From the NCBI GenBank assembly GCA_019312665.1, contig JAFDCZ010000015.1, positions 1-58,961 of the forward strand: 58,961 nucleotides of DNA, in the 5' to 3' direction. Shown one piece after another: positions 1 through 58,961 of the stretch. The DNA comes from Deltaproteobacteria bacterium (lineage in GTDB: Bacteria > Myxococcota_A > UBA9160 > UBA6930). The position numbers and the translations under genes were made by a program. Position 1 is the stretch's first letter; every line of letters begins with the position of its first letter. The notes below the pieces were generated by a model. That model searched no databases. It had not been told where the DNA came from and saw only the letters and a list, made by a program, of their open reading frames with translations.

Positions 1-23
1 TTTCAATTACACTATTTCCCATC

Positions 24-623
24 ATGGTACCCGCCGTCAAGACGGCCTCTTGGGCCGGCGACCCGCCTCATCGCAATGCGGCCCGAGAACGCCTGCTGGC
101 TGCGGCCCGCCAGTGCATCGCCAGGGATGGGCTGAAGGCCACCGGCATCGCAGCCGTCGCGAAACAAGCGGGAGTGAGCCGGCCGACGGTCTACCGCTAC
201 TTCCGAAACCGCACGGAGCTCGTCCAGGCCGCCCTTCTGGGCGCGGGCCAGGCCTTCGCGCGGGAGGTGGCCCACGACGTCGGCCGCATCCAACGGCCTG
301 CGGAAATGGCCGTCGAGTCCGTGCTTGGGATCGTCGTCCGCATCCCCGACGACCCGTTGCTCGGAGAGGTGTGGCGCAGCGTTTCGATCGACAGCGATGC
401 CGCTCGTGGCTTCACCGGGCCCCTCGCCATCGAGATGACTCGGCGCAGCCTGGCCGCGCTGGTCGATGCCGCGGGTTGGGACGATGCCGAGGCAGACGAA
501 GCCTGCGAGACGATCATGCGGTTCGTCTTCTCGCTGCTCGCCGCGCCCGAACCCCATCGCAGCAAAGCCGAGCTTCGCGGCTATCTGATGCGCCGGCTCG
601 TACCGTCATTGGGACTCGCGTAG
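24..623 (+). CDS. TetR/AcrR family transcriptional regulator
   Basis: This 199-residue protein has the TetR layout. An N-terminal helix-turn-helix spans about residues 24-70, and the recognition segment includes VSRPTVYRYFRNR at 51-63. The all-helical C-terminal ligand domain is divergent. It would be a cytoplasmic DNA-binding repressor with an unknown effector. The ATG at 24 is the only reasonable start visible, but the window edge lies 23 bases upstream, so the promoter and any operator are not seen. The SDR gene 100 bp downstream on the same strand is a possible target, which is inference. The stop codon lies inside a 24-bp tandem duplication. The family call is firm and the function is not. 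Confidence 0.9.
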   Translation: MVPAVKTASWAGDPPHRNAARERLLAAARQCIARDGLKATGIAAVAKQAGVSRPTVYRYFRNRTELVQAALLGAGQAFAREVAHDVGRIQRPAEMAVESVLGIVVRIPDDPLLGEVWRSVSIDSDAARGFTGPLAIEMTRRSLAALVDAAGWDDAEADEACETIMRFVFSLLAAPEPHRSKAELRGYLMRRLVPSLGLA

Positions 624-664
624 GCAAGGCCGACGCCAGGCGCGTAGGCAAGGCCGACGTCAGG
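617..664. repeat. 24-bp tandem duplication over the TetR stop codon
   Basis: Two adjacent 24-bp units (617-640 and 641-664) differ at one base. Each contains CGCGTAGGCAAGGCCGACG. The first TAG is the stop codon of the TetR gene, and the second copy carries another in-frame TAG. Confidence 0.85.
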
Positions 665-723
665 CGGGATAGACTTCCGAGCGCGCGCAACGCCCCCGCG
701 AACCGCGCCGTTTGGAGGAACCC

Positions 724-1422
724 ATGACGAAGAAGGTCTGTCTGATCACCGGCGTCGGCCCGGGCACGGGCACCGCCCTGGTACGCCGCTTCGCAGAGGG
801 TTACGCCGTCGCGATGATCGCCCGGAACGCGGAGCGGCTCTCCCTGCTCGAAAAGGAGGTTCCGGGCGCGCGGGCCTTTCCCTGTGATGTCACGGACGAG
901 CCAGCGCTGACGTCGACCCTCGACCAGATCCAGCAGCAGATGGGCTCACCCTCGGTCGCCATCCACAACGCCGTGGCCGGCGCCTTCGGCGACTTCCAGA
1001 CGATCGACCCGGCCGTGCTGCGCCGCAATTTCGAGATCAACACCATGGCGCTGCTGCATCTCGCCCGAAGTGTCGCACCCTCGATGATCGAGGCGGGTGA
1101 GGGAGCGATCCTGATCACCGGCAACACCTCCACCTACCGCGGCAAAGCAGACTTCGCTGGCTTCGCCCCCAGCAAGGCGGCCCAGCGCATCCTGGGAGAA
1201 TCCATGGCCCGCAGCCTCGGGCCACAGGGCGTCCATGTGGCCTACCTCGCGATCGACGCCGTCATCGACCTGCCCTGGACCCGGAAGATGCTGCCCGACA
1301 AACCCGACAGCTTCTTCTGCCGCCCGGATGACATCGCCGGCGAGTGCTGGCACCTGGTCCATCAACCCCGTTCCGCCTGGACCTTCGACGTCACCATCCG
1401 CCCAGACTGCGAACCCTGGTAA
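724..1422 (+). CDS. SDR family NAD(P)-dependent oxidoreductase with Phe at the catalytic Tyr position
   Basis: This 232-residue Rossmann-fold protein has the dinucleotide motif TGVGPGTG at residues 9-16 and an NAG-like NAVAG at 82-86. The catalytic YxxxK motif reads FAPSK (147-151), so the proton-donating Tyr is Phe while the Lys remains. The C-terminus (HQPRSAWTFDVTIRP) matches a subgroup of bacterial SDRs that I recall as often having Phe here. The ATG at 724 is chosen because GGAGGA sits just upstream; a TTG at 712 would place that ribosome site inside the gene. It may be a non-classical reductase or a binding protein. The substrate is unknown. Confidence 0.88.
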   Translation: MTKKVCLITGVGPGTGTALVRRFAEGYAVAMIARNAERLSLLEKEVPGARAFPCDVTDEPALTSTLDQIQQQMGSPSVAIHNAVAGAFGDFQTIDPAVLRRNFEINTMALLHLARSVAPSMIEAGEGAILITGNTSTYRGKADFAGFAPSKAAQRILGESMARSLGPQGVHVAYLAIDAVIDLPWTRKMLPDKPDSFFCRPDDIAGECWHLVHQPRSAWTFDVTIRPDCEPW

Positions 1423-1448
1423 CGCAACCAGAGGAGATCGGAGGAGCC

Positions 1449-1949
1449 ATGCAGCTTTCCAGCATCCTGGGAGTCATTGCGTTGAGCGCGATCCTGTTCG
1501 GCTGCGAGGCCAGCGAGCCTCCGACCGGAACCCCGGCTTTCGTGCAGCAGATCCTCTTCGACCCGGAGACGGGGAGCCCGGTTCTCATTCTCCGCGAACG
1601 CGAAGGGCCGCGGAGCTTGCCGATCTGGATCGGCATGAACGAGGCGCGCTCGATCGCCTCTCGTATGGAAGGAGAGCGACCCCCACGCCCGAATACCCAT
1701 GATCTCGCGAAACGGCTGATCGATCGGCTGGCCGGAACGGTGCGACGGATCGTGGTGACCCGACTCCATGGCGGTGTGTACTTCGCACGGATTCATCTTT
1801 CCATGGGCGACGAGCAGTTTGAAGTCGATGCGCGGCCCAGCGATGCGATCGCACTCGCACTGCGCTTCGACGCACCGATCTTCGTGCACGAATCCCTGTT
1901 TGAGATGGGCGACGCCACCGACCGGCAGGTTCCCTCGCTTCGCCTCTGA
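1449..1949 (+). CDS. bifunctional nuclease (DUF151) family lipoprotein
   Basis: This 166-residue protein starts with a lipoprotein signal peptide ending in the lipobox LFGC (Cys19). A DUF151 domain follows at about residues 30-150, recognisable from LPIWIGMNEARSIA and the conserved ARPSDAIALALRFDAPIFV segment. Members of the family have been described as bifunctional nucleases, but export as a lipoprotein suggests an envelope role instead. The ATG at 1449 follows a purine-rich GGAGGAGCC. It lies 26 bp after the SDR gene on the same strand, so the two are probably co-transcribed. Confidence 0.85.
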   Translation: MQLSSILGVIALSAILFGCEASEPPTGTPAFVQQILFDPETGSPVLILREREGPRSLPIWIGMNEARSIASRMEGERPPRPNTHDLAKRLIDRLAGTVRRIVVTRLHGGVYFARIHLSMGDEQFEVDARPSDAIALALRFDAPIFVHESLFEMGDATDRQVPSLRL

Positions 1950-2030
1950 TTCCATTGAGGTTGATGGCCAACGGCGCATCGCGTTCGAGCCCAGCGTCGG
2001 GAAAACCCTCCCCAGAAGCGCGCTCCCGCG

Positions 2031-2059
2031 TTGACAACGCATACCCTCGGTGGCAGGAT
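2031..2059 (+). promoter_or_regulatory. sigma70-like promoter
   Basis: A perfect -35 box TTGACA (2031-2036) is followed after 17 bp by a -10-like CAGGAT (2054-2059). It sits in the 160-bp gap after the DUF151 gene and about 50 bp before the small ORF at 2110. It would drive that ORF, RidA and the synthetase. The -10 box is imperfect. Confidence 0.5.
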
Positions 2060-2109
2060 CGGCCTGCCCGAGCACTTGGAAGTGCTCGCGAGCGCGGAGC
2101 CACCCCCCC

Positions 2110-2370
2110 ATGAATCATGCCGAGCTCGCTTGGGAATTTGCCGAAGTCTTTGGCGAACTTCCCAGCGAGCAGATCAACGAGATGCTCGCCAAGAACGTCC
2201 CGCTCGAGACCCTCGAGTTCTTCACGAGCTACTGCGAAAGCTTCGCCGAAGCCGAAAATCTCGAAAAGGGAATCGCTGGGCGGTTGCCGAACCTGATGCT
2301 CGTCGGATATCTGCTTCGCGTCCTGGAAGATCGGCTCCTCGACGAGCCCGAAGACGGCACCCCTTCCTAG
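2110..2370 (+). CDS. conserved small acidic protein of unknown function
   Basis: This 86-residue protein is acidic and mostly helical by composition. It has no signal peptide, Cys motif or membrane segment. It starts MNHAELAWEFAEVFGELPSEQINEML and contains a repeated Glu-rich FFTSYCESFAEAE region. I do not recognise a family. The ATG at 2110 is preferred over an in-frame start at 2050, because the longer version adds a basic low-complexity tail that would overlap the candidate promoter. It lies 21 bp ahead of ridA on the same strand and is probably in the same transcript. Confidence 0.6.
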   Translation: MNHAELAWEFAEVFGELPSEQINEMLAKNVPLETLEFFTSYCESFAEAENLEKGIAGRLPNLMLVGYLLRVLEDRLLDEPEDGTPS

Positions 2371-2391
2371 GCTGGAGAAGCGAACTCGCTC

Positions 2392-2787
2392 ATGACGAAG
2401 CGCGAGATCCGCACTGAGGCCGCACCCGCACCGGTCGGTCCCTATTCCCAGGCCGTCATCGATGGCAACATCGTGTATGCATCCGGCCAGGTGCCCCTCG
2501 ATCCCGCCACCGGGAAGCTGGTAGAGGGCGGCATCGAAGCGCAAGCCGAGCAGGCCTTCAGGAATCTCCGCGCTGTGTTGGAGGCGGCCGGCTCGTCGAT
2601 GGACGACGTCCTCCGCGCCGGCATCTACCTGACGGATCTCTCCGATTTCCCCACCGTCAACGAGATCTACGCCCGGCAATTCGGAGCGGGGGCCAAACCC
2701 GCCCGAAGCACCCTCGGCGTGGCGGCGCTTCCACTCGGTGCGCGAATCGAGATCGACGCGATCGCGAGCGTCACTTCGAAGGCGTGA
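2392..2787 (+). CDS. ridA: RidA family enamine/imine deaminase
   Basis: This 131-residue protein has the standard RidA length and sequence. It carries the conserved GPYSQAV near the N-terminus, and Arg105 (in PARST) and Glu120 fall at the same positions as in the E. coli enzyme. Both residues bind the substrate carboxylate and the catalytic water. RidA hydrolyses reactive 2-aminoacrylate and iminobutyrate made by PLP enzymes, giving ammonia and a 2-oxoacid in the cytoplasm. Its stop codon overlaps the GTG start of the acyl-CoA synthetase by 4 bp (GTGA), which indicates translational coupling. Confidence 0.93.
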   Translation: MTKREIRTEAAPAPVGPYSQAVIDGNIVYASGQVPLDPATGKLVEGGIEAQAEQAFRNLRAVLEAAGSSMDDVLRAGIYLTDLSDFPTVNEIYARQFGAGAKPARSTLGVAALPLGARIEIDAIASVTSKA

Positions 2788-4445
2788 GCGAAGAGCTCGG
2801 CGACGCCAGCACGCTCGCGTGCATCGCCCGAGCGAGAAGCAGCGAAGCCACCGCCCCGACGCTCGACGCGCTCCCCTGGCACGACTTCCAGACGCTATGC
2901 GAAGCCCGCGCCGGCGAGGGCGATCGACCGTTCCTCATCTTCCATGGCCACGAAGGCCGCGAGCTTTGGAGCTACGCGACACTTCTCGCCGCCGTTCGCG
3001 CCAGGGCCGAGCTGCTTCACCACCAACTCGGCATCGAACGCGGCGAACGCGTCGCGCTGCTCCTGCACAACGACCCGCAGGTACCCATTTCGACCTTTGC
3101 CGCCTGGCGCATCGGGGCGTGCGTGGTTCCGATCAACCTGGGCGAAGACGACGAACGGGTGCGGTTCGTGCTCGAAAACGCCGCCTGCCGTGTCGCCCTC
3201 TATCTTCCCGAGTACGCAGACCGGGTCGAAGGGCTTCGAGCCGCCCTGCCCGGGGTCGAGCATTGGATTGCGCTCGAGCCGGGAATCGATCCTGCACCCG
3301 AGCCCGGTGAAGCCCTGCCCTCTCCGGCCCCCGAAGACGAGGCGTTGATCGTCTACACCTCCGGGACCACCGGCGCGCCCAAGGGCGTGCTCCTCACCCA
3401 ACGCAACCTGTTGGTCGACGCCCATGCCCTTGCCCAATGGAATGAGGTGGGCCAGGACTCGGCGTTGATGTGCGTCCTCCCGACCCACCATGTGAACGGG
3501 CTGATCGTCACGCTCTTGATGCCCTTCCTCGCCGGCGCCCGCAGCGTGCTCGAGCGCCGCTTTCACACCGGCGGCTTCTGGCGACGCATCGCAGAAGAGA
3601 ACGTCCAGATCGTCTCGGTCGTGCCCACGCTTCTTGCGTTCCTGCTCGAGGACGAAGCCGGGACCGAAGGGCTCGACCTCGGCGGCTTCCGCCACTTGAT
3701 CTGCGGGGCGGGCCCTTTGACGGTGGAACTGGCCGCCAGGTTCGAGGATCGCTTCAGCTTCCCGATCCTCCACGGCTACGGCCTCTCGGAAACCACCTGT
3801 TACTCGTGCATGCTGCCCGTCGATCTGCTCGAGAACGAACACCGGGCCTGGCTGCGCGAGCACGGATTCCCCTCGATCGGCGTTCCCCTTCCCCCGAACG
3901 AGATGGCCATCCACGACGAACAGGGAAGGCCCGCGGCCGATGGCGCCCGAGGCGAGATCGTCGTCCGTGGTGTGAACGTAATGAAGGGCTATTTCCGCCG
4001 GCCGGAAGCCAACGCGGAAACCTTCGCTCATGGTTGGTTCCGCAGCGGCGACGAGGGGTTCCTGGAGCGAGACGCGAACGGCCGCCCCTGGTTCTTCATC
4101 ACGGGCCGAATGAAAGAGCTGATCATTCGCGGCGGCGTCAATCTCTCGCCCTTCGAAATCGACGAAGTGCTCAATCAGATCCCCGGCGTCGCCCGCGGCC
4201 TGGCCGTCGGCTTTGAGAATCGTTGGTACGGCGAGGAGGTCGGCGCCTACGTCATGCGCGAGCCCGGCGCGGAGATCGACGAAGCCAGCATCCTCGCAGC
4301 CTGCCGCGAAACCCTTCCGTTCGCGAAGTCTCCGAAGGTGGTCGTCTTCGGAGAGGACATCCCCGTCACCTCGACGGGCAAATACCAACGCAACCGGCTT
4401 CGACCTCACTTCGAAGCCTGGCGGGACGAGCAGTTCCGGCGCTAG
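2784..4445 (+). CDS. AMP-dependent acyl-CoA synthetase/ligase
   Basis: This 553-residue adenylate-forming enzyme activates a carboxylic acid with ATP and transfers it to CoA. It has the A3 phosphate loop YTSGTTGAPKG (191-201), the hinge region around FFITGRMKELIIRGG and the catalytic C-terminal Lys533 in TSTGK. Its LLTQRNLLVDAHALAQW and FHTGGFWRRI segments resemble fatty acid or oxalate/acyl-CoA synthetases, but the substrate cannot be read from sequence. It starts at a GTG that overlaps the ridA stop. The last ten codons and the stop lie within the first unit of a three-copy 39-bp repeat. Confidence 0.9.
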   Translation: MSEELGDASTLACIARARSSEATAPTLDALPWHDFQTLCEARAGEGDRPFLIFHGHEGRELWSYATLLAAVRARAELLHHQLGIERGERVALLLHNDPQVPISTFAAWRIGACVVPINLGEDDERVRFVLENAACRVALYLPEYADRVEGLRAALPGVEHWIALEPGIDPAPEPGEALPSPAPEDEALIVYTSGTTGAPKGVLLTQRNLLVDAHALAQWNEVGQDSALMCVLPTHHVNGLIVTLLMPFLAGARSVLERRFHTGGFWRRIAEENVQIVSVVPTLLAFLLEDEAGTEGLDLGGFRHLICGAGPLTVELAARFEDRFSFPILHGYGLSETTCYSCMLPVDLLENEHRAWLREHGFPSIGVPLPPNEMAIHDEQGRPAADGARGEIVVRGVNVMKGYFRRPEANAETFAHGWFRSGDEGFLERDANGRPWFFITGRMKELIIRGGVNLSPFEIDEVLNQIPGVARGLAVGFENRWYGEEVGAYVMREPGAEIDEASILAACRETLPFAKSPKVVVFGEDIPVTSTGKYQRNRLRPHFEAWRDEQFRR

Positions 4446-4528
4446 CCGACCGAAGCCTGGCGGGACGAGCAGTTCCGGCGCTAGCCGACCGAAGCCTGGC
4501 GGGACGAGCAGTTCCGGCGCTAGCCGAC
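4413..4528. repeat. 39-bp tandem repeat, three copies, over the synthetase stop codon
   Basis: Units start at 4413, 4452 and 4491 and are essentially identical until the end of the third. Each contains GAAGCCTGGCGGGACGAGCA and a TAG. The first unit encodes the end of the acyl-CoA synthetase; the other two are non-coding and end just before the stop of the convergent CPBP gene. Confidence 0.95.
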
Positions 4529-4535
4529 GTTCCCC

Positions 4536-5117
4536 TCACGCGCGCGAAAGCCAGCGCAGGTTCAACCCGTTCACCGTGACATGGGCCGCGACGGGTGCCG
4601 CGAGAGTTCCCGTCCACAGGAACAGCCCACCGAAGATTCCACCGGCCAGCAACGCAAAGAGCGCCCAGATGCGCAGGCCAGGCCGGGGTAGATAATGTGC
4701 GGCGCCGAACAACAGGCTGGCGAGGAGCCAGCCCACCTGGGCCTGCAAGGCACCGCGAAAGAGCATTTCCTCGGCGAGCCCGCTGGCCAGGGCCAGCAGC
4801 GCGACCGCGGGAACGGAGAGGCCGCGGACGAGCTCGCCCAGGGCCTCGGCGAGGGCCGTGCCGGAGGCGGTCGCCGAGGTCCACGCACGCGAGAGCGCCA
4901 CCAGCGCCAGCCCCGCAACCACCCCCACCAAGCCACCGGCGAATGGGCCCATGGCCTCGTCAGCGTGGCCGAGGGTCCAGGGCCCGACACCGTCCACCGC
5001 CCAGCGCCAGGCCCAGGCGGCTCCTCCTACGGCCACGTAGAACAAGAGCCCGGAGATCCAAGGCAGCCGGGCTGCTTCTTCTTGCCCCGTGGGGGACAGA
5101 TTCGTGGCAGCGATCAT
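4536..5117 (-). CDS. CPBP family intramembrane metalloprotease
   Basis: This 193-residue membrane protein has about five to six hydrophobic segments. It carries the CAAX-protease/bacteriocin-processing (Abi, CPBP) signature: EEMLFRG at 116-122, a His at 141 (GAAHYL) and a second His at 179 (AAHVTVN), which together form the metal site of this glutamyl-type protease. The substrate is unknown. The start is uncertain: a GTG at 5159 would add 14 residues, but the ATG at 5117 gives a conventional short N-terminus before the first helix. Neither has a clear ribosome site. The gene is convergent with the synthetase. Confidence 0.85.
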   Translation of the reverse strand: MIAATNLSPTGQEEAARLPWISGLLFYVAVGGAAWAWRWAVDGVGPWTLGHADEAMGPFAGGLVGVVAGLALVALSRAWTSATASGTALAEALGELVRGLSVPAVALLALASGLAEEMLFRGALQAQVGWLLASLLFGAAHYLPRPGLRIWALFALLAGGIFGGLFLWTGTLAAPVAAHVTVNGLNLRWLSRA

Positions 5118-5222
5118 GGGCGAGGGGTAGCTTTCCCCTGCACGGGCGCCCACCTCCACCCACCCGGGCGAGGGGCGCCTTGCCTTTTTTTGCCGCTTTT
5201 CCCCCAGGGGTTGGAATCAGCC

Positions 5223-5705
5223 ATGAGCGACAGGGTGCCCATGACGCCCAAGGGCCATGCCATGCTCGAAGCAGAGCTGAAGCAGCTCAAGAAGCTGGAT
5301 CGCCCCAAGATCGTGCATGAGATCGAGATTGCGCGCGCCCATGGCGATCTGAAGGAGAACGCCGAATACCACGCCGCCAAGGATCGCCAGGGCCATATCG
5401 AGGGTCGGATCGCGCTTCTGGACGACAAGCTCGCGCGCGCCCAGATCATCGACGGCAAGGGCCAGGGCACGGATCGGGTGAGTTTCGGAGCGACGGTGGT
5501 GCTCTCTGACGTAGACTCGGGCGACGAGGTGACCTACCGGATCGTCGGCGAGGATGAAGCGGACGTGGGTCAGGGCATGATCTCGATCACGTCCCCGATC
5601 GCGCGCGCCCTGATGGGGAAGGAAGCCGATGCTTCCGTCCGGGTGCGGGTCCCCAAGGGCACCCGAGAGTTCGAAATCCTCGCAATCCGCTTCGACCCGA
5701 CCTGA
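5223..5705 (+). CDS. greA: transcription elongation factor GreA
   Basis: This 160-residue protein has the two-domain Gre layout. An N-terminal coiled coil (about 1-75) has the acidic tip motif ARAHGDLKENAEYHAAKD, and the C-terminal FKBP-like domain runs from about 80 to 158. The tip enters the RNA polymerase secondary channel and stimulates cleavage of backtracked transcripts. The start ATG at 5223 gives MSDRVPMTPKG, which is standard for the family. It is followed 17 bp later by the adenylate cyclase gene on the same strand. Confidence 0.96.
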   Translation: MSDRVPMTPKGHAMLEAELKQLKKLDRPKIVHEIEIARAHGDLKENAEYHAAKDRQGHIEGRIALLDDKLARAQIIDGKGQGTDRVSFGATVVLSDVDSGDEVTYRIVGEDEADVGQGMISITSPIARALMGKEADASVRVRVPKGTREFEILAIRFDPT

Positions 5706-5722
5706 GCACCGCGGGAGAAACC

Positions 5723-7069
5723 GTGCGTTCCCTGCAGTTCAAATTCAGCGCCCTGGTGGTCGTCCTTCTGGTGTCGGCCAGTGTTGCCCTCACCGTGCTC
5801 GCCACCCGACACGAGCGTTCTTCTCTCGAAGCGGAAGTCACCAACCGCGGCCTGGCGTTGGCCTCGAACCTGGCCGAGGACGCGAAGGTTCCGCTGTTGG
5901 CGGAGGATCAGCTCGCGCTCGAGAACCTGGTCGGCCACGTGGGCGATGGCGAGGGGTTGGTGGCCGCCCGGCTGTTCGATCAAAACGGCAGCATCGTGGC
6001 TTCCCTCTCTCCGGACGAAACGGGCCTGGTCCTCCAGCCCCAGACTGCCGGAGCTGCCGCGGGCCCGGTCATCGGCCGCGTTCGCTCGGTGTTGTGGATC
6101 GCCGCACCGGTGGTCTACAGCGACGTTCGCATCGGCGAGGCCCAGATCGCCCTCGATCTCGAAGTGCTCGTCGCCCCGGTCGTGGCGGACAGCCAGAAAC
6201 AGCTCTCGGCAGCCGCGACGGGAATCCTGATCCTGGGTGTGGCGGGAGGGATTGGCTTCGTGGCCCTGCTGGTGGGGCCGATCCGCCGCCTGCGAACCGG
6301 CGTGGAGCAGCTCACCGACGGAGATCTGGCCACCCGCGTCCCGCCCACCTCTCAAGACGAAGTCGGTGATCTGACCCGTGCTTTCAACAAGATGGGTGAG
6401 TCCCTACAGGAAAAGGAACGCATCCAGAGCGCGTTCGGGCGCTACGTGAATGACTACGTGCTCACCACCCTCTTGGAGGGCCCAGAAGGCGCCCAGCTGG
6501 CCGGAGCCGAACGCGAGGTGACCATCCTGTTCGCGGATATCCGCAGCTTCACCCGCCTGTCCGAAGGGCTGAAAGCCGCCGACGTGGTCGGGCTCCTGAA
6601 CGATATCTTCCAGCTGGCCTCGGATTGCATCCTGGCGCGCAGCGGCACCATCGACAAATTCATCGGCGATTCGGTGATGGCCTACTTCGGGGCGCCGGTT
6701 CCGTGCGAAGACCACGCCGCCCAGGCCGTTCAGGCGGCCATCGACATCGAGCGGGCCGTGGCCCGGCGAAACGCCTCCCAACCGCCGCCGACCCACCCGG
6801 TGGAGATCGGCATCGGCATCCACACAGGGCCGGTCATCGTCGGCACGATCGGTTCGGACCGGCGCTCGGATTTCACCGCCATCGGCGATGCGGTCAACGT
6901 GGCCCATCGGCTCGAGAAGCTCTCCAAGCCGGGAGAAGTGCTGGTTTCCGAGGCCGTTCAGCGCCAGGTGCGCGATGTCGTGCGGCTTCGTTTCGAAGGC
7001 GAGCGGCAGCTTTCGGGACGGGTCGAGCCCGTTCACGTATACTCGGTCGAGATCCAGTCCGGGGCCTAG
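5723..7069 (+). CDS. HAMP-domain membrane adenylate cyclase (class III)
   Basis: This 448-residue inner-membrane signalling protein has TM1 at about residues 8-27, a periplasmic sensor of about 130 residues, TM2 at about 163-184, a HAMP linker at about 185-235 and a class III cyclase domain at 262-440. The metal-binding aspartates are Asp272 (ADIRSFT) and Asp316 (IGDSVMAYF), and Lys312 in DKFIGD is the usual adenine-selecting residue, which supports cAMP rather than cGMP as product. It starts at a GTG with GGGAGAA upstream. No cAMP-binding regulator is seen in the window. Confidence 0.92.
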   Translation: MRSLQFKFSALVVVLLVSASVALTVLATRHERSSLEAEVTNRGLALASNLAEDAKVPLLAEDQLALENLVGHVGDGEGLVAARLFDQNGSIVASLSPDETGLVLQPQTAGAAAGPVIGRVRSVLWIAAPVVYSDVRIGEAQIALDLEVLVAPVVADSQKQLSAAATGILILGVAGGIGFVALLVGPIRRLRTGVEQLTDGDLATRVPPTSQDEVGDLTRAFNKMGESLQEKERIQSAFGRYVNDYVLTTLLEGPEGAQLAGAEREVTILFADIRSFTRLSEGLKAADVVGLLNDIFQLASDCILARSGTIDKFIGDSVMAYFGAPVPCEDHAAQAVQAAIDIERAVARRNASQPPPTHPVEIGIGIHTGPVIVGTIGSDRRSDFTAIGDAVNVAHRLEKLSKPGEVLVSEAVQRQVRDVVRLRFEGERQLSGRVEPVHVYSVEIQSGA

Positions 7070-7130
7070 CAACGAAGCCCGGTAGTGCGCGGGCGGGTCG
7101 GCCACTGGCTCGCGATCGGGAGGAGAGAGC

Positions 7131-8243
7131 TTGAACGGGCTTTGCCGCCACAGCATCGTCCTCGCACTCGCACTCGCCGCAGCGGGATGCACCACGCCGC
7201 TCGAACTCGGCGAGCGGCGCTACCGGGAGGGCGACCGCCGGGCGGCGCTCGAAGCGTGGCGAGAAATCCGGCCCGACGCCTTCGCCTACGACGACGCCCA
7301 GCGCCGCATCGACGAAGTCGAGGAGGAGTTCCAGCAGCTCGTCCTGCGCTACCAGAAGCGCGGCGCCTACTACGAGGCCCGTGAGCGCCTGGCGGAATCC
7401 GTGCTGAACTATCGGCTGGCGCTCAACCTCCAGCCGAACGACGAGGAGACCCTGGCCCACGTCCAGGAGCTGGTGCGTGTGCTCGCAAGTGAGCGCAGCC
7501 GGACGCGAGCGACGTTCCGCGAGCATTTCGAAGCCGAAAACCTGGCCGGCGCCAGGAATGCCCTGAAGAGTCTTCGCACGCTCGATCCCTTCTCTGCGGA
7601 GGTCGCCGCCGACGCCAGGGAGCTGGATCACGCTCTGGACGGGCAGATCCAGAGGCTCCTGGCCCGTGGCCGCCGCGGTTTCACCTCCGGCAACTTGCAC
7701 CACGCCAACCAGGCCTTCCGGGAAGTCCTGGTCCTCGACGAAGACAACGAGAGCGCCCAAGGTTACCTCTCGTACATTGCAAAGATTCGCGGCAGCGTGA
7801 ACAGCACGGAAGACTCCTCTCCCGGTGCATTGGACCCGAGAGAAATCGATGCCTCCGACGCAGAGATCCGTGCGGAAGGATTCTTCCAGAATGCCCTGGC
7901 CGCCGAGAAGGCCGGCGACCTCTACGCAGCCATCCGCTACGACCTGGCTGCCCTTCGGGTCCATTCGGTGCATCCGCGGGTTCGAAACCACCTCGTTCGC
8001 CTGCGTCGCCAGCTCGAGCCACAGCTTCCGGACCTGTTGCGCGCCGGGCGGGAGCACTACCAACAGGAAGACCTGCAGGCAGCGCTCGATCAGTGGCGCA
8101 AGGTGCTGTTGATCGATCCCGGCAATGAGCAGGCCCGCGATTACACGATGCAAGCGGAGCTGCTGCTGGAAAACCTCGAGCGGCTACGCGGCGGGCCGGC
8201 CGGAAATCGGAATGCGGTGCCCGACAGGAGCGTGGCTCGGTGA
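7131..8243 (+). CDS. TPR-repeat lipoprotein
   Basis: This 370-residue protein has a lipoprotein signal peptide with lipobox AAGC (Cys20). The rest is helical, with several TPR-like pairs, for example GDRRAALEAWREIRP, the segment ending LNYRLALNLQPND and EDLQAALDQWRKVLLIDPGN. It is probably a periplasmic scaffold tethered to the envelope. It starts at a TTG at 7131 that is well supported by GGAGGAGA 6-8 bases upstream. Its stop overlaps the start of the next lipoprotein gene by 4 bp, so the two products probably act together. No enzymatic motif is visible. Confidence 0.82.
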   Translation: MNGLCRHSIVLALALAAAGCTTPLELGERRYREGDRRAALEAWREIRPDAFAYDDAQRRIDEVEEEFQQLVLRYQKRGAYYEARERLAESVLNYRLALNLQPNDEETLAHVQELVRVLASERSRTRATFREHFEAENLAGARNALKSLRTLDPFSAEVAADARELDHALDGQIQRLLARGRRGFTSGNLHHANQAFREVLVLDEDNESAQGYLSYIAKIRGSVNSTEDSSPGALDPREIDASDAEIRAEGFFQNALAAEKAGDLYAAIRYDLAALRVHSVHPRVRNHLVRLRRQLEPQLPDLLRAGREHYQQEDLQAALDQWRKVLLIDPGNEQARDYTMQAELLLENLERLRGGPAGNRNAVPDRSVAR

Positions 8244-9562
8244 GGCTCGTTCGCTTTTTGCAGTACGCGTTGCTGCTCGCAACTCTCTGCGCTGGTTTTG
8301 GCTGCCAGACGCTCGTGGATCTGGAACGGGCCCGCGGCCTGCTGTTCCGCCCGCCGCCGGCTCCTGAGATTCCGGTCCTGACCGAGGAGCCCCCAGCCGA
8401 ACTGCCCGCAGTCGCCGGCCTGGTGGCCGTCGGAGAGGAGCTCCGTGCCATTCCCCTGCGCTGGGAGCCAGTGTTGGCGGGCAATGTGGGCGGATACACC
8501 ATCGAACGCGCTCTTTCCGAGAAGGGCTCCTTCGACCGCGTGGGTTCGGTCGCAGGCCGCTACCAGACCGCCTGGATCGACCGCGGACTCGACCTGTTCG
8601 CGAAGCAGGAGGGTGGCGCCAATCTTGGCGACGGGAAGGTCTACTTCTATCGGGTTCGGGCGTTCGAACCCGGAGGCCAGCTCGGGCCTCCGGGCGACGC
8701 CCCCGCAGAAGCGAGCACCGCCCCCGCACCGGATCCGCCCGAAGGCTTCCAGGCATTCAGTCGGCTGCCGCGAGCCGTGGCCTTGCGCTGGGACCCATCC
8801 GGGAATCCACTCGCTGCAGGCTACGTCGTGCTGCGCAGCCCGGCCGCTCGCGGGCAGTTCCGGCCTCTCGCCGAGCTCTCGGGACGCTTCACGACGACCT
8901 ATTTCGATGAGGGCCTCGGCGACCTGCGCGTCTTCTATTACCAGGTCGCCGTCATCAACGCGGCGGGTGGCCAGGGTGAGCCCACCAAGACGAAACGCGC
9001 CGTGACGAAGCCCGTGCCACTTCCACCGGTCGGACTCGAGGTGACAGCCCAACAGATCGGCGCGAACGAGCTCGCCTGGGCCCGGAATGTCGAGCCGGAT
9101 CTACATGCCTACCGGTTGGTCCGCCGCCGGGAAGGCAGCGAGCCGGAAATCGTGGGCGAGATCGAGGTTGGGACGACGACCGCGCGGGATGAGCAAGTTG
9201 GGGCTGGAGAACGCGTGGCCTACCTGCTCGTCGCCCTCGACCGCGATGGGCTCGAGAGCGGCCCCTCCGCCGAAATCGAGGTCGAGGCTGTGGCCTACGG
9301 GCTCGCGGCAGAGACCCGGAACGGTGCCATCACGCTCTCCTGGAGCCCCGAAGTCCAGGCTTCTTTGGCGGAGACCCGGGTGTTCTCGGTGGGCACCTTC
9401 GGGGAGCGGGAGATCGGCCGATCGGCAGCGCCGGAGTTCAAGGTGCCGGACACTCGACCGGGGGCGTCCTATCGCTTCCGGATCGTCGGAGTCCGGGAGG
9501 ACGGCTCGGAAGCACCGGAATCCAAAGAGGTTCAGGCGCAATTGCCGGAAGAGAACCTGTAG
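8240..9562 (+). CDS. fibronectin type III-like repeat lipoprotein
   Basis: This 440-residue protein has a signal peptide ending in GFGC (Cys22). Four beta-sandwich repeats of about 90 residues follow, each with the FN3 pattern of a conserved Trp (IPLRWEP, VALRWDP, LAWARN, ITLSWSP) and a later Tyr-rich strand (YFYRVRAF, FYYQVAVI, YRFRIVGV). These domains usually bind proteins or glycans at the surface. Its GTG start overlaps the stop of the TPR lipoprotein, forming a two-gene unit. The partners are unknown; the repeat family is clear from the periodicity although I cannot run a profile search. Confidence 0.8.
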   Translation: MRLVRFLQYALLLATLCAGFGCQTLVDLERARGLLFRPPPAPEIPVLTEEPPAELPAVAGLVAVGEELRAIPLRWEPVLAGNVGGYTIERALSEKGSFDRVGSVAGRYQTAWIDRGLDLFAKQEGGANLGDGKVYFYRVRAFEPGGQLGPPGDAPAEASTAPAPDPPEGFQAFSRLPRAVALRWDPSGNPLAAGYVVLRSPAARGQFRPLAELSGRFTTTYFDEGLGDLRVFYYQVAVINAAGGQGEPTKTKRAVTKPVPLPPVGLEVTAQQIGANELAWARNVEPDLHAYRLVRRREGSEPEIVGEIEVGTTTARDEQVGAGERVAYLLVALDRDGLESGPSAEIEVEAVAYGLAAETRNGAITLSWSPEVQASLAETRVFSVGTFGEREIGRSAAPEFKVPDTRPGASYRFRIVGVREDGSEAPESKEVQAQLPEENL

Positions 9563-9615
9563 CCCGCCGCTCCACATTGCGTTTCGGGCCGGTGGCCCTA
9601 AAATCCGGCGCCTCT

Positions 9616-9691
9616 TCCCCGGTAGCTCAGTTGGTAGAGCAGGCGGCTGTTAACCGCCTTGTCGCAGGTTCGAGTCCTGCCCGGGGAGCCA
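9616..9691 (+). tRNA. tRNA-Asn (GUU)
   Basis: A 76-nt cloverleaf can be folded by eye. The acceptor TCCCCGG pairs with CCGGGGA, the anticodon stem GGCGG/CCGCC holds anticodon GTT at 9649-9651, and the T arm is CAGGTTCGAGTCCTG. The CCA end is encoded (9689-9691). Confidence 0.97.
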
Positions 9692-9891
9692 CGGCGCCCT
9701 CAACTTTCGTGAGCGTTGGGGGCCCCGCCGGGCGCGAAGCGCAGTGTGCCTCCGGCCGGAACCTCGAGGACCGCGACCTGCGGACCCGGGCCCCGCGCTC
9801 GACCAATCGGTGCAGGCTGGCTTCCGTGGCCACGCTGGCTTCGAGTGCGAACAGCACAAGCGCCAGGGGTCGTTCGCCGACCCCGTAGGGG

Positions 9892-10548
9892 TCAGGGTCC
9901 GGGCCAGCCGTCCCGGGCGAGAATCCGCAAATCGTGAACCCAATCTTCGGCGCGTGTGCTGATCCCGTATCGCAAATGGGCTTGATCATCCGGCGTGTAG
10001 GCAAGCACGTAGGCCGCGTGGCTCACGGTGTAGTCAGCATCCGCGCCATCGACGTCGCGCTCGGCCGTCGGCACGAACGCCGCCTCCTGAGCGGCACGTA
10101 ACGATGCCTCGTCGCCCACGAGCCCGACGAAGCTCGAATCGAAATGGGCCAGCCAACGCTCGACGTGGGCCGGCGTATCTCGCGGCGGATCCACTGTCAC
10201 GAAGACCACCTTCACCGCGTCGGCCAGGCTCGGATCCTCATCGGCAAGGAGACGCCGCGCTTCGGCGAGCTGGCTCAAGTGGTTGGGGCAGACATCCGGA
10301 CAACTCGTGTAGCCGAAGAACAGCAGCGTCAAGGAACCGGACGTCCGGTCGGCGAATGCGTAGGGCGCACCCACCGTGTCGGTGAGAGTGAACTCGGGCC
10401 GCGGAAGCGGCGCCGAAAGCACCCGACCTCGCCAGGCCACAGATCGGCCTGAAGGTGTTTCTACGGCACCCCTTCGCTCGCATCCAGCGGAGCTCAACGC
10501 CAAGAGCCCCGCGACGACCAAGCTGAACCCGTGAAGACTCATTCGCAT
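9892..10548 (-). CDS. SCO1/SenC family copper chaperone lipoprotein
   Basis: This 218-residue thioredoxin-fold protein has a lipoprotein signal (SAGC, Cys23). It carries the copper site CPDVCP (Cys83 and Cys87) with the third ligand His177 in YTVSHAAYVL. SCO proteins deliver copper to the CuA centre of cytochrome c oxidase subunit II in the periplasm. No oxidase genes are in this window, and the alternative complex III operon lies 27 kb away. The ATG at 10548 is used; a second ATG two codons later is also possible. A 200-bp stretch separates its end from the tRNA gene. Confidence 0.92.
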   Translation of the reverse strand: MRMSLHGFSLVVAGLLALSSAGCERRGAVETPSGRSVAWRGRVLSAPLPRPEFTLTDTVGAPYAFADRTSGSLTLLFFGYTSCPDVCPNHLSQLAEARRLLADEDPSLADAVKVVFVTVDPPRDTPAHVERWLAHFDSSFVGLVGDEASLRAAQEAAFVPTAERDVDGADADYTVSHAAYVLAYTPDDQAHLRYGISTRAEDWVHDLRILARDGWPGP

Positions 10549-10666
10549 CGGGCGGTCAGGGTACCGGACACCCGAAGTGCCGCATCAGCACAGCGAGCCG
10601 GGGCTCCGTTCGGCCACCCGGGCATCAGACTGGCAGGGTCCGCCGTACCGCGCCAAGCTGGCTGCG

Positions 10667-11161
10667 ATGACGAAGCCGCGCCTCATCGTGAAGCTGGCCA
10701 AGGAGGACTTCAAGTTCTCGGCCGCTCACTTCACTGTCTTCCCGAGCAAAGAAGCCGAAAGGCTGCATGGCCACAACTACCGCGTGCGGATCGAGATCGA
10801 GGGGACGGATCCCGGCCCGGACGGCCTCCTCGTGCCCGTCGCCGAGGTCAAGGCCAACCTGCGAGCCCTCTGCGCTTCACTCGACGAACGCACGCTGGTA
10901 CCCGAAAAGAGTCCGCACCTGGAAGTGAACCGGGAGGCCGATGCGATCGAGATCGCCTTCGGTGAGCGCCGCTATCGACTCCCCGCAGCGGATACCCGGC
11001 TCTTGCCCCTGCAAAACGTCACGATGGAGCTGCTGGCCACGCACCTGTGGCACGAACTGGCGCCGAGCCTGACCGGCGGCAGGGTCGAACGGCTCGTCGT
11101 CGAGGTCGAGGAGACCGCGGGCCAGAGTGCGAGCTACGCCGGCCCCATCGGCGGCGGCTGA
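10667..11161 (+). CDS. 6-pyruvoyl-tetrahydropterin synthase/QueD-like protein lacking catalytic Cys and His
   Basis: This 164-residue protein has the PTPS fold signature. The three zinc histidines are in SAAHF and LHGHNY, and a QNVTMELLA helix corresponds to the family's NPTSE motif. The catalytic Cys that precedes HGH in QueD is Ala here, and the Asp-His dyad reads Asp-Glu (SLDERTL). It may therefore catalyse a different reaction on a pterin, or none. The start is placed at the ATG at 10667, because the 30 extra codons upstream are basic and not family-like. It converges on the C45 gene with a 28-bp overlap at the 3' ends. Confidence 0.82.
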   Translation: MTKPRLIVKLAKEDFKFSAAHFTVFPSKEAERLHGHNYRVRIEIEGTDPGPDGLLVPVAEVKANLRALCASLDERTLVPEKSPHLEVNREADAIEIAFGERRYRLPAADTRLLPLQNVTMELLATHLWHELAPSLTGGRVERLVVEVEETAGQSASYAGPIGGG

Positions 11162-12237
11162 TCCAGCCGAGCCGCCGGCCCGAAGGGAAGCCAGCCCCCC
11201 TGATCCGGTGCGCCTTGGCAGATCTCGAGTCGCCCCTCGGCGGGCGCCGCCAGCATGGCCGCATTGGTGCTGATGCCATCGACATCGTCGCGGTTGATCG
11301 CCAACGCCCCGCCCTCCCGATCCCCGAGGAAGCCCCGCAAGTGGGCGTCGTCGAGAGGCTCCGCTCCGGCCAGCAAACCCCGCATCCGTGCGAGCCGGGC
11401 TTCGGAGGAGGCGCGCGGAGTGTCACCCTCGAGCGCGGCGTGTTCCGCAGCCTGACAATGATTCGTCTGCACCTGACTCGTCGCACCCAGGCAACGCACC
11501 TCGGAGCGCGTCGCGGTGCACTCGACTACGGCTGCGTGCCCCCGGGCGTCGGCCAGGAAGTAGCTATGCGCCCCCGCGCGATGAGCCGACTCGATTGCCT
11601 GGATCGCCTCGCCCACATCGGCCGAGGTGAGCGCACGGTGGATGAGATTCAAGTACGGGACGCCCGCTCTGGCATCCAGGGTCCGCAGGTTCGTCGTCCC
11701 CACGGCCAGGCCGTGCTCGTTGATCCCCATCAACGAAAGGCAGCCGACGGTCGTCACGCACCAGGTGGCCGGGCCCACATCTGGCTGTCGGTGGACTGCG
11801 ACCACGAAGGGCTGATTGTCGGTACCAAGATCCCAGGTCTGGCCGAAGCGCAGGCCCCCGCTTTGCATCTTGGCAGCGGGCACCAGGAATCCAGTGCAGC
11901 CACCGAAGGCTTCGAGCGGGCCACCCCACGCAAGCGCATCCCGAAGATCGGTGAGACCACCAAGCGCCATGATCTCCTCCGGACGGAGTAGCGCCCCGCG
12001 GGCAATACCGAGGAGCTCCGCATGTCCCTCCGGATGGTAGGCCGCCGCCGCATCCAGGCAGACGGTGGCCAACTTCAGGAGGTCCCCCTCATCGGCTTCC
12101 CGCCGGCCGTAGACCCGCGCCTGGGTCAAGGCGTTCGCCATGCGCAGCCGGGCGAGCTCATGGATCTCGACGCGGAAGCCCTCGCCGAACGCCTCTCCCA
12201 TCGCGGCCGGGGAGCCCTCGAGATGCACGCAGCGCAT
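11134..12237 (-). CDS. C45 family autoproteolytic acyltransferase/hydrolase
   Basis: This 367-residue protein resembles acyl-CoA:6-aminopenicillanate acyltransferase (peptidase C45). In that family a precursor cleaves itself before a Cys nucleophile in a GCT motif; here GGCTGFLVP places it at Cys114. Other family features are FGQTWDLGTDNQPFV, GCLSLMGINEHGLAVGTTNL and the QTNHC block. It is an Ntn-type amidohydrolase whose physiological substrate is unknown. The start is the ATG at 12237, giving MRCVHLEGSPAAMGEAFG, which aligns with the usual N-terminus; the frame stays open for 44 more codons upstream but that part is not family-like. Confidence 0.85.
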   Translation of the reverse strand: MRCVHLEGSPAAMGEAFGEGFRVEIHELARLRMANALTQARVYGRREADEGDLLKLATVCLDAAAAYHPEGHAELLGIARGALLRPEEIMALGGLTDLRDALAWGGPLEAFGGCTGFLVPAAKMQSGGLRFGQTWDLGTDNQPFVVAVHRQPDVGPATWCVTTVGCLSLMGINEHGLAVGTTNLRTLDARAGVPYLNLIHRALTSADVGEAIQAIESAHRAGAHSYFLADARGHAAVVECTATRSEVRCLGATSQVQTNHCQAAEHAALEGDTPRASSEARLARMRGLLAGAEPLDDAHLRGFLGDREGGALAINRDDVDGISTNAAMLAAPAEGRLEICQGAPDQGGWLPFGPAARLDQPPPMGPA

Positions 12238-12418
12238 GACGGGAGCATCGGTCGAACACGCCGGGCTCCACAACCGTCTCGGGCATCTCCCCAGGCATTC
12301 CGGGGGGTTCCCCCACCCCGGAGACGTTCTCCTGGCTCCAGAGCCGCGAGATGGGGTATGGAGCCTCACCTCCGGGCTGCTGTGTGCCGAAGATGTCGGT
12401 GCGCAAGGAGGATGTGCG

Positions 12419-14005
12419 ATGGAACTCGGCTGGATCGGAGAATGGGTCTCGATCGTGACCCTGGTGCTGTTGATCGCGATGGTCGCCGGCCCCCCTGTAT
12501 TCCTGGCCTCGATCTACCTCCACGATCGCTTCCAGAGCCAGCACGCCGTTCTGCGCAACTTCCCGCTGCTCGGCCGCCTGCGATACCTCTTCGAGCATCT
12601 GGGCCCGGAAATGCGCCAATACCTTTTCGATGGGGATCGGGAGGGCAAGCCCTTCTCCCGCGACGACTACACCAACATCGTGCTGTCCGGGAAGTACATG
12701 AAGTCGATCATCTCCTTCGGCTCGAAGCGGGACTTCGAGCTGCCAGGCTGGTACCTGCGCAACGGGATGTTGCCCACTCTCTACGGCGATCTTGCCCTCG
12801 ATCTACGACCCACCCTCGAGACCCAACGTTATGTCACGGATCACGACGGCTTGTTCAGCCGATCGGAGCACGTACAACCCGAGAAGATCGCTCCTTGGGC
12901 CCTCGACGACGCTCACGCGCCGGTCATCGGCCCCGACCTCGCGCATCCGTGGGTGATGCGCGGGCTGATGGGAATGAGCGGAATGTCCTATGGGGCCCTC
13001 GGGCGACATGCCATTCAGGCCCTCTCCCTGGGGCTCGGCAAGGCGACCGGGGCGTGGATGAACACAGGCGAGGGCGGTCTTTCGCCCCATCACCTGGTGG
13101 GTGGGGGCCCGATCGTGTTCCAGATCGGCCCGGGCCTGTTCGGCGTGCGCAACGACGACGGCGAATTCGATTGGGAACTGTTCCGCAAGCAAGCCGCCAT
13201 CCCCGAAGTGGTGGCCTTCGAACTGAAACTTCATCAAGGAGCGAAGATCCGCGGCGGGCACGTGGAGGGAGAGAAAGTCACCCCGGAGATCGCTGAGATC
13301 CGCGGGGTCCCGGTGGGCCAGACGATCGATTCGCCCGCGCGCTTTCCGATGCTTTCCGACCTCGACGATCTCTTCGATTGGATCGATCGCATGCGCCAGG
13401 AAGGCGGCAAGCCGATCGGCGTGAAGCTCGTGGTGGGCGGACCCGGAAGCCTGGATGAGTTCGCGCTGGCCATGTCGCAGCGGGGCGATGGTCCGGACTT
13501 CATCACGGTCGACGGCGGCGAAGGCGGCTCGGGTGCCACCTACCGCGAGATGGCCGACAGCATGGGCCTGCCCATCGGCTCGAGCCTCATCGAGGCAGAC
13601 GACGCATTTCGCCGAGCGGGCGTTCGCGATCGCGTGAAGATCATCGCTTCTGGCAAGCTCTTCTCCGCCGACCGCATCGCCCTGGCGCTCTGCTTCGGAG
13701 CGGATGCGGTGCAGATCGCGCGAGGCATGATGATCTCCGTGGGCTGCATCCAAGCCCAGCGCTGCCACAACAACACCTGCCCTGTTGGCGTGGCCACCAC
13801 CGATGAGAGCCTGATGAAAGCCCTCGTCGTGGAGGAAAAGCAGTACCGCGTGCTGAACTACATCACGACCCTTCGCGCGGGCCTGGCGGGCCTCACCGCG
13901 GCCGCAGGCCTCCACTCACCGACGGAATTCACCCGCTACCACGCCGTCCACCGCGACGCCCTGGGCCGCATCCGATCCGCCGCCGACGTGTTTCCGCAGC
14001 CGTAG
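12419..14005 (+). CDS. FMN-binding glutamate synthase family protein, membrane-anchored
   Basis: This 528-residue protein has one N-terminal membrane helix (about residues 8-30) followed by the glutamate synthase central/FMN domain. Typical signatures are MRGLMGMSGMSYGALG, NTGEGGLSPHHL, FITVDGGEGGSGATYREMADSMG and CHNNTCPVGVATTDESL, where the last holds the Cys residues expected to ligate an Fe-S cluster. It lacks the amidotransferase domain of true GltB, so it is one of the stand-alone GltB2-type proteins of uncertain reaction. The ATG at 12419 follows AAGGAGGA; upstream in-frame extensions overlap the divergent C45 gene and are rejected. Confidence 0.9.
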   Translation: MELGWIGEWVSIVTLVLLIAMVAGPPVFLASIYLHDRFQSQHAVLRNFPLLGRLRYLFEHLGPEMRQYLFDGDREGKPFSRDDYTNIVLSGKYMKSIISFGSKRDFELPGWYLRNGMLPTLYGDLALDLRPTLETQRYVTDHDGLFSRSEHVQPEKIAPWALDDAHAPVIGPDLAHPWVMRGLMGMSGMSYGALGRHAIQALSLGLGKATGAWMNTGEGGLSPHHLVGGGPIVFQIGPGLFGVRNDDGEFDWELFRKQAAIPEVVAFELKLHQGAKIRGGHVEGEKVTPEIAEIRGVPVGQTIDSPARFPMLSDLDDLFDWIDRMRQEGGKPIGVKLVVGGPGSLDEFALAMSQRGDGPDFITVDGGEGGSGATYREMADSMGLPIGSSLIEADDAFRRAGVRDRVKIIASGKLFSADRIALALCFGADAVQIARGMMISVGCIQAQRCHNNTCPVGVATTDESLMKALVVEEKQYRVLNYITTLRAGLAGLTAAAGLHSPTEFTRYHAVHRDALGRIRSAADVFPQP

Positions 14006-14096
14006 CGGGGGCCCACAGAGCGTTGCTGGGAGATTCGGTAATCCTCCCTCGTCATCTCCCTGCGAAGCCGCTTCGCTTCTCCTGCGTGAGCGGGAG

Positions 14097-14271
14097 TCGC
14101 CGGGGCTGGGCACAGGCCGGTCGGAATGGCTCGGCCGGGGATCGGGTGGCCGCGTAGGGAGCGGGACAGGGTGTTGCCCTTTGCGGCTTCGCCGCGGTCA
14201 ACCTACGCGCACGCAGGACGGGACCTATGCCTGCGCTTTATTTCCGCCCGGCCTGCGCCCAGCCCCGGCGA
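14097..14271. repeat. type A inverted-repeat element, copy 1
   Basis: This 175-bp intergenic element is bounded by terminal inverted repeats of about 28 bp with two mismatches, beginning TCGCCGGGGCTGGGCACAGG. The interior contains GGTGTTGCCCTTTGCGGCTT. Copy 2, inverted, lies at 49246-49421. It encodes no plausible protein, so it looks like a non-autonomous, MITE-like repeat. A type B element follows 26 bp later, and the pair fills most of the 516-bp gap between the glutamate synthase and CoA transferase genes. Confidence 0.8.
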
Positions 14272-14296
14272 AGCGGTCCCAGTTGCCAGCACGGCC

Positions 14297-14448
14297 GATC
14301 GCGGGGCGGGGGGCGGTCAGCGCGGAAGTAAAAGCGGAGCCAGGCCCGAGAGTACGCGCCCTCCCGCTGCGCACTCGGCATACCAGGTGCACGCGCGTTC
14401 GAGGGTCTGGTGAGCCATGGAGCGCTGGCCGCCCCCCGCCCCGCGATC
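14297..14448. repeat. type B inverted-repeat element, copy 1
   Basis: This 152-bp element has GATCGCGGGGCGGGGGGCGG at its left end and its near-exact reverse complement at the right end. The interior includes CGGAAGTAAAAGCGGAGCCA. Two more copies of the same length lie at 24677-24828 and, inverted, at 48921-49072. The flanks CCAGTTGCCAGCACGGCC on the left and ACGAGAAGCGAAGCGG on the right are shared with copy 2, so the repeated unit is larger than the inverted-repeat core. Confidence 0.88.
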
Positions 14449-14521
14449 CATCACGAGAAGCGAAGCGGGGCTCTGGCGAACGACGAGAGATCGGGGGTGA
14501 TCTTCGCGTATCCTCTCGGAT

Positions 14522-15730
14522 ATGAACGCACCGCTCGCTGATGTCCGCGTCGTTGAAATCGCCAGCTTCGTTGCTGCACCTGCAGCGGGGGCGCTGCTGG
14601 CCGATCTCGGTGCGGAAGTGATCAAGGTCGAAGTGCCCGGCGGTGAGACGCTTCGCCACGCCCGCCCGAAGCTGCTCGGCTGGCAGAGCGAGTTTTCTGA
14701 AGCCCCGCAATTCCACATGGACAACCGCGGGAAACGCTCCCTGGTGCTCGACTTGCGGAAGCCGGAGGCCCGCGAAGCCCTGTTGCGGGTCATCGACAGC
14801 GCCGACGTGGTGTTGACCAACATGCTGCCGGGACGCCTCACCAAATACGGGCTCGACCCGGAGAGCCTGCGCGAACGCCGGCCCGAACTGGTCGTCGCGA
14901 GCCTCACGGGCTACGGCAAGAAGGGCGCGGAAGCGGACACCCCTGCGTTCGACTACGCCGCGTACTGGGCGCGCACGGGGATGATGGACCTGATGCGGGA
15001 GCCCGACGCGCCGCCTGCCTGGTTGCGTCCCGGTGTCGGAGATCATGCAGCCGCCCTGGCCCTCACGACCGGCATCCTGTCGGCCCTCCGCGTGCGCGAT
15101 CGCACGGGGCAAGGGCAACTGGTGGACGTGAACCTGATGCACATCGGCTTCTACGTACAGGGCAACGACGCCGCACCAACGCTCGCGACGGGCACCGGCC
15201 CTCTCCACCACGATCGCAACAAGCCTCGCAACCCGCTCTGGAGCCATTACCCCACCCGGGACGACCGTTGGGTCTTTCTCGTGATGATCGAATCCGATCG
15301 CTACTGGCCGGCGCTCTGCCGTGCCATCGGAAAGCCGGAACTCGAGACGGACGAACGTTTCGACGGCGCCCGCGCCCGGTATCGGAACAGCGAGACACTG
15401 GCGCAGATCCTGAGGGACACGTTCTTGAGCCGCAGCCTGGCCGAGTGGGAGAAGGAACTCCTCGGCCACACGATCATCTGGTCGCCCGTGCGCACCCTGG
15501 CGGAGGCCGTCCAGGATCCAGAGGCGCGAGCCAATGGCGTCTTTGCGGAAGTCGAGCACCCGACGGCGGGCACGTTCGAAACGGTCGCACCTCCTCTTCA
15601 GCTCTCCGGCCATGCCATGCCGGGCGACCGGCCCGCGCCGGAGCTAGGCGCCGACGGTGCGGACGTACTGTGTGAAGCCGGCCTCTCCGAGGCGGAAATC
15701 GCAGCGGCCCTGGAGACGAGCTCAGGCTAG
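14522..15730 (+). CDS. CaiB/BaiF family (class III) CoA transferase
   Basis: This 402-residue protein has the family III fold, with the N-terminal VRVVEIASFVAAPAAGALLADLGAEV-type block starting at residue 8 and the DNRGKRSLVLDL motif at 67-78. The catalytic Asp that forms the acyl-aspartyl anhydride is Asp144 in AFDYAAYW. It moves CoA between organic acids in the cytoplasm, probably on a fatty-acid-like, bile-acid-like or aromatic substrate, which cannot be told from sequence. Its TAG overlaps the TAG of the convergent START-like gene in a CTAG tetranucleotide. Confidence 0.92.
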   Translation: MNAPLADVRVVEIASFVAAPAAGALLADLGAEVIKVEVPGGETLRHARPKLLGWQSEFSEAPQFHMDNRGKRSLVLDLRKPEAREALLRVIDSADVVLTNMLPGRLTKYGLDPESLRERRPELVVASLTGYGKKGAEADTPAFDYAAYWARTGMMDLMREPDAPPAWLRPGVGDHAAALALTTGILSALRVRDRTGQGQLVDVNLMHIGFYVQGNDAAPTLATGTGPLHHDRNKPRNPLWSHYPTRDDRWVFLVMIESDRYWPALCRAIGKPELETDERFDGARARYRNSETLAQILRDTFLSRSLAEWEKELLGHTIIWSPVRTLAEAVQDPEARANGVFAEVEHPTAGTFETVAPPLQLSGHAMPGDRPAPELGADGADVLCEAGLSEAEIAAALETSSG

Positions 15731-16389
15731 TTCGCGAGAAGCCCGGGCGGCCCTGCCACCACGCTCGGCGGCGAGATGCTCCGCACCCGCTTTCGAATCG
15801 CCTCGAAGGCCTCGGGTGCCTGTACCGTTCGCGCGGCATGGACGATGAAGTCGGGGACGGCGTTCTTCGGCCAGGAGTCGATCCAGTTCTCGAGTAGCGA
15901 CCGCTCGCCATCCTCGCCCCAGGGATGGATCGTCCACGAGCCGTCGTGGCGGTAGTAATCCCAGTTGCCGTCGGTCAGGCTCCAGTGCCGTTTGAAGATG
16001 CCACCGGGCAACTGCTCCAAGATCGACAGCGCCTTGTTGCGCCGATTCGAGAGCGGAAACGGCAGGTCGATCTCGGTCTCACAGACGTAGGAGGTCTCGG
16101 TCTGCTCCGTCTCGACCGCCAGGGCCATGCGAGGCATGTACTCGTCGAGATGCTCGCAATCCTGGATCACCCCCCAGACACGGGCGGGAGCCGCCTCGAC
16201 CAGGCCGTAGGTCTTGTAGGCGTAGCCCTGCCCGCCGGCCGGCGGCAGCTGCGTCACGACGACTTCACCGCGCTCGAGCACCTGCCATTGATCCACACTG
16301 AGCGCAGGGAGCAGGCCTGGCGGCTGAGCAAGCGCCGCAGCGGCAATCCACGGAAGCAAGAGTGCCGGAAGCAGACGAAGAGGGGTCAT
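15727..16389 (-). CDS. secreted SRPBCC/START-like domain protein
   Basis: This 220-residue protein has a signal peptide (about residues 1-21, MTPLRLLPALLLPWIAAAALA) and then a START-like/SRPBCC helix-grip domain. Recognisable elements are AAPARVWGVIQDCEHLDEYMP, the paired strands SYVCETEIDLPFP and FKRHWSLTDGNWDYYRHDGSW, and the long C-terminal helix containing FIVHAARTVQAPEAFEAIRKR. Such domains bind lipids or other hydrophobic ligands in a deep pocket, and export points to the periplasm. It converges on the CoA transferase with a 4-bp stop overlap. The ligand is unknown. Confidence 0.8.
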   Translation of the reverse strand: MTPLRLLPALLLPWIAAAALAQPPGLLPALSVDQWQVLERGEVVVTQLPPAGGQGYAYKTYGLVEAAPARVWGVIQDCEHLDEYMPRMALAVETEQTETSYVCETEIDLPFPLSNRRNKALSILEQLPGGIFKRHWSLTDGNWDYYRHDGSWTIHPWGEDGERSLLENWIDSWPKNAVPDFIVHAARTVQAPEAFEAIRKRVRSISPPSVVAGPPGLLAN

Positions 16390-16566
16390 CGGGTTGGAGC
16401 GTATCGAAGCAAGGCTGTGAAGTCTCCAGGTCAGGGCGCCAGGCCCTGGGCCACCCTGGTACGTGGCTCGGCAGCGCCTGTTGTGTCACCGAGGGTGGGG
16501 GGAAACGGCCTCCGACTCCCATGTTTCTACAAGGTCGATACAATTCTGGGCTGCGAGGGAGATGGG

Positions 16567-17118
16567 ATGAGCCGGGGGATCGTGGTCGCGTGTCTAGCAG
16601 GGCTCTGGCTCCTGGCGGGGGCCGTCCAGGCCGAGAAAGCCTGGGTTCGGGGGGCTCCGCTCAACCTGCGCAGTGGGCCGGGGACCGCCTATCGCATCCT
16701 CGCGTCCAGCCAGCCGGGGGACCCGCTGGAGGTCCTCAAGCGCGGCGACGGTTGGACGCAGGTTCGTACCGTGGAGGGCAAGACCGGCTGGATCGCCGCG
16801 GGCTACCTCGACCCGGAAGCTCCGCCGGCGGTGCGTCTTTCCCAGATCGAGGCCGAAGCCGAGCGTCTACGAAGCACGCTGGCCTCGACCACCGACGAGG
16901 CCGATCGCCTGCGCGAATCCAACAGCAGTTTGAGTTCCTCGGATAGCGGGCAAAAGGAATCGATCGAGAGGCTTACCCAGGAGAACTACAAACTCCGGGC
17001 CGGAACGCGTTATGCGGAATGGCTGATGGGCGCATTGATCTTCTGTACCGGCATGGCCCTGGGCGCGATCCTGCACGGGCTCTCCGGCCGGCGGCGCGGT
17101 AGCCGCCTGCGCCTCTAG
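16567..17118 (+). CDS. SH3-domain membrane-anchored protein (TIGR04211/YgiM type)
   Basis: This 183-residue protein has a signal peptide (1-22), a bacterial SH3 domain (about 24-78; VRGAPLNLRSGPGTAYRIL), a coiled coil (about 85-143) and a C-terminal membrane helix (about 148-170) followed by a basic tail. This order matches the 'SH3 and anchor' family that includes E. coli YgiM. The periplasmic SH3 domain probably binds peptidoglycan or a protein partner. The ATG at 16567 has GAGGGAGA close upstream. A TACAAT at 16539-16544 could be its -10 box, but no matching -35 is seen. Confidence 0.85.
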   Translation: MSRGIVVACLAGLWLLAGAVQAEKAWVRGAPLNLRSGPGTAYRILASSQPGDPLEVLKRGDGWTQVRTVEGKTGWIAAGYLDPEAPPAVRLSQIEAEAERLRSTLASTTDEADRLRESNSSLSSSDSGQKESIERLTQENYKLRAGTRYAEWLMGALIFCTGMALGAILHGLSGRRRGSRLRL

Positions 17119-17153
17119 CCCGATCAAGGCGTCAACACCGTCTCCAGCGCCGT

Positions 17154-18503
17154 TCAGGGCGTCAGCAGTTCCGACAATCGGGCGCGGTGCTCGCTGGCAG
17201 CGACCACGAGCAGGCGATCCCCCGGTTCCACCCGGTCGGTGCCGCGAGGCACCTTGAGCTCGCCATCGCGTCCGATGGCCACGAAGAGCAGCCCGCGTGG
17301 CAGGTCGAGGCCGGCGATCGCGTCACCGCAGACCGGCGCACCCTTGGCCACCTCCGCTTCCAACACTTCCACGCGATCCCCGAGCAATGCGGCCATCTGG
17401 TGCACCACCGCACCGGGGATGTGCTGGAGCGTGAGACCGATCGCCAGCAGCCTGGGGCTGATGATCGCGTCGATGGTGGTCTCGCCGATCAGGTTCGCCA
17501 ACGCGGGATTGTCGACCAATGCGAATGCGCGGCCCGCGCCCATCCTTTTCGCAAGCAGGCCCGCCACGAGGTTCGTCTCATGATCGTCGGTGAGCGCGAC
17601 GAAGGTTCCCACCCTCTCGATCTGCTCTTCGTCGAGCAAACGTTCGCTGGTCACGGGCCCGTGAACGACGATGGCATGAGCGAGCTGTTCGGAAGCCCGG
17701 CGAGCGCGATCCTCGTCCGGCTCGAGTATCACCAATGAATCGATCTGGTTCTCGAGACGCCGGGCCAGAGCCAGACCCATTCGCCCTGCTCCGGCCACCA
17801 TCACCTTGCGGCTGGATTCCTGGGAGAGCCCCAGCAGATCGAGCATCCCGTCGAGATCGGAACGAGCCAGAGCGAAATAGACGATATCACCGGTCCGAAT
17901 CGTCTCTTTCCCGTCCGGAACGAGCGCGCCATCGCCGCGATGGATGGCGGCCACCAGCGAAGGCGTTTCCGCAAAGAAGAGGCGCATGTCGAGCACCGGC
18001 CGTTCCGCGAACTCCGAGCCTTCATGGATCGGAAAGCCTGCCACGATCAGCTCGCCGCCCATGAACGAAGACACGTCGAGGGCACCCGGCACCTCCAGCA
18101 ATGACGCGATCTCCTCGACAGCGGCGGCCTCCGGATTGACGCAGACGATATCGACGGCGTCGCTCCGGGAGAGCTCCCGGAAGGCTTCCTCATGGTCGGG
18201 CTCACGCAGCCGGACCACCACGTGGGGCACCTTGAACATCGAGGCGGCGACACGCCCGCAGACGAAGTTGGCCTCGTCGCTCTCAGTGGCGGCCACCACT
18301 AGGCTTGCATCGGCTGCACCGGCCCTGCGCAGCGCATCCGCGGTCGCACCATTGCCCGCCACGACCCGCACGTCGAGGCTGTCCGCGAGGTCCGCGACCC
18401 GGGCCGCTTCTCGCTCGATGACCGAGACGTCGTGGCCCTCGCTCGAGAGCTTTCCGGCCAAGGTCGTCCCGACCTGGCCACCCCCCACGATGACGATCTG
18501 CAC
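17154..18503 (-). CDS. trkA: Trk potassium uptake regulatory subunit TrkA
   Basis: This 449-residue cytoplasmic protein has the full TrkA layout: two RCK_N Rossmann domains (GGGQVGTTLA at the start, GAGRMGLALAR in the middle) and two RCK_C domains with SPRLLAIGLTLQHIPG. It binds NAD(H) and gates a TrkH or TrkG potassium channel, which is not in the window. The start is the GTG at 18503 (reading MQIVIVGGGQVG). The frame stays open about 176 codons further upstream, but that part overlaps the divergent ABC gene and is not family-like. Confidence 0.92.
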   Translation of the reverse strand: MQIVIVGGGQVGTTLAGKLSSEGHDVSVIEREAARVADLADSLDVRVVAGNGATADALRRAGAADASLVVAATESDEANFVCGRVAASMFKVPHVVVRLREPDHEEAFRELSRSDAVDIVCVNPEAAAVEEIASLLEVPGALDVSSFMGGELIVAGFPIHEGSEFAERPVLDMRLFFAETPSLVAAIHRGDGALVPDGKETIRTGDIVYFALARSDLDGMLDLLGLSQESSRKVMVAGAGRMGLALARRLENQIDSLVILEPDEDRARRASEQLAHAIVVHGPVTSERLLDEEQIERVGTFVALTDDHETNLVAGLLAKRMGAGRAFALVDNPALANLIGETTIDAIISPRLLAIGLTLQHIPGAVVHQMAALLGDRVEVLEAEVAKGAPVCGDAIAGLDLPRGLLFVAIGRDGELKVPRGTDRVEPGDRLLVVAASEHRARLSELLTP

Positions 18504-18615
18504 GGGCGGAAAGTGTATCCGGCGCCCCTCCGGGGACAAGCCATGGGGGCATTGTTGAGGAGGAAGGGGCAGACTACCGTCGGTACCGGGTGGGTCGACG
18601 CCCAGAAGGACAGCC

Positions 18616-20604
18616 TTGGCGCATCCCCCCCAGAACGCGGTTCCGCCCCGGAGCCTCGAACCCGGGTCGAAAGGCCTTGGACCGCTCGGCCATCTCGGCC
18701 AGGGAGGAGCCCAGGACAGGCTTCCGTTCCGGCTGGTCTTGCGCCTGCTCGGCCGTTGCCTGCAGTGGCTTCGGCCCCTTCGACGGCACCTGATCGCCCT
18801 GTTCGCCGGCTTCGGCCTGGTTGCCGTCATGCTGTTCCCGATCGGCCTGTTGTTGCTGGATCTGATCTGGACCCGCGTGCTCCAGGGAGAACCCCTGCCT
18901 CTGGAACAAGCCCAGCTGCTGGGCCTCGACCCGACGATCGTGACCCATGTCGAGCTGCTGGCGCCCACAGTTCGCCGGGACCTCCTGGAGAGCGCGCTGC
19001 TCGTCGTTCTCGCGGCGACCGCCATCGTCACACCCCTGGTCCTCGGCCTCTACTACTACCAGGTCTGGATCCTGCAGCGTGTGAACCAACTGCTTCGAGT
19101 GCGGTTGCTCGACCAGCTTCAGCGGCTCTCGATGCGCTTTCACAGCGATCACTCCATCGGCGACGCCATCTACCGCATGATGCAGGATTCGGCGATGGTC
19201 ACCCAGCTCGTCGAGCTGCTCTTCCTCACACCGATCTCGACGTTAGGCCGTTACATCTTCGGGATCCTCATCGTTGCGACATTCGATCCGATGATGGCGT
19301 TGCTGCTCGGCCTGCTGTGGCCTCCGCTGCTCGTGCTTGGCTACTGGTTCTCGCAACGGCTCCGGGTCGGCTTCCGTGAGGCCCGGGAGACGAATGCAGC
19401 CCTCACCAGCCGCATCCAGGAAACCCTGGTCGGCATCAAGGTGATCAAGGCCTATGGCGCCGAGCGCCGCTGGCAGGACGTCTTCGAGGACGCGAGCCAC
19501 ACGGCCTTCGATGCGGCCTATCGCAGCCGCAGCCGCCTGGCCGTCTTCACGGTCTCGCTCTTCTGGGTATGCGGCATCTGGCTGATCGCTTCGGGTGCCT
19601 TCGCAGCCATTCGCTCTGCCGAAAGCGCCCCGCTGATGCTGGAGGCCCTCGGCTTCAGCATCTGGACCCTGGGCCTCTACAACTTCTTCAAGCTGCGTTT
19701 CAGTGACGGTGCCGGACAGCTCCGGCTGCTCTTCAAGACCTGGGGGCGCACCCAGGACGTTGCGATCGGCCTCGATCGGATCTTCGAGCTGCTCGATCTG
19801 GAGCCCGAGGTGCAGGACGAACCGGATGCCGTCCCGCTGGAGAGCATCGGAAAGGGCATCGTCTACCGGAACGTCCGCTTCCGCTACCAGGCGGACCGCC
19901 CCGCGCTGGAGGGCGTCGATTTCGAAGCCAGTGTCGGCACGATGACCGCCATCGTCGGGCCTACGGGCTCGGGCAAAACCACCCTGATGGCCCTCTTGCT
20001 GCGCCTCTTCGACCCGGATTCAGGGACGATTGAGATCGGTGGACAGGATCTCCGCCATTTCCAGACTGCCAGCGTCCGCGATGCGGTGGCCGTCGCGCTG
20101 CAGGAAAACCTGCTCTTCGGCACGACGGTGCGGGAGAACATCCGCTACGCGATGCCCGATGCGAGCGACGCGGCCGTCCGCGAAGCGGCACGCGTTGCCG
20201 GCGCGGACGAGTTCATCGCGAAGCTGCCGAACGGATACGACACGATGCTAGGCGAGCGGGGAACGAAGCTCTCGACCGGCCAACGCCAACGCCTCTCCAT
20301 CGCCCGGGCGATCCTGAAAGATACGCCGATCCTGATCCTCGACGAGCCCACCGCCTCCCTGGACGCGGAAACCGAAATCCGGGTGTTGCGCAATCTGGCC
20401 GAGTGGGGGCGCGGCCGATTGATCTTCCTGATCACTCATCGCCTGTCTTCGATCCGACGCGCCGACACGATCCTCGTGCTTCGGGATGGCCAAATCGTCG
20501 AACGCGGCACCCACGAAGAGCTCACGGACCGGGCCGAGGGAGTCTACAGCTCGCTCTTCCGTCACGAATCGCAACCCGGGCATGCGGTGGGAGCCCGACC
20601 TTGA
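18616..20604 (+). CDS. ABC exporter, permease-ATPase fusion (half 1)
   Basis: This protein of up to 662 residues has an exporter-type six-helix membrane domain followed by a nucleotide-binding domain. The NBD has Walker A GPTGSGKTT (448-456), signature LSTGQRQR, Walker B ILILDEPTAS and switch His in THRLSS, so all ATPase motifs are intact. The start is uncertain: the TTG at 18616 is the first in-frame start, but the first 35 residues are Pro/Gly-rich and translation may begin later. Its stop overlaps the start of the next ABC half, so the two probably form a heterodimer. The substrate is unknown. Confidence 0.88.
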   Translation: MAHPPQNAVPPRSLEPGSKGLGPLGHLGQGGAQDRLPFRLVLRLLGRCLQWLRPLRRHLIALFAGFGLVAVMLFPIGLLLLDLIWTRVLQGEPLPLEQAQLLGLDPTIVTHVELLAPTVRRDLLESALLVVLAATAIVTPLVLGLYYYQVWILQRVNQLLRVRLLDQLQRLSMRFHSDHSIGDAIYRMMQDSAMVTQLVELLFLTPISTLGRYIFGILIVATFDPMMALLLGLLWPPLLVLGYWFSQRLRVGFREARETNAALTSRIQETLVGIKVIKAYGAERRWQDVFEDASHTAFDAAYRSRSRLAVFTVSLFWVCGIWLIASGAFAAIRSAESAPLMLEALGFSIWTLGLYNFFKLRFSDGAGQLRLLFKTWGRTQDVAIGLDRIFELLDLEPEVQDEPDAVPLESIGKGIVYRNVRFRYQADRPALEGVDFEASVGTMTAIVGPTGSGKTTLMALLLRLFDPDSGTIEIGGQDLRHFQTASVRDAVAVALQENLLFGTTVRENIRYAMPDASDAAVREAARVAGADEFIAKLPNGYDTMLGERGTKLSTGQRQRLSIARAILKDTPILILDEPTASLDAETEIRVLRNLAEWGRGRLIFLITHRLSSIRRADTILVLRDGQIVERGTHEELTDRAEGVYSSLFRHESQPGHAVGARP

Positions 20605-22565
20605 GCCCCGTCGGACAGGAAAAGATCCTCGGGAATTTCGAGACCCTGCGTGTGCTTGGACGTGCCTTTCGTTACGCAGCTCCATTCCGACGACGCTTCG
20701 CGATCAAGTACCTGCTCTCGCTGGGCGCCCTGTTGCCGCTCTTCATCACCCCGTGGCCCGTGAAGATCATCGTCGACCATGTCATCGAGGCCCGGCCGGT
20801 CCTTCCAGCCAACTACCCCGCCTTCCTCCGCCCCTTTACCGAGGCGCTCAGCGGCCTGCCACCGAACGAGATCCTGCTCTGGATGATCGTCTTGCAGGCA
20901 GCGCTGTTGGTCCTCGTCGGTGCGGTCGGCACCGGCGGTGGCGAGAGGGATCGCGCCGAATCCCATCTGGCGGGAGGCCACGACCAGGCCAGCCGTACGG
21001 AGAACGAAGCCAATGAGGGTTGGTCCCTGGCCAGCGGCTTGTTCGGCCTGATCGATTTCCGGTTCACCATCCAACTCACCCAGGCACTGAACCACCACTA
21101 CCGCTCTCGCCTCTTCGAACGCATTCAAGCGTTGCCGATGGCCGTCTTCGACGACGAACGCATTGGTGATGCGGTGTTCCGGGTCATGTATGACACCCCG
21201 GCGATCACCCACGGCGTCTACCGGATCATCCTCACGCCGTTCACCGGAGCCGCATTTGCGTTGGCCACGGTTGGCGTCATTTTCCTTCTCTTCGGGGATC
21301 AACCGATCTTCTGGCAGGCGGCCCTCGGGATGTTGGCCATCTCGCTCGTCGTCAGCCTGCCTTTCACCGGCATCTTGCGACGGCGCAGCCGTGCCAGCCG
21401 GGAAGCCGGCGCATCGACCACCAGCAGCCTCGAGGAGGGCCTCTCGAACATCCTGGCGGTCCAGAGCCTGGGTGCCGAGGATCGAGAGCAGGATCGCTTC
21501 GGCAACGACAGCTGGAGTGCCTTCGCCAACCATCGCGCCGTGATGGTCGTCGGCATGGGCATCTTCTTCTTCGCCCTCCTTCCGGGAATGTGGCTGGGGA
21601 CGAAGGTCTTCCTCTACGGCGCAGACATGGTGATTGCAGGTGCCATCAGTCGCGGCGATTTCATCCTGCTCTTCACCTACTTCCTCTACCTGCTCTTCAC
21701 CTGCATCGATCTGGGCACCTTGTGGATCCGCCTGCAGGAATCCGCAGTGGGCCTGCACCGCGTGTTCTTCTTGATGGATCTACCGACGGAGGAGGAGGCG
21801 CCCGGCACGCCGGAGCTTCCCCAGGCGGTCGAGCGGGTCGAGATTCGGAATGCCCATTACGCCTACCCGGATGGAACGCCAGCCCTGCGCGGCGTGAATC
21901 TCGACCTGGAGAGGGGCGAGATCGTCGCACTCGTCGGCCCTGCCGGCGCGGGGAAGACCACGCTGGCCGGTCTGATTCCGCGCTTCCATGACCCGGACGA
22001 GGGCCGCGTGCTCTTCGACGGCGCCGACGCCCGAAACTTCACGCGCACGTCGATTCGCGAGCAGGTCGCGTTCGTGTTCCAGGAGACGGTCCTCTTCGAC
22101 GCCAGCGTGGAAGAAAACATCCGTCTGGGGCGGCCGGATGCAAGCGACGCCGATGTTCGCAGAGCTGCAGTACGCGCCGGAGCCGACGAATTCATCCGCG
22201 AACTTCCCCAGGCCTATCGCACCCGGCTCGGCCGAGGCGGCGGCAAGCTTTCCGTCGGCCAGAAGCAGCGGATCGGGATCGCTCGCGCCCTGGTGCGCAC
22301 GTCTCCGATCCTCATTCTGGACGAGCCCACCTCCGCACTCGATCCGGAGACCGAGCGCGCCCTGGTCGAAACCATGGAAGAGGCCCGCCGCGAACGCTCC
22401 GTGCTGGTGATCGCTCACCGCCTCTCGACCATTCGCCACGCGGATCGGATCGCGTTCGTCGATGAAGGCCAGATCCTGGAGATCGGCAGCCACGCCGACC
22501 TGATGGCACGGCCGGACGGCGCCTATCGCCGCTTCGTGGAGTTGCAAACTGTGGGCGCTGCCTAA
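20601..22565 (+). CDS. ABC exporter, permease-ATPase fusion (half 2)
   Basis: This 654-residue protein has the same architecture as its upstream partner: a membrane domain (about 1-390) and an NBD with Walker A GPAGAGKTT (446-454), signature LSVGQKQR, Walker B ILILDEPTSA and AHRLST. It carries a polar insert (about 113-140) between the first two membrane segments that the partner lacks. The TTG at 20601 overlaps the upstream TGA (TTGA) and has GGTGGGAG nearby; longer versions starting at 20403 run inside the upstream gene and are rejected. It ends 13 bp before a perfect long hairpin. Confidence 0.9.
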   Translation: MSPVGQEKILGNFETLRVLGRAFRYAAPFRRRFAIKYLLSLGALLPLFITPWPVKIIVDHVIEARPVLPANYPAFLRPFTEALSGLPPNEILLWMIVLQAALLVLVGAVGTGGGERDRAESHLAGGHDQASRTENEANEGWSLASGLFGLIDFRFTIQLTQALNHHYRSRLFERIQALPMAVFDDERIGDAVFRVMYDTPAITHGVYRIILTPFTGAAFALATVGVIFLLFGDQPIFWQAALGMLAISLVVSLPFTGILRRRSRASREAGASTTSSLEEGLSNILAVQSLGAEDREQDRFGNDSWSAFANHRAVMVVGMGIFFFALLPGMWLGTKVFLYGADMVIAGAISRGDFILLFTYFLYLLFTCIDLGTLWIRLQESAVGLHRVFFLMDLPTEEEAPGTPELPQAVERVEIRNAHYAYPDGTPALRGVNLDLERGEIVALVGPAGAGKTTLAGLIPRFHDPDEGRVLFDGADARNFTRTSIREQVAFVFQETVLFDASVEENIRLGRPDASDADVRRAAVRAGADEFIRELPQAYRTRLGRGGGKLSVGQKQRIGIARALVRTSPILILDEPTSALDPETERALVETMEEARRERSVLVIAHRLSTIRHADRIAFVDEGQILEIGSHADLMARPDGAYRRFVELQTVGAA

Positions 22566-22578
22566 CCGAACCGGAATC

Positions 22579-22661
22579 GGGGACGTTCTTTCCGCTGTTT
22601 CCGTTGTTCGGGTCGGGCTTTGCCCGACCCGAACAACGGAAACAGCGGAAAGAACGTCCCC
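22579..22661. repeat. type C long perfect palindrome, copy 1
   Basis: Two 40-bp perfectly complementary arms (22579-22618 and 22622-22661) are separated by a 3-nt TTT loop. The outer arm is GGGGACGTTCTTTCCGCTG followed by TTTCCG. It lies between the stop codons of two convergent genes and could act as a bidirectional transcript end. There is no U-tract after either arm. Confidence 0.95.
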
Positions 22662-22667
22662 GTCACG

Positions 22668-23792
22668 TCATGGGGCCACGGCGCCGGGCGTATCGAAACC
22701 ATCGGGCAGGTAGGTGCCCATGATCATGTTCTCGTGCATGGCGTAGCAGACCTCGCCGGTTTCGAGCTCGAAACGGGAGAGCGTTTCGTTCAGGCCAGCC
22801 CACTCACTGCGTTCCGCCTGCGTGCTCAGTGCGAAGCGCAGGCCTTCGACTTTGAGAGCACCCTGGTAGTAGCCATGGCCCCAGCCGTCGTGAGGCATGT
22901 AGCCGGTCCCGGCGCGGAGATAGACCGTGCGCACCGGCTGGCTTCGGATCTTCAGTTCCCGACCACTCGGATGAACGAGTGTGATGTCCGCATGCTCGAT
23001 CTCACGGGTGCCCGAGATATAGGAGACGTCGATCTTCGGCCTGCCGAGATCCACCGGCTCCTTGTTCAGGCCGGGGTTCCAGACCTGCACGGCTTCTTCG
23101 AGCACGGGCGTTCCATCGTGGTGCTCATCGAGTTGCACCTTCAACATCGAATCCTCGAGCTGAAGGGGACACCAATGATGGTAGAAGCCGGCAGTGCCCG
23201 CCTGAAGATCCTTCAGACGGATCCCAGGGGCTTCGGCCTCGCCCACCGGGCGGATTCCCCAGGAGCGATCTCGTGCGCCCTTCCATCGATCGGGCGTCAC
23301 CTCGAAGATCTGCCCCGCTACCTCGAGCGTGCCCTCCCAGCTGCCAACCTGGGCGTAGCGGGTGGTATCCGCGGTGACGCGCCCGTGATTGCGCCGCAAG
23401 GTTCGGGGCTCCTCCTGAGCGGGAACCTGCCCGACGAAGGTCATGTCGAATGCCACGCCCCACTCGTTGGGGTCGCAAATGACGCGGAGCTTCTGGAGAC
23501 CTTCGAGCACCTCGACGCGAAAGGGCCCGGCCGACGTATCGAGGCGATCACTGCCGAGCTCCCGGGAGGCACGCACCACGTACTGGGTGGTCCCATGGGA
23601 AATGGCGACGAACGCATCCGTCACGCCGAGGTTCGGATACTGACCGAGCCCCGTGACCAGGAAGAGCTCATCCGAAGACGGATGGCAATTGAAGTAGTAA
23701 CGGTCGTAGAAATTCTTGTCCGAAGTCGCGACGTGGTCGAAGGTGTCCGGCGTCTGATGCGCCAGGAACTCATCCATGGGACTGATGGGCAT
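22668..23792 (-). CDS. conserved hypothetical protein, possible AttH/CrtC-like lipocalin fold
   Basis: This 374-residue protein has no signal peptide or membrane segment. It is rich in beta-strand-like and aromatic segments, such as NFYDRYYFNCHPSSDELFLVTG, WKGARDRSWGIRPVG and GFYHHWCPLQLEDSM. The RDRSWGIRP motif and the overall layout recall proteins with paired lipocalin-like domains related to hydroxyneurosporene synthase/AttH, which often sit in lipid or steroid gene clusters of actinobacteria and proteobacteria. That assignment is from memory and is not tested. The ATG at 23792 has GGAGGAGA upstream. It converges on the ABC exporter. Confidence 0.7.
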   Translation of the reverse strand: MPISPMDEFLAHQTPDTFDHVATSDKNFYDRYYFNCHPSSDELFLVTGLGQYPNLGVTDAFVAISHGTTQYVVRASRELGSDRLDTSAGPFRVEVLEGLQKLRVICDPNEWGVAFDMTFVGQVPAQEEPRTLRRNHGRVTADTTRYAQVGSWEGTLEVAGQIFEVTPDRWKGARDRSWGIRPVGEAEAPGIRLKDLQAGTAGFYHHWCPLQLEDSMLKVQLDEHHDGTPVLEEAVQVWNPGLNKEPVDLGRPKIDVSYISGTREIEHADITLVHPSGRELKIRSQPVRTVYLRAGTGYMPHDGWGHGYYQGALKVEGLRFALSTQAERSEWAGLNETLSRFELETGEVCYAMHENMIMGTYLPDGFDTPGAVAP

Positions 23793-23878
23793 GCGGTCTC
23801 CTCCTCGGGCTTTCTAGCCCTGGCCTGACATCGCTGCAAACGGCCCCGGCGCTGAATGCGGGCGCTACGATCCTGCCG

Positions 23879-24631
23879 ATGTTCCGCACCCTCTCTCTGG
23901 TGATGCTCGCCTCGACCCTGACCCTGGTCGGCTGCGGCGGCCCGCAGGCCTGGCGGCGCGCTGCTTCGAACGCCAGCGCCAGCCAGCCTGCACCCGGCAG
24001 CGAGCTGAACGGCATCCTGGTTGGCCTGTTCGAACCCCCAGCGGGCGAGGGACACAAGCTGGAGGTCGTCGAACTTCGCCTGCTTGCGATGGGCGAGCCG
24101 CCGTGGGCGACCCTCGAGCCAGGAAGCGCTGCGGCCCGGCACGGCCGCGTAGGGCTCACGACCCATCGGATCTGCCGACTGCGCGAGGGTTTGACCTTTC
24201 ACCGGGTCGAGCGCGCAAGTTGGATGATCTTCGAGGACGGGATGCTCCTGGCCTGGGATCACGGCACCTTCAAGCCCGGCTGCGAAGCCGGCCGCAGCTA
24301 TCGCCCTGCCCGCGTCGAGTTTCTCGACCTCGAGCGAGGATTGCTTCGCTACTACGCCCAGCGCTATCCCGCAGCATGGCCAACTCTCGAGGAGCGCCTG
24401 CGCGGCGGGCTGGCCCTGCTGGAAGCCGACCGCCTGGAAGATGCGAAGCGCGTACTCAAACATGCGGATGGAAACGTGACCCAGCTCTCCGACCACACGG
24501 AGACCGTTTTCGGTGATGAGCGCGAAGCCGCAGAACAGCGGCTCGTCATCGTCAAAGCCCTCCACGTCAAACTACGCAGAGCAGTCCGAAAAGCCGAACG
24601 AGAAGCCGCCAAACAAGCAGACGCCTCCTGA
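23879..24631 (+). CDS. lipoprotein of unknown function
   Basis: This 250-residue protein begins with a clear lipoprotein signal (lipobox LVGC, Cys19). The mature part has a Cys-containing central region with strands (HRICRLREGLTFHRVERASWMIF, HGTFKPGCEAG) and ends in a highly charged helical tail. I do not recognise a family. It is divergent from the conserved hypothetical gene 86 bp away, so they may share a regulatory region. A type B repeat follows 45 bp after its stop. Confidence 0.7.
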   Translation: MFRTLSLVMLASTLTLVGCGGPQAWRRAASNASASQPAPGSELNGILVGLFEPPAGEGHKLEVVELRLLAMGEPPWATLEPGSAAARHGRVGLTTHRICRLREGLTFHRVERASWMIFEDGMLLAWDHGTFKPGCEAGRSYRPARVEFLDLERGLLRYYAQRYPAAWPTLEERLRGGLALLEADRLEDAKRVLKHADGNVTQLSDHTETVFGDEREAAEQRLVIVKALHVKLRRAVRKAEREAAKQADAS

Positions 24632-24676
24632 CCCGGCGCCCGCCCCGGCAAACCGGTTCCAGTTGCCAGCACGGCC

Positions 24677-24828
24677 AGTCGCGGGGCGGGGGGCGGTCAG
24701 CGCGGAAGTAAAAGCGGAGCCAGGCCGGAGAGTACGCGCCCTCGCACTGCGAGCTCGGCAAACCGGGTGTATGCGCGTTCGACGGTCTGGTGAGCCATGG
24801 AGCGCTGGCCGCCCCCCGCCCCGCGATC
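24677..24828. repeat. type B inverted-repeat element, copy 2
   Basis: This 152-bp element is in the same orientation as copy 1, and the core plus shared flanks (24659-24850) are nearly identical to it. It fills most of the 286-bp gap between the lipoprotein gene and the convergent parA-like gene. No type A element accompanies it. Confidence 0.88.
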
Positions 24829-24917
24829 CGGCACGAGAAGCGAAGCGGCCCCAAGAGTCCGGCGACCACGAGAGACCCTCACGGTTTCAGTCTCTACGAC
24901 CTTCTTGCGGCCCCTAC

Positions 24918-25808
24918 CTAGCGCGAGCCAAGCCCCTTGAGGAGTGCGCGCTTCAAGCCCGCCCCCAGACCGGTCGTCGCTCGCACGGGGCGTTCGGGAG
25001 GCCGCGTCACGGGGCCCGGGTTGCCTAGCGTAAGCAGCTTGGTCACTTCTTCGGCGAGCTCCCGCATCTGACGGTGGACGGCCGTGCCTCTCGCATGATG
25101 GAGGATGGAGCCGGGTGTGCCGGACGCGGAATTCAGCGCCTCGACCCGGGGGCTGCGGGAGAGAAAGCCCTGGAAATGCGGCCAGCCCCGTTCGTCGGTG
25201 GCGCGGGCCAGCCGCTCATAGAGATCGCGTCCCTGGCGATCGACCCGGGTCCGCCGATCGACCAGGGTGAAGAGGACCCGGCCTCGGCGCTCGCCGGCCG
25301 GTTGGCGTCGTAGCAGGGCAAACGCCTTTTCGGCCTCCTCGAAGGACGCCCAATCCGATATAGGCAGAATCACCAGATCCGCGGCGGCCAGGGCATTCTG
25401 GGTGAGCATCTCGAGATCGCTCTTCGTATCCAGGATCGTCAGCCCCTGAAACGCGGTCCGATCGAGGATGTGCCGAAGGGTCATGGGATCGGTGGCACGG
25501 GTCTTCAGCGGCCCGGTATCGGGCGGCGTGGGCACGAAAGTGATGCCGTACTGCCCCAGCTGAAGGACAGGTGCCAGGTTCCGCTGGGCCCAGCCGTGCT
25601 TCAGGTTCAGCTCGCCGGGCAGTCGTGGGCTCAGCCGGAACATTCGATCGATGATCGACTGGTCGTCGAGGCCGACCAACAGCACGCCCAGATCCTCGTG
25701 GAGGGCGCGCAGGTAGATCGCCAGATTCGTGGCCACGGTGGTCTTGCCCACCCCGCCCTTGTTGGACGAAATGGCCAGCACCGGTTGGCGCGTGGGGGAC
25801 ACGTCCAT
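24918..25808 (-). CDS. ParA/MinD-like ATPase
   Basis: This 296-residue protein has the deviant Walker A KGGVGKTT (17-24) near its N-terminus, and its other motifs fit the ParA/SIMIBI class (VLLVGLDDQ, LTILDTKSDLEMLTQNALAAADLVILPI). ParA-type ATPases form ATP-dependent dimers that position DNA or protein cargo. No ParB or centromere-like repeats are adjacent, so it is an orphan and may position another cargo. The start is set at the ATG at 25808; a GTG one codon upstream is the alternative. It is divergent from kdsB, 35 bp away. Confidence 0.87.
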   Translation of the reverse strand: MDVSPTRQPVLAISSNKGGVGKTTVATNLAIYLRALHEDLGVLLVGLDDQSIIDRMFRLSPRLPGELNLKHGWAQRNLAPVLQLGQYGITFVPTPPDTGPLKTRATDPMTLRHILDRTAFQGLTILDTKSDLEMLTQNALAAADLVILPISDWASFEEAEKAFALLRRQPAGERRGRVLFTLVDRRTRVDRQGRDLYERLARATDERGWPHFQGFLSRSPRVEALNSASGTPGSILHHARGTAVHRQMRELAEEVTKLLTLGNPGPVTRPPERPVRATTGLGAGLKRALLKGLGSR

Positions 25809-25843
25809 CACCGCGGAGGGTACCGGTCCGCTAGGATCACGTC

Positions 25844-26614
25844 ATGTCGAGTGTCCGGGCGGTGGGCGTGGTTCCCGCACGCTGGGCTTCGAGCCGATTC
25901 CCGGGCAAGCCGCTCGTGGAGATCGCCGGCCGGCCCATGATCCAACACGTGGTCGAGGGCGCACGCCAGGCGAAGCGGCTCTCGCGCGTCCTTGTGGCCA
26001 CGGATGACGAGCGCATCGCCCGTGCCTGCACCGCCTTTGGCGCCGAGGTCGCAATGACGTCCGCCGAGCATCCGACCGGCTCCGACCGCCTGGCCGAGGT
26101 GGCGCGCACCCTCGATGAAGACGTGATCGTGAACATCCAGGGCGACGAGCCGATGATCGAGGGCTTCGTGGTCGACGCCGCCGTCGATGCGTTGCTGGAA
26201 GATCCGAGCCTGCCGATGGCGACCGTGGTGCATGCGGCGGAGGCGGAGGCGCTGAGCGACCCGAATCGGGTGAAGGTGACCCTGGCCGAGAACCGCGACG
26301 CCCTCTACTTCTCTCGCAGCCCGATCCCTCATCGCCGCCAGGGAGCCCCCGCGCCACCGATCTGGCAGCACATCGGCCTCTACGCCTATCGGCGCCCCTT
26401 CCTGCTCGAGTACGTCCGCCTGACCGCCACACCCCTTGAACGCAGCGAAGCGCTCGAGCAACTCCGGGCGTTGGAGCACGGCTACCGGATCCGCTGCGCC
26501 ATCATCGATGGCTGGCAGAGCATCCCCGTCGACACACCGGCAGACGTTGCGCGTGTCGAAGACGCCCTGGCCCGCAGGGACGCAGGCTCATCAGGACCGG
26601 GCCAGGAGCGGTGA
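25844..26614 (+). CDS. kdsB: 3-deoxy-manno-octulosonate cytidylyltransferase
   Basis: This 256-residue enzyme activates Kdo as CMP-Kdo for LPS inner-core synthesis. It has the family N-terminus GVVPARWASSRFPGKPLVEIAGRPMIQHV, with the nucleotide-binding Arg/Ser/Lys residues at about 12-22, ATDDERI, TSAEHPTGSDRLAE and NIQGDEP. The usual length is about 250 residues. Its presence is direct evidence for Kdo-containing LPS and so for a Gram-negative cell. Its stop overlaps the next gene's GTG by 4 bp, which suggests coupled expression. Confidence 0.95.
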   Translation: MSSVRAVGVVPARWASSRFPGKPLVEIAGRPMIQHVVEGARQAKRLSRVLVATDDERIARACTAFGAEVAMTSAEHPTGSDRLAEVARTLDEDVIVNIQGDEPMIEGFVVDAAVDALLEDPSLPMATVVHAAEAEALSDPNRVKVTLAENRDALYFSRSPIPHRRQGAPAPPIWQHIGLYAYRRPFLLEYVRLTATPLERSEALEQLRALEHGYRIRCAIIDGWQSIPVDTPADVARVEDALARRDAGSSGPGQER

Positions 26615-29187
26615 GCCCGGGCTGGACGCTCACCCGGAACTCCGCACTCTTCGTCTTGTCCGGAGCGGGCGCCCTGATCGTCGAGACCCTCTGGCTTCGA
26701 GATTTCCGCCTGCTGTTGGGCGCGACGGCGCCGGCGGTCTCGGCGACGTTGGTCGCGTTCTTTGCGGGGCAGGCCGCAGGTGCGGCCTGGGGTGGGCGGC
26801 TGGCGGCGCGCTCGAGACGTCCACTTGCCGTATACGGCGGCCTCGAACTAGGCGCGGCGGTTGCCGCTGCAGCGGTTCCGCTCGTGTTGTGGCTGCTGCG
26901 CGGGCTGGTGGACGGTGCGTCCGATGCACTTCGCGACACACCTGCAGCACTGATCGCCTTGCGCTTCGGCGCGGCGTTGGTGGCCGCGGCGCCCGCCGGC
27001 GTCTTCTTCGGTGCAACGCTTCCGCCTCTCGTTTCCAGCTGCGTTGGATCGGGCGTCTCGCTGGGCCGTGCCGGCGCCACACTGCTCTGCGCAAATACAC
27101 TCGGGGCAGCTGCGGGTGCGGCCCTGGCGAGCTTCGTACTACCCGAATTGCTAGGCGTGCACATGGGTTACGGCCTGGGCGTGCTGGCGCTGGCGCTGGC
27201 GGGAGGTATCGGCTGGCGATTGGCTGGCCCGGCCGAGCCTGTCGCATCTTCCAACGCGGTCGAAGCCTTGCCCGCGGCGCCGCCTCGCCAGCCTAAGGCG
27301 AAGCGGGGCCCGGCTGACAACACGGGACTGTCTTCGGGCGCCCTCCTCGCCCTGGCAGGAGGTTCCGGCGTGGCGGTCTTCGCCTGCCAGCCTCTCCTCG
27401 TGCAGGCCTTCGCCCGCGTGCTCAATCAATCGACCTACGCCTTCGGCCTCGTGCTCGTGACCGTGCTGGTGGCGCTTGGCGCCGCCGCAGGCTGCGTCGC
27501 GGTGCTCGCCAGACGTTTCGATGCCCGGGCGCTCCTGGGCTGGGCCGCGGTCGCTGCCACCATCGGCTGGGCCGCGTTCCCGATGGTCTTCGTGGGGATG
27601 ACGGATGACCTGGCCTACTGGGGCAGCGAAGAGCCTTGGCCGGGCTACCTGTGGAGCGCGCTCGGCCTGGCGTTCAGCGCGGCCGGAGTGCCCCTGTTCG
27701 TCTCGGGCCTGCTCTTTCCAGCTGTTCTGTACGCCTCGGAAAAGGCCGCGAGCGGCCCGGCAGCGGCCTCGGCGGCCGCCTCGGTGGCCGCCACGACAAC
27801 CGGGCGACTCCTGGCGATGAACACGGCCGGGGCCGTGCTCGGCGCCGTCCTGGCACCGTACATCCTGCTGCCGGGACTGGGCTTGTGGCTGGCCTTCACC
27901 GCAGTAGCCGTCCTGTATGGAATCGCCGCGGTCGTGATTCCCGCTGCGCCGGGCGAGTCGCGCCTTCTCCGGGATGTCGCCTTGGGCCTGGGCTGGATGC
28001 TGATCCTGTCGCGCGGCAACCCGATCGGCCTTCCCGCCCTGCGCCTCGAAGCGGATGACCACCTGCTCTTCGGCGAAGAGACTCCGGCCGGCCTCGTCGC
28101 CGTGGTGCAACGAGGCGGTGGCCGATTCATTCAGACCGACAACCACTACGCGTTGGGCGGGAGCGCCGATCGTGTGCACCAGGAACGCCAGGGGCATATC
28201 CCGCTGCTTCTCCATCCGGATCCGAAGCGTGCCCTCTTCCTCGGCTCGGCCACTGGCAGTAGCGCCGGCGCTGCGCTCGCCCATCCGGTCGAGACGCTGA
28301 CACTCGTCGAACTGACTCCGGCCGTCGTCCGGGCGGCCGGCTTCTTCACCGATGTGAATCGCGGCGTCTACAAGGCGCCCGTCACCCGGGTGGTGATCGA
28401 CGACGCACGCAGCTTTCTCCGCAGTACGAACCAGCGCTTCGATGTGGTGGTCGCCGACCTCTTCGTGCCGTGGCGCGCGGGAACGGGCTCGCTCTATTCG
28501 GAGGAGCATTTCCGTTCCGCCCGTGAGCATCTGGCCGAGGGCGGGCTGTTCTGCCAATGGCTCCCGCTCTACCAGCTCTCGGAAGCGGAGCTGTCCATCA
28601 TCGCCGCGACCTTTCAGGCCGTGTTCCCGGATGCGCTGGTGTTCCGAGGCGATTTCTTTGGAAGCTTTCCGATCGTGGCGCTGGTCGGCTGGCGCGGTTC
28701 ACCTCCGAACGCAGCGACCGTCGAGGCGCGCGTCAGCGCGTTGGCCCAGGCTGGCGAGAACGACCGCTGGGTCACCCATCCTGTTGCGTTCTGGTCCCTC
28801 TATATAGGCCGGCTTGGTGCGGGAGAATGGGACGCGCCGCGAAACACCGACGATCACCCCCATCTCGAGTTCCTGGCCGCCCGAGGCCACGCCGGGGGGA
28901 AGCGGGGAAAACTTGACCCGATCGTTGGCCCGGCCTGGGTACAGATCGCGAAACAGCTACGCGAAGTCAGCTTGACGCGCCCCACACCCTTCCCGGGCTT
29001 CACGGAGGCCGCCCGCCGCGCCGGAGACGGAGGTCATGCCCTCCAGACCGCAGGCGCTCTCTTCTCGATCGGTCGGCGAGACCCAGCCGCCCAGGCCACC
29101 GCTGTCGCCGCGAGCCTCCTCCCCCCGGAAGTCTTCGCCGAAGCCGAAGCGGACCCGACCGCCGCGGAAGTCTGGCAAATGCGATAG
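26611..29187 (+). CDS. membrane-fused spermidine synthase-like protein
   Basis: This 858-residue protein has an N-terminal polytopic membrane region of about 12 helices (to about 460) in which AGQAAGAAWGG and NTLGAAAGA repeats resemble MFS-like spermidine synthase fusions. A cytoplasmic spermidine-synthase-type Rossmann domain follows (about 480-720), with FLGSATGSSAGAALAH, TLVELTPAVV, DDARSFL and DVVVADLFVPWRAGTGSLYSEEHF. A helical tail completes it. Such proteins are common in bacteria, but most are not proven polyamine synthases. The GTG at 26611 overlaps the kdsB stop, so they are co-translated. Confidence 0.88.
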   Translation: MSPGWTLTRNSALFVLSGAGALIVETLWLRDFRLLLGATAPAVSATLVAFFAGQAAGAAWGGRLAARSRRPLAVYGGLELGAAVAAAAVPLVLWLLRGLVDGASDALRDTPAALIALRFGAALVAAAPAGVFFGATLPPLVSSCVGSGVSLGRAGATLLCANTLGAAAGAALASFVLPELLGVHMGYGLGVLALALAGGIGWRLAGPAEPVASSNAVEALPAAPPRQPKAKRGPADNTGLSSGALLALAGGSGVAVFACQPLLVQAFARVLNQSTYAFGLVLVTVLVALGAAAGCVAVLARRFDARALLGWAAVAATIGWAAFPMVFVGMTDDLAYWGSEEPWPGYLWSALGLAFSAAGVPLFVSGLLFPAVLYASEKAASGPAAASAAASVAATTTGRLLAMNTAGAVLGAVLAPYILLPGLGLWLAFTAVAVLYGIAAVVIPAAPGESRLLRDVALGLGWMLILSRGNPIGLPALRLEADDHLLFGEETPAGLVAVVQRGGGRFIQTDNHYALGGSADRVHQERQGHIPLLLHPDPKRALFLGSATGSSAGAALAHPVETLTLVELTPAVVRAAGFFTDVNRGVYKAPVTRVVIDDARSFLRSTNQRFDVVVADLFVPWRAGTGSLYSEEHFRSAREHLAEGGLFCQWLPLYQLSEAELSIIAATFQAVFPDALVFRGDFFGSFPIVALVGWRGSPPNAATVEARVSALAQAGENDRWVTHPVAFWSLYIGRLGAGEWDAPRNTDDHPHLEFLAARGHAGGKRGKLDPIVGPAWVQIAKQLREVSLTRPTPFPGFTEAARRAGDGGHALQTAGALFSIGRRDPAAQATAVAASLLPPEVFAEAEADPTAAEVWQMR

Positions 29188-29206
29188 AGCGGATGCCCTG
29201 CGGCTT

Positions 29207-29878
29207 CTAGACCTGGGTCCAGACCATGCCTTCGGTGCCGGGCGGCTCGCTGAAGTGCCGCCAGTCGGTGAGCTCGTGGGTAGGGCGCTCTTTGTAGTCC
29301 TTGGGCAGTTCCGAACGCAGCACGAAGAAGGCGTTGGGCGCCCAGCTGTCGGTGTGCACCAGTGCGTAGCCTTTCTCGTCGCCTAGCTTGCGAAGCGCGG
29401 CCAGGCTCGCACCGTGGTAGCAGCTGTCATCCCGCCACACATGATCGGGGTCGTAGGGCATGGTGCGGGCGTCGCTGGGCTGGAAGAAGATGTTGTACTC
29501 GACCACGACCACCCGCGGCGTGAAGCGATCCAACGCCTTCCAGACCCAGTAGTCGTTGCCGTCGATATCGATCGACAACAGGTCGAAGAGCTCGGGCACT
29601 TCGTGTTCGGCGAAGAGATCGTTGATGTTCTCGGCCGTGATGAATGCCCGCTTCACGAGGGGATCCTCATCGGAAACCGCCGCGTCGAGCAGCAGGCCCG
29701 TCCAGCCGTGGTTCAGGCGCAGGTTTGCCGTATTGGAGATGGCCTGGCCGTCCTTCGCACCGAATTCCACGAAGTGGCGCAGGCCCGATCCGATGGACTC
29801 GAAGATGTGCTCGAGCACACCGTCCTCGCCGCATTGGGAATAGACGCGTCTCTCGAAGGGCCGCAGATCGTTTTGCAT
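29207..29878 (-). CDS. FkbM-like methyltransferase domain protein
   Basis: This 223-residue cytoplasmic protein has the motif-I-like VEFGAKDGQAISNTANLRL and a later DLLSIDIDGNDYWVWKAL and VVVVEYNIFFQP, which resemble the FkbM/Methyltransf_21 type of SAM-dependent enzyme and its relatives. The acidic SIDIDGNDYWV motif is typical. The acceptor is unknown; relatives often occur with polysaccharide genes, but no such genes are adjacent. The start is the ATG at 29878; the frame is open 64 codons further, but that part is basic and unlike the family. Confidence 0.72.
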   Translation of the reverse strand: MQNDLRPFERRVYSQCGEDGVLEHIFESIGSGLRHFVEFGAKDGQAISNTANLRLNHGWTGLLLDAAVSDEDPLVKRAFITAENINDLFAEHEVPELFDLLSIDIDGNDYWVWKALDRFTPRVVVVEYNIFFQPSDARTMPYDPDHVWRDDSCYHGASLAALRKLGDEKGYALVHTDSWAPNAFFVLRSELPKDYKERPTHELTDWRHFSEPPGTEGMVWTQV

Positions 29879-29933
29879 GGCCGCGCAGGGTAGCGCTCGA
29901 TCCGAGTCCAGGCGCCATCGGCGCCGGCCCCTT

Positions 29934-30329
29934 CTACTGCAAGGTGTCCTCACAGGAGATGCCGGGCGGGGCGTACAGGACCTGCCCACGGGCACCCAGA
30001 ATGCAGCGCCCTCCCGGGGCACGATCCGACGAAGCAGGGCTGGACCCCGCCGCCGCGCACTGCTTGCCACGCGGCTGAAAGATCAGGCCCTTCGGCCCGT
30101 AGATACAGGCTTTCCCGCGAGGAATCTCCACTTCCGGTACTTCTACCTCGGGAGCGGGTGCGGCCGGAACCGGCGTCGCCGCGGCCGGAGCGGGCTGTGA
30201 TCCCGACTCCGATTCCGGAGCCGAGGTCTCTGGCTTCGGAGGCGCCGAGACCCGGGTGAACGAGCCCTCGCCGAAGCCGGGATGGCCGAGCAGCAGGACC
30301 AGGGCCAGGACGAGATGGGCACGCCACAT
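29934..30329 (-). CDS. secreted small protein with two Cys-Gly repeat motifs
   Basis: This 131-residue protein has a signal peptide (MWRAHLVLALVLLLGHPGFG), a Pro/Ala/Glu linker (about 25-70) and two copies of a motif that reads C-I-x-G-x-x-G-x-[IV], then P-x-G-x-x-C about 7 residues later (ACIYGPKGLIFQPRGKQC and RCILGARGQVLYAPPGISC). Each copy has a Cys pair that could form one disulphide. I do not recognise the family. The start is the ATG at 30329 that creates the signal peptide; the frame is open further upstream. It lies between an FkbM-like and an M20 gene on the same strand. Confidence 0.65.
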   Translation of the reverse strand: MWRAHLVLALVLLLGHPGFGEGSFTRVSAPPKPETSAPESESGSQPAPAAATPVPAAPAPEVEVPEVEIPRGKACIYGPKGLIFQPRGKQCAAAGSSPASSDRAPGGRCILGARGQVLYAPPGISCEDTLQ

Positions 30330-30372
30330 CCCTCGCCCATCGGCAGATGGGGCGAAAAGCTGGAACGAGCCT

Positions 30373-31797
30373 CTAGGGAGCGCCTGCGCTCCTCCGCAGC
30401 AAGGCCTCATAGAAGGAGATGGCCTCCAGATAGACCTCGACAGCCACCCGCTCGCTCACGCCGTGCACCCGCGTCCGGTCCGCCAGGCTCACCCGGAGAG
30501 GCATGAAGCGAAAGCTGTCATCTGCGATGCGCCCGTAGTGCTTGGTATCGGTGCCGCCGACCACGAGGGCCGGTGCCACGACGGCATCCGGAGCGATCTC
30601 TTCGATGGTGGCGCGCAACACGGCGTAGGCATCGGAGTGAAGATCCGCGGTCGGCGAAGGTTCCCGGGCACGGACCACTTCGAGCTCGATGTCGGGCCCG
30701 ACGATCTTGCGCACGCGTTCGATCACGGCGCCGCTCGTATCTCCCGGAATGATCCGGAAGTTCACCATCGCCCACGCTTCTCGGGGCAGGATGTTCTCCT
30801 TCGTGCCCGCACCCGCCATGGTCACCGCAGTGGTCGTGCGCACGAACGCATTCGCCGTCGGATCACTGGAAAGCCGCGAACGTGACATCCACGAGAAGAG
30901 CGGGTTGGTGAGGAACAGGCGCGGCCAGAACGGAAGCTCCGGCCCGAGAGCCCGCAGCATTTCCCCGAACACGCCGCCCGAGCGTTGGGGCATCGGGTTC
31001 TCTTCGAGCGCGGTGATGGCACGCGCCAGCTTGCCGATGGAGCCGCCCGGTGCGGGCATGCTCGAATGCCCGCCGGGCGAACGTGCGGTCATGCGCAGGG
31101 AGAGGTAGCCCTTCTCGGCGATTCCGATCAGCGCGATCGGTCGGGTCACGCCAAGCGCGCCGTCCGCAGCAATGATCATGCCCTCGTCCAGGCTGAACCA
31201 CAGCCGGATTCCCCGCTCCTCCAGCAAGGCCGTGATCGCCGCAGCGCCATGGTCGCCCCCGAGTTCTTCGTCGTGACCGAAGGCCAGGAACACGGTGCGG
31301 CGTGGCACGAAGCCACTGGCCAGCAGGTTCTCCACCGCCTCGAGGGTGGCGAGCACGCCCACCTTGTCGTCGAGCGCACCCCGGCCCCAGACGTGGCCGT
31401 CGACGATCACACCGCTGAACGGCGGCTGTTCCCAGCTTTCCTCGGTGCCCTCCGGGACGGGGACCACATCCAGATGAGAGGTCAGAAGCAACGGCTGCTG
31501 CGCCGGATCACTCCCCTTCCACGTGTACAACAGGCTGTGCTCGGCGACGCGCTCACGCAACAGTTCCGCGTGAACTCGGGGAAAGGTCTCTTCGAGATAG
31601 GCGCGGAGCGCAACGAACGGGGCCGGATCGAATTGGGCCGGGTCCTGAGGGGAAATGGTTCGAAAGCGCAACGCGGCCGCGAGACGCTCTTCCGGCGAAT
31701 TCGCGCCGGCCGGGACACCCGCGAGCAAGATGCCGATCGCGACGGCAGCCACCCCGGCCCGTCTCAACCGCTGATCCTCTTTTCGTAGCCAGCCCAT
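30373..31797 (-). CDS. M20 family metallopeptidase (PM20D1/carboxypeptidase S-like)
   Basis: This 474-residue zinc enzyme has an N-terminal membrane or signal segment (about residues 13-31). Its catalytic core has the M20 metal motifs TSHLDVVPVPE (His108, Asp110), GRGALDDKVG (Asp143), GHDEELGGDHG (Glu177/178) and, near the C-terminus, GGTDTKHY. The dimerisation lid domain is present in the middle. The closest named relatives are Gly-Xaa carboxypeptidase and N-acyl amino acid hydrolase PM20D1. It probably acts in the periplasm. Its ATG at 31797 lies inside the orphaned C-terminal tail of the upstream acyl-CoA synthetase gene, in another frame. Confidence 0.9.
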   Translation of the reverse strand: MGWLRKEDQRLRRAGVAAVAIGILLAGVPAGANSPEERLAAALRFRTISPQDPAQFDPAPFVALRAYLEETFPRVHAELLRERVAEHSLLYTWKGSDPAQQPLLLTSHLDVVPVPEGTEESWEQPPFSGVIVDGHVWGRGALDDKVGVLATLEAVENLLASGFVPRRTVFLAFGHDEELGGDHGAAAITALLEERGIRLWFSLDEGMIIAADGALGVTRPIALIGIAEKGYLSLRMTARSPGGHSSMPAPGGSIGKLARAITALEENPMPQRSGGVFGEMLRALGPELPFWPRLFLTNPLFSWMSRSRLSSDPTANAFVRTTTAVTMAGAGTKENILPREAWAMVNFRIIPGDTSGAVIERVRKIVGPDIELEVVRAREPSPTADLHSDAYAVLRATIEEIAPDAVVAPALVVGGTDTKHYGRIADDSFRFMPLRVSLADRTRVHGVSERVAVEVYLEAISFYEALLRRSAGAP

Positions 31798-31922
31798 TCT
31801 TTTTCCCTCAGTCGGAACTTCTGGACCTTGCCGGTCGAGGTCTTCGGAAGCTCGATGAACTCGATTGCCTTCGGACACTTGAAGTGGGCGAGCCGGTCGC
31901 GACAGTAGTCGATCAACTCCTG
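31764..31922 (-). pseudogene. orphaned C-terminal tail of the acyl-CoA synthetase, after an in-frame TAG
   Basis: Reading on past the TAG at 31923-31925 in the same frame gives a normal synthetase C-terminus: QELIDYCRDRLAHFKCPKA, then IEFIELPKTSTGKVQKFRL, ending at a TGA at 31764-31766. TSTGK contains the conserved catalytic Lys of the family. Frame and sequence are intact, so one base change separates it from the body of the gene. Confidence 0.85.
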
Positions 31923-33389
31923 CTAGGTCAGGTCCTTGCCCGGCTTCAAGGAAACGAAGGCCTTCGGCACCTCGCCCCAACGCTCATGGGGCATCGCAAC
32001 GACCGCGACCTCGAGCACCGACGGGTGGGTCACGACCACGTGCTCGACCTCGATCGTCGAAATGTTCTCGCCGCCGCTGATGATGATGTCCTTCTTCCGA
32101 TCCCGAAGCTCGATGTAGCCATCCTCGTGGACGACACCCAGATCGCCCGAGTGGAACCAGCCGCCGGCGAATGCCGCCTTCGTGGCTTCCTCATCCCGGA
32201 AGTACCCCTTCATGACATTGTTGCCGCGCATGACGACCTCACCCATCGTCTCGCCGTCAGCCGGCACATCCGCCATAGCGTCATCGACGATCCGGAGATG
32301 GGTGGCGTGGTGGTAGGGGACGCCCTGGCGAGCCATCACCCGAGCCTTGCCATCCGGGTCGAGCCCCTCCCAGCTTGCCTGCATCTCGCAGTAGACGTGG
32401 GGACCATAGGTCTCGGTGAGCCCGTAAAGATGGGTGACGCGGATGCCCAACTCTTCCATCCGACGCAGAATCGTCGGCGAGGGCGGTGCGCCGCCGGTAG
32501 CCACCCGAATCGGCGGATCGAAATGCACCCCTTGGGCCTCGGGCGCTTCTGAGAGCATCAGCAAGACGGTCGGTGCGCCGTTGAAATGACTGACCCGCTC
32601 CTGGCGAATCAGCTCGAGGATCTTTGCCGGTTCGATCGCGCGCAGCATGACGTGGGTGCCGCCGGCGCCTGTCACGCCCCACGGAAAACACCAACCATTG
32701 CAATGGAAGAGGGGCAGCGTCCACAGGTAGACCGTATCCCGTCCGAGATCATGCACGATCATTTCGCCGAGCGCGTTCAGGAAAGCGCCGCGGTGCGTGT
32801 ACATGACACCCTTAGGCCGACCGGTGGTGCCACTCGTATAGTTGAGCGAGGTGAGATCCTGTTCGTCGTCGGGCGCCCAGGAGATCGGCAGCACCGGCGC
32901 AGCGTCGACAAACTCCGCGTAGGTCGGACCGTCGAGTGGCGACCCACGGAATCCGGCGACCGGATCCTCGATGTTCACCAGCAACGGATTCTCTGCCAGA
33001 CCGCCGGGTGCATCGGCCACCTGCGGCGCGAGTTCCGTATCGCAGAACACGATCTTCGCCCCGGAGTGGTCGAGGATGTAACCCACTTCCGCGGCGTTGA
33101 GACGGGTATTGATCGCGACCAGCACGGCGCCAACTCGCAGCACGGCGAAGTGGGCAACCAAAAGCTCAGGGATGTTCGGGGCGAGAAAGGCCACCCGGTC
33201 GCCAGGCTGGATTCCTGCGCGCTGGAGAGCCCCGGCGAGGCGACCGACTTCCTCCGCCAGGCGTTGGTAGGTCCAGCGTGTTTCCCCATAGATGAGCGCG
33301 ATCTTGTTGGGGAATACACGCAAGGTGCGCTCGAGCAACGCCACGGGCGTCATCGGATCCAGGTGTACTTCGGAGGGATCTGCGCTCAT
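31923..33389 (-). CDS. acyl-CoA synthetase, truncated by a premature TAG
   Basis: This reading frame gives 488 residues of an AMP-dependent acyl-CoA synthetase of the AlkK/medium-chain type. It has YTSGTTGRPKGVMYTHR (A3), GLTETYGPH (A5) and GWFHSGDLGV plus DRKKDIIISGGENIS (A8). Translation stops at KPGKDLT, where relatives have about 50 more residues including the catalytic Lys. Those residues are present in frame immediately after the TAG. The product as read should therefore be impaired in the adenylation half-reaction unless the stop is read through or is a sequence error. The ATG at 33389 starts a standard N-terminus. Confidence 0.85.
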   Translation of the reverse strand: MSADPSEVHLDPMTPVALLERTLRVFPNKIALIYGETRWTYQRLAEEVGRLAGALQRAGIQPGDRVAFLAPNIPELLVAHFAVLRVGAVLVAINTRLNAAEVGYILDHSGAKIVFCDTELAPQVADAPGGLAENPLLVNIEDPVAGFRGSPLDGPTYAEFVDAAPVLPISWAPDDEQDLTSLNYTSGTTGRPKGVMYTHRGAFLNALGEMIVHDLGRDTVYLWTLPLFHCNGWCFPWGVTGAGGTHVMLRAIEPAKILELIRQERVSHFNGAPTVLLMLSEAPEAQGVHFDPPIRVATGGAPPSPTILRRMEELGIRVTHLYGLTETYGPHVYCEMQASWEGLDPDGKARVMARQGVPYHHATHLRIVDDAMADVPADGETMGEVVMRGNNVMKGYFRDEEATKAAFAGGWFHSGDLGVVHEDGYIELRDRKKDIIISGGENISTIEVEHVVVTHPSVLEVAVVAMPHERWGEVPKAFVSLKPGKDLT

Positions 33390-33591
33390 GGGGCCCGATG
33401 ATACCTGCAGCCCCTGTGACCGCGAGCACAGCCCGCGTCAGGCCCGCATGCCACGCTTTGCCACGTTCGAGGTTTCGCCCGCGCGGCGCCCTCTCCTCGC
33501 TGGTGCCCGGAAGTTCCGGGCCCTTTCCCCGTCCGGGCGGGAAGCGGGGCGTGGCGCGGGCTTCGAATCCCTGATCACGCCAGAGGTCGCG

Positions 33592-33660
33592 AAAAAAGCA
33601 ACCCCCGAGAGCAGGTCCTAGAGGACCCTGATGCGGCTACGGCATCCGCGCTCTCGGGGG
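33592..33660 (-). terminator. branched terminator-like hairpin with a U-tract
   Basis: On the minus strand, an 11-bp perfect stem CCCCCGAGAGC/GCTCTCGGGGG encloses two small hairpins (a GATGC/GCATC stem and a GGTCC/GGACC stem). It is followed by TTGC and six Ts. This would end a transcript coming from the right, ahead of the synthetase gene. Confidence 0.55.
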
Positions 33661-33964
33661 CGGTGGCCTGGGACAACGTCCCAACGGCCGAGAAGAATCA
33701 ATCTTCGGCTCGGGTGGCTAGAACGCCGCCACCTCACTCGCCGTAGGTCTAGATTGGTCCAAGTTTGTACCTCCTTCTCGGCGTTGGTCGTACCCCACGA
33801 GACCCAGTTCTCGCTTCGGTCCCGGATGTCTTGAGAGCGCCGAACCCACCGCCCCGGGTCGCCTCGTCGGCGCAGAAACCTGCCCGGCGAGACTCGGGAA
33901 TGAGTGATATCCCCTGTTCGCCACCCTATCAGACCCCGCTGGGGGTGGCTAGCATCGCGTGCCC
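33661..33964 (-). ncRNA. candidate structured leader or small RNA upstream of the synthetase
   Basis: Read on the minus strand, this stretch holds a mini-ORF of 14 codons (33718-33762; MDQSRPTASEVAAF, TTG start) with a perfect AAGGAGGT six bases upstream. A GGTGGC/GCCACC hairpin covers its stop. Further hairpins follow (TGGGAC/GTCCCA within GGCC/GGCC arms; GAAGA/TCTTC), then the branched terminator. No conserved protein reads through the region. It does not match RNase P, SRP or tmRNA motifs that I know. It may be an attenuator-like leader or an independent small RNA. Both ends are guesses. Confidence 0.4.
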
Positions 33965-34828
33965 ATGAGTCCTGCCCCCGAAACTGCAACGCTGATCGTC
34001 ACTTGTCCGGACCGGAGGGGGATCGTGGCCAGCCTGGCCCAGGTGCTCCACGGCCACGGCGGCAACATCCTCGATGCGGATCAGCATACGGACGTTGGCG
34101 CGGGGCAGTTCTTCCAGCGCATCCGTGTGGATCTGGCGGAGCTCACCTCCGACCGGACGAGTTTCGAAGGAGCCATCGCGGAGGTCGCCGAACGCTTCCA
34201 CATGGAGTGGCACATCACGTGGCCCGGCGACAAGAAGAGGGTGGCGATCTTCGTCTCGCGCTACGACCACTGCCTCTGGGATCTGCTGCTCCGTCACCGG
34301 GCGGGAGAGTTCGATTGTGAGATCGTCGCGGTCATGAGCAACCATCCGGACCTCGAACCGATTTCGACACAATTCGGCGTAGGCCATCATGTATTCCCGA
34401 TCACCAAGGACACGAAGTCGGATCAGGAGCGAAGGGAACGTGAACTTCTCGACGGTCTGGGCGTCGACCTGATCGTGCTTGCCCGATACATGCAGGTGCT
34501 TTCCGGGGAATTCGTGGCGGCGTATCCGAACCGGATCATCAACATCCACCACTCCTTCCTGCCCGCCTTCATGGGCGGCAAGCCCTATCACCAGGCCTTC
34601 GACCGGGGCGTCAAGCTGATCGGTGCCACCGCCCATTATGCAACGACGGATCTCGATGAGGGACCGATCATCGAACAGGCCGTCGTCCGCACGTCGCATC
34701 GGGATTCGGTCAAAGACCTGCTGCGCAAGGGACGCGATGTCGAGCGGATGGTGCTCGCCAAAGCCGTTCGCAACCACCTGGAAGATCGGGTGATCGCCTG
34801 CGCCAACAAGACCGTGGTATTCGAGTGA
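33965..34828 (+). CDS. purU: formyltetrahydrofolate deformylase
   Basis: This 287-residue enzyme hydrolyses 10-formyl-THF to formate and THF, supplying formate to PurT or balancing one-carbon pools. It has an N-terminal ACT domain (about 7-85; LIVTCPDRRGIVASLAQVL) and a C-terminal formyltransferase domain with the catalytic set Asn193 and His195 (NIHHSFLPAF) and Asp231 (ATTDLDEGPII). These are the residues conserved with PurN. The ATG at 33965 is used; an in-frame GTG two codons earlier also exists. The 575-bp region upstream is non-coding and structured. Confidence 0.95.
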   Translation: MSPAPETATLIVTCPDRRGIVASLAQVLHGHGGNILDADQHTDVGAGQFFQRIRVDLAELTSDRTSFEGAIAEVAERFHMEWHITWPGDKKRVAIFVSRYDHCLWDLLLRHRAGEFDCEIVAVMSNHPDLEPISTQFGVGHHVFPITKDTKSDQERRERELLDGLGVDLIVLARYMQVLSGEFVAAYPNRIINIHHSFLPAFMGGKPYHQAFDRGVKLIGATAHYATTDLDEGPIIEQAVVRTSHRDSVKDLLRKGRDVERMVLAKAVRNHLEDRVIACANKTVVFE

Positions 34829-34859
34829 GGAAGAAGATGCATTCCAGGCGGGCGACCTC

Positions 34860-35825
34860 ATGAACACCGGACTGCGCATCGTCGTGCTCGGCATCCTCAC
34901 CGCCCTCGTGATCGGAATGTGGGCGATGGCCTGGATCTCGAAACGCTTCGAGGCCGTGGCCGAGGGTGTCGCGGCTCTCGAGGCCCGCCGCTTCGAGACC
35001 CTCTCCGCGGTTGCCGTCGGAACGGGCGGAATCTTCGAGAACCACAACCGATCGGGCCCGGCCATCGCGGTGGGCCTCGGGCGCGACATGCTGCTGGTCG
35101 ACGCGGGCCGGGGCGTGGCATCGGCACTCCGCGCGGCAGAGATCCCCGCCTGGCAGCCGTCCCACCTGATCATCAGCCAGCTCCTGCCCGAGAACACCCT
35201 CGGCCTGGACGACCTCTGGCTCAGCGGGTGGCTCGGCCAGCGAGAGGTGCCGCTCCAGATCCTGGGCCCGCCGGGCACTTCCCAGCTGGTGGAACGGCTG
35301 CGCAGCGTCTACGAGGGCGAGGCTCAGCGGCAGGCCGAACTCTGGGGCCTGTCCGCGGAGGGTGGCCTCACTCCCGTCCAGGAAGTCACGAGCGAGACCC
35401 GGCTTCAAGTCGGCGAAATGGAAGTGGTGCTCGTCCCGCTGGCTGGAACCGACCCGCCCGTCCTCGGCCTTCGGATTCAATCTGCGACCCGCTCCCTGGC
35501 CATCGCCACCCGGGGCCTGCCGGCAGCGGGTGTCGAAGAGTTGGCCCGCGGCACCGATTGGCTGTGGACGGAGGCCTTGTACGGGGCCTCTCTCGACGCC
35601 GCCGAGGAGGCCGGCATCGACCAACTGGAGCAGCTCAAGAACGAAGCGTCTCTGCACCTCCACCTCGAAGACGCCGGCGCTCTCGCCTCTCGTGCCGGCG
35701 TCCGAGGCCTGGTGCTGATCCGCCTGCGTCCGCCGCCGGTGTTTTCGTCGCGCTACCGAGACCTCGTCGGCGAGACCTTCTCCGGAGCGGTTGTCCTGCC
35801 AGAGGACGGAGAGGTCATCGAGTAG
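34860..35825 (+). CDS. membrane-anchored metallo-beta-lactamase-fold protein without metal ligands
   Basis: This 321-residue protein has an N-terminal membrane helix (about 7-27) and then the outline of an RNase Z-type MBL domain: VAVGTGG, LLVDAGRGV, GLDDLWLSGWLGQREVPLQILGPPG. The motif that should read HLHSDH is QLLPEN, and the later His and Asp positions (RHG, SGDT, HxSH, LTH) are also replaced. No zinc site can be formed, so it is a likely pseudoenzyme with a binding or structural role. It is 31 bp after purU and ends just before a long hairpin. The ATG at 34860 has no strong ribosome site. Confidence 0.72.
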   Translation: MNTGLRIVVLGILTALVIGMWAMAWISKRFEAVAEGVAALEARRFETLSAVAVGTGGIFENHNRSGPAIAVGLGRDMLLVDAGRGVASALRAAEIPAWQPSHLIISQLLPENTLGLDDLWLSGWLGQREVPLQILGPPGTSQLVERLRSVYEGEAQRQAELWGLSAEGGLTPVQEVTSETRLQVGEMEVVLVPLAGTDPPVLGLRIQSATRSLAIATRGLPAAGVEELARGTDWLWTEALYGASLDAAEEAGIDQLEQLKNEASLHLHLEDAGALASRAGVRGLVLIRLRPPPVFSSRYRDLVGETFSGAVVLPEDGEVIE

Positions 35826-35830
35826 CGGAA

Positions 35831-35917
35831 GCGGGGACGTTCTTTCCGCTGTTTCCGTTATTCGGGTCGGGCTCCGCCCGACCCGAATAACGGAAACAGC
35901 GGAAAGAACGTCCCCGC
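35831..35917. repeat. type C long perfect palindrome, copy 2
   Basis: Two 42-bp perfectly complementary arms (35831-35872 and 35876-35917) flank a TCC loop. The outer arm matches the other copies; the inner arm differs from copy 1 by one base with the matching change in the other arm. It begins 5 bp after the stop of the MBL-fold gene and runs into the frame of the convergent rhomboid gene. Confidence 0.95.
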
Positions 35918-35918
35918 A

Positions 35919-37178
35919 CCGTTGTTCGCGGAAGTAGCCGATGCGCGGTGCCAGACGGATCGCCTCATCGATCAGATCGACGGCTTCGCTGCGCCGGCCG
36001 CGTAGAAACGCAATCTCCGCCAGCGTATCGAGAAGCGACGGATTGGTCCGGGAGGTCTCGTCCACCGCCCGCTCTGCCATGCGTTCGGCGACAGCCAGCC
36101 GCTCTTCGCTCACGTCCTCGGAGATCGCGATCATCCAGGCTTCGTCGTTCAGCAGGCCCGGAGAGGCCGAGGGGTTCTCGATCAACCGGCTGGCGCGACG
36201 CAGGCTCGCCATGTCAGGCGCCAGGACCGACCAGCCGAGCCCGACCAACCCGAGTAGCACCAGAGCGCCCGATGCGAAGCCGACACGCTGAATGCCGAGC
36301 CCGGTAGGCTTGCCGGGAACGAGGCCGGCCGTCACGGCCCAGGCTCCCAACGCGCCGCCCGCCAGACCGCCCCAGTGGGCCGCATGAGCCACGCCTGGCA
36401 AAAAACCCGTCAGCAGCAGATCACCCGCGACCAGGCCCAGGAGCAGCCCGCGATGGATCCGCCAAGGCGCCGGGACCTGTTCCGGACGAACGACCTCGAG
36501 GACCACCATCCCACCTGCCAGACCCATCACGAGACCCGATGCGCCGATCACCACCGGATAGCCGGCCGCCGAAGACGCCCAGACCGTCCCCACGCCTGCC
36601 AGGAGCAGCACTGCGGCCGTTCGGGAGGGCCCCAGGATGCGCTCCACGAAGCTACCGAGCGCCCACAGACCCAGGCCGTTCAAGAGCAGATGCGGAGAGA
36701 GCAGGGCCCTGAGGCCTTCACCGAAAGGCTCGTGGAGGAAGTGGCCTGTGACCATGCGCCAGGGCTCGATGGAGGACAGCTCCAGGTGAAGGGCACCGGC
36801 CTCCGTGAAGCCAGGAACGAGCAGCTGGAGGGCGAAGAGCAGCCCACACAGGCCGAGCAGCGCGTGCGTCAGCCGGGGGGGCTGCGCTCGGCTGACGATC
36901 CGGTCGAGAGCCTCCATTCCCTGCAGCCGCTCCGCACCGTCCGGAAGCTCGCCGACCCGGGCGCGTAGAGCCTGGGCCACACGCAGCACGGAGGCCGAAT
37001 CCGAGAGGAAGACCCGCGGGATCCCGAGCACTCCACCACGGGTACTGAGGCGCAGCCCTCGCGGGGTGGCAGCGACATGGATCAGGTCGCGATAGGCAAC
37101 GAACGCCCCACGACGACCCGGCCCCGGAAGCCTGGCTCCGGTCTCGAGGAGTTCGACGCTGGGAGGAAGCCCGTCCAT
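35919..37178 (-). CDS. rhomboid family serine protease with its 3' end interrupted by a hairpin
   Basis: The recognisable protein is about 420 residues. A soluble N-terminal part (1-105) leads into a six-helix rhomboid domain with Asn167 (HLLLNGLG), the catalytic Ser214 (GASGLVMG) and His268 (HAAHWGGLAGG). A TPR-like helical tail follows (about 340-420). It would cleave membrane substrates within the bilayer. The frame has no stop of its own: after FREQR it enters the type C palindrome and stays open, antisense to the MBL-fold gene, until a stop at 34710. The true C-terminus has thus been lost or is extended by unrelated sequence. Confidence 0.85.
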
Positions 37179-37203
37179 CCCCTGAGTCTAGGGAACGCTC
37201 GCG

Positions 37204-38484
37204 CTAGTCCTTCGGAACCAGCAGCGTCGGGAAGATGCGTTGGTACGCCATCACAGCCATGCCGAACATGCCCAGGAAGCCGAGGGCGATGCCGACCTGG
37301 ATCGTCCCGAGGAACGCGTAGGTGTCCTCAGGGACGAGTGAGGGCCAGACCAGGACATTGCGCTCGACCCAGAAGCCGAGCAGCGAGATGCCCGCGATGC
37401 TGCCCAGGAAGCTGGGCGTTCGCTTGGGCTTCGCGCCAAGCAAGCACCAGAACGGGATCACCCAGATGCAAGCCCAGGCGAACAGGCTGACCACGACCCA
37501 CGGCTCTCCGGTGATGCGCTCGACCCAGCCTTGCCAGTACCAGGTGCCTTGCAGGAACTCCGTTCCGAGGCGGGCTTCGAAGAACTGGGTCTCTTCGGGC
37601 AGGTTGCCGAACCAGATCACCAGATACTGGGAGAAGAAGAGGTACATCCAGAAGATCGAGAAGGCGAAGACCATCTTCCCGAGATCGTGGAACTGATCCG
37701 TCGAGATCTTGCCATCAAGGCCCGGCGAGCGGCGCAAGAGGACTGCCATCACGGTGGTGGCCGAGATTGCCGTGAGGAAGCCTCCCCAGGCAAAGAAGCC
37801 GCCGAACAGGTTCGAGAACCAGGTCGGCGAGAGCGACATCACCTGGTCGAAGGCGATCAGGCTCCAGCCGAGCGCGTAGATCAACGCGATGATCGGCGCG
37901 AGCACGCGCAGGCGGTTTTCGGAGGCGTCCCGCTCGGCCTCGTCGCCACGCCAACCCGAAGACCAGCGCTCGAACATCGTCTTCGCGAAACCTGTCGCAC
38001 CCTCTGCGGCGCCGTTCAAATGCGGTCGGACCGAAGCCTTGATGAAGAGGACCGAGAGCACGGCCAATGCCAATAACACAGAGAGGTTGCTGTAGAAAAG
38101 CCGGGGTTCGTTCAGCCACGGCTCCTTGCCGGGGGGCGGCCCGTGCAGCCAGCTCTCGTATACGTACTCGCGTCCGAAGGTCCAACCAACGACGAAGAGC
38201 AGAACCGTCATCGGCACCCAGACCGTCAGCGATTCCGCGATGCGACGAACGGATCCGGGCCATTTGGCCCCGACGATCACGAAGGCGCAAGCCAACACCA
38301 TGCCGCCCTGGGCGAGGCTTCCGAAGTACAACGTGTTCACGTGGAAGGCACGCCAGGCGGTGGCGGGATCCCTCATCAGGCCGGCTGCAAAGGCCAGCAC
38401 ACCCACCAACGCCAAGAAGGCCGCAATGAAGAACGGACCGACCGGAAGCGATCGGGGATTGACTCGTTCGGACCCGCCGCTCAC
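37204..38484 (-). CDS. actF: alternative complex III subunit ActF (quinol:cytochrome c oxidoreductase)
   Basis: This 426-residue polytopic membrane protein has about 10 helices and is the NrfD-like second quinone-domain subunit of alternative complex III. Typical features are WRAFHVNTLYFGSLAQGGMV, LYALGWSLIAFDQVMSLSPTWFSNLFGGFF and FFSQYLVIWFGNLPEE. It pairs with ActC in the membrane. Its ATG overlaps the ActE stop by 4 bp. It is the last gene of actABCDEF; no cytochrome oxidase genes follow, only the rhomboid gene 26 bp downstream. Confidence 0.93.
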   Translation of the reverse strand: MSGGSERVNPRSLPVGPFFIAAFLALVGVLAFAAGLMRDPATAWRAFHVNTLYFGSLAQGGMVLACAFVIVGAKWPGSVRRIAESLTVWVPMTVLLFVVGWTFGREYVYESWLHGPPPGKEPWLNEPRLFYSNLSVLLALAVLSVLFIKASVRPHLNGAAEGATGFAKTMFERWSSGWRGDEAERDASENRLRVLAPIIALIYALGWSLIAFDQVMSLSPTWFSNLFGGFFAWGGFLTAISATTVMAVLLRRSPGLDGKISTDQFHDLGKMVFAFSIFWMYLFFSQYLVIWFGNLPEETQFFEARLGTEFLQGTWYWQGWVERITGEPWVVVSLFAWACIWVIPFWCLLGAKPKRTPSFLGSIAGISLLGFWVERNVLVWPSLVPEDTYAFLGTIQVGIALGFLGMFGMAVMAYQRIFPTLLVPKD

Positions 38485-39047
38485 GGCTGTCCTCCCTTCT
38501 GCAAGTACCGCACGTAATTCACGAGGTGCCAGCGGTCTTCACTGGGGATGCGCGCGTAACCGGGCATTCGCTGGCCACCACCGCGAATCAGGTTGTAGAT
38601 GTAGCCATCGCTGCGCGCCATCGCGGTCACCAATGGGAAGACGCCCGCGAAGGGCCCCGTCTGGCCTCCGGCCATGCTGACGGGACCATCGCCCTGCCCC
38701 TTCGGGCCATGACAGGTCTCGCAGTAGATCCGGTAGATCTCTTGCCCTCGGCCCACGGACTTGAAATTCGCAGCCTGCGGGTTCCGAAGACGATCCGCCG
38801 ACGGATCATATTGAGGAACGATGGGCGATTCCGCGTCGATGGCGACCGCGCCCTCGGGCGGCATGAACGGGTCGACCTGCCCCTCGAAACCGACGCGCTC
38901 GAAAGCCTGGATGGCCTTCTGCCATTTCATCTGGGGAAACCAGGTTTCAGACCACTGCTCCCAGCAGCCGACCGAACCGGAGAACCCCAACAATACCACC
39001 AGGAAGATGGCGTGGGCCCTCAGGTGGCTCTTGTTATGCCTCGACAA
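38481..39047 (-). CDS. actE: alternative complex III subunit ActE (mono-haem cytochrome c lipoprotein)
   Basis: This 188-residue protein has a lipoprotein signal (GSVGC, Cys28) and one haem c site CETCH (Cys109, Cys112, His113), with a probable Met ligand in GGGQRMPGYARI. It is the mono-haem electron-accepting cytochrome of the complex, on the periplasmic face. The start is a TTG at 39047 supported by a strong AAGGAGGT; this makes it overlap the end of actD by 14 bp. Earlier in-frame starts lie inside actD and give a non-family N-terminus. Confidence 0.9.
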   Translation of the reverse strand: MSRHNKSHLRAHAIFLVVLLGFSGSVGCWEQWSETWFPQMKWQKAIQAFERVGFEGQVDPFMPPEGAVAIDAESPIVPQYDPSADRLRNPQAANFKSVGRGQEIYRIYCETCHGPKGQGDGPVSMAGGQTGPFAGVFPLVTAMARSDGYIYNLIRGGGQRMPGYARIPSEDRWHLVNYVRYLQKGGQP

Positions 39048-39546
39048 GATCCACCTCCTTGGCTGCGGTAGCCCGGAGCAGCGCATCCACCTCGGCGACG
39101 TCGCGCTCGGAACAAGAGACGACCAGACCGATCTCGTCGGCTGAGAAACGGGGGCTATAGGCCTTGTCCATCTCGCCGAATTTTCCGTAGGGAAGACCGC
39201 CGACCACCAGCAGGCCGAGCAGGGTCGCGATGCCACCGAACAGGATGGTCAACTCGAAGCCGATGATGGTGTAGGGCGGGATCGAGGCGAAGGGCTTGCC
39301 GCCCACCATGATCGGCCAATCGAGTGCCATCCAGATCGCCACCGAATAACCAGTGACCACGCCGATCAAGCCACCGATCAGGGTCCAGACACGCACCCCA
39401 GAGGGCTTCTCGTCCAGCACGGAGTCGAGCTCGGGGAAAGCGCACGGCGAGTAGATCTCCAGGTCGGAGAACCCCCGGTTCTTGAGCTTGGTTGCGGCTT
39501 CAGCCACCGGACCGGGAAAATCGTAGATGCCGCGAATCGTGGGCAT
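39034..39546 (-). CDS. actD: alternative complex III subunit ActD (DUF3341)
   Basis: This 170-residue protein has two membrane helices (about 55-75 and 95-120) with a cytoplasmic N-terminal domain (YDFPGPVAEAATKLKNRGFSDLEIYSPCAF) and a short C-terminal domain containing SPRFSADEIGLVV. This is the standard DUF3341 layout found in alternative complex III. Its start overlaps the actC stop by one base. The role of the subunit in electron transfer is structural and not well defined. Confidence 0.93.
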   Translation of the reverse strand: MPTIRGIYDFPGPVAEAATKLKNRGFSDLEIYSPCAFPELDSVLDEKPSGVRVWTLIGGLIGVVTGYSVAIWMALDWPIMVGGKPFASIPPYTIIGFELTILFGGIATLLGLLVVGGLPYGKFGEMDKAYSPRFSADEIGLVVSCSERDVAEVDALLRATAAKEVDLVEA

Positions 39547-40916
39547 CAGTGGGCGCCTCCGTGGGCCTTGTCATGGATCGCGAGTTCCTTGACTTCGGTG
39601 ATCGCGATGATGGGCAGGACCTTGATGGACAAAAGGAACAACATCGCGAAGAAGCCGAAGCTTCCGGCGAAGAGCGTCAACTCGGCCCAGGTTGGCGTAT
39701 AGACGCCCCAGACCGCTGGCTCGTATTCACGAGAGAGGCCGGTGATGATGATGACGTAGCGCTCGAACCACATTCCGATGTTGACGAGGGTTGCCACGGT
39801 GAAGAGGATCCATGGCGTGGTTCTCGCCCATCGGAACCAGAAGATCTGCGGTGCGATGCAATTGCAGGAAAGCATCACCCAGGTGGAGAGCCAGTAGGGC
39901 CCGAAGGCTCGCAACCAGAAGGACGTCTGCTCTGGCTCGACCGCGCTGTACCAGGCGACGAAGTACTCGCTCGCATACCCGTACGTGACGATCCATCCGG
40001 TCAGGAGGATGAAGCGCGCGATGTTGTCGAAGTGGTACTCGGTGATGTACTCCTCGAGCCCGTAGATCCTGCGCAGCGGGATGAAGAACGTCAGCACCAT
40101 CGCGAAGCCGGAGAAGATCGCGCCCGCCACGAAGTACGGGGCGAAGATCGTCGCGTGCCAGCCCGGCACCAGCGACATTGCGAAGTCCCAGGAAATGACG
40201 GAGTGGACCGAGAGCACCAGAGGCGTTGCCAACCCCGAAAGGTGCAAGACCGAGCGGGTGTGCGACTTCCACTGCAGCGAGGTTCCCTGCCAACCGAGCG
40301 ATAATGCCGTGTACGCCAGCTTGCGGATGCCCTTGGCACGGTCTCGGGCGATCGCGAAGTCAGGAATGAGCCCGATGAAGAAGAAGACGATCGCGATCGT
40401 TGCGTAGGTCGAGATCGCGAACGTGTCCCACTCGAGGGGGCTCTTGAAATTGGTCCAGAGCCCGCGCTGATTCGGGTACGGAAGGATGAAGTAGCTCTTC
40501 CACATCCGGCCGACGTGGATGCCGAGGAACTGCGCGGCCGTGAGCACGGCGAATACCGTCATGGCCTCGGCGCCGCGGTTGATCGCGTTCCTCCACTTCG
40601 CACGGAAGAGATAGAGGATCGCCGAGATCAGGGTGCCGGCATGGGCGATGCCGACCCAGAACACGAAGGTGATGAGGTAGGCGCCCCAGAAGACCGGGTG
40701 GGTGTAGCCACCGATCCCCAGGCCGATGTAGACCTGGTAGACCCAGGTTCCACCGGCTGCCACGACAGACAGAATCGTGGCGCCGAGCAGCAGGAGATAC
40801 CCCGGCGAGAGCCGGTGGTACATCACGCTCAGCAGATCTTCATTGATCTTGCTATCCGGGGGCTCCGGCGGCGGGCGCATGGTGTCAGCGACGGACATGG
40901 CAGGCGGCGGCGTCAT
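39546..40916 (-). CDS. actC: alternative complex III subunit ActC (NrfD-like)
   Basis: This 456-residue membrane protein has about 10 helices and is homologous to NrfD/PsrC; it forms a quinol-binding site next to the Fe-S subunit ActB. Recognisable parts are GGTWVYQVYIGLGIGGYTHPVFWGAYLITFVFW, MWKSYFILPYPNQRG, SVHSVISWDFAMSLVPGWHATIFAPYFVAGAIFSG and the NIGMWFERYVII motif. The start is the ATG at 40916, four bases after the actB stop. It is the best-conserved gene of the operon. Confidence 0.95.
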   Translation of the reverse strand: MTPPPAMSVADTMRPPPEPPDSKINEDLLSVMYHRLSPGYLLLLGATILSVVAAGGTWVYQVYIGLGIGGYTHPVFWGAYLITFVFWVGIAHAGTLISAILYLFRAKWRNAINRGAEAMTVFAVLTAAQFLGIHVGRMWKSYFILPYPNQRGLWTNFKSPLEWDTFAISTYATIAIVFFFIGLIPDFAIARDRAKGIRKLAYTALSLGWQGTSLQWKSHTRSVLHLSGLATPLVLSVHSVISWDFAMSLVPGWHATIFAPYFVAGAIFSGFAMVLTFFIPLRRIYGLEEYITEYHFDNIARFILLTGWIVTYGYASEYFVAWYSAVEPEQTSFWLRAFGPYWLSTWVMLSCNCIAPQIFWFRWARTTPWILFTVATLVNIGMWFERYVIIITGLSREYEPAVWGVYTPTWAELTLFAGSFGFFAMLFLLSIKVLPIIAITEVKELAIHDKAHGGAH

Positions 40917-40920
40917 CGAT

Positions 40921-43908
40921 TTACCCTTCGACCTTTCCGCGGGTCACCTTCGCCAGATAGGTCACCGCGGGTCTCGTATTCAGCACGTGCATGGCGGCGT
41001 AGCCACGCTTGGGATCGTCGGCCTTCTTCGAAACGGCGCTCTCGTCGTCTCGCAGGTTTCCGAACTCGATGGCGCCCGAGGGACAGGTCTGCTGGCAAGC
41101 CGTCTGAATGGCCCCGTCCTGGATCGTCGCTTCGCCCGCGGATTTCGATTCCTGCCGCGCGAACTGGATGCGCTGCACGCAGAACGTGCATTTTTCCATG
41201 ACACCCTGTCCCCGGACCGTGACATCCGGGTTCAACCCCAGATCCATCTGGCCCGGCCACTTGGTGATCTGGTTGTCCCAGTAGTTGTAGCGGCGGACCT
41301 TGTAGGGACAGTTGTTGGCGCAATACCGCGTGCCGATGCAGCGGTTGTAGATCATCGCGTTGAGACCTTCCTCGTTATGGTAGGTCGCATACACGGGGCA
41401 CACGGATTCGCAGGGCGCTGAGCCACATTGCTGACAGAACATCGGCGAGTTGCGGATATCCGTATCGCCGAGCTTCTCGTGGTTCGGACCCATGAAGGAA
41501 CGGCCACGGATCAGCTCCTGGAAGCCTTCGCCAACGAAGCGATCGAGGCGCATCCAGGCCATCTGCCGGGCCTTGCGGCTCTCCTCTTCGCCCACGACCG
41601 GGAGATTGTTCTCGACATAGCATGCGGCGATGCAGGCACTGCAACCAGTGCACTTGTCGAGATCCACGGTCATTCCCCAGCGGTAGTCGGAGACCTTGAC
41701 CGAGAGTTCGTTCGGAAAGGCGCGCTGGAGCTGCTCGTCCGCTGCGTCGTCTGCCGGATCAAAGGGGACGAGGATCTCGTGGGGCCCGTCATGGCCGCCA
41801 CCATGCTCCGCGGCCGCGGGCTCGCCGTGCCCGGCGTCTCCCAAGGCCGCCAGCGTGATGGCCTCTCCCAGCTTGCGCTGGCGTTTGTTGTCCTGGGTCT
41901 GCAACGCGACCAGGCGTCGATGACGTCCTGTCGCCTTGACCGTGGCCTTCTCGGTCAGCCAGGCGCGGCCCCCACCCTCGTCCACCTGGGCGGGCAACAG
42001 GTCGGAAACGTTCACGCCCCTGGCCATGCCGGGCATGCCCTGGCCTTCCTTCGAGGCGAACCAGCCGACCGTGTGACCTTGGCCCGTGGGCACAGCCACG
42101 ACGTCATCGCGGATGCCACCGCGGGGGTAGACAGCCACTTCGATGCGGCCCGCAGACGTTTCGATCTCGAGCACGTCTCCGAACTCGACACCCAGCTTCT
42201 CGGCCGAAGCCAGGCTGATCTCCGCCCAACTCTCCCAGGCCACGCTCGTGATCGGATCCGGGATCTCCTGCAACACAGGCAGAGCGGCGCCTCGACCATC
42301 GCTCAGCAAGCCGTGGGGGAACGCCAGGAGGGTGAACTCGCCGCTGCCACTGAGCGTCAGCTCGGCGAGTTCCAGCTCCCCGCCCACACCCTCGCCCGTC
42401 GCGGCGGAGGGAGTCGCGGTGTAGACACCGCCGTCCTTGAGTGCCTGGCGAAAACCGGCTCCGGCCCAGGCCGCCTCGAGAACGCTGCGGAAGCTGCCGG
42501 TGGGAAGCCTGGCGGCGACGTCGCCCCCGATGGCGCGACCGATCGAAAGCAGCGAATCGCCGAGGGCCTGCGTATCGTGAAGCGGCCGAAGGGTCGGCTG
42601 GATGAGGCTGCGGATGCCCGGCCGAGGCCGTGCGTCGCCCCAGGATTCCAGCGGTGCGTGGTCGGGCAGCACGAAGTGGGATTGCTCGGTCGTCTCGTTC
42701 TTGGAGGTCGCAAACGACACCACCATGCCCACTTTGGCAAGCGCAGTCTCGAAGCCCGCCCCAGCGGGAAGGCTGTAGACGGGGTTGGCGTCATGAATCA
42801 AGAGGACATCGACTTCGCCTGCATCCATGGCCGCCACCAACGCCAACGCGTTGGCGAAGCTGGAGCGTGCCTTCGCCGTGTCGCTCGCCGGGGGGATCGT
42901 GACGGAGCGACCGATTGCACCGAGCGCGACATTGAGCTTCAAGACCGCGGCCGCCGTCGCCACCGCACGTCGGCTGGCGAGCGCCGCTCCGGGCGGGAGT
43001 GCGACGGCACTCTTGGCCTTCTTCAACGCGGAGGCCAGTCGGCGCAAGGTGTCGGCCGGAATGTCGCTTGCGGCCGCAGCCTTGGCGATGTCCCCGCCCG
43101 CAAGGGCTGCGGCAATCAATCCTTCGCTGCCCGGCTTGGCCGGTAGCCACTCGTCCGCGCTCGACGCCGTGACGGAGAGCCTCGGCCCGACATAGACGAG
43201 ACGCGCCCCGCCATCATTATGGGCGGCAACATCGCGTGCCGTCGACCACTGGCGTGAATGCTCGACCGGCGACGGGCCCGTATCCAACATCTCGGCGCCG
43301 AAGTCGATGATCAGGTCCGCGCCGGAGAGATCGAAAATCGGCTCGCTCGCCACACCGAAGACACGCTGGGTGGCCTCGCGAAGCGTCTCACTCACCGCCG
43401 GGTCGTAGATCGTGCGCTTGGCACCGGTCGCCGAAGCGAATCGATCGATGAGGCCCGAGAGCGTATCGCCGGTGTTGCCGCCGAGGATGTGCGTCTTGCC
43501 GCCAGCGGCCTCGATCGCCTTGGCGACGACGCTCGTAGCCTCGTCCCAGGTCGTCGTTTCGAGCCCTGCCGAGCCGCGGCGCTGGGGCGTCAGAAAGCGA
43601 TCAGGAAGATAGGTGCGCGTAACCGAAGCCTGGGCCTTCGCGCAAAGCTTGCCCTGGTTGATCGGGTGATCGGGGTTGCCCTCGAGCTTGATCGGACGGT
43701 TCTCACGCGTCTTCACATGGAGGCCACAGCCGACTGGGCACTCCTGGCACGTCGAGGCGTAGACGACAGGATTGCCCGGCGTCAGCCCTTCAGGCTGCAC
43801 CACATACGGGATCAGCTTTTCGACGTGGTCCGAGCAGCCGGCGGCAGCGGCAGCTCCGGCGCTCACTCCGACGAGCTTCAGGAAGTCACGACGAGAGGTC
43901 TCAGGCAT
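40921..43908 (-). CDS. actB: alternative complex III subunit ActB (molybdopterin-like plus Fe-S)
   Basis: This 995-residue periplasmic protein has a Tat signal (RRDFLK). A molybdopterin-oxidoreductase-like domain (about 40-680) starts with an ECPVGCGLHVK cysteine motif. A ferredoxin-like C-terminal domain (about 740-950) has the cysteine groups CTGCSACIAAC, CQQCGSAPCESVC, CIGTRYCANNC and CTFC...CQQTCPSG, which in this family bind three [4Fe-4S] and one [3Fe-4S] cluster. In known complexes the first domain does not bind Mo. The subunit carries electrons from quinol toward the haem subunits. Confidence 0.95.
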   Translation of the reverse strand: MPETSRRDFLKLVGVSAGAAAAAGCSDHVEKLIPYVVQPEGLTPGNPVVYASTCQECPVGCGLHVKTRENRPIKLEGNPDHPINQGKLCAKAQASVTRTYLPDRFLTPQRRGSAGLETTTWDEATSVVAKAIEAAGGKTHILGGNTGDTLSGLIDRFASATGAKRTIYDPAVSETLREATQRVFGVASEPIFDLSGADLIIDFGAEMLDTGPSPVEHSRQWSTARDVAAHNDGGARLVYVGPRLSVTASSADEWLPAKPGSEGLIAAALAGGDIAKAAAASDIPADTLRRLASALKKAKSAVALPPGAALASRRAVATAAAVLKLNVALGAIGRSVTIPPASDTAKARSSFANALALVAAMDAGEVDVLLIHDANPVYSLPAGAGFETALAKVGMVVSFATSKNETTEQSHFVLPDHAPLESWGDARPRPGIRSLIQPTLRPLHDTQALGDSLLSIGRAIGGDVAARLPTGSFRSVLEAAWAGAGFRQALKDGGVYTATPSAATGEGVGGELELAELTLSGSGEFTLLAFPHGLLSDGRGAALPVLQEIPDPITSVAWESWAEISLASAEKLGVEFGDVLEIETSAGRIEVAVYPRGGIRDDVVAVPTGQGHTVGWFASKEGQGMPGMARGVNVSDLLPAQVDEGGGRAWLTEKATVKATGRHRRLVALQTQDNKRQRKLGEAITLAALGDAGHGEPAAAEHGGGHDGPHEILVPFDPADDAADEQLQRAFPNELSVKVSDYRWGMTVDLDKCTGCSACIAACYVENNLPVVGEEESRKARQMAWMRLDRFVGEGFQELIRGRSFMGPNHEKLGDTDIRNSPMFCQQCGSAPCESVCPVYATYHNEEGLNAMIYNRCIGTRYCANNCPYKVRRYNYWDNQITKWPGQMDLGLNPDVTVRGQGVMEKCTFCVQRIQFARQESKSAGEATIQDGAIQTACQQTCPSGAIEFGNLRDDESAVSKKADDPKRGYAAMHVLNTRPAVTYLAKVTRGKVEG

Positions 43909-43923
43909 CCGAAGTCCTAGGTC

Positions 43924-44649
43924 CTAGTAGTGGCAGGTCAGGCAATCCTGGGAGGCGCCATTGTCTCGGTGACACAAAACGCACCACCCCATTTCGAGCT
44001 TCCGGGTCGGCAACCCGTACTGCCAGAACCTGGTGTCCGGCGTCATGTACAGCTTGTCGAGATCCTGCACCGGGCCATGGCAGGTCTGGCATTCGAACCC
44101 GACCCGAACATGCGCCTGGTGCTGGAACTTCACGTACTCGGGAAGGCGATGGATCTGTGTCCACGGAATCGACTTCTGCTCTGCCCAGTACTGCTTGAGG
44201 ATCTGGATGCCCTCGAGCTCGTCGTACTCGGCGGGAAACTGCTCATGGCAGCCCATGCAGACTTCGGTGGAAGGAACACCGGCGGCGCGGGAACGGTCCG
44301 TCCCGGTATGGCAGTAGAGGCAATCGATGCCCCAATCGCCCGCATGATGCTTGTGGCTGAAGGGGATCGGCTGCTGGGGGCCCTCGGCGGCGGGATCCCA
44401 TGCGGCTGCATGAGACCGGCAGGCCGCCAGTGTGGGAAAGGGCTTGTCGTATTCCGGCGGGATCTCGATCGTGAGATGCGGATCGTCTGCGGCAAGTGCC
44501 TTCAGCTCCTGGGCCTCGCAGACACTCGTCGCGTGGCGCACAGAATCGGCGGATGCCGGGACTCCGGTACTCGCGGCCAGCCAGAAACCGGCAACGGCGA
44601 ACACGAAGAGCACACTGACGGAACGGCGGGGCGATCGATGCGTTCCCAT
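43924..44649 (-). CDS. actA: alternative complex III subunit ActA (penta-haem cytochrome c)
   Basis: This 241-residue periplasmic cytochrome has an N-terminal signal/anchor helix (about 12-34) and five CxxCH haem sites: CLYCH, CMGCH, CQTCH, CVLCH and CLTCH, the last two residues from the C-terminus. Extra His residues such as FSHKHHAGDWG and KFQHQAH are the usual distal ligands. Five haems are typical for ActA. It is the first gene of the operon. A promoter candidate lies about 180 bp upstream. Confidence 0.95.
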   Translation of the reverse strand: MGTHRSPRRSVSVLFVFAVAGFWLAASTGVPASADSVRHATSVCEAQELKALAADDPHLTIEIPPEYDKPFPTLAACRSHAAAWDPAAEGPQQPIPFSHKHHAGDWGIDCLYCHTGTDRSRAAGVPSTEVCMGCHEQFPAEYDELEGIQILKQYWAEQKSIPWTQIHRLPEYVKFQHQAHVRVGFECQTCHGPVQDLDKLYMTPDTRFWQYGLPTRKLEMGWCVLCHRDNGASQDCLTCHY

Positions 44650-44828
44650 GACGTGTCTAAAGCGCCCCCCTGCTTACGTTGCACCCGTGCTGCCCGCTGC
44701 CGAAGCGCCCACCGCCGCCTCTGAACCCGCTCGTCACCCCGCGCCGCGCTCGTGCGAAGCATGGGGCCATGACAATCGGGGCTTTGGCGCGCCGAACGCG
44801 CTCCCTTCCGAAGCGCAGGCGAGTTTTC

Positions 44829-44855
44829 ATTAGAACTTCAGGTTGCGTGCGTCAA
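44829..44855 (-). promoter_or_regulatory. promoter candidate for the act operon
   Basis: On the minus strand TTGACG (-35, 44850-44855) and TCTAAT (-10, 44829-44834) are separated by 15 bp. The spacing is short and the start codon is 180 bp away, so this is tentative. An inverted repeat lies immediately upstream. Confidence 0.3.
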
Positions 44856-44856
44856 C

Positions 44857-44874
44857 CCTGAGGGACACCTCAGG
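44857..44874. promoter_or_regulatory. inverted repeat, possible operator
   Basis: Perfect 7-bp arms CCTGAGG and CCTCAGG are separated by GACA in the 435-bp divergent region between actA and the thiolase gene. The repeat abuts the candidate act -35 box and could bind a dimeric regulator for either gene. Confidence 0.35.
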
Positions 44875-45084
44875 AAGCCCGGAAACCCCAATAGAGACGA
44901 TGTTCTACAGGCCTGGAATTCGCGATGCGGCGGTTTTCCCGATCCGATAGAATCGCGCCGCCTCCCCCATGGGGGGAGCGCGCCTCAACGGTTCGACCCA
45001 TGACTTCGGGTCGCAATGACAAGCCGTGAGGAATCCCACCCGCGGAAGCCGGCGCTCCGTCGACCCCGCCAAGGAGTATCGAGC

Positions 45085-46320
45085 ATGGGCGACGCATGGA
45101 TCATCGACGCCGTGAGGACCCCTCGCGGCAAGGGCAAGAAAGAGACCGGCAGCCTTTCCGGCGTCCACCCGCAGCAATTGCTGGGGCAGGCCCTGAACGC
45201 CCTGAAAGATCGCAACGGCTTCGATCCGGCGGATGTGGAAGATGTGGTCGCAGGCTGCGTTTCGGCGGTCGGAGAGCAGGCCGCTTGCATCGCCCGCAAC
45301 GGTGTCCTGGCTGCCGGTTGGGATCCCCGCACGGCCAGCGGCGTCACCCTGAACCGCTTCTGTGGCTCGGGCCAGCAGGCCGTGAACTTCGCGGCCATGG
45401 GTGTGATGGCCGGCCAACAGGATCTGGTGATCGGCGGCGGCGTCGAGAGCATGTCCCGCGTGCCGATGGGCGCTGCGGGGGGCGGCCTCGACGGCAACGA
45501 TCCTCAGCTCGCGGCGCTCCATCCCCTGGTACCCCAGGGCATCTCAGCCGACCTGATCGCCACAATCGAGGGCTTCTCCCGCGAAGACCTGGACGGCTTT
45601 GCGGCCGAGAGCCAGGCGCGCTGCGAGATCGCCCAGAAGGACGGCCGATTCGACGGGAGCTTGATCCCCGTCCGCGACGCCGACGGCAACGTGGCGCTAG
45701 ATCGCGACGAGCATCCGCGCCCCGGTGGCACCGTCGAGAGCCTCGGCAACCTGAAGCCGAGCTTCGAGGGAATGGGCGCCTACGTGCAGAAGGGCGAGAC
45801 CCGGACGATGGACGAGAAGGCGCGCTCGGTCTACCCGCAGATCGCCGGCATCGAGCACGTCCACACCGCGGCCAACTCATCAGGCATCGTCGATGGCGCA
45901 GCTGCCGTATTGGTGGCCGCGCCGGACTACGCGAAGGCGCACGATCTCAAGCCGCGCGCGCGCATCATCGCCACAGCCACCGCCGCCGACGAGCCGGTCA
46001 TCATGCTGACCGCGCCGACGCCGGCCACCGAGCGCTGCCTGAAGAAGGCAGGCATGGAGGTTGGCGATATCGACCTCTTCGAGATCAACGAAGCCTTCGC
46101 CGCCATCCCGATGAAGGTGATGCGCGACCTCGACATGGATCACGCCAAGGTGAACGTGAACGGCGGAGCCATCGCCCTCGGGCACCCGCTCGGAGCGACG
46201 GGTGCGATGCTCATCGGCACCGTGCTCGACGAACTCGAGCGCCAGGACAAGACCGTCGGACTCATCACCATGTGCATCGGCGGCGGAATGGGAATCGCAA
46301 CGATCATCGAGAGGGTGTAG
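45085..46320 (+). CDS. acetyl-CoA C-acyltransferase (thiolase)
   Basis: This 411-residue enzyme of beta-oxidation cleaves 3-ketoacyl-CoA with CoA. The acyl-accepting Cys93 is in [10 protein letters not shown], His367 is in [11 protein letters not shown] and the second catalytic Cys397 is in MCIGGGMG; the FEINEAFA motif is also present. These features fit the FadA/FadI type, not a condensing KAS enzyme. The ATG at 45085 has AAGGAG upstream. The two acyl-CoA dehydrogenase genes follow within 9 and 15 bp and are probably in the same operon. Confidence 0.94.
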
Positions 46321-46328
46321 GTCGCAAG

Positions 46329-47417
46329 GTGATCGACTTCGAGCCGAGCGATGAGCAGCAGCTCATCATCGAAACCGTTCGACAGTTCGCGGAACAGGAG
46401 ATCCGGCCCGTCGCGCGAGAGTGCGATGAGGCCGGAAGGCTTTCCAGCTCTGTCCTGGCCCAGGCCCATGAACTCGGCCTGGTGGCGAACGGATTGCCGG
46501 AGCAGTTCGGTGGAGGAGGAGAGCGAAGCGCCCTTGCCGGCGCATTGATCGCCGAGGAGCTTGCGTGGGGCGATCTCTCCCTGGCTCTGGCGATCCTCTC
46601 ACCGGGCCTCGTCGCCCTGCCCGTGGCGGAGTTCGGTAGCGAGGCCCAACAGCAAGCGACCCTCCCTCGTTATGCCGCCGAGCATTTCATTCCGGGTGCG
46701 TTGGCACTTCAGGAACCACGCTTCGGCTCGGACCCCTTCCGGCCGACAGCCCGCGCCCGCCGGGACGGTGAAAGCTACGTGCTCGACGGAGAGAAGGCCC
46801 TCGTCCCGTGGATCGACGGCGACGACCAGGTGCTGATCTTTGCGGACGACGACGGCACGCCCCAGGGCTTTCTCGTGCCCCGGGAAGCCGAGGGCCTCCT
46901 CGCGACCCCCGAGCAGAACATGGGGCTCCACGCCCTACCGACGGTGCAGCTCTCGCTTGCCGGCGTGCGCGTTCCCGCTGCCGCTCGCCTCGGCGAGGCC
47001 GCCGGCTGCGATCTTCGGCGCATCATCGCCCAGGGCCGGGTCGCCCTGGCGGCTGCCGGAGTGGGTGTGGCACGCGCCACGTTCGAGGTGGCGCGGGACT
47101 ACGCCAAGGAAAGGGAAGCCTTCGGTGTGAAGATCGCCCAGAAACAGGCCATCGCCTTCAAGCTCGCCGACATGGCCATCGAGATCGACGGAGCCCGGCT
47201 ACTCGCCTGGGAGGCGGCCTGGCGATTGGATCAGGGGGAAGACGCTCTCCGCGAAGCCACCCTCGCCATTCAACAAGTCCGCAGGGTCGCCCTGGACGCT
47301 GCTGACGGTTCGGTGCAGGTCTTCGGCGGCCACGGGTACATCCGCGAGTACCTTCCCGAGATGCACCTGCGCAACGCACGGGGCCTTGCCGTGCTCGAAG
47401 CCGCCGCCCTCCTCTAG
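46329..47417 (+). CDS. acyl-CoA dehydrogenase family protein (1)
   Basis: This 362-residue flavoprotein has the ACAD three-domain fold: [27 protein letters not shown] at the N-terminus, a central beta domain and a C-terminal helical domain with [21 protein letters not shown] and [11 protein letters not shown]. The usual C-terminal YEGT loop with the catalytic Glu is absent; the chain ends [15 protein letters not shown], so catalysis may use another residue. Some bacterial ACADs work as heteromers, and its neighbour has YEGT. It starts at a GTG at 46329. Confidence 0.87.
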
Positions 47418-47432
47418 GAAGGAAGCACGATC

Positions 47433-48656
47433 ATGCCGATCTCCTTCGAGATGTCCGATACGACCCGCCTGGCCCGAGACCACTACCGCGCCATTGCGAA
47501 GGATCACCTGCGCCCGATCTCCCGCAAGTACGATACCCAGGAGCACGATCTTCCGACCGAATGGGTCGATTGGTATTGGAACCACGGCCGCAAGGGCGGC
47601 CCCGAGAAGGCCGGGCCTAGCGACGGCTTCATCCAGATCTGCGTGCAGACCGAGGAACTCTGTTGGGGAGATGCGGGGCTCTACCTCCGGACGCCCTTCG
47701 CCGGGCTCGGTGGCTCGGCCGTCGGCGCCGCGGGCACGAAGGAACAGAAGAAGCGCTTTCTCTCGGTCTTCCAGGGCGACGGAACGCCGGTCTGGGGTGC
47801 CATGGCCATCACCGAGCCGGGCGCGGGTTCGGATAGCGCGGCCATCGAGACGACGGCGACCCGCGACGGGGACGACTGGATCCTGAACGGTACGAAGATC
47901 TTCTGCACCGCGGGTGAGGGCGCTTCCCAGCAAGAGGGTGGCTTCGTCGTGGTGTGGGCCACCGTCGATAAATCGGCGGGTCGCGGCGGGATCAAAGCCT
48001 TCGTCGTGCCAGCGGGCACACCCGGGATGACCCTGGTGGGCCTCGAGAACAAGCTCGGCATTCGAGCCTCGGATACGGCGACGCTGCAATTCGACGATTG
48101 TCGGGTGCCCACCGCGAATTTGCTCGGCAGCGCCGAGGTCAAGAAGAAAGACGCCAAGGCCTCGTCCGGCGACAAGGGTTTCAAGGGTGCCATGGCCACC
48201 TTCGACGCCAGCCGCCCGATCGTTGCAGCCATGGCGGTCGGCGTAGGCCGTGCTGCGCTCGACTACGTGCTCGAAGAACTCGACCGCCAGGGCGTGCGCA
48301 TCCGCTACGATGCACCGCCCGCGGAACTGACCGCATTGGAGCGCGACGTCATGGAGATGGAGGCCGAACTGCAAGCTGCCCGGCTCTTGACCTGGCGTGC
48401 TGCTTCGATGATGAACCGGGGCCGTCCGAACAGCCTCGAAGCCTCGATGGCGAAGGCCAAGGCCGGCCTCGCCGTAACGCGCATCACCCAGAAAGCCGTC
48501 GAACTGCTCGGACCGCCGGGCTGGTCGAAGAAGTTGCTCGTCGAGAAATGGATGCGGGACGCCAAGATCAACGACATCTACGAAGGCACGCAGCAGATCA
48601 ACCAACTCATCGTCGCACGCCGCATCCTGGACTACCCGTCCAGCATGCTCCGCTGA
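47433..48656 (+). CDS. acyl-CoA dehydrogenase family protein (2)
   Basis: This 407-residue protein has the ACAD signatures AITEPGAGSDSAAIETTATRDGDDWILNGTK (FAD and substrate binding) and the C-terminal KWMRDAKINDIYEGTQQINQLIVARRIL with the conserved Glu in YEGT. The N-terminus MPISFEMSDTTRLARDHYRA is longer than usual. It would introduce the 2,3 double bond in an acyl-CoA and pass electrons to ETF. It follows the first dehydrogenase by 15 bp with GGAAGG upstream. The substrate is unknown. Confidence 0.92.
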   Translation: MPISFEMSDTTRLARDHYRAIAKDHLRPISRKYDTQEHDLPTEWVDWYWNHGRKGGPEKAGPSDGFIQICVQTEELCWGDAGLYLRTPFAGLGGSAVGAAGTKEQKKRFLSVFQGDGTPVWGAMAITEPGAGSDSAAIETTATRDGDDWILNGTKIFCTAGEGASQQEGGFVVVWATVDKSAGRGGIKAFVVPAGTPGMTLVGLENKLGIRASDTATLQFDDCRVPTANLLGSAEVKKKDAKASSGDKGFKGAMATFDASRPIVAAMAVGVGRAALDYVLEELDRQGVRIRYDAPPAELTALERDVMEMEAELQAARLLTWRAASMMNRGRPNSLEASMAKAKAGLAVTRITQKAVELLGPPGWSKKLLVEKWMRDAKINDIYEGTQQINQLIVARRILDYPSSMLR

Positions 48657-48668
48657 GAGGAACCACCG

Positions 48669-48885
48669 ATGCCCACCGTCAGCTCCGACCTGCGTCGCCC
48701 TCGCCTCTGCCGAACAGCTGCAGAAGGTCAATGAGGCAATTCGCGACGGCAGCCTGCGCAACCGCGGTGGCGGCAAACCCGAGAGCGAACTCGCCGAGGG
48801 ATTGGTGCGTGACGACGGAAAGATCCTCTACCCCGTCGACGACGGCATCCCGGTCATGCTCATCGAAGAGTCGATAGAACTCTAG
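48669..48885 (+). pseudogene. Trm112-like gene broken by a deletion and frameshift
   Basis: The ATG at 48669 begins MPTVSSDL, a normal Trm112/UPF0434 start with GAGAGGA upstream, then leaves frame and stops after about 22 codons. The +1 frame carries the C-terminal half VALASAEQLQKVNEAIRDG, then KPESELAEGLVRDDGKILYP and GIPVMLIEESIEL up to a TAG at 48883-48885. The Cys-pair segment that normally lies between is missing. No in-frame start exists for the second half. The evidence is one locus read by eye. Confidence 0.75.
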
Positions 48886-48920
48886 GCCTCCTCTGGGGGC
48901 CGCTTCGCTTCTCTTTGTGG

Positions 48921-49072
48921 GATCGCGGGGCGGGGGGCGGGCAGCGCTGCATGGCTCACCAGGGCCTCGAACGCGCTTGTACCCGGTTTGCCGAGCTCGC
49001 AGTGCGAGGGCGCGTACTCTCGGGCCTGGCTCCGCTTTTACTTCCGCGCTGCCCGCCCCCCGCCCCGCGATC
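48921..49072. repeat. type B inverted-repeat element, copy 3 (inverted)
   Basis: This 152-bp copy is in the opposite orientation to copies 1 and 2. It is preceded by GCCGCTTCGCTTCTC (48899-48913), the reverse complement of the right flank of the other copies. It is the left part of a 566-bp gap with no genes. Confidence 0.88.
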
Positions 49073-49245
49073 GCACATTGAGGTGGGTACGGGACTGCGT
49101 CGCTAGTGTCAGGGTTTGGGTGGAGACGTTATGCGGTTTCATTCGCAGGAGATGCCACGAGCAGGCTCCACCGTTTCAGCAAGCACCGGAACTCTTTCTC
49201 CGCCCCGAACCCACTGGGTTCGGCGACCTTCCTCATGAGAACCGC

Positions 49246-49421
49246 GCGCCGGGGCTGGGCGCAGGCCGGGCGGAAATAAAGCGCAGGCATAGGTTCCCTT
49301 TCAGCGTGCGCGTAGGTTGCCCGCGGCGAAGCCGCAAAGGGCAACACCCCGTCCGCCTCTCTACGCGGCCACCCGGCCCCCGGCCGAGCCATTCCGCCCG
49401 GCCTGTGCCCAGCCCCGGCGA
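49246..49421. repeat. type A inverted-repeat element, copy 2 (inverted)
   Basis: This 176-bp element is inverted relative to copy 1, with the same terminal repeats (CGCCGGGGCTGGGCGCAGGC) and interior (CGGAAATAAAGCGCAGGCAT). It ends 30 bp before the PAC2 gene stop. A type B element precedes it at 48921, so the A-B pairing of the 14-kb block recurs in reversed order. Confidence 0.8.
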
Positions 49422-49451
49422 AGCGAACGCCGTCACGAGCAGCGAAGCGGC

Positions 49452-50231
49452 CTACTGCGCAAACTCCCGTTTCTTGAGTTCTCGGACGTACTCGGAGAGG
49501 TCCGGATCCGCCGCCACCTGTTCGTTGATTTGCACTTCGAAGTCGGCGGCTGCCGTCGTGAGGCGGGTCTGGTCGAGTGGGAGATCCAGGTAGCGGGTCA
49601 GGATCTGGATCAGCGCCAGGGCACCGCGCGGGTTGGGGGTTGCGGTGATGTAGTGAGGCAGTGCCGCCCAGAAACTCATGACCGGTATTCCCTCCTGGCG
49701 AAGACGGTCGCCTAACACACCGACGATCCCGGTAGGGCCTTCATACCCCGAGGGCTCGATGCCGAGAGCGCCCAGGGCGTCGGGAGGATGAGAGAAACCG
49801 GTGACGCGCACCGGGCGAGAGTAGAGAACGTCGGCCAGGTAGGCGCCCAGCAGTACCACGCGACGAGCATTCACGCGCTGGGCGAGCTCCAGGACATCGT
49901 CGCAAAAGCTGCGCCATTTCAAATGAGGCTCGCTGCCCACACCGACGATGATGTCGCAGCGGTTTTCGACCGATGCGAACTGGAACTGAAAGCTCGGCCA
50001 TTCGATGCGGCGCTTGTGGTCCTTGCCGATGACGACCGTCGGCCGATTCACCGTGAAGTCGTAGTACTCCTCCGGGTCGATCTCCGCGAGCGGCGCCATG
50101 GGCAGCTCATTGCACACGAAGCGCGCCGCCGCGGTGCCCGAATCTCCTGCGTCATTCCAGCCATCGAAGGCGAGAATCAAGGTCGGCTCATCAAGAGACG
50201 GCAGGGCGTGCAGTTGGAGGGCGTCGCCCAT
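49452..50231 (-). CDS. PAC2 family (proteasome-assembly-chaperone-like) protein
   Basis: This 259-residue protein belongs to the PAC2/DUF75 group. Diagnostic parts are PTLILAFDGWNDAGDSGTAAARFV, EEYYDFTVNRPTV, IVGVGSEPHLKWRSFCDDVLELA, VLLGAYLADVLYSRPVRVTG and GIPVMSFWAALPHYITATPNPRG. These proteins are widespread in actinobacteria and other bacteria, and their function is not settled. The ATG at 50231 is chosen; the frame is open 101 codons upstream but that part overlaps the response-regulator gene. It lies 26 bp after that gene. Confidence 0.88.
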   Translation of the reverse strand: MGDALQLHALPSLDEPTLILAFDGWNDAGDSGTAAARFVCNELPMAPLAEIDPEEYYDFTVNRPTVVIGKDHKRRIEWPSFQFQFASVENRCDIIVGVGSEPHLKWRSFCDDVLELAQRVNARRVVLLGAYLADVLYSRPVRVTGFSHPPDALGALGIEPSGYEGPTGIVGVLGDRLRQEGIPVMSFWAALPHYITATPNPRGALALIQILTRYLDLPLDQTRLTTAAADFEVQINEQVAADPDLSEYVRELKKREFAQ

Positions 50232-50257
50232 GGCTGGAGGTTGCCAGACGAATCGAT

Positions 50258-50962
50258 CTAGCGCACGAACTTGTAGCCGTGCCCTCGCACGGACACGATG
50301 TGGCGCGGACGCGCCGGGTTGGGCTCGAGGTAGCGGCGCAGGCGAACGATGAAGCTGTCCACGACTCGGGTCCGCGTCTCCGGATGGAGCCCCCAAACGC
50401 TCTCCAGCAACTCGCCGCGGCTCACCGCATGGCCCTCCCGATCGAGGAGCGCTCGCAGGAGGCCGACCTCCCGTGGTGTCAACGGCTGAACACCCTTGGG
50501 CGATTCGACCTCGAAACGATCGAATCGTACACATACGTCCCCCAGCTGGAGCTCCGTCTCACCATCATCTGCCGGTCCCGCGCCGTCCCAGCGGCGCCGG
50601 CGCAGTAGCGAGCGTGTGCGGACCAGAAGCTCGTCGAGCTTGAAGGGTTTCGTGAGGTAGTCATCCGCACCTTCTTCGATCCCGCGCACGATATCGTCCG
50701 GATCGTCTTTGGCGGTGAGGATCAAGATCGGCACGTAGTTTCCGGCGGCGCGGGCGCGGCGCGCAACCTCATGCCCCGACAGACCAGGCAACATGAGGTC
50801 GAGGATGACCAGATCGCAGGGTTGACGATCGGGTGCCCCCAGCCTTTCAGCGGCTTCACCGCCATCGGCGATCACTTCCACCTCATGGCCTTCGGCCTCC
50901 AGGTTGAAGGTCAACCCGTCGGCGATGTTGGCCTCATCCTCGACGACCACGATTCGCGACAT
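50258..50962 (-). CDS. OmpR/PhoB family response regulator
   Basis: This 234-residue protein has a receiver domain (about 4-118; phospho-acceptor Asp55 in LVILDLMLPG, conserved Lys105 in YLTKPFK) and a winged-helix DNA-binding domain (about 135-233; PREVGLLRALL, VDSFIVRLRRYLEP, RGHGYKFVR). It would be phosphorylated by the histidine kinase gene immediately upstream, whose stop is 1 base before this start. The ATG at 50962 is used; a GTG four codons earlier overlaps the kinase gene. The target genes are not known. Confidence 0.94.
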   Translation of the reverse strand: MSRIVVVEDEANIADGLTFNLEAEGHEVEVIADGGEAAERLGAPDRQPCDLVILDLMLPGLSGHEVARRARAAGNYVPILILTAKDDPDDIVRGIEEGADDYLTKPFKLDELLVRTRSLLRRRRWDGAGPADDGETELQLGDVCVRFDRFEVESPKGVQPLTPREVGLLRALLDREGHAVSRGELLESVWGLHPETRTRVVDSFIVRLRRYLEPNPARPRHIVSVRGHGYKFVR

Positions 50963-50963
50963 G

Positions 50964-51881
50964 CTAGGCAGCACCTTCGGCGGCGCGCAGGCTCACGCGG
51001 AATTCGCTGCCCCGCCCGAGGCCTTCGCTGCGCGCCACGACCTTTCCGCCGTTCCTGCGGACCAGGTTCCACACGATGAAGAGCCCCAGGCCGAGACCCG
51101 CCTGGCGTTGGACATCCCGGCCGACCCGTGCGAAGCGATCGAAGATCCGCCCCAGGTCTGCCGCAGCGATTCCGATGCCGCGATCCGCAATCACCAGCTC
51201 GACCCGATCACCGACGGGCTCGAGATCGACGTAGATCTGGACTTCCGGGGCCGAGTATTTGACGGCATTCTCGAGCAAGTTGCGGACGACGACTCCCAGC
51301 TCGCCACGATCGCCCAGCGCGGATACCGCGCGACGCCGGCTCAGCACGATGGCGCCCGGCTCTAGCGTGAAAAGTCGGCGGATCTCCTCCGCAACTTCCT
51401 CCACCAATGCGGTGAGATCCGTGACTTCGTCGGGTGCCTTGGCCCGCGCATCGGCACGTGCCGCGATCAAGACCTGGTCGACCGTGCGTTCGAGCCGCTC
51501 GACGTCTTGCTCCATTCGGCCGAGGAACTCCCGGCGTCGTACCACAGCCGGGTCGTGCCGGAGCAGGGTCTCGACATAGAGCCGCAACGAGGCCAGCGGG
51601 GTCTTCATCTCGTGGGTCACGGCATCGAGGAACGCCTGTTGGCGCTGGTTCAGCCGGATCTCCCGAACCAACCAGATGATCAAGAGCAGCAACCCGACGA
51701 TGATCAACACGAAGAACGCCGAACCCAGGATCATGAACGTCCAATGGACGGCCGTCAGACCTCGCGTCACGGGGCCCAGGTCGCCCACCACCAGCACCTG
51801 CCAGCCGATCCCGAGCAGAAGCGCCAGCACCATGAGGGTGATGCCTACGACGAGGGGCAAGCCGATCGAGCGACGGTTCAA
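50964..51881 (-). CDS. membrane sensor histidine kinase
   Basis: This 305-residue inner-membrane kinase has two helices (about 9-31 and 49-71) with a very short periplasmic loop, so it probably senses a membrane or cytoplasmic cue. The dimerisation domain has His90 (DAVTHEMKTPL). The ATPase domain has N-box NLLENAVKYS, the G1 box ADRGIGI and G2 GLGLGLFIVWNL. It starts at a TTG at 51881 with AAGGAGG upstream. The open frame upstream of this point is not kinase-like. It pairs with the adjacent response regulator. Confidence 0.92.
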   Translation of the reverse strand: MNRRSIGLPLVVGITLMVLALLLGIGWQVLVVGDLGPVTRGLTAVHWTFMILGSAFFVLIIVGLLLLIIWLVREIRLNQRQQAFLDAVTHEMKTPLASLRLYVETLLRHDPAVVRRREFLGRMEQDVERLERTVDQVLIAARADARAKAPDEVTDLTALVEEVAEEIRRLFTLEPGAIVLSRRRAVSALGDRGELGVVVRNLLENAVKYSAPEVQIYVDLEPVGDRVELVIADRGIGIAAADLGRIFDRFARVGRDVQRQAGLGLGLFIVWNLVRRNGGKVVARSEGLGRGSEFRVSLRAAEGAA

Positions 51882-52022
51882 GGGGCCTCCTTGGTCAACT
51901 GAACGTGTAGCGGATAAGCCTGCCACAAGAGACACCCCGTCGGTGGCACTTCGGGGCGAAGGAGGTGACCCGTAGGCGGCCTTGCCCGGTAGACTCCTGG
52001 CCCATCCGGAGGTTCGCTCACC

Positions 52023-53498
52023 ATGTCCGCCACGTTCCGTCTCGTCGCCGCCGCGATTCTCGCAACAGCGCTGCTGCTCGCCCAGACGGCCAGCGGAGAG
52101 CTGCCTCCGGAGGGCCGCTGTCCTGACTTCACTGGCGCCCCCGGGGAACCCGGCGACATCGACACGGGCACGCCGCTCGTCAAAGAGGGAGCGCTCATCG
52201 ACCTGAACGATCTGCTGGCCCTCCGCCAGCTGCTTCCGGAGGAGGTCTGGAGCTACCGGGAGGCCTTCTTCTACGAGGGCATGCAGATGACGATCGGCTT
52301 CTGCCACCGGCGCTACCCGGTGGCCGACTTCTACCGGGATGCCACCGAAACCTTCCGCGGCCGCGCCACGTTGGACGACGAGGGGAACCTGACGAACTAC
52401 GAAGCCGGCCTGCCCTTCCCTCCTGATACGATCGATCCGGAGAGCCAAGATGCCGCGATTCGCTGGGCCTGGGATTTCGAGCACCGCTACCGGGGCTCGG
52501 GCCCGGTCGGGAGGTTTCGACTCACGGACATGCCCAGCCGGATCGGCACGCCTCAGACCTTTGAAGGCACCTGGCACTTCCTGCGCACGGGTCATCGCTC
52601 GGACCTGGTTGCCAGCGACTACCGCGTAGCCGAATCCACCAAGACCGAGTGGGTGGCCGGCGGCCGGTTCCTGGAGCCCACCAATGCCCGGCACCTGGCT
52701 TGGCGGCAGGCTCGCCCGCGCTCGTCCGCGACGGACTACACGGAGCCTGATGACATCTTCGTCTACGTCCCAGACCTCCGGAAACCCCGCCGCGCAGCCA
52801 GCACCTGGACCGACGGGCTCTACACCCCGCGTTACAGCGTCTCTGGCGTCGAGGGGGCAGGCGGCTCCGTACCGTTCGGAACCAGCGGCGGTTCCGAACT
52901 CTCGCCCGGCGGACTCGAGGCGATCGCGCCTACTGCGGGCCTCTTGTTGGCCGCCACCGAGGACATCCGCAAAGGCTTCACGGGCATGGCGCTGCGCCCG
53001 AACGCGTACGATTGGACCTTGCTGGGCATGCAGGAGGTTCTCGCCCCGCTGAACGGCGTTGAAGAAGGCTGGCCTGGCATGAGCAACCGCAACTACGGCC
53101 ACACCGGCCTCTCGGTGGCCAGCGATCGCTGGGATGTCCGCTACGCCGTGGTCGTCCGCGGTCGCTCTCGCCGGGTGATCGACCACGTGGCTGCCATCAC
53201 CCTGTGGATCGACTACCAGACCCAGCAGCCGCTCTACTTCATCTCACAGCGCAAGAACGGCTTCCTGCTCGATATCGGCATCCTGGTGCACCGCTTCAGC
53301 GGCGATCGTGCCGGCTACCCGGCCTGGCCAGGGGGCGAACGCGCTCGAGTCTTCGACCCGGTCGCCGCCTCCTTCTACTACGTTCCGGGCGGCGGCGCCG
53401 GATGGCGGCGCGAATCCTACGACGTCCAATCCGTTCCGGTCGATCCCGGCAAGCTGCGAAAGCTCACGTCGACCGACGAGTTGATCAAGGGCCGGTAA
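52023..53498 (+). CDS. DUF1329 family (LolA-like) exported protein
   Basis: This 491-residue protein has a signal peptide (about 1-25) and the DUF1329 features EVWSYREAFFYEGMQMTIGFCHRRYPVADFY, IRWAWDFEHRYRGSG, PDDIFVYVPDLRKPRR and QQPLYFISQRKNGFLLDIGILVHRF. Family members have a LolA-like fold and are usually encoded with DUF1302 outer-membrane proteins, as here. The job of the pair is not established; a role in handling hydrophobic compounds is inferred from their usual surroundings. It ends 3 bp before a long perfect hairpin. Confidence 0.88.
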   Translation: MSATFRLVAAAILATALLLAQTASGELPPEGRCPDFTGAPGEPGDIDTGTPLVKEGALIDLNDLLALRQLLPEEVWSYREAFFYEGMQMTIGFCHRRYPVADFYRDATETFRGRATLDDEGNLTNYEAGLPFPPDTIDPESQDAAIRWAWDFEHRYRGSGPVGRFRLTDMPSRIGTPQTFEGTWHFLRTGHRSDLVASDYRVAESTKTEWVAGGRFLEPTNARHLAWRQARPRSSATDYTEPDDIFVYVPDLRKPRRAASTWTDGLYTPRYSVSGVEGAGGSVPFGTSGGSELSPGGLEAIAPTAGLLLAATEDIRKGFTGMALRPNAYDWTLLGMQEVLAPLNGVEEGWPGMSNRNYGHTGLSVASDRWDVRYAVVVRGRSRRVIDHVAAITLWIDYQTQQPLYFISQRKNGFLLDIGILVHRFSGDRAGYPAWPGGERARVFDPVAASFYYVPGGGAGWRRESYDVQSVPVDPGKLRKLTSTDELIKGR

Positions 53499-53500
53499 GC

Positions 53501-53599
53501 CGGGAATCGGGGACGTTCTTTCCGCTGTTTCCGATACGGATTGGGGGCGATGCCCCCAATCCGTATCGGAAACAGCGGAAAGAACGTCCCCGATTCCCG
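53501..53599. repeat. type C long perfect palindrome, copy 3
   Basis: Two 48-bp perfectly complementary arms (53501-53548 and 53552-53599) flank a GAT loop. The outer part is shared with copies 1 and 2, but the inner 15 bp is different and still perfectly paired. It sits between the convergent DUF1329 and DUF1302 stop codons with only 2 and 1 bp to spare. Confidence 0.95.
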
Positions 53600-53600
53600 C

Positions 53601-56600
53601 CTAGAACGTGTAGCGGAGGCGGAGGAAGACCTCGTCCCGCTCACGGATCGCTGACAAGCCCGGTTCGGTGAATTGCTTGTTGGCATCTTTGCCGATGCGG
53701 TTGTTGTTGCCATCCGCCGGGTCGTTGATCGACGCGTCGAACTCCTTCCAGCGTCCGGCGAAGATACCGAGGCCTAACGTGGTAGAGAAGTTCTCGGTGA
53801 ATCGGTAGGTCACCTGGGGCAGCCAGGCACCGGAGTTCGATCTGACGTCGTAGACGAAGGTCATCGACGCCAACAGCCGATCCTGGAAATAACCCGTTGC
53901 AGCCGTGAACGTGAAGAATGCGTTCCATGGCCCGGTCCGGGTGTGACTCTGACGATAGTCTTCGATGTACTGAAAGAACCACTGGCTGTTGAAGAAGAAC
54001 GTCCGATTGGCGTTCATGAAGTTGACGAACGTCGGCCGGTCCACCGAGATCGTCAGGTTGAAGGTATCGATCTCCGTATTGCCATCGAAGGCATCCGCAT
54101 CGGCGGTCGGCAAACCCTCTTGCCAGGTGAACTCGATGCCCCAGTTGGTCTTCGTGATGTCCTCGGCGAAATCCATCGAGAAGCCCAGCACGTTGCGCTT
54201 CTCATAGCGGAGGACCAGATCCGTGCCGGCCGACCAAAGGAAATTGCGGCGACCGAAGCGGCCATTCCCGCCGGCCTTGATGCTGGATCGGGTGAGGCCC
54301 GACAAGCCTCCCAGCAGGCCCTTCACGCTGGAGCACCAGATGGGGCGGGCATAGGAACAACGATCCTTGGAGAACGAGTCGTCCGGATTGAACACGTCGC
54401 GGCGTTTGGCGTCGTCCCGTGTGAAGACCACGCCGTCATCCCCCTGAGAGAGCGCCACGAAAGCCAACAGGAAATTCCAGGAAACGATCGCCATCTCGCT
54501 GCGGAAGGCCTGCCCCGTGAAAGGATGCACGGCACCGCCGGTCGAGCCATCGACCCTCGGGTCATAGCAAGCGTCTCGGGCGCCTCTCGCACCGGGGATC
54601 TGACAGGCCTCTCCGCGTCGGCCCCCGATGACCTCGCCTTCGAAATCCACGGTACCGGGCTGCGCCTTGCCACGATCCGTCGTGTCCCAGATTGCACCAC
54701 CGTCTTGGAAGGTGCCCTGCACACCAGGCCAGGACTGGAAGAAGACACTCGCCTCGGTGTTGAGGAAGTCGATGCCGTGGACGTCGCAATTCGTTCCGTA
54801 GAACGAACCACAGCCGAGAAGCGCCTCCTGCTCGTTGGTCAGGAAAGGTGATAGACCTGACAGGAGAGCCAGGGTGGCCAAGCCGGGGGTGATCGGAGTC
54901 GACGCCGGAAACAAGGCCTCCGAAGCCGCGAGACCGTCGAAGACGCCCCTGTCGAGGGGAACCAGTGGGCTCGGCAGGAAGGAGAACCCGATGAAGTCGA
55001 AGAAGGTCGTCCCGGGCGGGCAGGTCGAGCACTGCGCCATTAATGGTGCGTTGGCCACGAGCTGTGCAGAGGTCGTCGGCGTCAGCCCGCCCAGGCCATA
55101 GTAGAAGGTATTCCCGTTCAGGGTGGCGGGCGTGTTGTCACCTGCAGCGATCATCCCGAAGACCGTCGATAGCGGCACGGGCGCCGGAGCGACGACGACC
55201 TGGCTGTTGAAAATGCTCTGGGCGCAGGCCGAAGGATCGAGGGACGATACACCGACCGTTCCAGCGCATACCCAGGCAAAGATCGATTGGTTGACACTGT
55301 GATGGAGGAGCGAGTTGTCCTCTGTGAGGCACGCATCCTCACTGCCGTGCCGGCAGCTGCCCGTCGTCTGGCCCTTGCGCGGTCGGCCGGAGTTGGGATC
55401 GACATTCCGGCTGTAGCTGAACAGCACATCCGCATAGGGAAGATCGTCGTAGCCGTAGAAATCCGTCAGCGCGAACGAGAAGCGGCCCCAACGCCACTCG
55501 AGCCGCGCGCCGATATCGATACCCTTCCAGCTGTTCCAGGGGTTGGGCGGCCGAATCTCTCCCGCCAGACCAATGCCGTTCTGGCCGTGGTTCAGCAGGC
55601 CAAACGTCTTGCCGCAGGCGACGAGCGGCGAGTACGGCTCACCACATCGGCCGATGTCGTTGGGCTCGAACTGATCGAAGATCGCCGCGACCTCGATGCG
55701 CACATCCTCGAACGGACCCACGTCATAGAAGGAGTAGACCGCGCGCAGCGCCCACTGGGCGATCCGGCTCTCCTCCAGGGAGGGCAGCGTCGCCAGGGCC
55801 AGATCGCGCGGGTTGAGCTGGTCGGTGGTGCTGAAGAGTTCCGTCTTCCCCCAGACCATGGTCTGCTTGCCAGCCCGCACCCAGAGCCGGCTGTCGAACA
55901 TCTCGAATTCGAGATAGGCCTCTTTCAGCTCCTTCTCGTCCTGTTGCGAAGCACCTCGGTTCCATTGCAGCTCGTTGACCGTGAAGTTCTGGTCGAAAGC
56001 ATCGAAATCGCCGTCCCGTAGGGCCTGCTGCAGGCGTTCATTCGGATACCAGACCCCGCTGGGAACTTCGGGCGGTGCGCCCGCGTCGAAGCGGACCTCC
56101 GGAGCAGGGCGGAGCGGAAGGGCTCCGCCTCCGCCCGCGCCTCCGAGCACAGGGCCATTGAAATCGTGCGCGCGGAACGGATTCGGTACCTGCTTCGCAT
56201 CGTGAAGCGGCTCGATCTTGCACTTCATGTTGTGAACGAGCTGCTGGTTGCCAAAACCGTTGACGACACCACGTGTGCGGCGGCTCGCGAACAAGCACTC
56301 CTCGAGGTTCTGGAACAAAAGCTGTGCAGGATCGTCGCTGCCCGGAGTGAAGAACTCGTCGTCCAGCACCCCGTCGAGGCCCGCGCTGGCACCGAAGAAG
56401 CCGTCGTAGGAGATCGAACCGTCGGCTCCGACGGCGACTCTCGAGCCCGGAAGGACGGTATTGCGGTATCGAAATTCGTGGCCGCTGATGTTCCCATCGA
56501 ACGCCCGCCGGATGTCTCCGGTGAATTGCGTCCCGTCGAACCCGCTCTCGCGGCCGTTCTGGATCCTCGACGGCAACCGTCCGGGCCTGTCCCCGTAGAC

Positions 56601-56936
56601 GTCGACGTTGTCGAACATCCAGCAGCCGCGTCGCCAGACGCAATCGAAGCGAGCCTCGATGCGGGCAAAACCGCTCACCAGGTCGAAGGGGCCGAACCCA
56701 TCCGGCGCGATCTCGGCTTCGACTTCCAGGTTCAGCACGTGATACCACTGGGTCAGGTCCCAGTCGTTCTTGCCGGTGAAGTCTGTCCAGATGGATCGGA
56801 TCTGCTGCTCGTAGAAACCGTGGATCTGGAGCCTGCGATCGAAGAACTCGAGGGCCGCGGCAGGCAGGGAGACCAGAACGAGCAGAAGCGCTGTAGCGAC
56901 GCCTCGCATCCAACGAGCCGAAGGAGCAGCCTGCAT
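53601..56936 (-). CDS. DUF1302 family outer-membrane protein, large form
   Basis: This 1111-residue protein has a signal peptide (about 1-32; LLLVLVSLPAAALEF) and long beta-rich regions with terminal Phe (RLRYTF), typical of an outer-membrane barrel. DUF1302 signatures include GFYEQQIRSIW, LEFEMFDSRLWVRAGKQTMVWGKTELFSTTDQLNPRDLA and, near the end, FNLTISVDRPTFVNFMNANRTFFFNSQWFFQYIEDY. It is nearly twice the usual 550-650 residues because of a Cys-containing insert of roughly 300 residues (CSTCPPGTTFFDF, LLGCGSFYGTNCDVHGIDFLNTEASVFFQSW). The ATG at 56936 has AGGAGG upstream. Confidence 0.88.
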   Translation of the reverse strand: MQAAPSARWMRGVATALLLVLVSLPAAALEFFDRRLQIHGFYEQQIRSIWTDFTGKNDWDLTQWYHVLNLEVEAEIAPDGFGPFDLVSGFARIEARFDCVWRRGCWMFDNVDVYGDRPGRLPSRIQNGRESGFDGTQFTGDIRRAFDGNISGHEFRYRNTVLPGSRVAVGADGSISYDGFFGASAGLDGVLDDEFFTPGSDDPAQLLFQNLEECLFASRRTRGVVNGFGNQQLVHNMKCKIEPLHDAKQVPNPFRAHDFNGPVLGGAGGGGALPLRPAPEVRFDAGAPPEVPSGVWYPNERLQQALRDGDFDAFDQNFTVNELQWNRGASQQDEKELKEAYLEFEMFDSRLWVRAGKQTMVWGKTELFSTTDQLNPRDLALATLPSLEESRIAQWALRAVYSFYDVGPFEDVRIEVAAIFDQFEPNDIGRCGEPYSPLVACGKTFGLLNHGQNGIGLAGEIRPPNPWNSWKGIDIGARLEWRWGRFSFALTDFYGYDDLPYADVLFSYSRNVDPNSGRPRKGQTTGSCRHGSEDACLTEDNSLLHHSVNQSIFAWVCAGTVGVSSLDPSACAQSIFNSQVVVAPAPVPLSTVFGMIAAGDNTPATLNGNTFYYGLGGLTPTTSAQLVANAPLMAQCSTCPPGTTFFDFIGFSFLPSPLVPLDRGVFDGLAASEALFPASTPITPGLATLALLSGLSPFLTNEQEALLGCGSFYGTNCDVHGIDFLNTEASVFFQSWPGVQGTFQDGGAIWDTTDRGKAQPGTVDFEGEVIGGRRGEACQIPGARGARDACYDPRVDGSTGGAVHPFTGQAFRSEMAIVSWNFLLAFVALSQGDDGVVFTRDDAKRRDVFNPDDSFSKDRCSYARPIWCSSVKGLLGGLSGLTRSSIKAGGNGRFGRRNFLWSAGTDLVLRYEKRNVLGFSMDFAEDITKTNWGIEFTWQEGLPTADADAFDGNTEIDTFNLTISVDRPTFVNFMNANRTFFFNSQWFFQYIEDYRQSHTRTGPWNAFFTFTAATGYFQDRLLASMTFVYDVRSNSGAWLPQVTYRFTENFSTTLGLGIFAGRWKEFDASINDPADGNNNRIGKDANKQFTEPGLSAIRERDEVFLRLRYTF

Positions 56937-57230
56937 GAACCCTCCTGCCCGGGCATTCGTTCTTCCGCTGCGGCTGCGTCGACACGAACGTCCGGGGCGC
57001 TTTCCCCCAACAACATTTTCGTAGCCGGCCCATGTGTGGAAACAGGCCAGCATGCCCCTTCGGGTGTGGCACGTGAGGCCCGAGGCCCCCTTCGCGCCGC
57101 CCTTCAGCAAGAAGCATGTATACGCCGAAACCCCCGCCAATACAATCGAAAGAGACACGACCGTGGCCAACGGAAGAGGGCCCGGCGGGTCACACCCGCC
57201 AGGCCCCGTGGGATACCGAGTATCGGAAAG
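56937..57230. other. non-coding gap between tandem DUF1302 genes
   Basis: I see no gene or repeat family in this 294-bp stretch. The frame of the downstream gene is open through it, but the sequence is not family-like. It probably holds the promoter of the first DUF1302 gene. Confidence 0.5.
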
Positions 57231-58961
57231 CTAGAAGGTGTATCGGATCCGCAAGTACACCTCGTCCCGCTCGCGAATCACCGAGAGCCCGGGCTCACCG
57301 AAGGACTTGTTGGCGTTCCTGCCCACGCGGTTGGAAGCACCGTCGCCGATACCGTTGATCGACGCGTCGGTCTCTTTCCAGCGGCCAGCGAAGAGCCCCA
57401 GGCCGAGGGTCGCCGAGAAGTTCTCGGTGAACCGGTAGGTCGCCTGGGGCAGCCAGGCGCCGGAGTTTGATCGGACGTCGTAGACGAAGGTCATCGAGGT
57501 CAGCAGCCGATCCTGGAAGTACCCGGTCGAAGCCGTGAGCGTGAAGAAGAAGTTCCACGGGCCCGTTCGGGTATGGCTCTGCTTGTAGTCCTCGATGTAC
57601 TGGAAGAACCACTGGCTGTTGAAGAAGAACGTCCGGTTCGCGTTCATGAAGTTGATGAACGTCGGCCGGTCCACCGAGACCGTCAGGTTGAAGGTATCGA
57701 TCTCCGTGTTGCCGTCGAAGGCGTCCGAGTCGCCGCTCGGCAGGCCCTCCTGCCAGGTGAACTCGACGCCCCAGTTGGTCTTCGTGACGTCCTCTGCGAA
57801 GTCCATCGAGAAGCCCAACACATTGCGCTTCTCGTAACGAAGCACGACGTCACCGCCGCCCTGCCAGAGGAACGTGCGCCGGCCGAAGCGACCGTTTCCG
57901 CCGGCCTTGATGCTCGAACGGGTGAGACCAGTCACGGCCAGCAACGCGACGACATTGCCGCACCAACTGGGGCGGGCGAAGGAGCAGCGATCCTTCGCGA
58001 ACGCATCGGCCGGATTGAGGACTCCCTTGTTGTTCGCGTCCTTCCTCGTGAACGTCGCCCCCTGCTCTCCCTGGCTGAGCGCGACCAGTGCCATCAGGAA
58101 GTTCCAGGACACGACGGCCATCTCGGACCGGAACTCCTGACCGGTGATCGGATGCAACGCTCCGGCTGGATCCCCGTCGACGCGTGCGTTGTAGCACGGG
58201 TCGCTCGGGCCACGTGAGCCCGGAAGATCGCAAGCTTCGCCGATCCGGCCGGCCACGCGTTCGCCGAGGAATCCGATGGTTCCAGGCTGGGCGACGCTTC
58301 GATCGGTCGTGTCCCAGATGGCGCCACCTTCCTGGTACGTCCCCTGGATGTTGGGGAACGACTGGAAGAAGACACCGGCCTCCGCATTGAGGAAGTCGAC
58401 GCCGTGGATGTCGCAGTCGGTCTCATAGAACGGACCGCAACCCAGCAATGCCTCCTGCTCGTTCGTCAGGAACGGATCGAGACCCGAAAACAGGGCAAGC
58501 GTTGCAAAAGCCCCGCCGAGATTCGGCTGAGTAGAGGCGGGGAACTGAGACGTGCTCGCCGCGCTGCCATCGAACGGCCCTGCGTCGAGCGGGACCAGCA
58601 GGCTCGGGAGCAACGCGAAGGTGCCAAAGTCGAAGAAGGTCGTTCCGGCCGGGCAGGTCGAACACTGGGCGATGAACGGGGCATTTGCGGTGATCGACGT
58701 CGCGGTCTCGCCGGTCAAGCCGCCGAGGGCGTACCAGAAGGTACTTCCGTTCAGGGAGCCCGGGGCATTGTTGCCCGCGCCGACCATCGTGAAGACCGTC
58801 GAGATCGGAACGGGTGCAGGCGAAATCACCGTCTGACTGTTGAATACCGACTGGGCGCATGCCGAGCGATCGAGGTTGGAGAAGCCCACGGTGCCTGCGC
58901 AAACCCACGCGAACGCAGTCTGGTTGGCACTGTGTTCCAGGAGCGCATTGTCCGACGTCAG
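57231..58961 (-). CDS. DUF1302 family outer-membrane protein, second paralogue (partial, start outside window)
   Basis: This gene encodes the C-terminal half of a close paralogue of the preceding DUF1302 protein, including the same Cys-containing insert (CSTCPAGTTFFDFG, LLGCGPFYETDCDIHGVDFL) and an identical barrel end (RIRYTF). The frame is open to the window edge, where it reads LTSDNALLEHSANQT, matching LTEDNSLLHHSVNQS in the first copy. A GTG at 58889 is therefore internal, not the start. The two genes are in tandem on the same strand, 294 bp apart. Confidence 0.87.
   Translation of the reverse strand: MTSDNALLEHSANQTAFAWVCAGTVGFSNLDRSACAQSVFNSQTVISPAPVPISTVFTMVGAGNNAPGSLNGSTFWYALGGLTGETATSITANAPFIAQCSTCPAGTTFFDFGTFALLPSLLVPLDAGPFDGSAASTSQFPASTQPNLGGAFATLALFSGLDPFLTNEQEALLGCGPFYETDCDIHGVDFLNAEAGVFFQSFPNIQGTYQEGGAIWDTTDRSVAQPGTIGFLGERVAGRIGEACDLPGSRGPSDPCYNARVDGDPAGALHPITGQEFRSEMAVVSWNFLMALVALSQGEQGATFTRKDANNKGVLNPADAFAKDRCSFARPSWCGNVVALLAVTGLTRSSIKAGGNGRFGRRTFLWQGGGDVVLRYEKRNVLGFSMDFAEDVTKTNWGVEFTWQEGLPSGDSDAFDGNTEIDTFNLTVSVDRPTFINFMNANRTFFFNSQWFFQYIEDYKQSHTRTGPWNFFFTLTASTGYFQDRLLTSMTFVYDVRSNSGAWLPQATYRFTENFSATLGLGLFAGRWKETDASINGIGDGASNRVGRNANKSFGEPGLSVIRERDEVYLRIRYTF

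Follow-up and report, generated by a model that had tools for sequence, protein, structure and literature searches.

The 58,961-nt contig examined here (the window; JAFDCZ010000015.1, from the draft genome of a Deltaproteobacteria bacterium, called G000, with 5.3 Mb in 392 contigs) carries three long hairpins at gene ends, which raises the question of what such structures are and why they lie there. An earlier note had proposed either a bidirectional signal for transcription termination or 3'-end processing, kept under selection for pairing, or a REPIN-like mobile palindrome. Sequence comparisons within and among genomes favor the second proposal: these hairpins are probably (at roughly 0.88) REPIN-type miniature mobile elements of a resident RAYT transposase of the TIRYT kind. 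The hairpins, and the gene that extends across the second of them, are laid out as follows.

22578 to 22662: candidate REPIN, copy 1; perfect arms of 41 bp; outer arms 22579 to 22604 and 22636 to 22661; inner stem 22605 to 22618 and 22622 to 22635; loop TTT at 22619 to 22621
34710 to 37178, minus strand: rhomboid-domain gene that has lost its own 3' end in G000
35831 to 35917: candidate REPIN, copy 2; perfect arms of 42 bp; outer arms 35833 to 35858 and 35890 to 35915; inner stem 35859 to 35872 and 35876 to 35889; loop TCC at 35873 to 35875
53501 to 53599: candidate REPIN, copy 3; perfect arms of 48 bp (53501 to 53548 and 53552 to 53599); outer repeat 53509 to 53533 and 53567 to 53591, plus 8 more matched flank bases per side; loop GAT at 53549 to 53551

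The three perfect hairpins are thus present where they had been reported, except that the arms of copy 1 measure 41 bp rather than 40 bp. The three copies agree completely over their outer 25 bp and the inner part varies together with the partner arm, as had been described; copy 3, when widened to 53498 to 53602, is still 98% paired. Folded as single-stranded DNA, copies 1, 2, and 3 reach -59, -60, and -68 kcal/mol, compared with shuffle means of -16 to -19 kcal/mol (z scores of -17 to -19). The 19-mer GGGGACGTTCTTTCCGCTG occurs six times in the window without a mismatch, where 0.02 occurrences would be expected even at 3 mismatches. No Rfam family was found at the hairpins, the sole Rfam match in the window being a tRNA. 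Other repeats in the window include a 39-nt unit in three identical tandem copies (4412 to 4528), two adjoining minus-strand paralogues (53601 to 57170 and 57231 to 58953; repeat spacing of ~3,630 bp), the first of the DUF1302 type, and a second dispersed family of G+C-rich inverted repeats (14097 to 14468, 24622 to 24848, and 48911 to 49441). The arms of this second family are 25 to 37 nt long and ~98 or 116 nt apart; it is matched many times in each of the four genus relatives (G001 to G004), and one member adjoins a REPIN in G003.

The statement that every hairpin lies only a few bases from the stop codons of a convergent gene pair holds for copies 1 and 3 and fails for copy 2. Copy 1 begins 13 bp past the stop of an ABC-transporter gene (ending at 22565), and a minus-strand gene has its stop end 6 bp away, at 22668. 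At copy 2 only the plus-strand gene terminates (stop at 35825); the minus-strand rhomboid reading frame runs across the hairpin into the antisense of its neighbor and stays open to 34710. The rhomboid orthologue in G003 has its stop immediately at the hairpin, and comparison of the two genomes reveals that ~110 bp are missing beside the hairpin in G000, including the last residues of the rhomboid protein and its stop codon, so that the gene no longer ends there because this deletion removed its C terminus and stop.

The window contains no transposase, but a search of the remainder of the genome, as the earlier note had advised, located a RAYT on another contig.

C140, 7436 to 8326 (equivalent to L038, 3437 to 4327), outside the window: RAYT gene, PF01797 above cut-off

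The outer arm of the hairpins, GGGGACGTTCTTTCCGCTGTTTCCGTT, is the terminal inverted repeat that frames this RAYT-type tyrosine transposase, and in both G000 and G003 the gene has exact inverted repeats of 28 to 31 bp on its two sides. Its motifs are intact (HUH motif NHVH; tyrosine motif YIHQNPVRAGLV), and its C terminus carries an HTH_23 domain (26.6 bits; cut-off, 24.6), with Bac_DnaA_C below cut-off at 18.0 bits. The score against the NCBIfam model NF047646 (REP_Tyr_transpos) was 67.1 bits, under the curated cut-off of 80, and a search of solved structures returned Escherichia coli TnpArep (4er8) as a weak match (E = 0.12). The G003 protein is 87% identical to that of G000 and is framed by the same repeat; between the two genes dN is 0.07 and dS is 0.30 (dN/dS, ~0.24), and purifying selection is therefore indicated. 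Related RAYTs examined across the order also have inverted-repeat flanks, mostly starting with GGGGAC or GGGAC, and among named genomes only distant relatives were found, in a Desulfobacterales and a Planctomycetota assembly. Six more Y1_Tnp proteins in G000 (L032 to L037, outside the window) score 25 to 27 bits, just over the Pfam cut-off, and are apparently another subfamily.

Searching the whole genome for the outer arm, as had also been suggested, showed the 19-mer, with as many as 3 mismatches allowed, 50 times in each orientation (47 and 47 in the genus comparison), i.e., ~50 copies, and the reversed-sequence control gave no match in G000 at the same threshold. From the sequence stretches we extracted 57 full copies, 37 in G000 and 20 in G003, in which the outer arms are paired at 1,477 of 1,482 pairs. 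Since half copies are frequent at G000 contig ends, this count of full copies is probably too low. Each full copy joins two inverted ends in one hairpin, and the many copies are nearly all intergenic. GTAG is absent from the conserved ends, which read GC-GGGGACG and CGTCCCC-GC. At the stem tips GC precedes the loop in 52 of 57 copies, and the loops are purine-purine-A or its complement in 42 of 57 (~7 expected), a bias that may be relevant to a DNA mini-hairpin. A palindromic target around every copy was also considered and set aside, flank matching of at least 6 bp being found in only 9 of 56 copies.

The repeat also occurs in relatives, and within the genus it follows the transposase. G003, which has the same RAYT lineage, holds 24 and 27 arms of the G000 repeat in the two orientations; G002 has two each way, G004 has one, and G001 has none. 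No RAYT of the same kind was found in G002, whose genome is 82% complete and has few repeat copies. The RAYT of G001 is 55% identical to that of G000 and is paired with a repeat of its own, GGGGACGTTGNNTTCATTGTTG, present as 37 and 38 arms and absent from the other four genus genomes; the inner parts of this family are poorly paired. The G004 RAYT (43% identical) goes with a third repeat, GCGGGGCCGGAGTTA; here too the complete copy forms a long, perfectly paired hairpin. RAYT and repeat thus vary together across the genus, giving three cognate pairs within it.

Individual sites differ between species as well. The hairpin of copy 2 is absent from the same junction in G004, G002, and G001, and some other G000 hairpin sites are empty at the orthologous junctions of one or another of these relatives. 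Two junctions that hold a hairpin in G000 coincide with contig breaks in G004, at an arm of the G004 family or a close variant; different families therefore appear to have settled at the same gene ends, as judged from contig ends only. At the copy 3 junction of G004 (C354, ~250 to 880), an apparent Y1-transposase-like gene takes the place of the REPIN. In G003 (C2), only GCGGGGACGTTCCTTG is retained at the site corresponding to the hairpin at L065, 2116 to 2202, which may be left over from the element or may be an arm from a different family. G003 has hairpins at the places of copies 2 and 3, each with two paired changes, and 21 of the 27 G003 REPIN places examined have at least one flank in common with a G000 copy; most copies examined are old, vertically inherited, and older than the split between G000 and G003. 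The arm-framed RAYT, the ~50 copies, the cognate pairs, and the empty junctions in relatives together support the proposal of a REPIN-like mobile palindrome.

Each element would then consist of two inverted copies of the RAYT terminal repeat joined via a short variable stem. By analogy with other RAYTs and with IS200/IS605 enzymes, the RAYT may recognize and nick the outer arm once single-stranded DNA has folded, and this activity may have copied the element in trans. The location of copies behind stop codons might reflect tolerance of insertions there and/or accessibility of the target. Since the G000/G003 split, the outer arms would have stayed constant, through RAYT recognition or homogenization, and the inner stems would have changed in paired steps.

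How these paired steps arise is a separate matter. The matched changes noted in the inner arms are real both across copies and between orthologues. Inner arms are distinct in 52 of 57 copies, yet 97.7% paired, and the mismatch rate within copies is 2.3%, compared with 40% when arms are swapped between copies. In 14 orthologous full pairs, only 7 of 728 outer-arm bases differ, and to stay so constant at old sites they must be under continuing selection or homogenization. Nine equal-length orthologous inner stems (G000 versus G003) comprise 133 base pairs, of which 111 are unchanged, 16 differ at both bases and still pair, and 6 differ at one base only. Paired changes of this kind fit hairpin-templated mutation, selection for the hairpin, or mosaic conversion, and matched inner-arm changes alone do not prove selection on RNA. 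Conversion from another intact copy as the sole cause is disfavored, because 52 of the 57 inner arms are unique; mosaic conversion among copies is a possible source, and the inner arms resemble combinations of recurring blocks.

One alternative accepts the mobile element and attributes the paired inner changes to hairpin-templated mutation (template switching, quasipalindrome correction) rather than to selection on structure, and we give it appreciable weight, though short of even odds. Independent changes at 38 of 266 bases would be expected to leave ~33 one-sided differences and 1 paired difference, far from the 6 and 16 observed; at copy 3 and at L063:2316/L161 the matched differences also continue beyond the element into unique DNA, and mutation of this type is documented for other hairpins (PMC8794818). 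Against this, the same pattern also follows from mosaic conversion or from strong selection on a hairpin, whether of DNA or RNA, and the inner parts of the G001 family are poorly paired. The fuller version, in which inner pairs mutate in place by hairpin template without RNA selection and the RAYT or homogenization fixes the outer arm of each old copy in both species, we consider rather unlikely. If it is true, the hairpins would offer a replicated natural example of covariation that is nearly perfect yet serves no RNA function, and the RAYT would be more a keeper of old repeats than a mover.

The reading of the hairpins as immobile bidirectional terminators, or as 3'-end processing or stabilizing hairpins under RNA-pairing selection, draws on their placement, which we assessed with a home-made codon-usage ORF caller that was applied to sequence stretches and can miss genes. 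Among 53 placed full copies, 24 are convergent, 27 tandem, and 2 divergent, compared with 25, 190, and 51, respectively, for other junctions in the same stretches, an enrichment between convergent genes (Fisher P = 5e-9) that supports this reading, as do the position just past stops, the preservation of pairing while sequence changes, and a hairpin length that could affect 3' ends. The convergent share is about 45% and not all copies, and these context counts rule out a restriction to convergent genes. The distance to the upstream stop is 20 bp or less in 66 of 75 cases (median, 10 bp), and tandem copies lie a median of 60 bp from the next start. The preference for gene ends noted earlier is thus real, but its target is the space just behind a stop codon, in convergent and tandem contexts alike; other REPs have likewise been reported just behind stop codons (PMC3733652).

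Several observations count against termination. No T-run follows the hairpin on either strand of the three window copies, and an intrinsic-terminator scan reported short stems inside the arms of copy 2 only and not the long hairpin. Half of the copies are in tandem contexts, orthologous junctions in three relatives are hairpin free, and in a sister species some of the junctions seem to be taken by another repeat family. On the transcribed strand of tandem copies, all 7 transition-type mismatches would be A-C and none G-U, which, being few and partly nonindependent, argue weakly against selection at the RNA level. Because the T-run is missing and because presence is species specific and follows the RAYT rather than the gene junction, we reject bidirectional termination or processing as the primary function and regard this reading as improbable; a secondary effect on transcripts is possible. 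That the hairpins are fold-back chimeras of a draft assembly is scarcely credible, for although the genome is in many contigs with half copies at their ends, such breaks are expected from real long palindromes, and the rejection rests on a second genome, G003, where hairpins occupy orthologous sites and have flanks and inner sequences particular to that genome.

The REPIN-type family of mobile elements favored here is an unusually clean record of both hairpin arms changing together at one site, and the ~20 places common to two species make the maintenance of arm complementarity directly testable. It also cautions against taking base-pair covariation at gene ends as proof of a selected RNA structure.

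By comparison with known systems, this is a new REPIN family of a known TIRYT/RAYT kind. REPINs have inverted conserved ends, a variable pairing inner part, and compensatory spacer changes, and they are extragenic and RAYT linked (PMC3116915). The hairpins share these properties, including the paired variable interior, but they lack a GTAG-type REP at their ends and an unpaired spacer, their REP sequence is unrelated, and their copy number is in the tens rather than the hundreds. The resemblance extends to the TIRYT, or TIRtron, a RAYT-like gene with long GGGG-type terminal inverted repeats, whose TIR families are dispersed, often as inverted dimers, mostly behind ORFs and often <20 bp from the 3' end (PMC3733652). 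Here too a RAYT is framed by long inverted repeats, with dispersed inverted dimers behind ORFs; in contrast, the dimer is one unbroken hairpin of 40 to 48 bp, and the host lineage is another. The motif GGGGWSAS, stated for some TIRs only, agrees with GGGGACGT at 6 of 8 positions. TnpAREP subclass 2.1 (RAYT group 1) combines a Y1 HUH core with a C-terminal HTH_23 or Bac_DnaA_C-like domain (PMC6006769), and the C-terminal HTH of the present RAYT would place it there, an assignment made by that domain and not by a tree. That survey put 20 of 26 TIRYTs within subclass 2.1 and detected no REP-like sequences in the neighborhood of genes of that subclass (PMC6006769), whereas the RAYT described here links an HTH-bearing transposase of the TIRYT type to a genome-wide repeat family.
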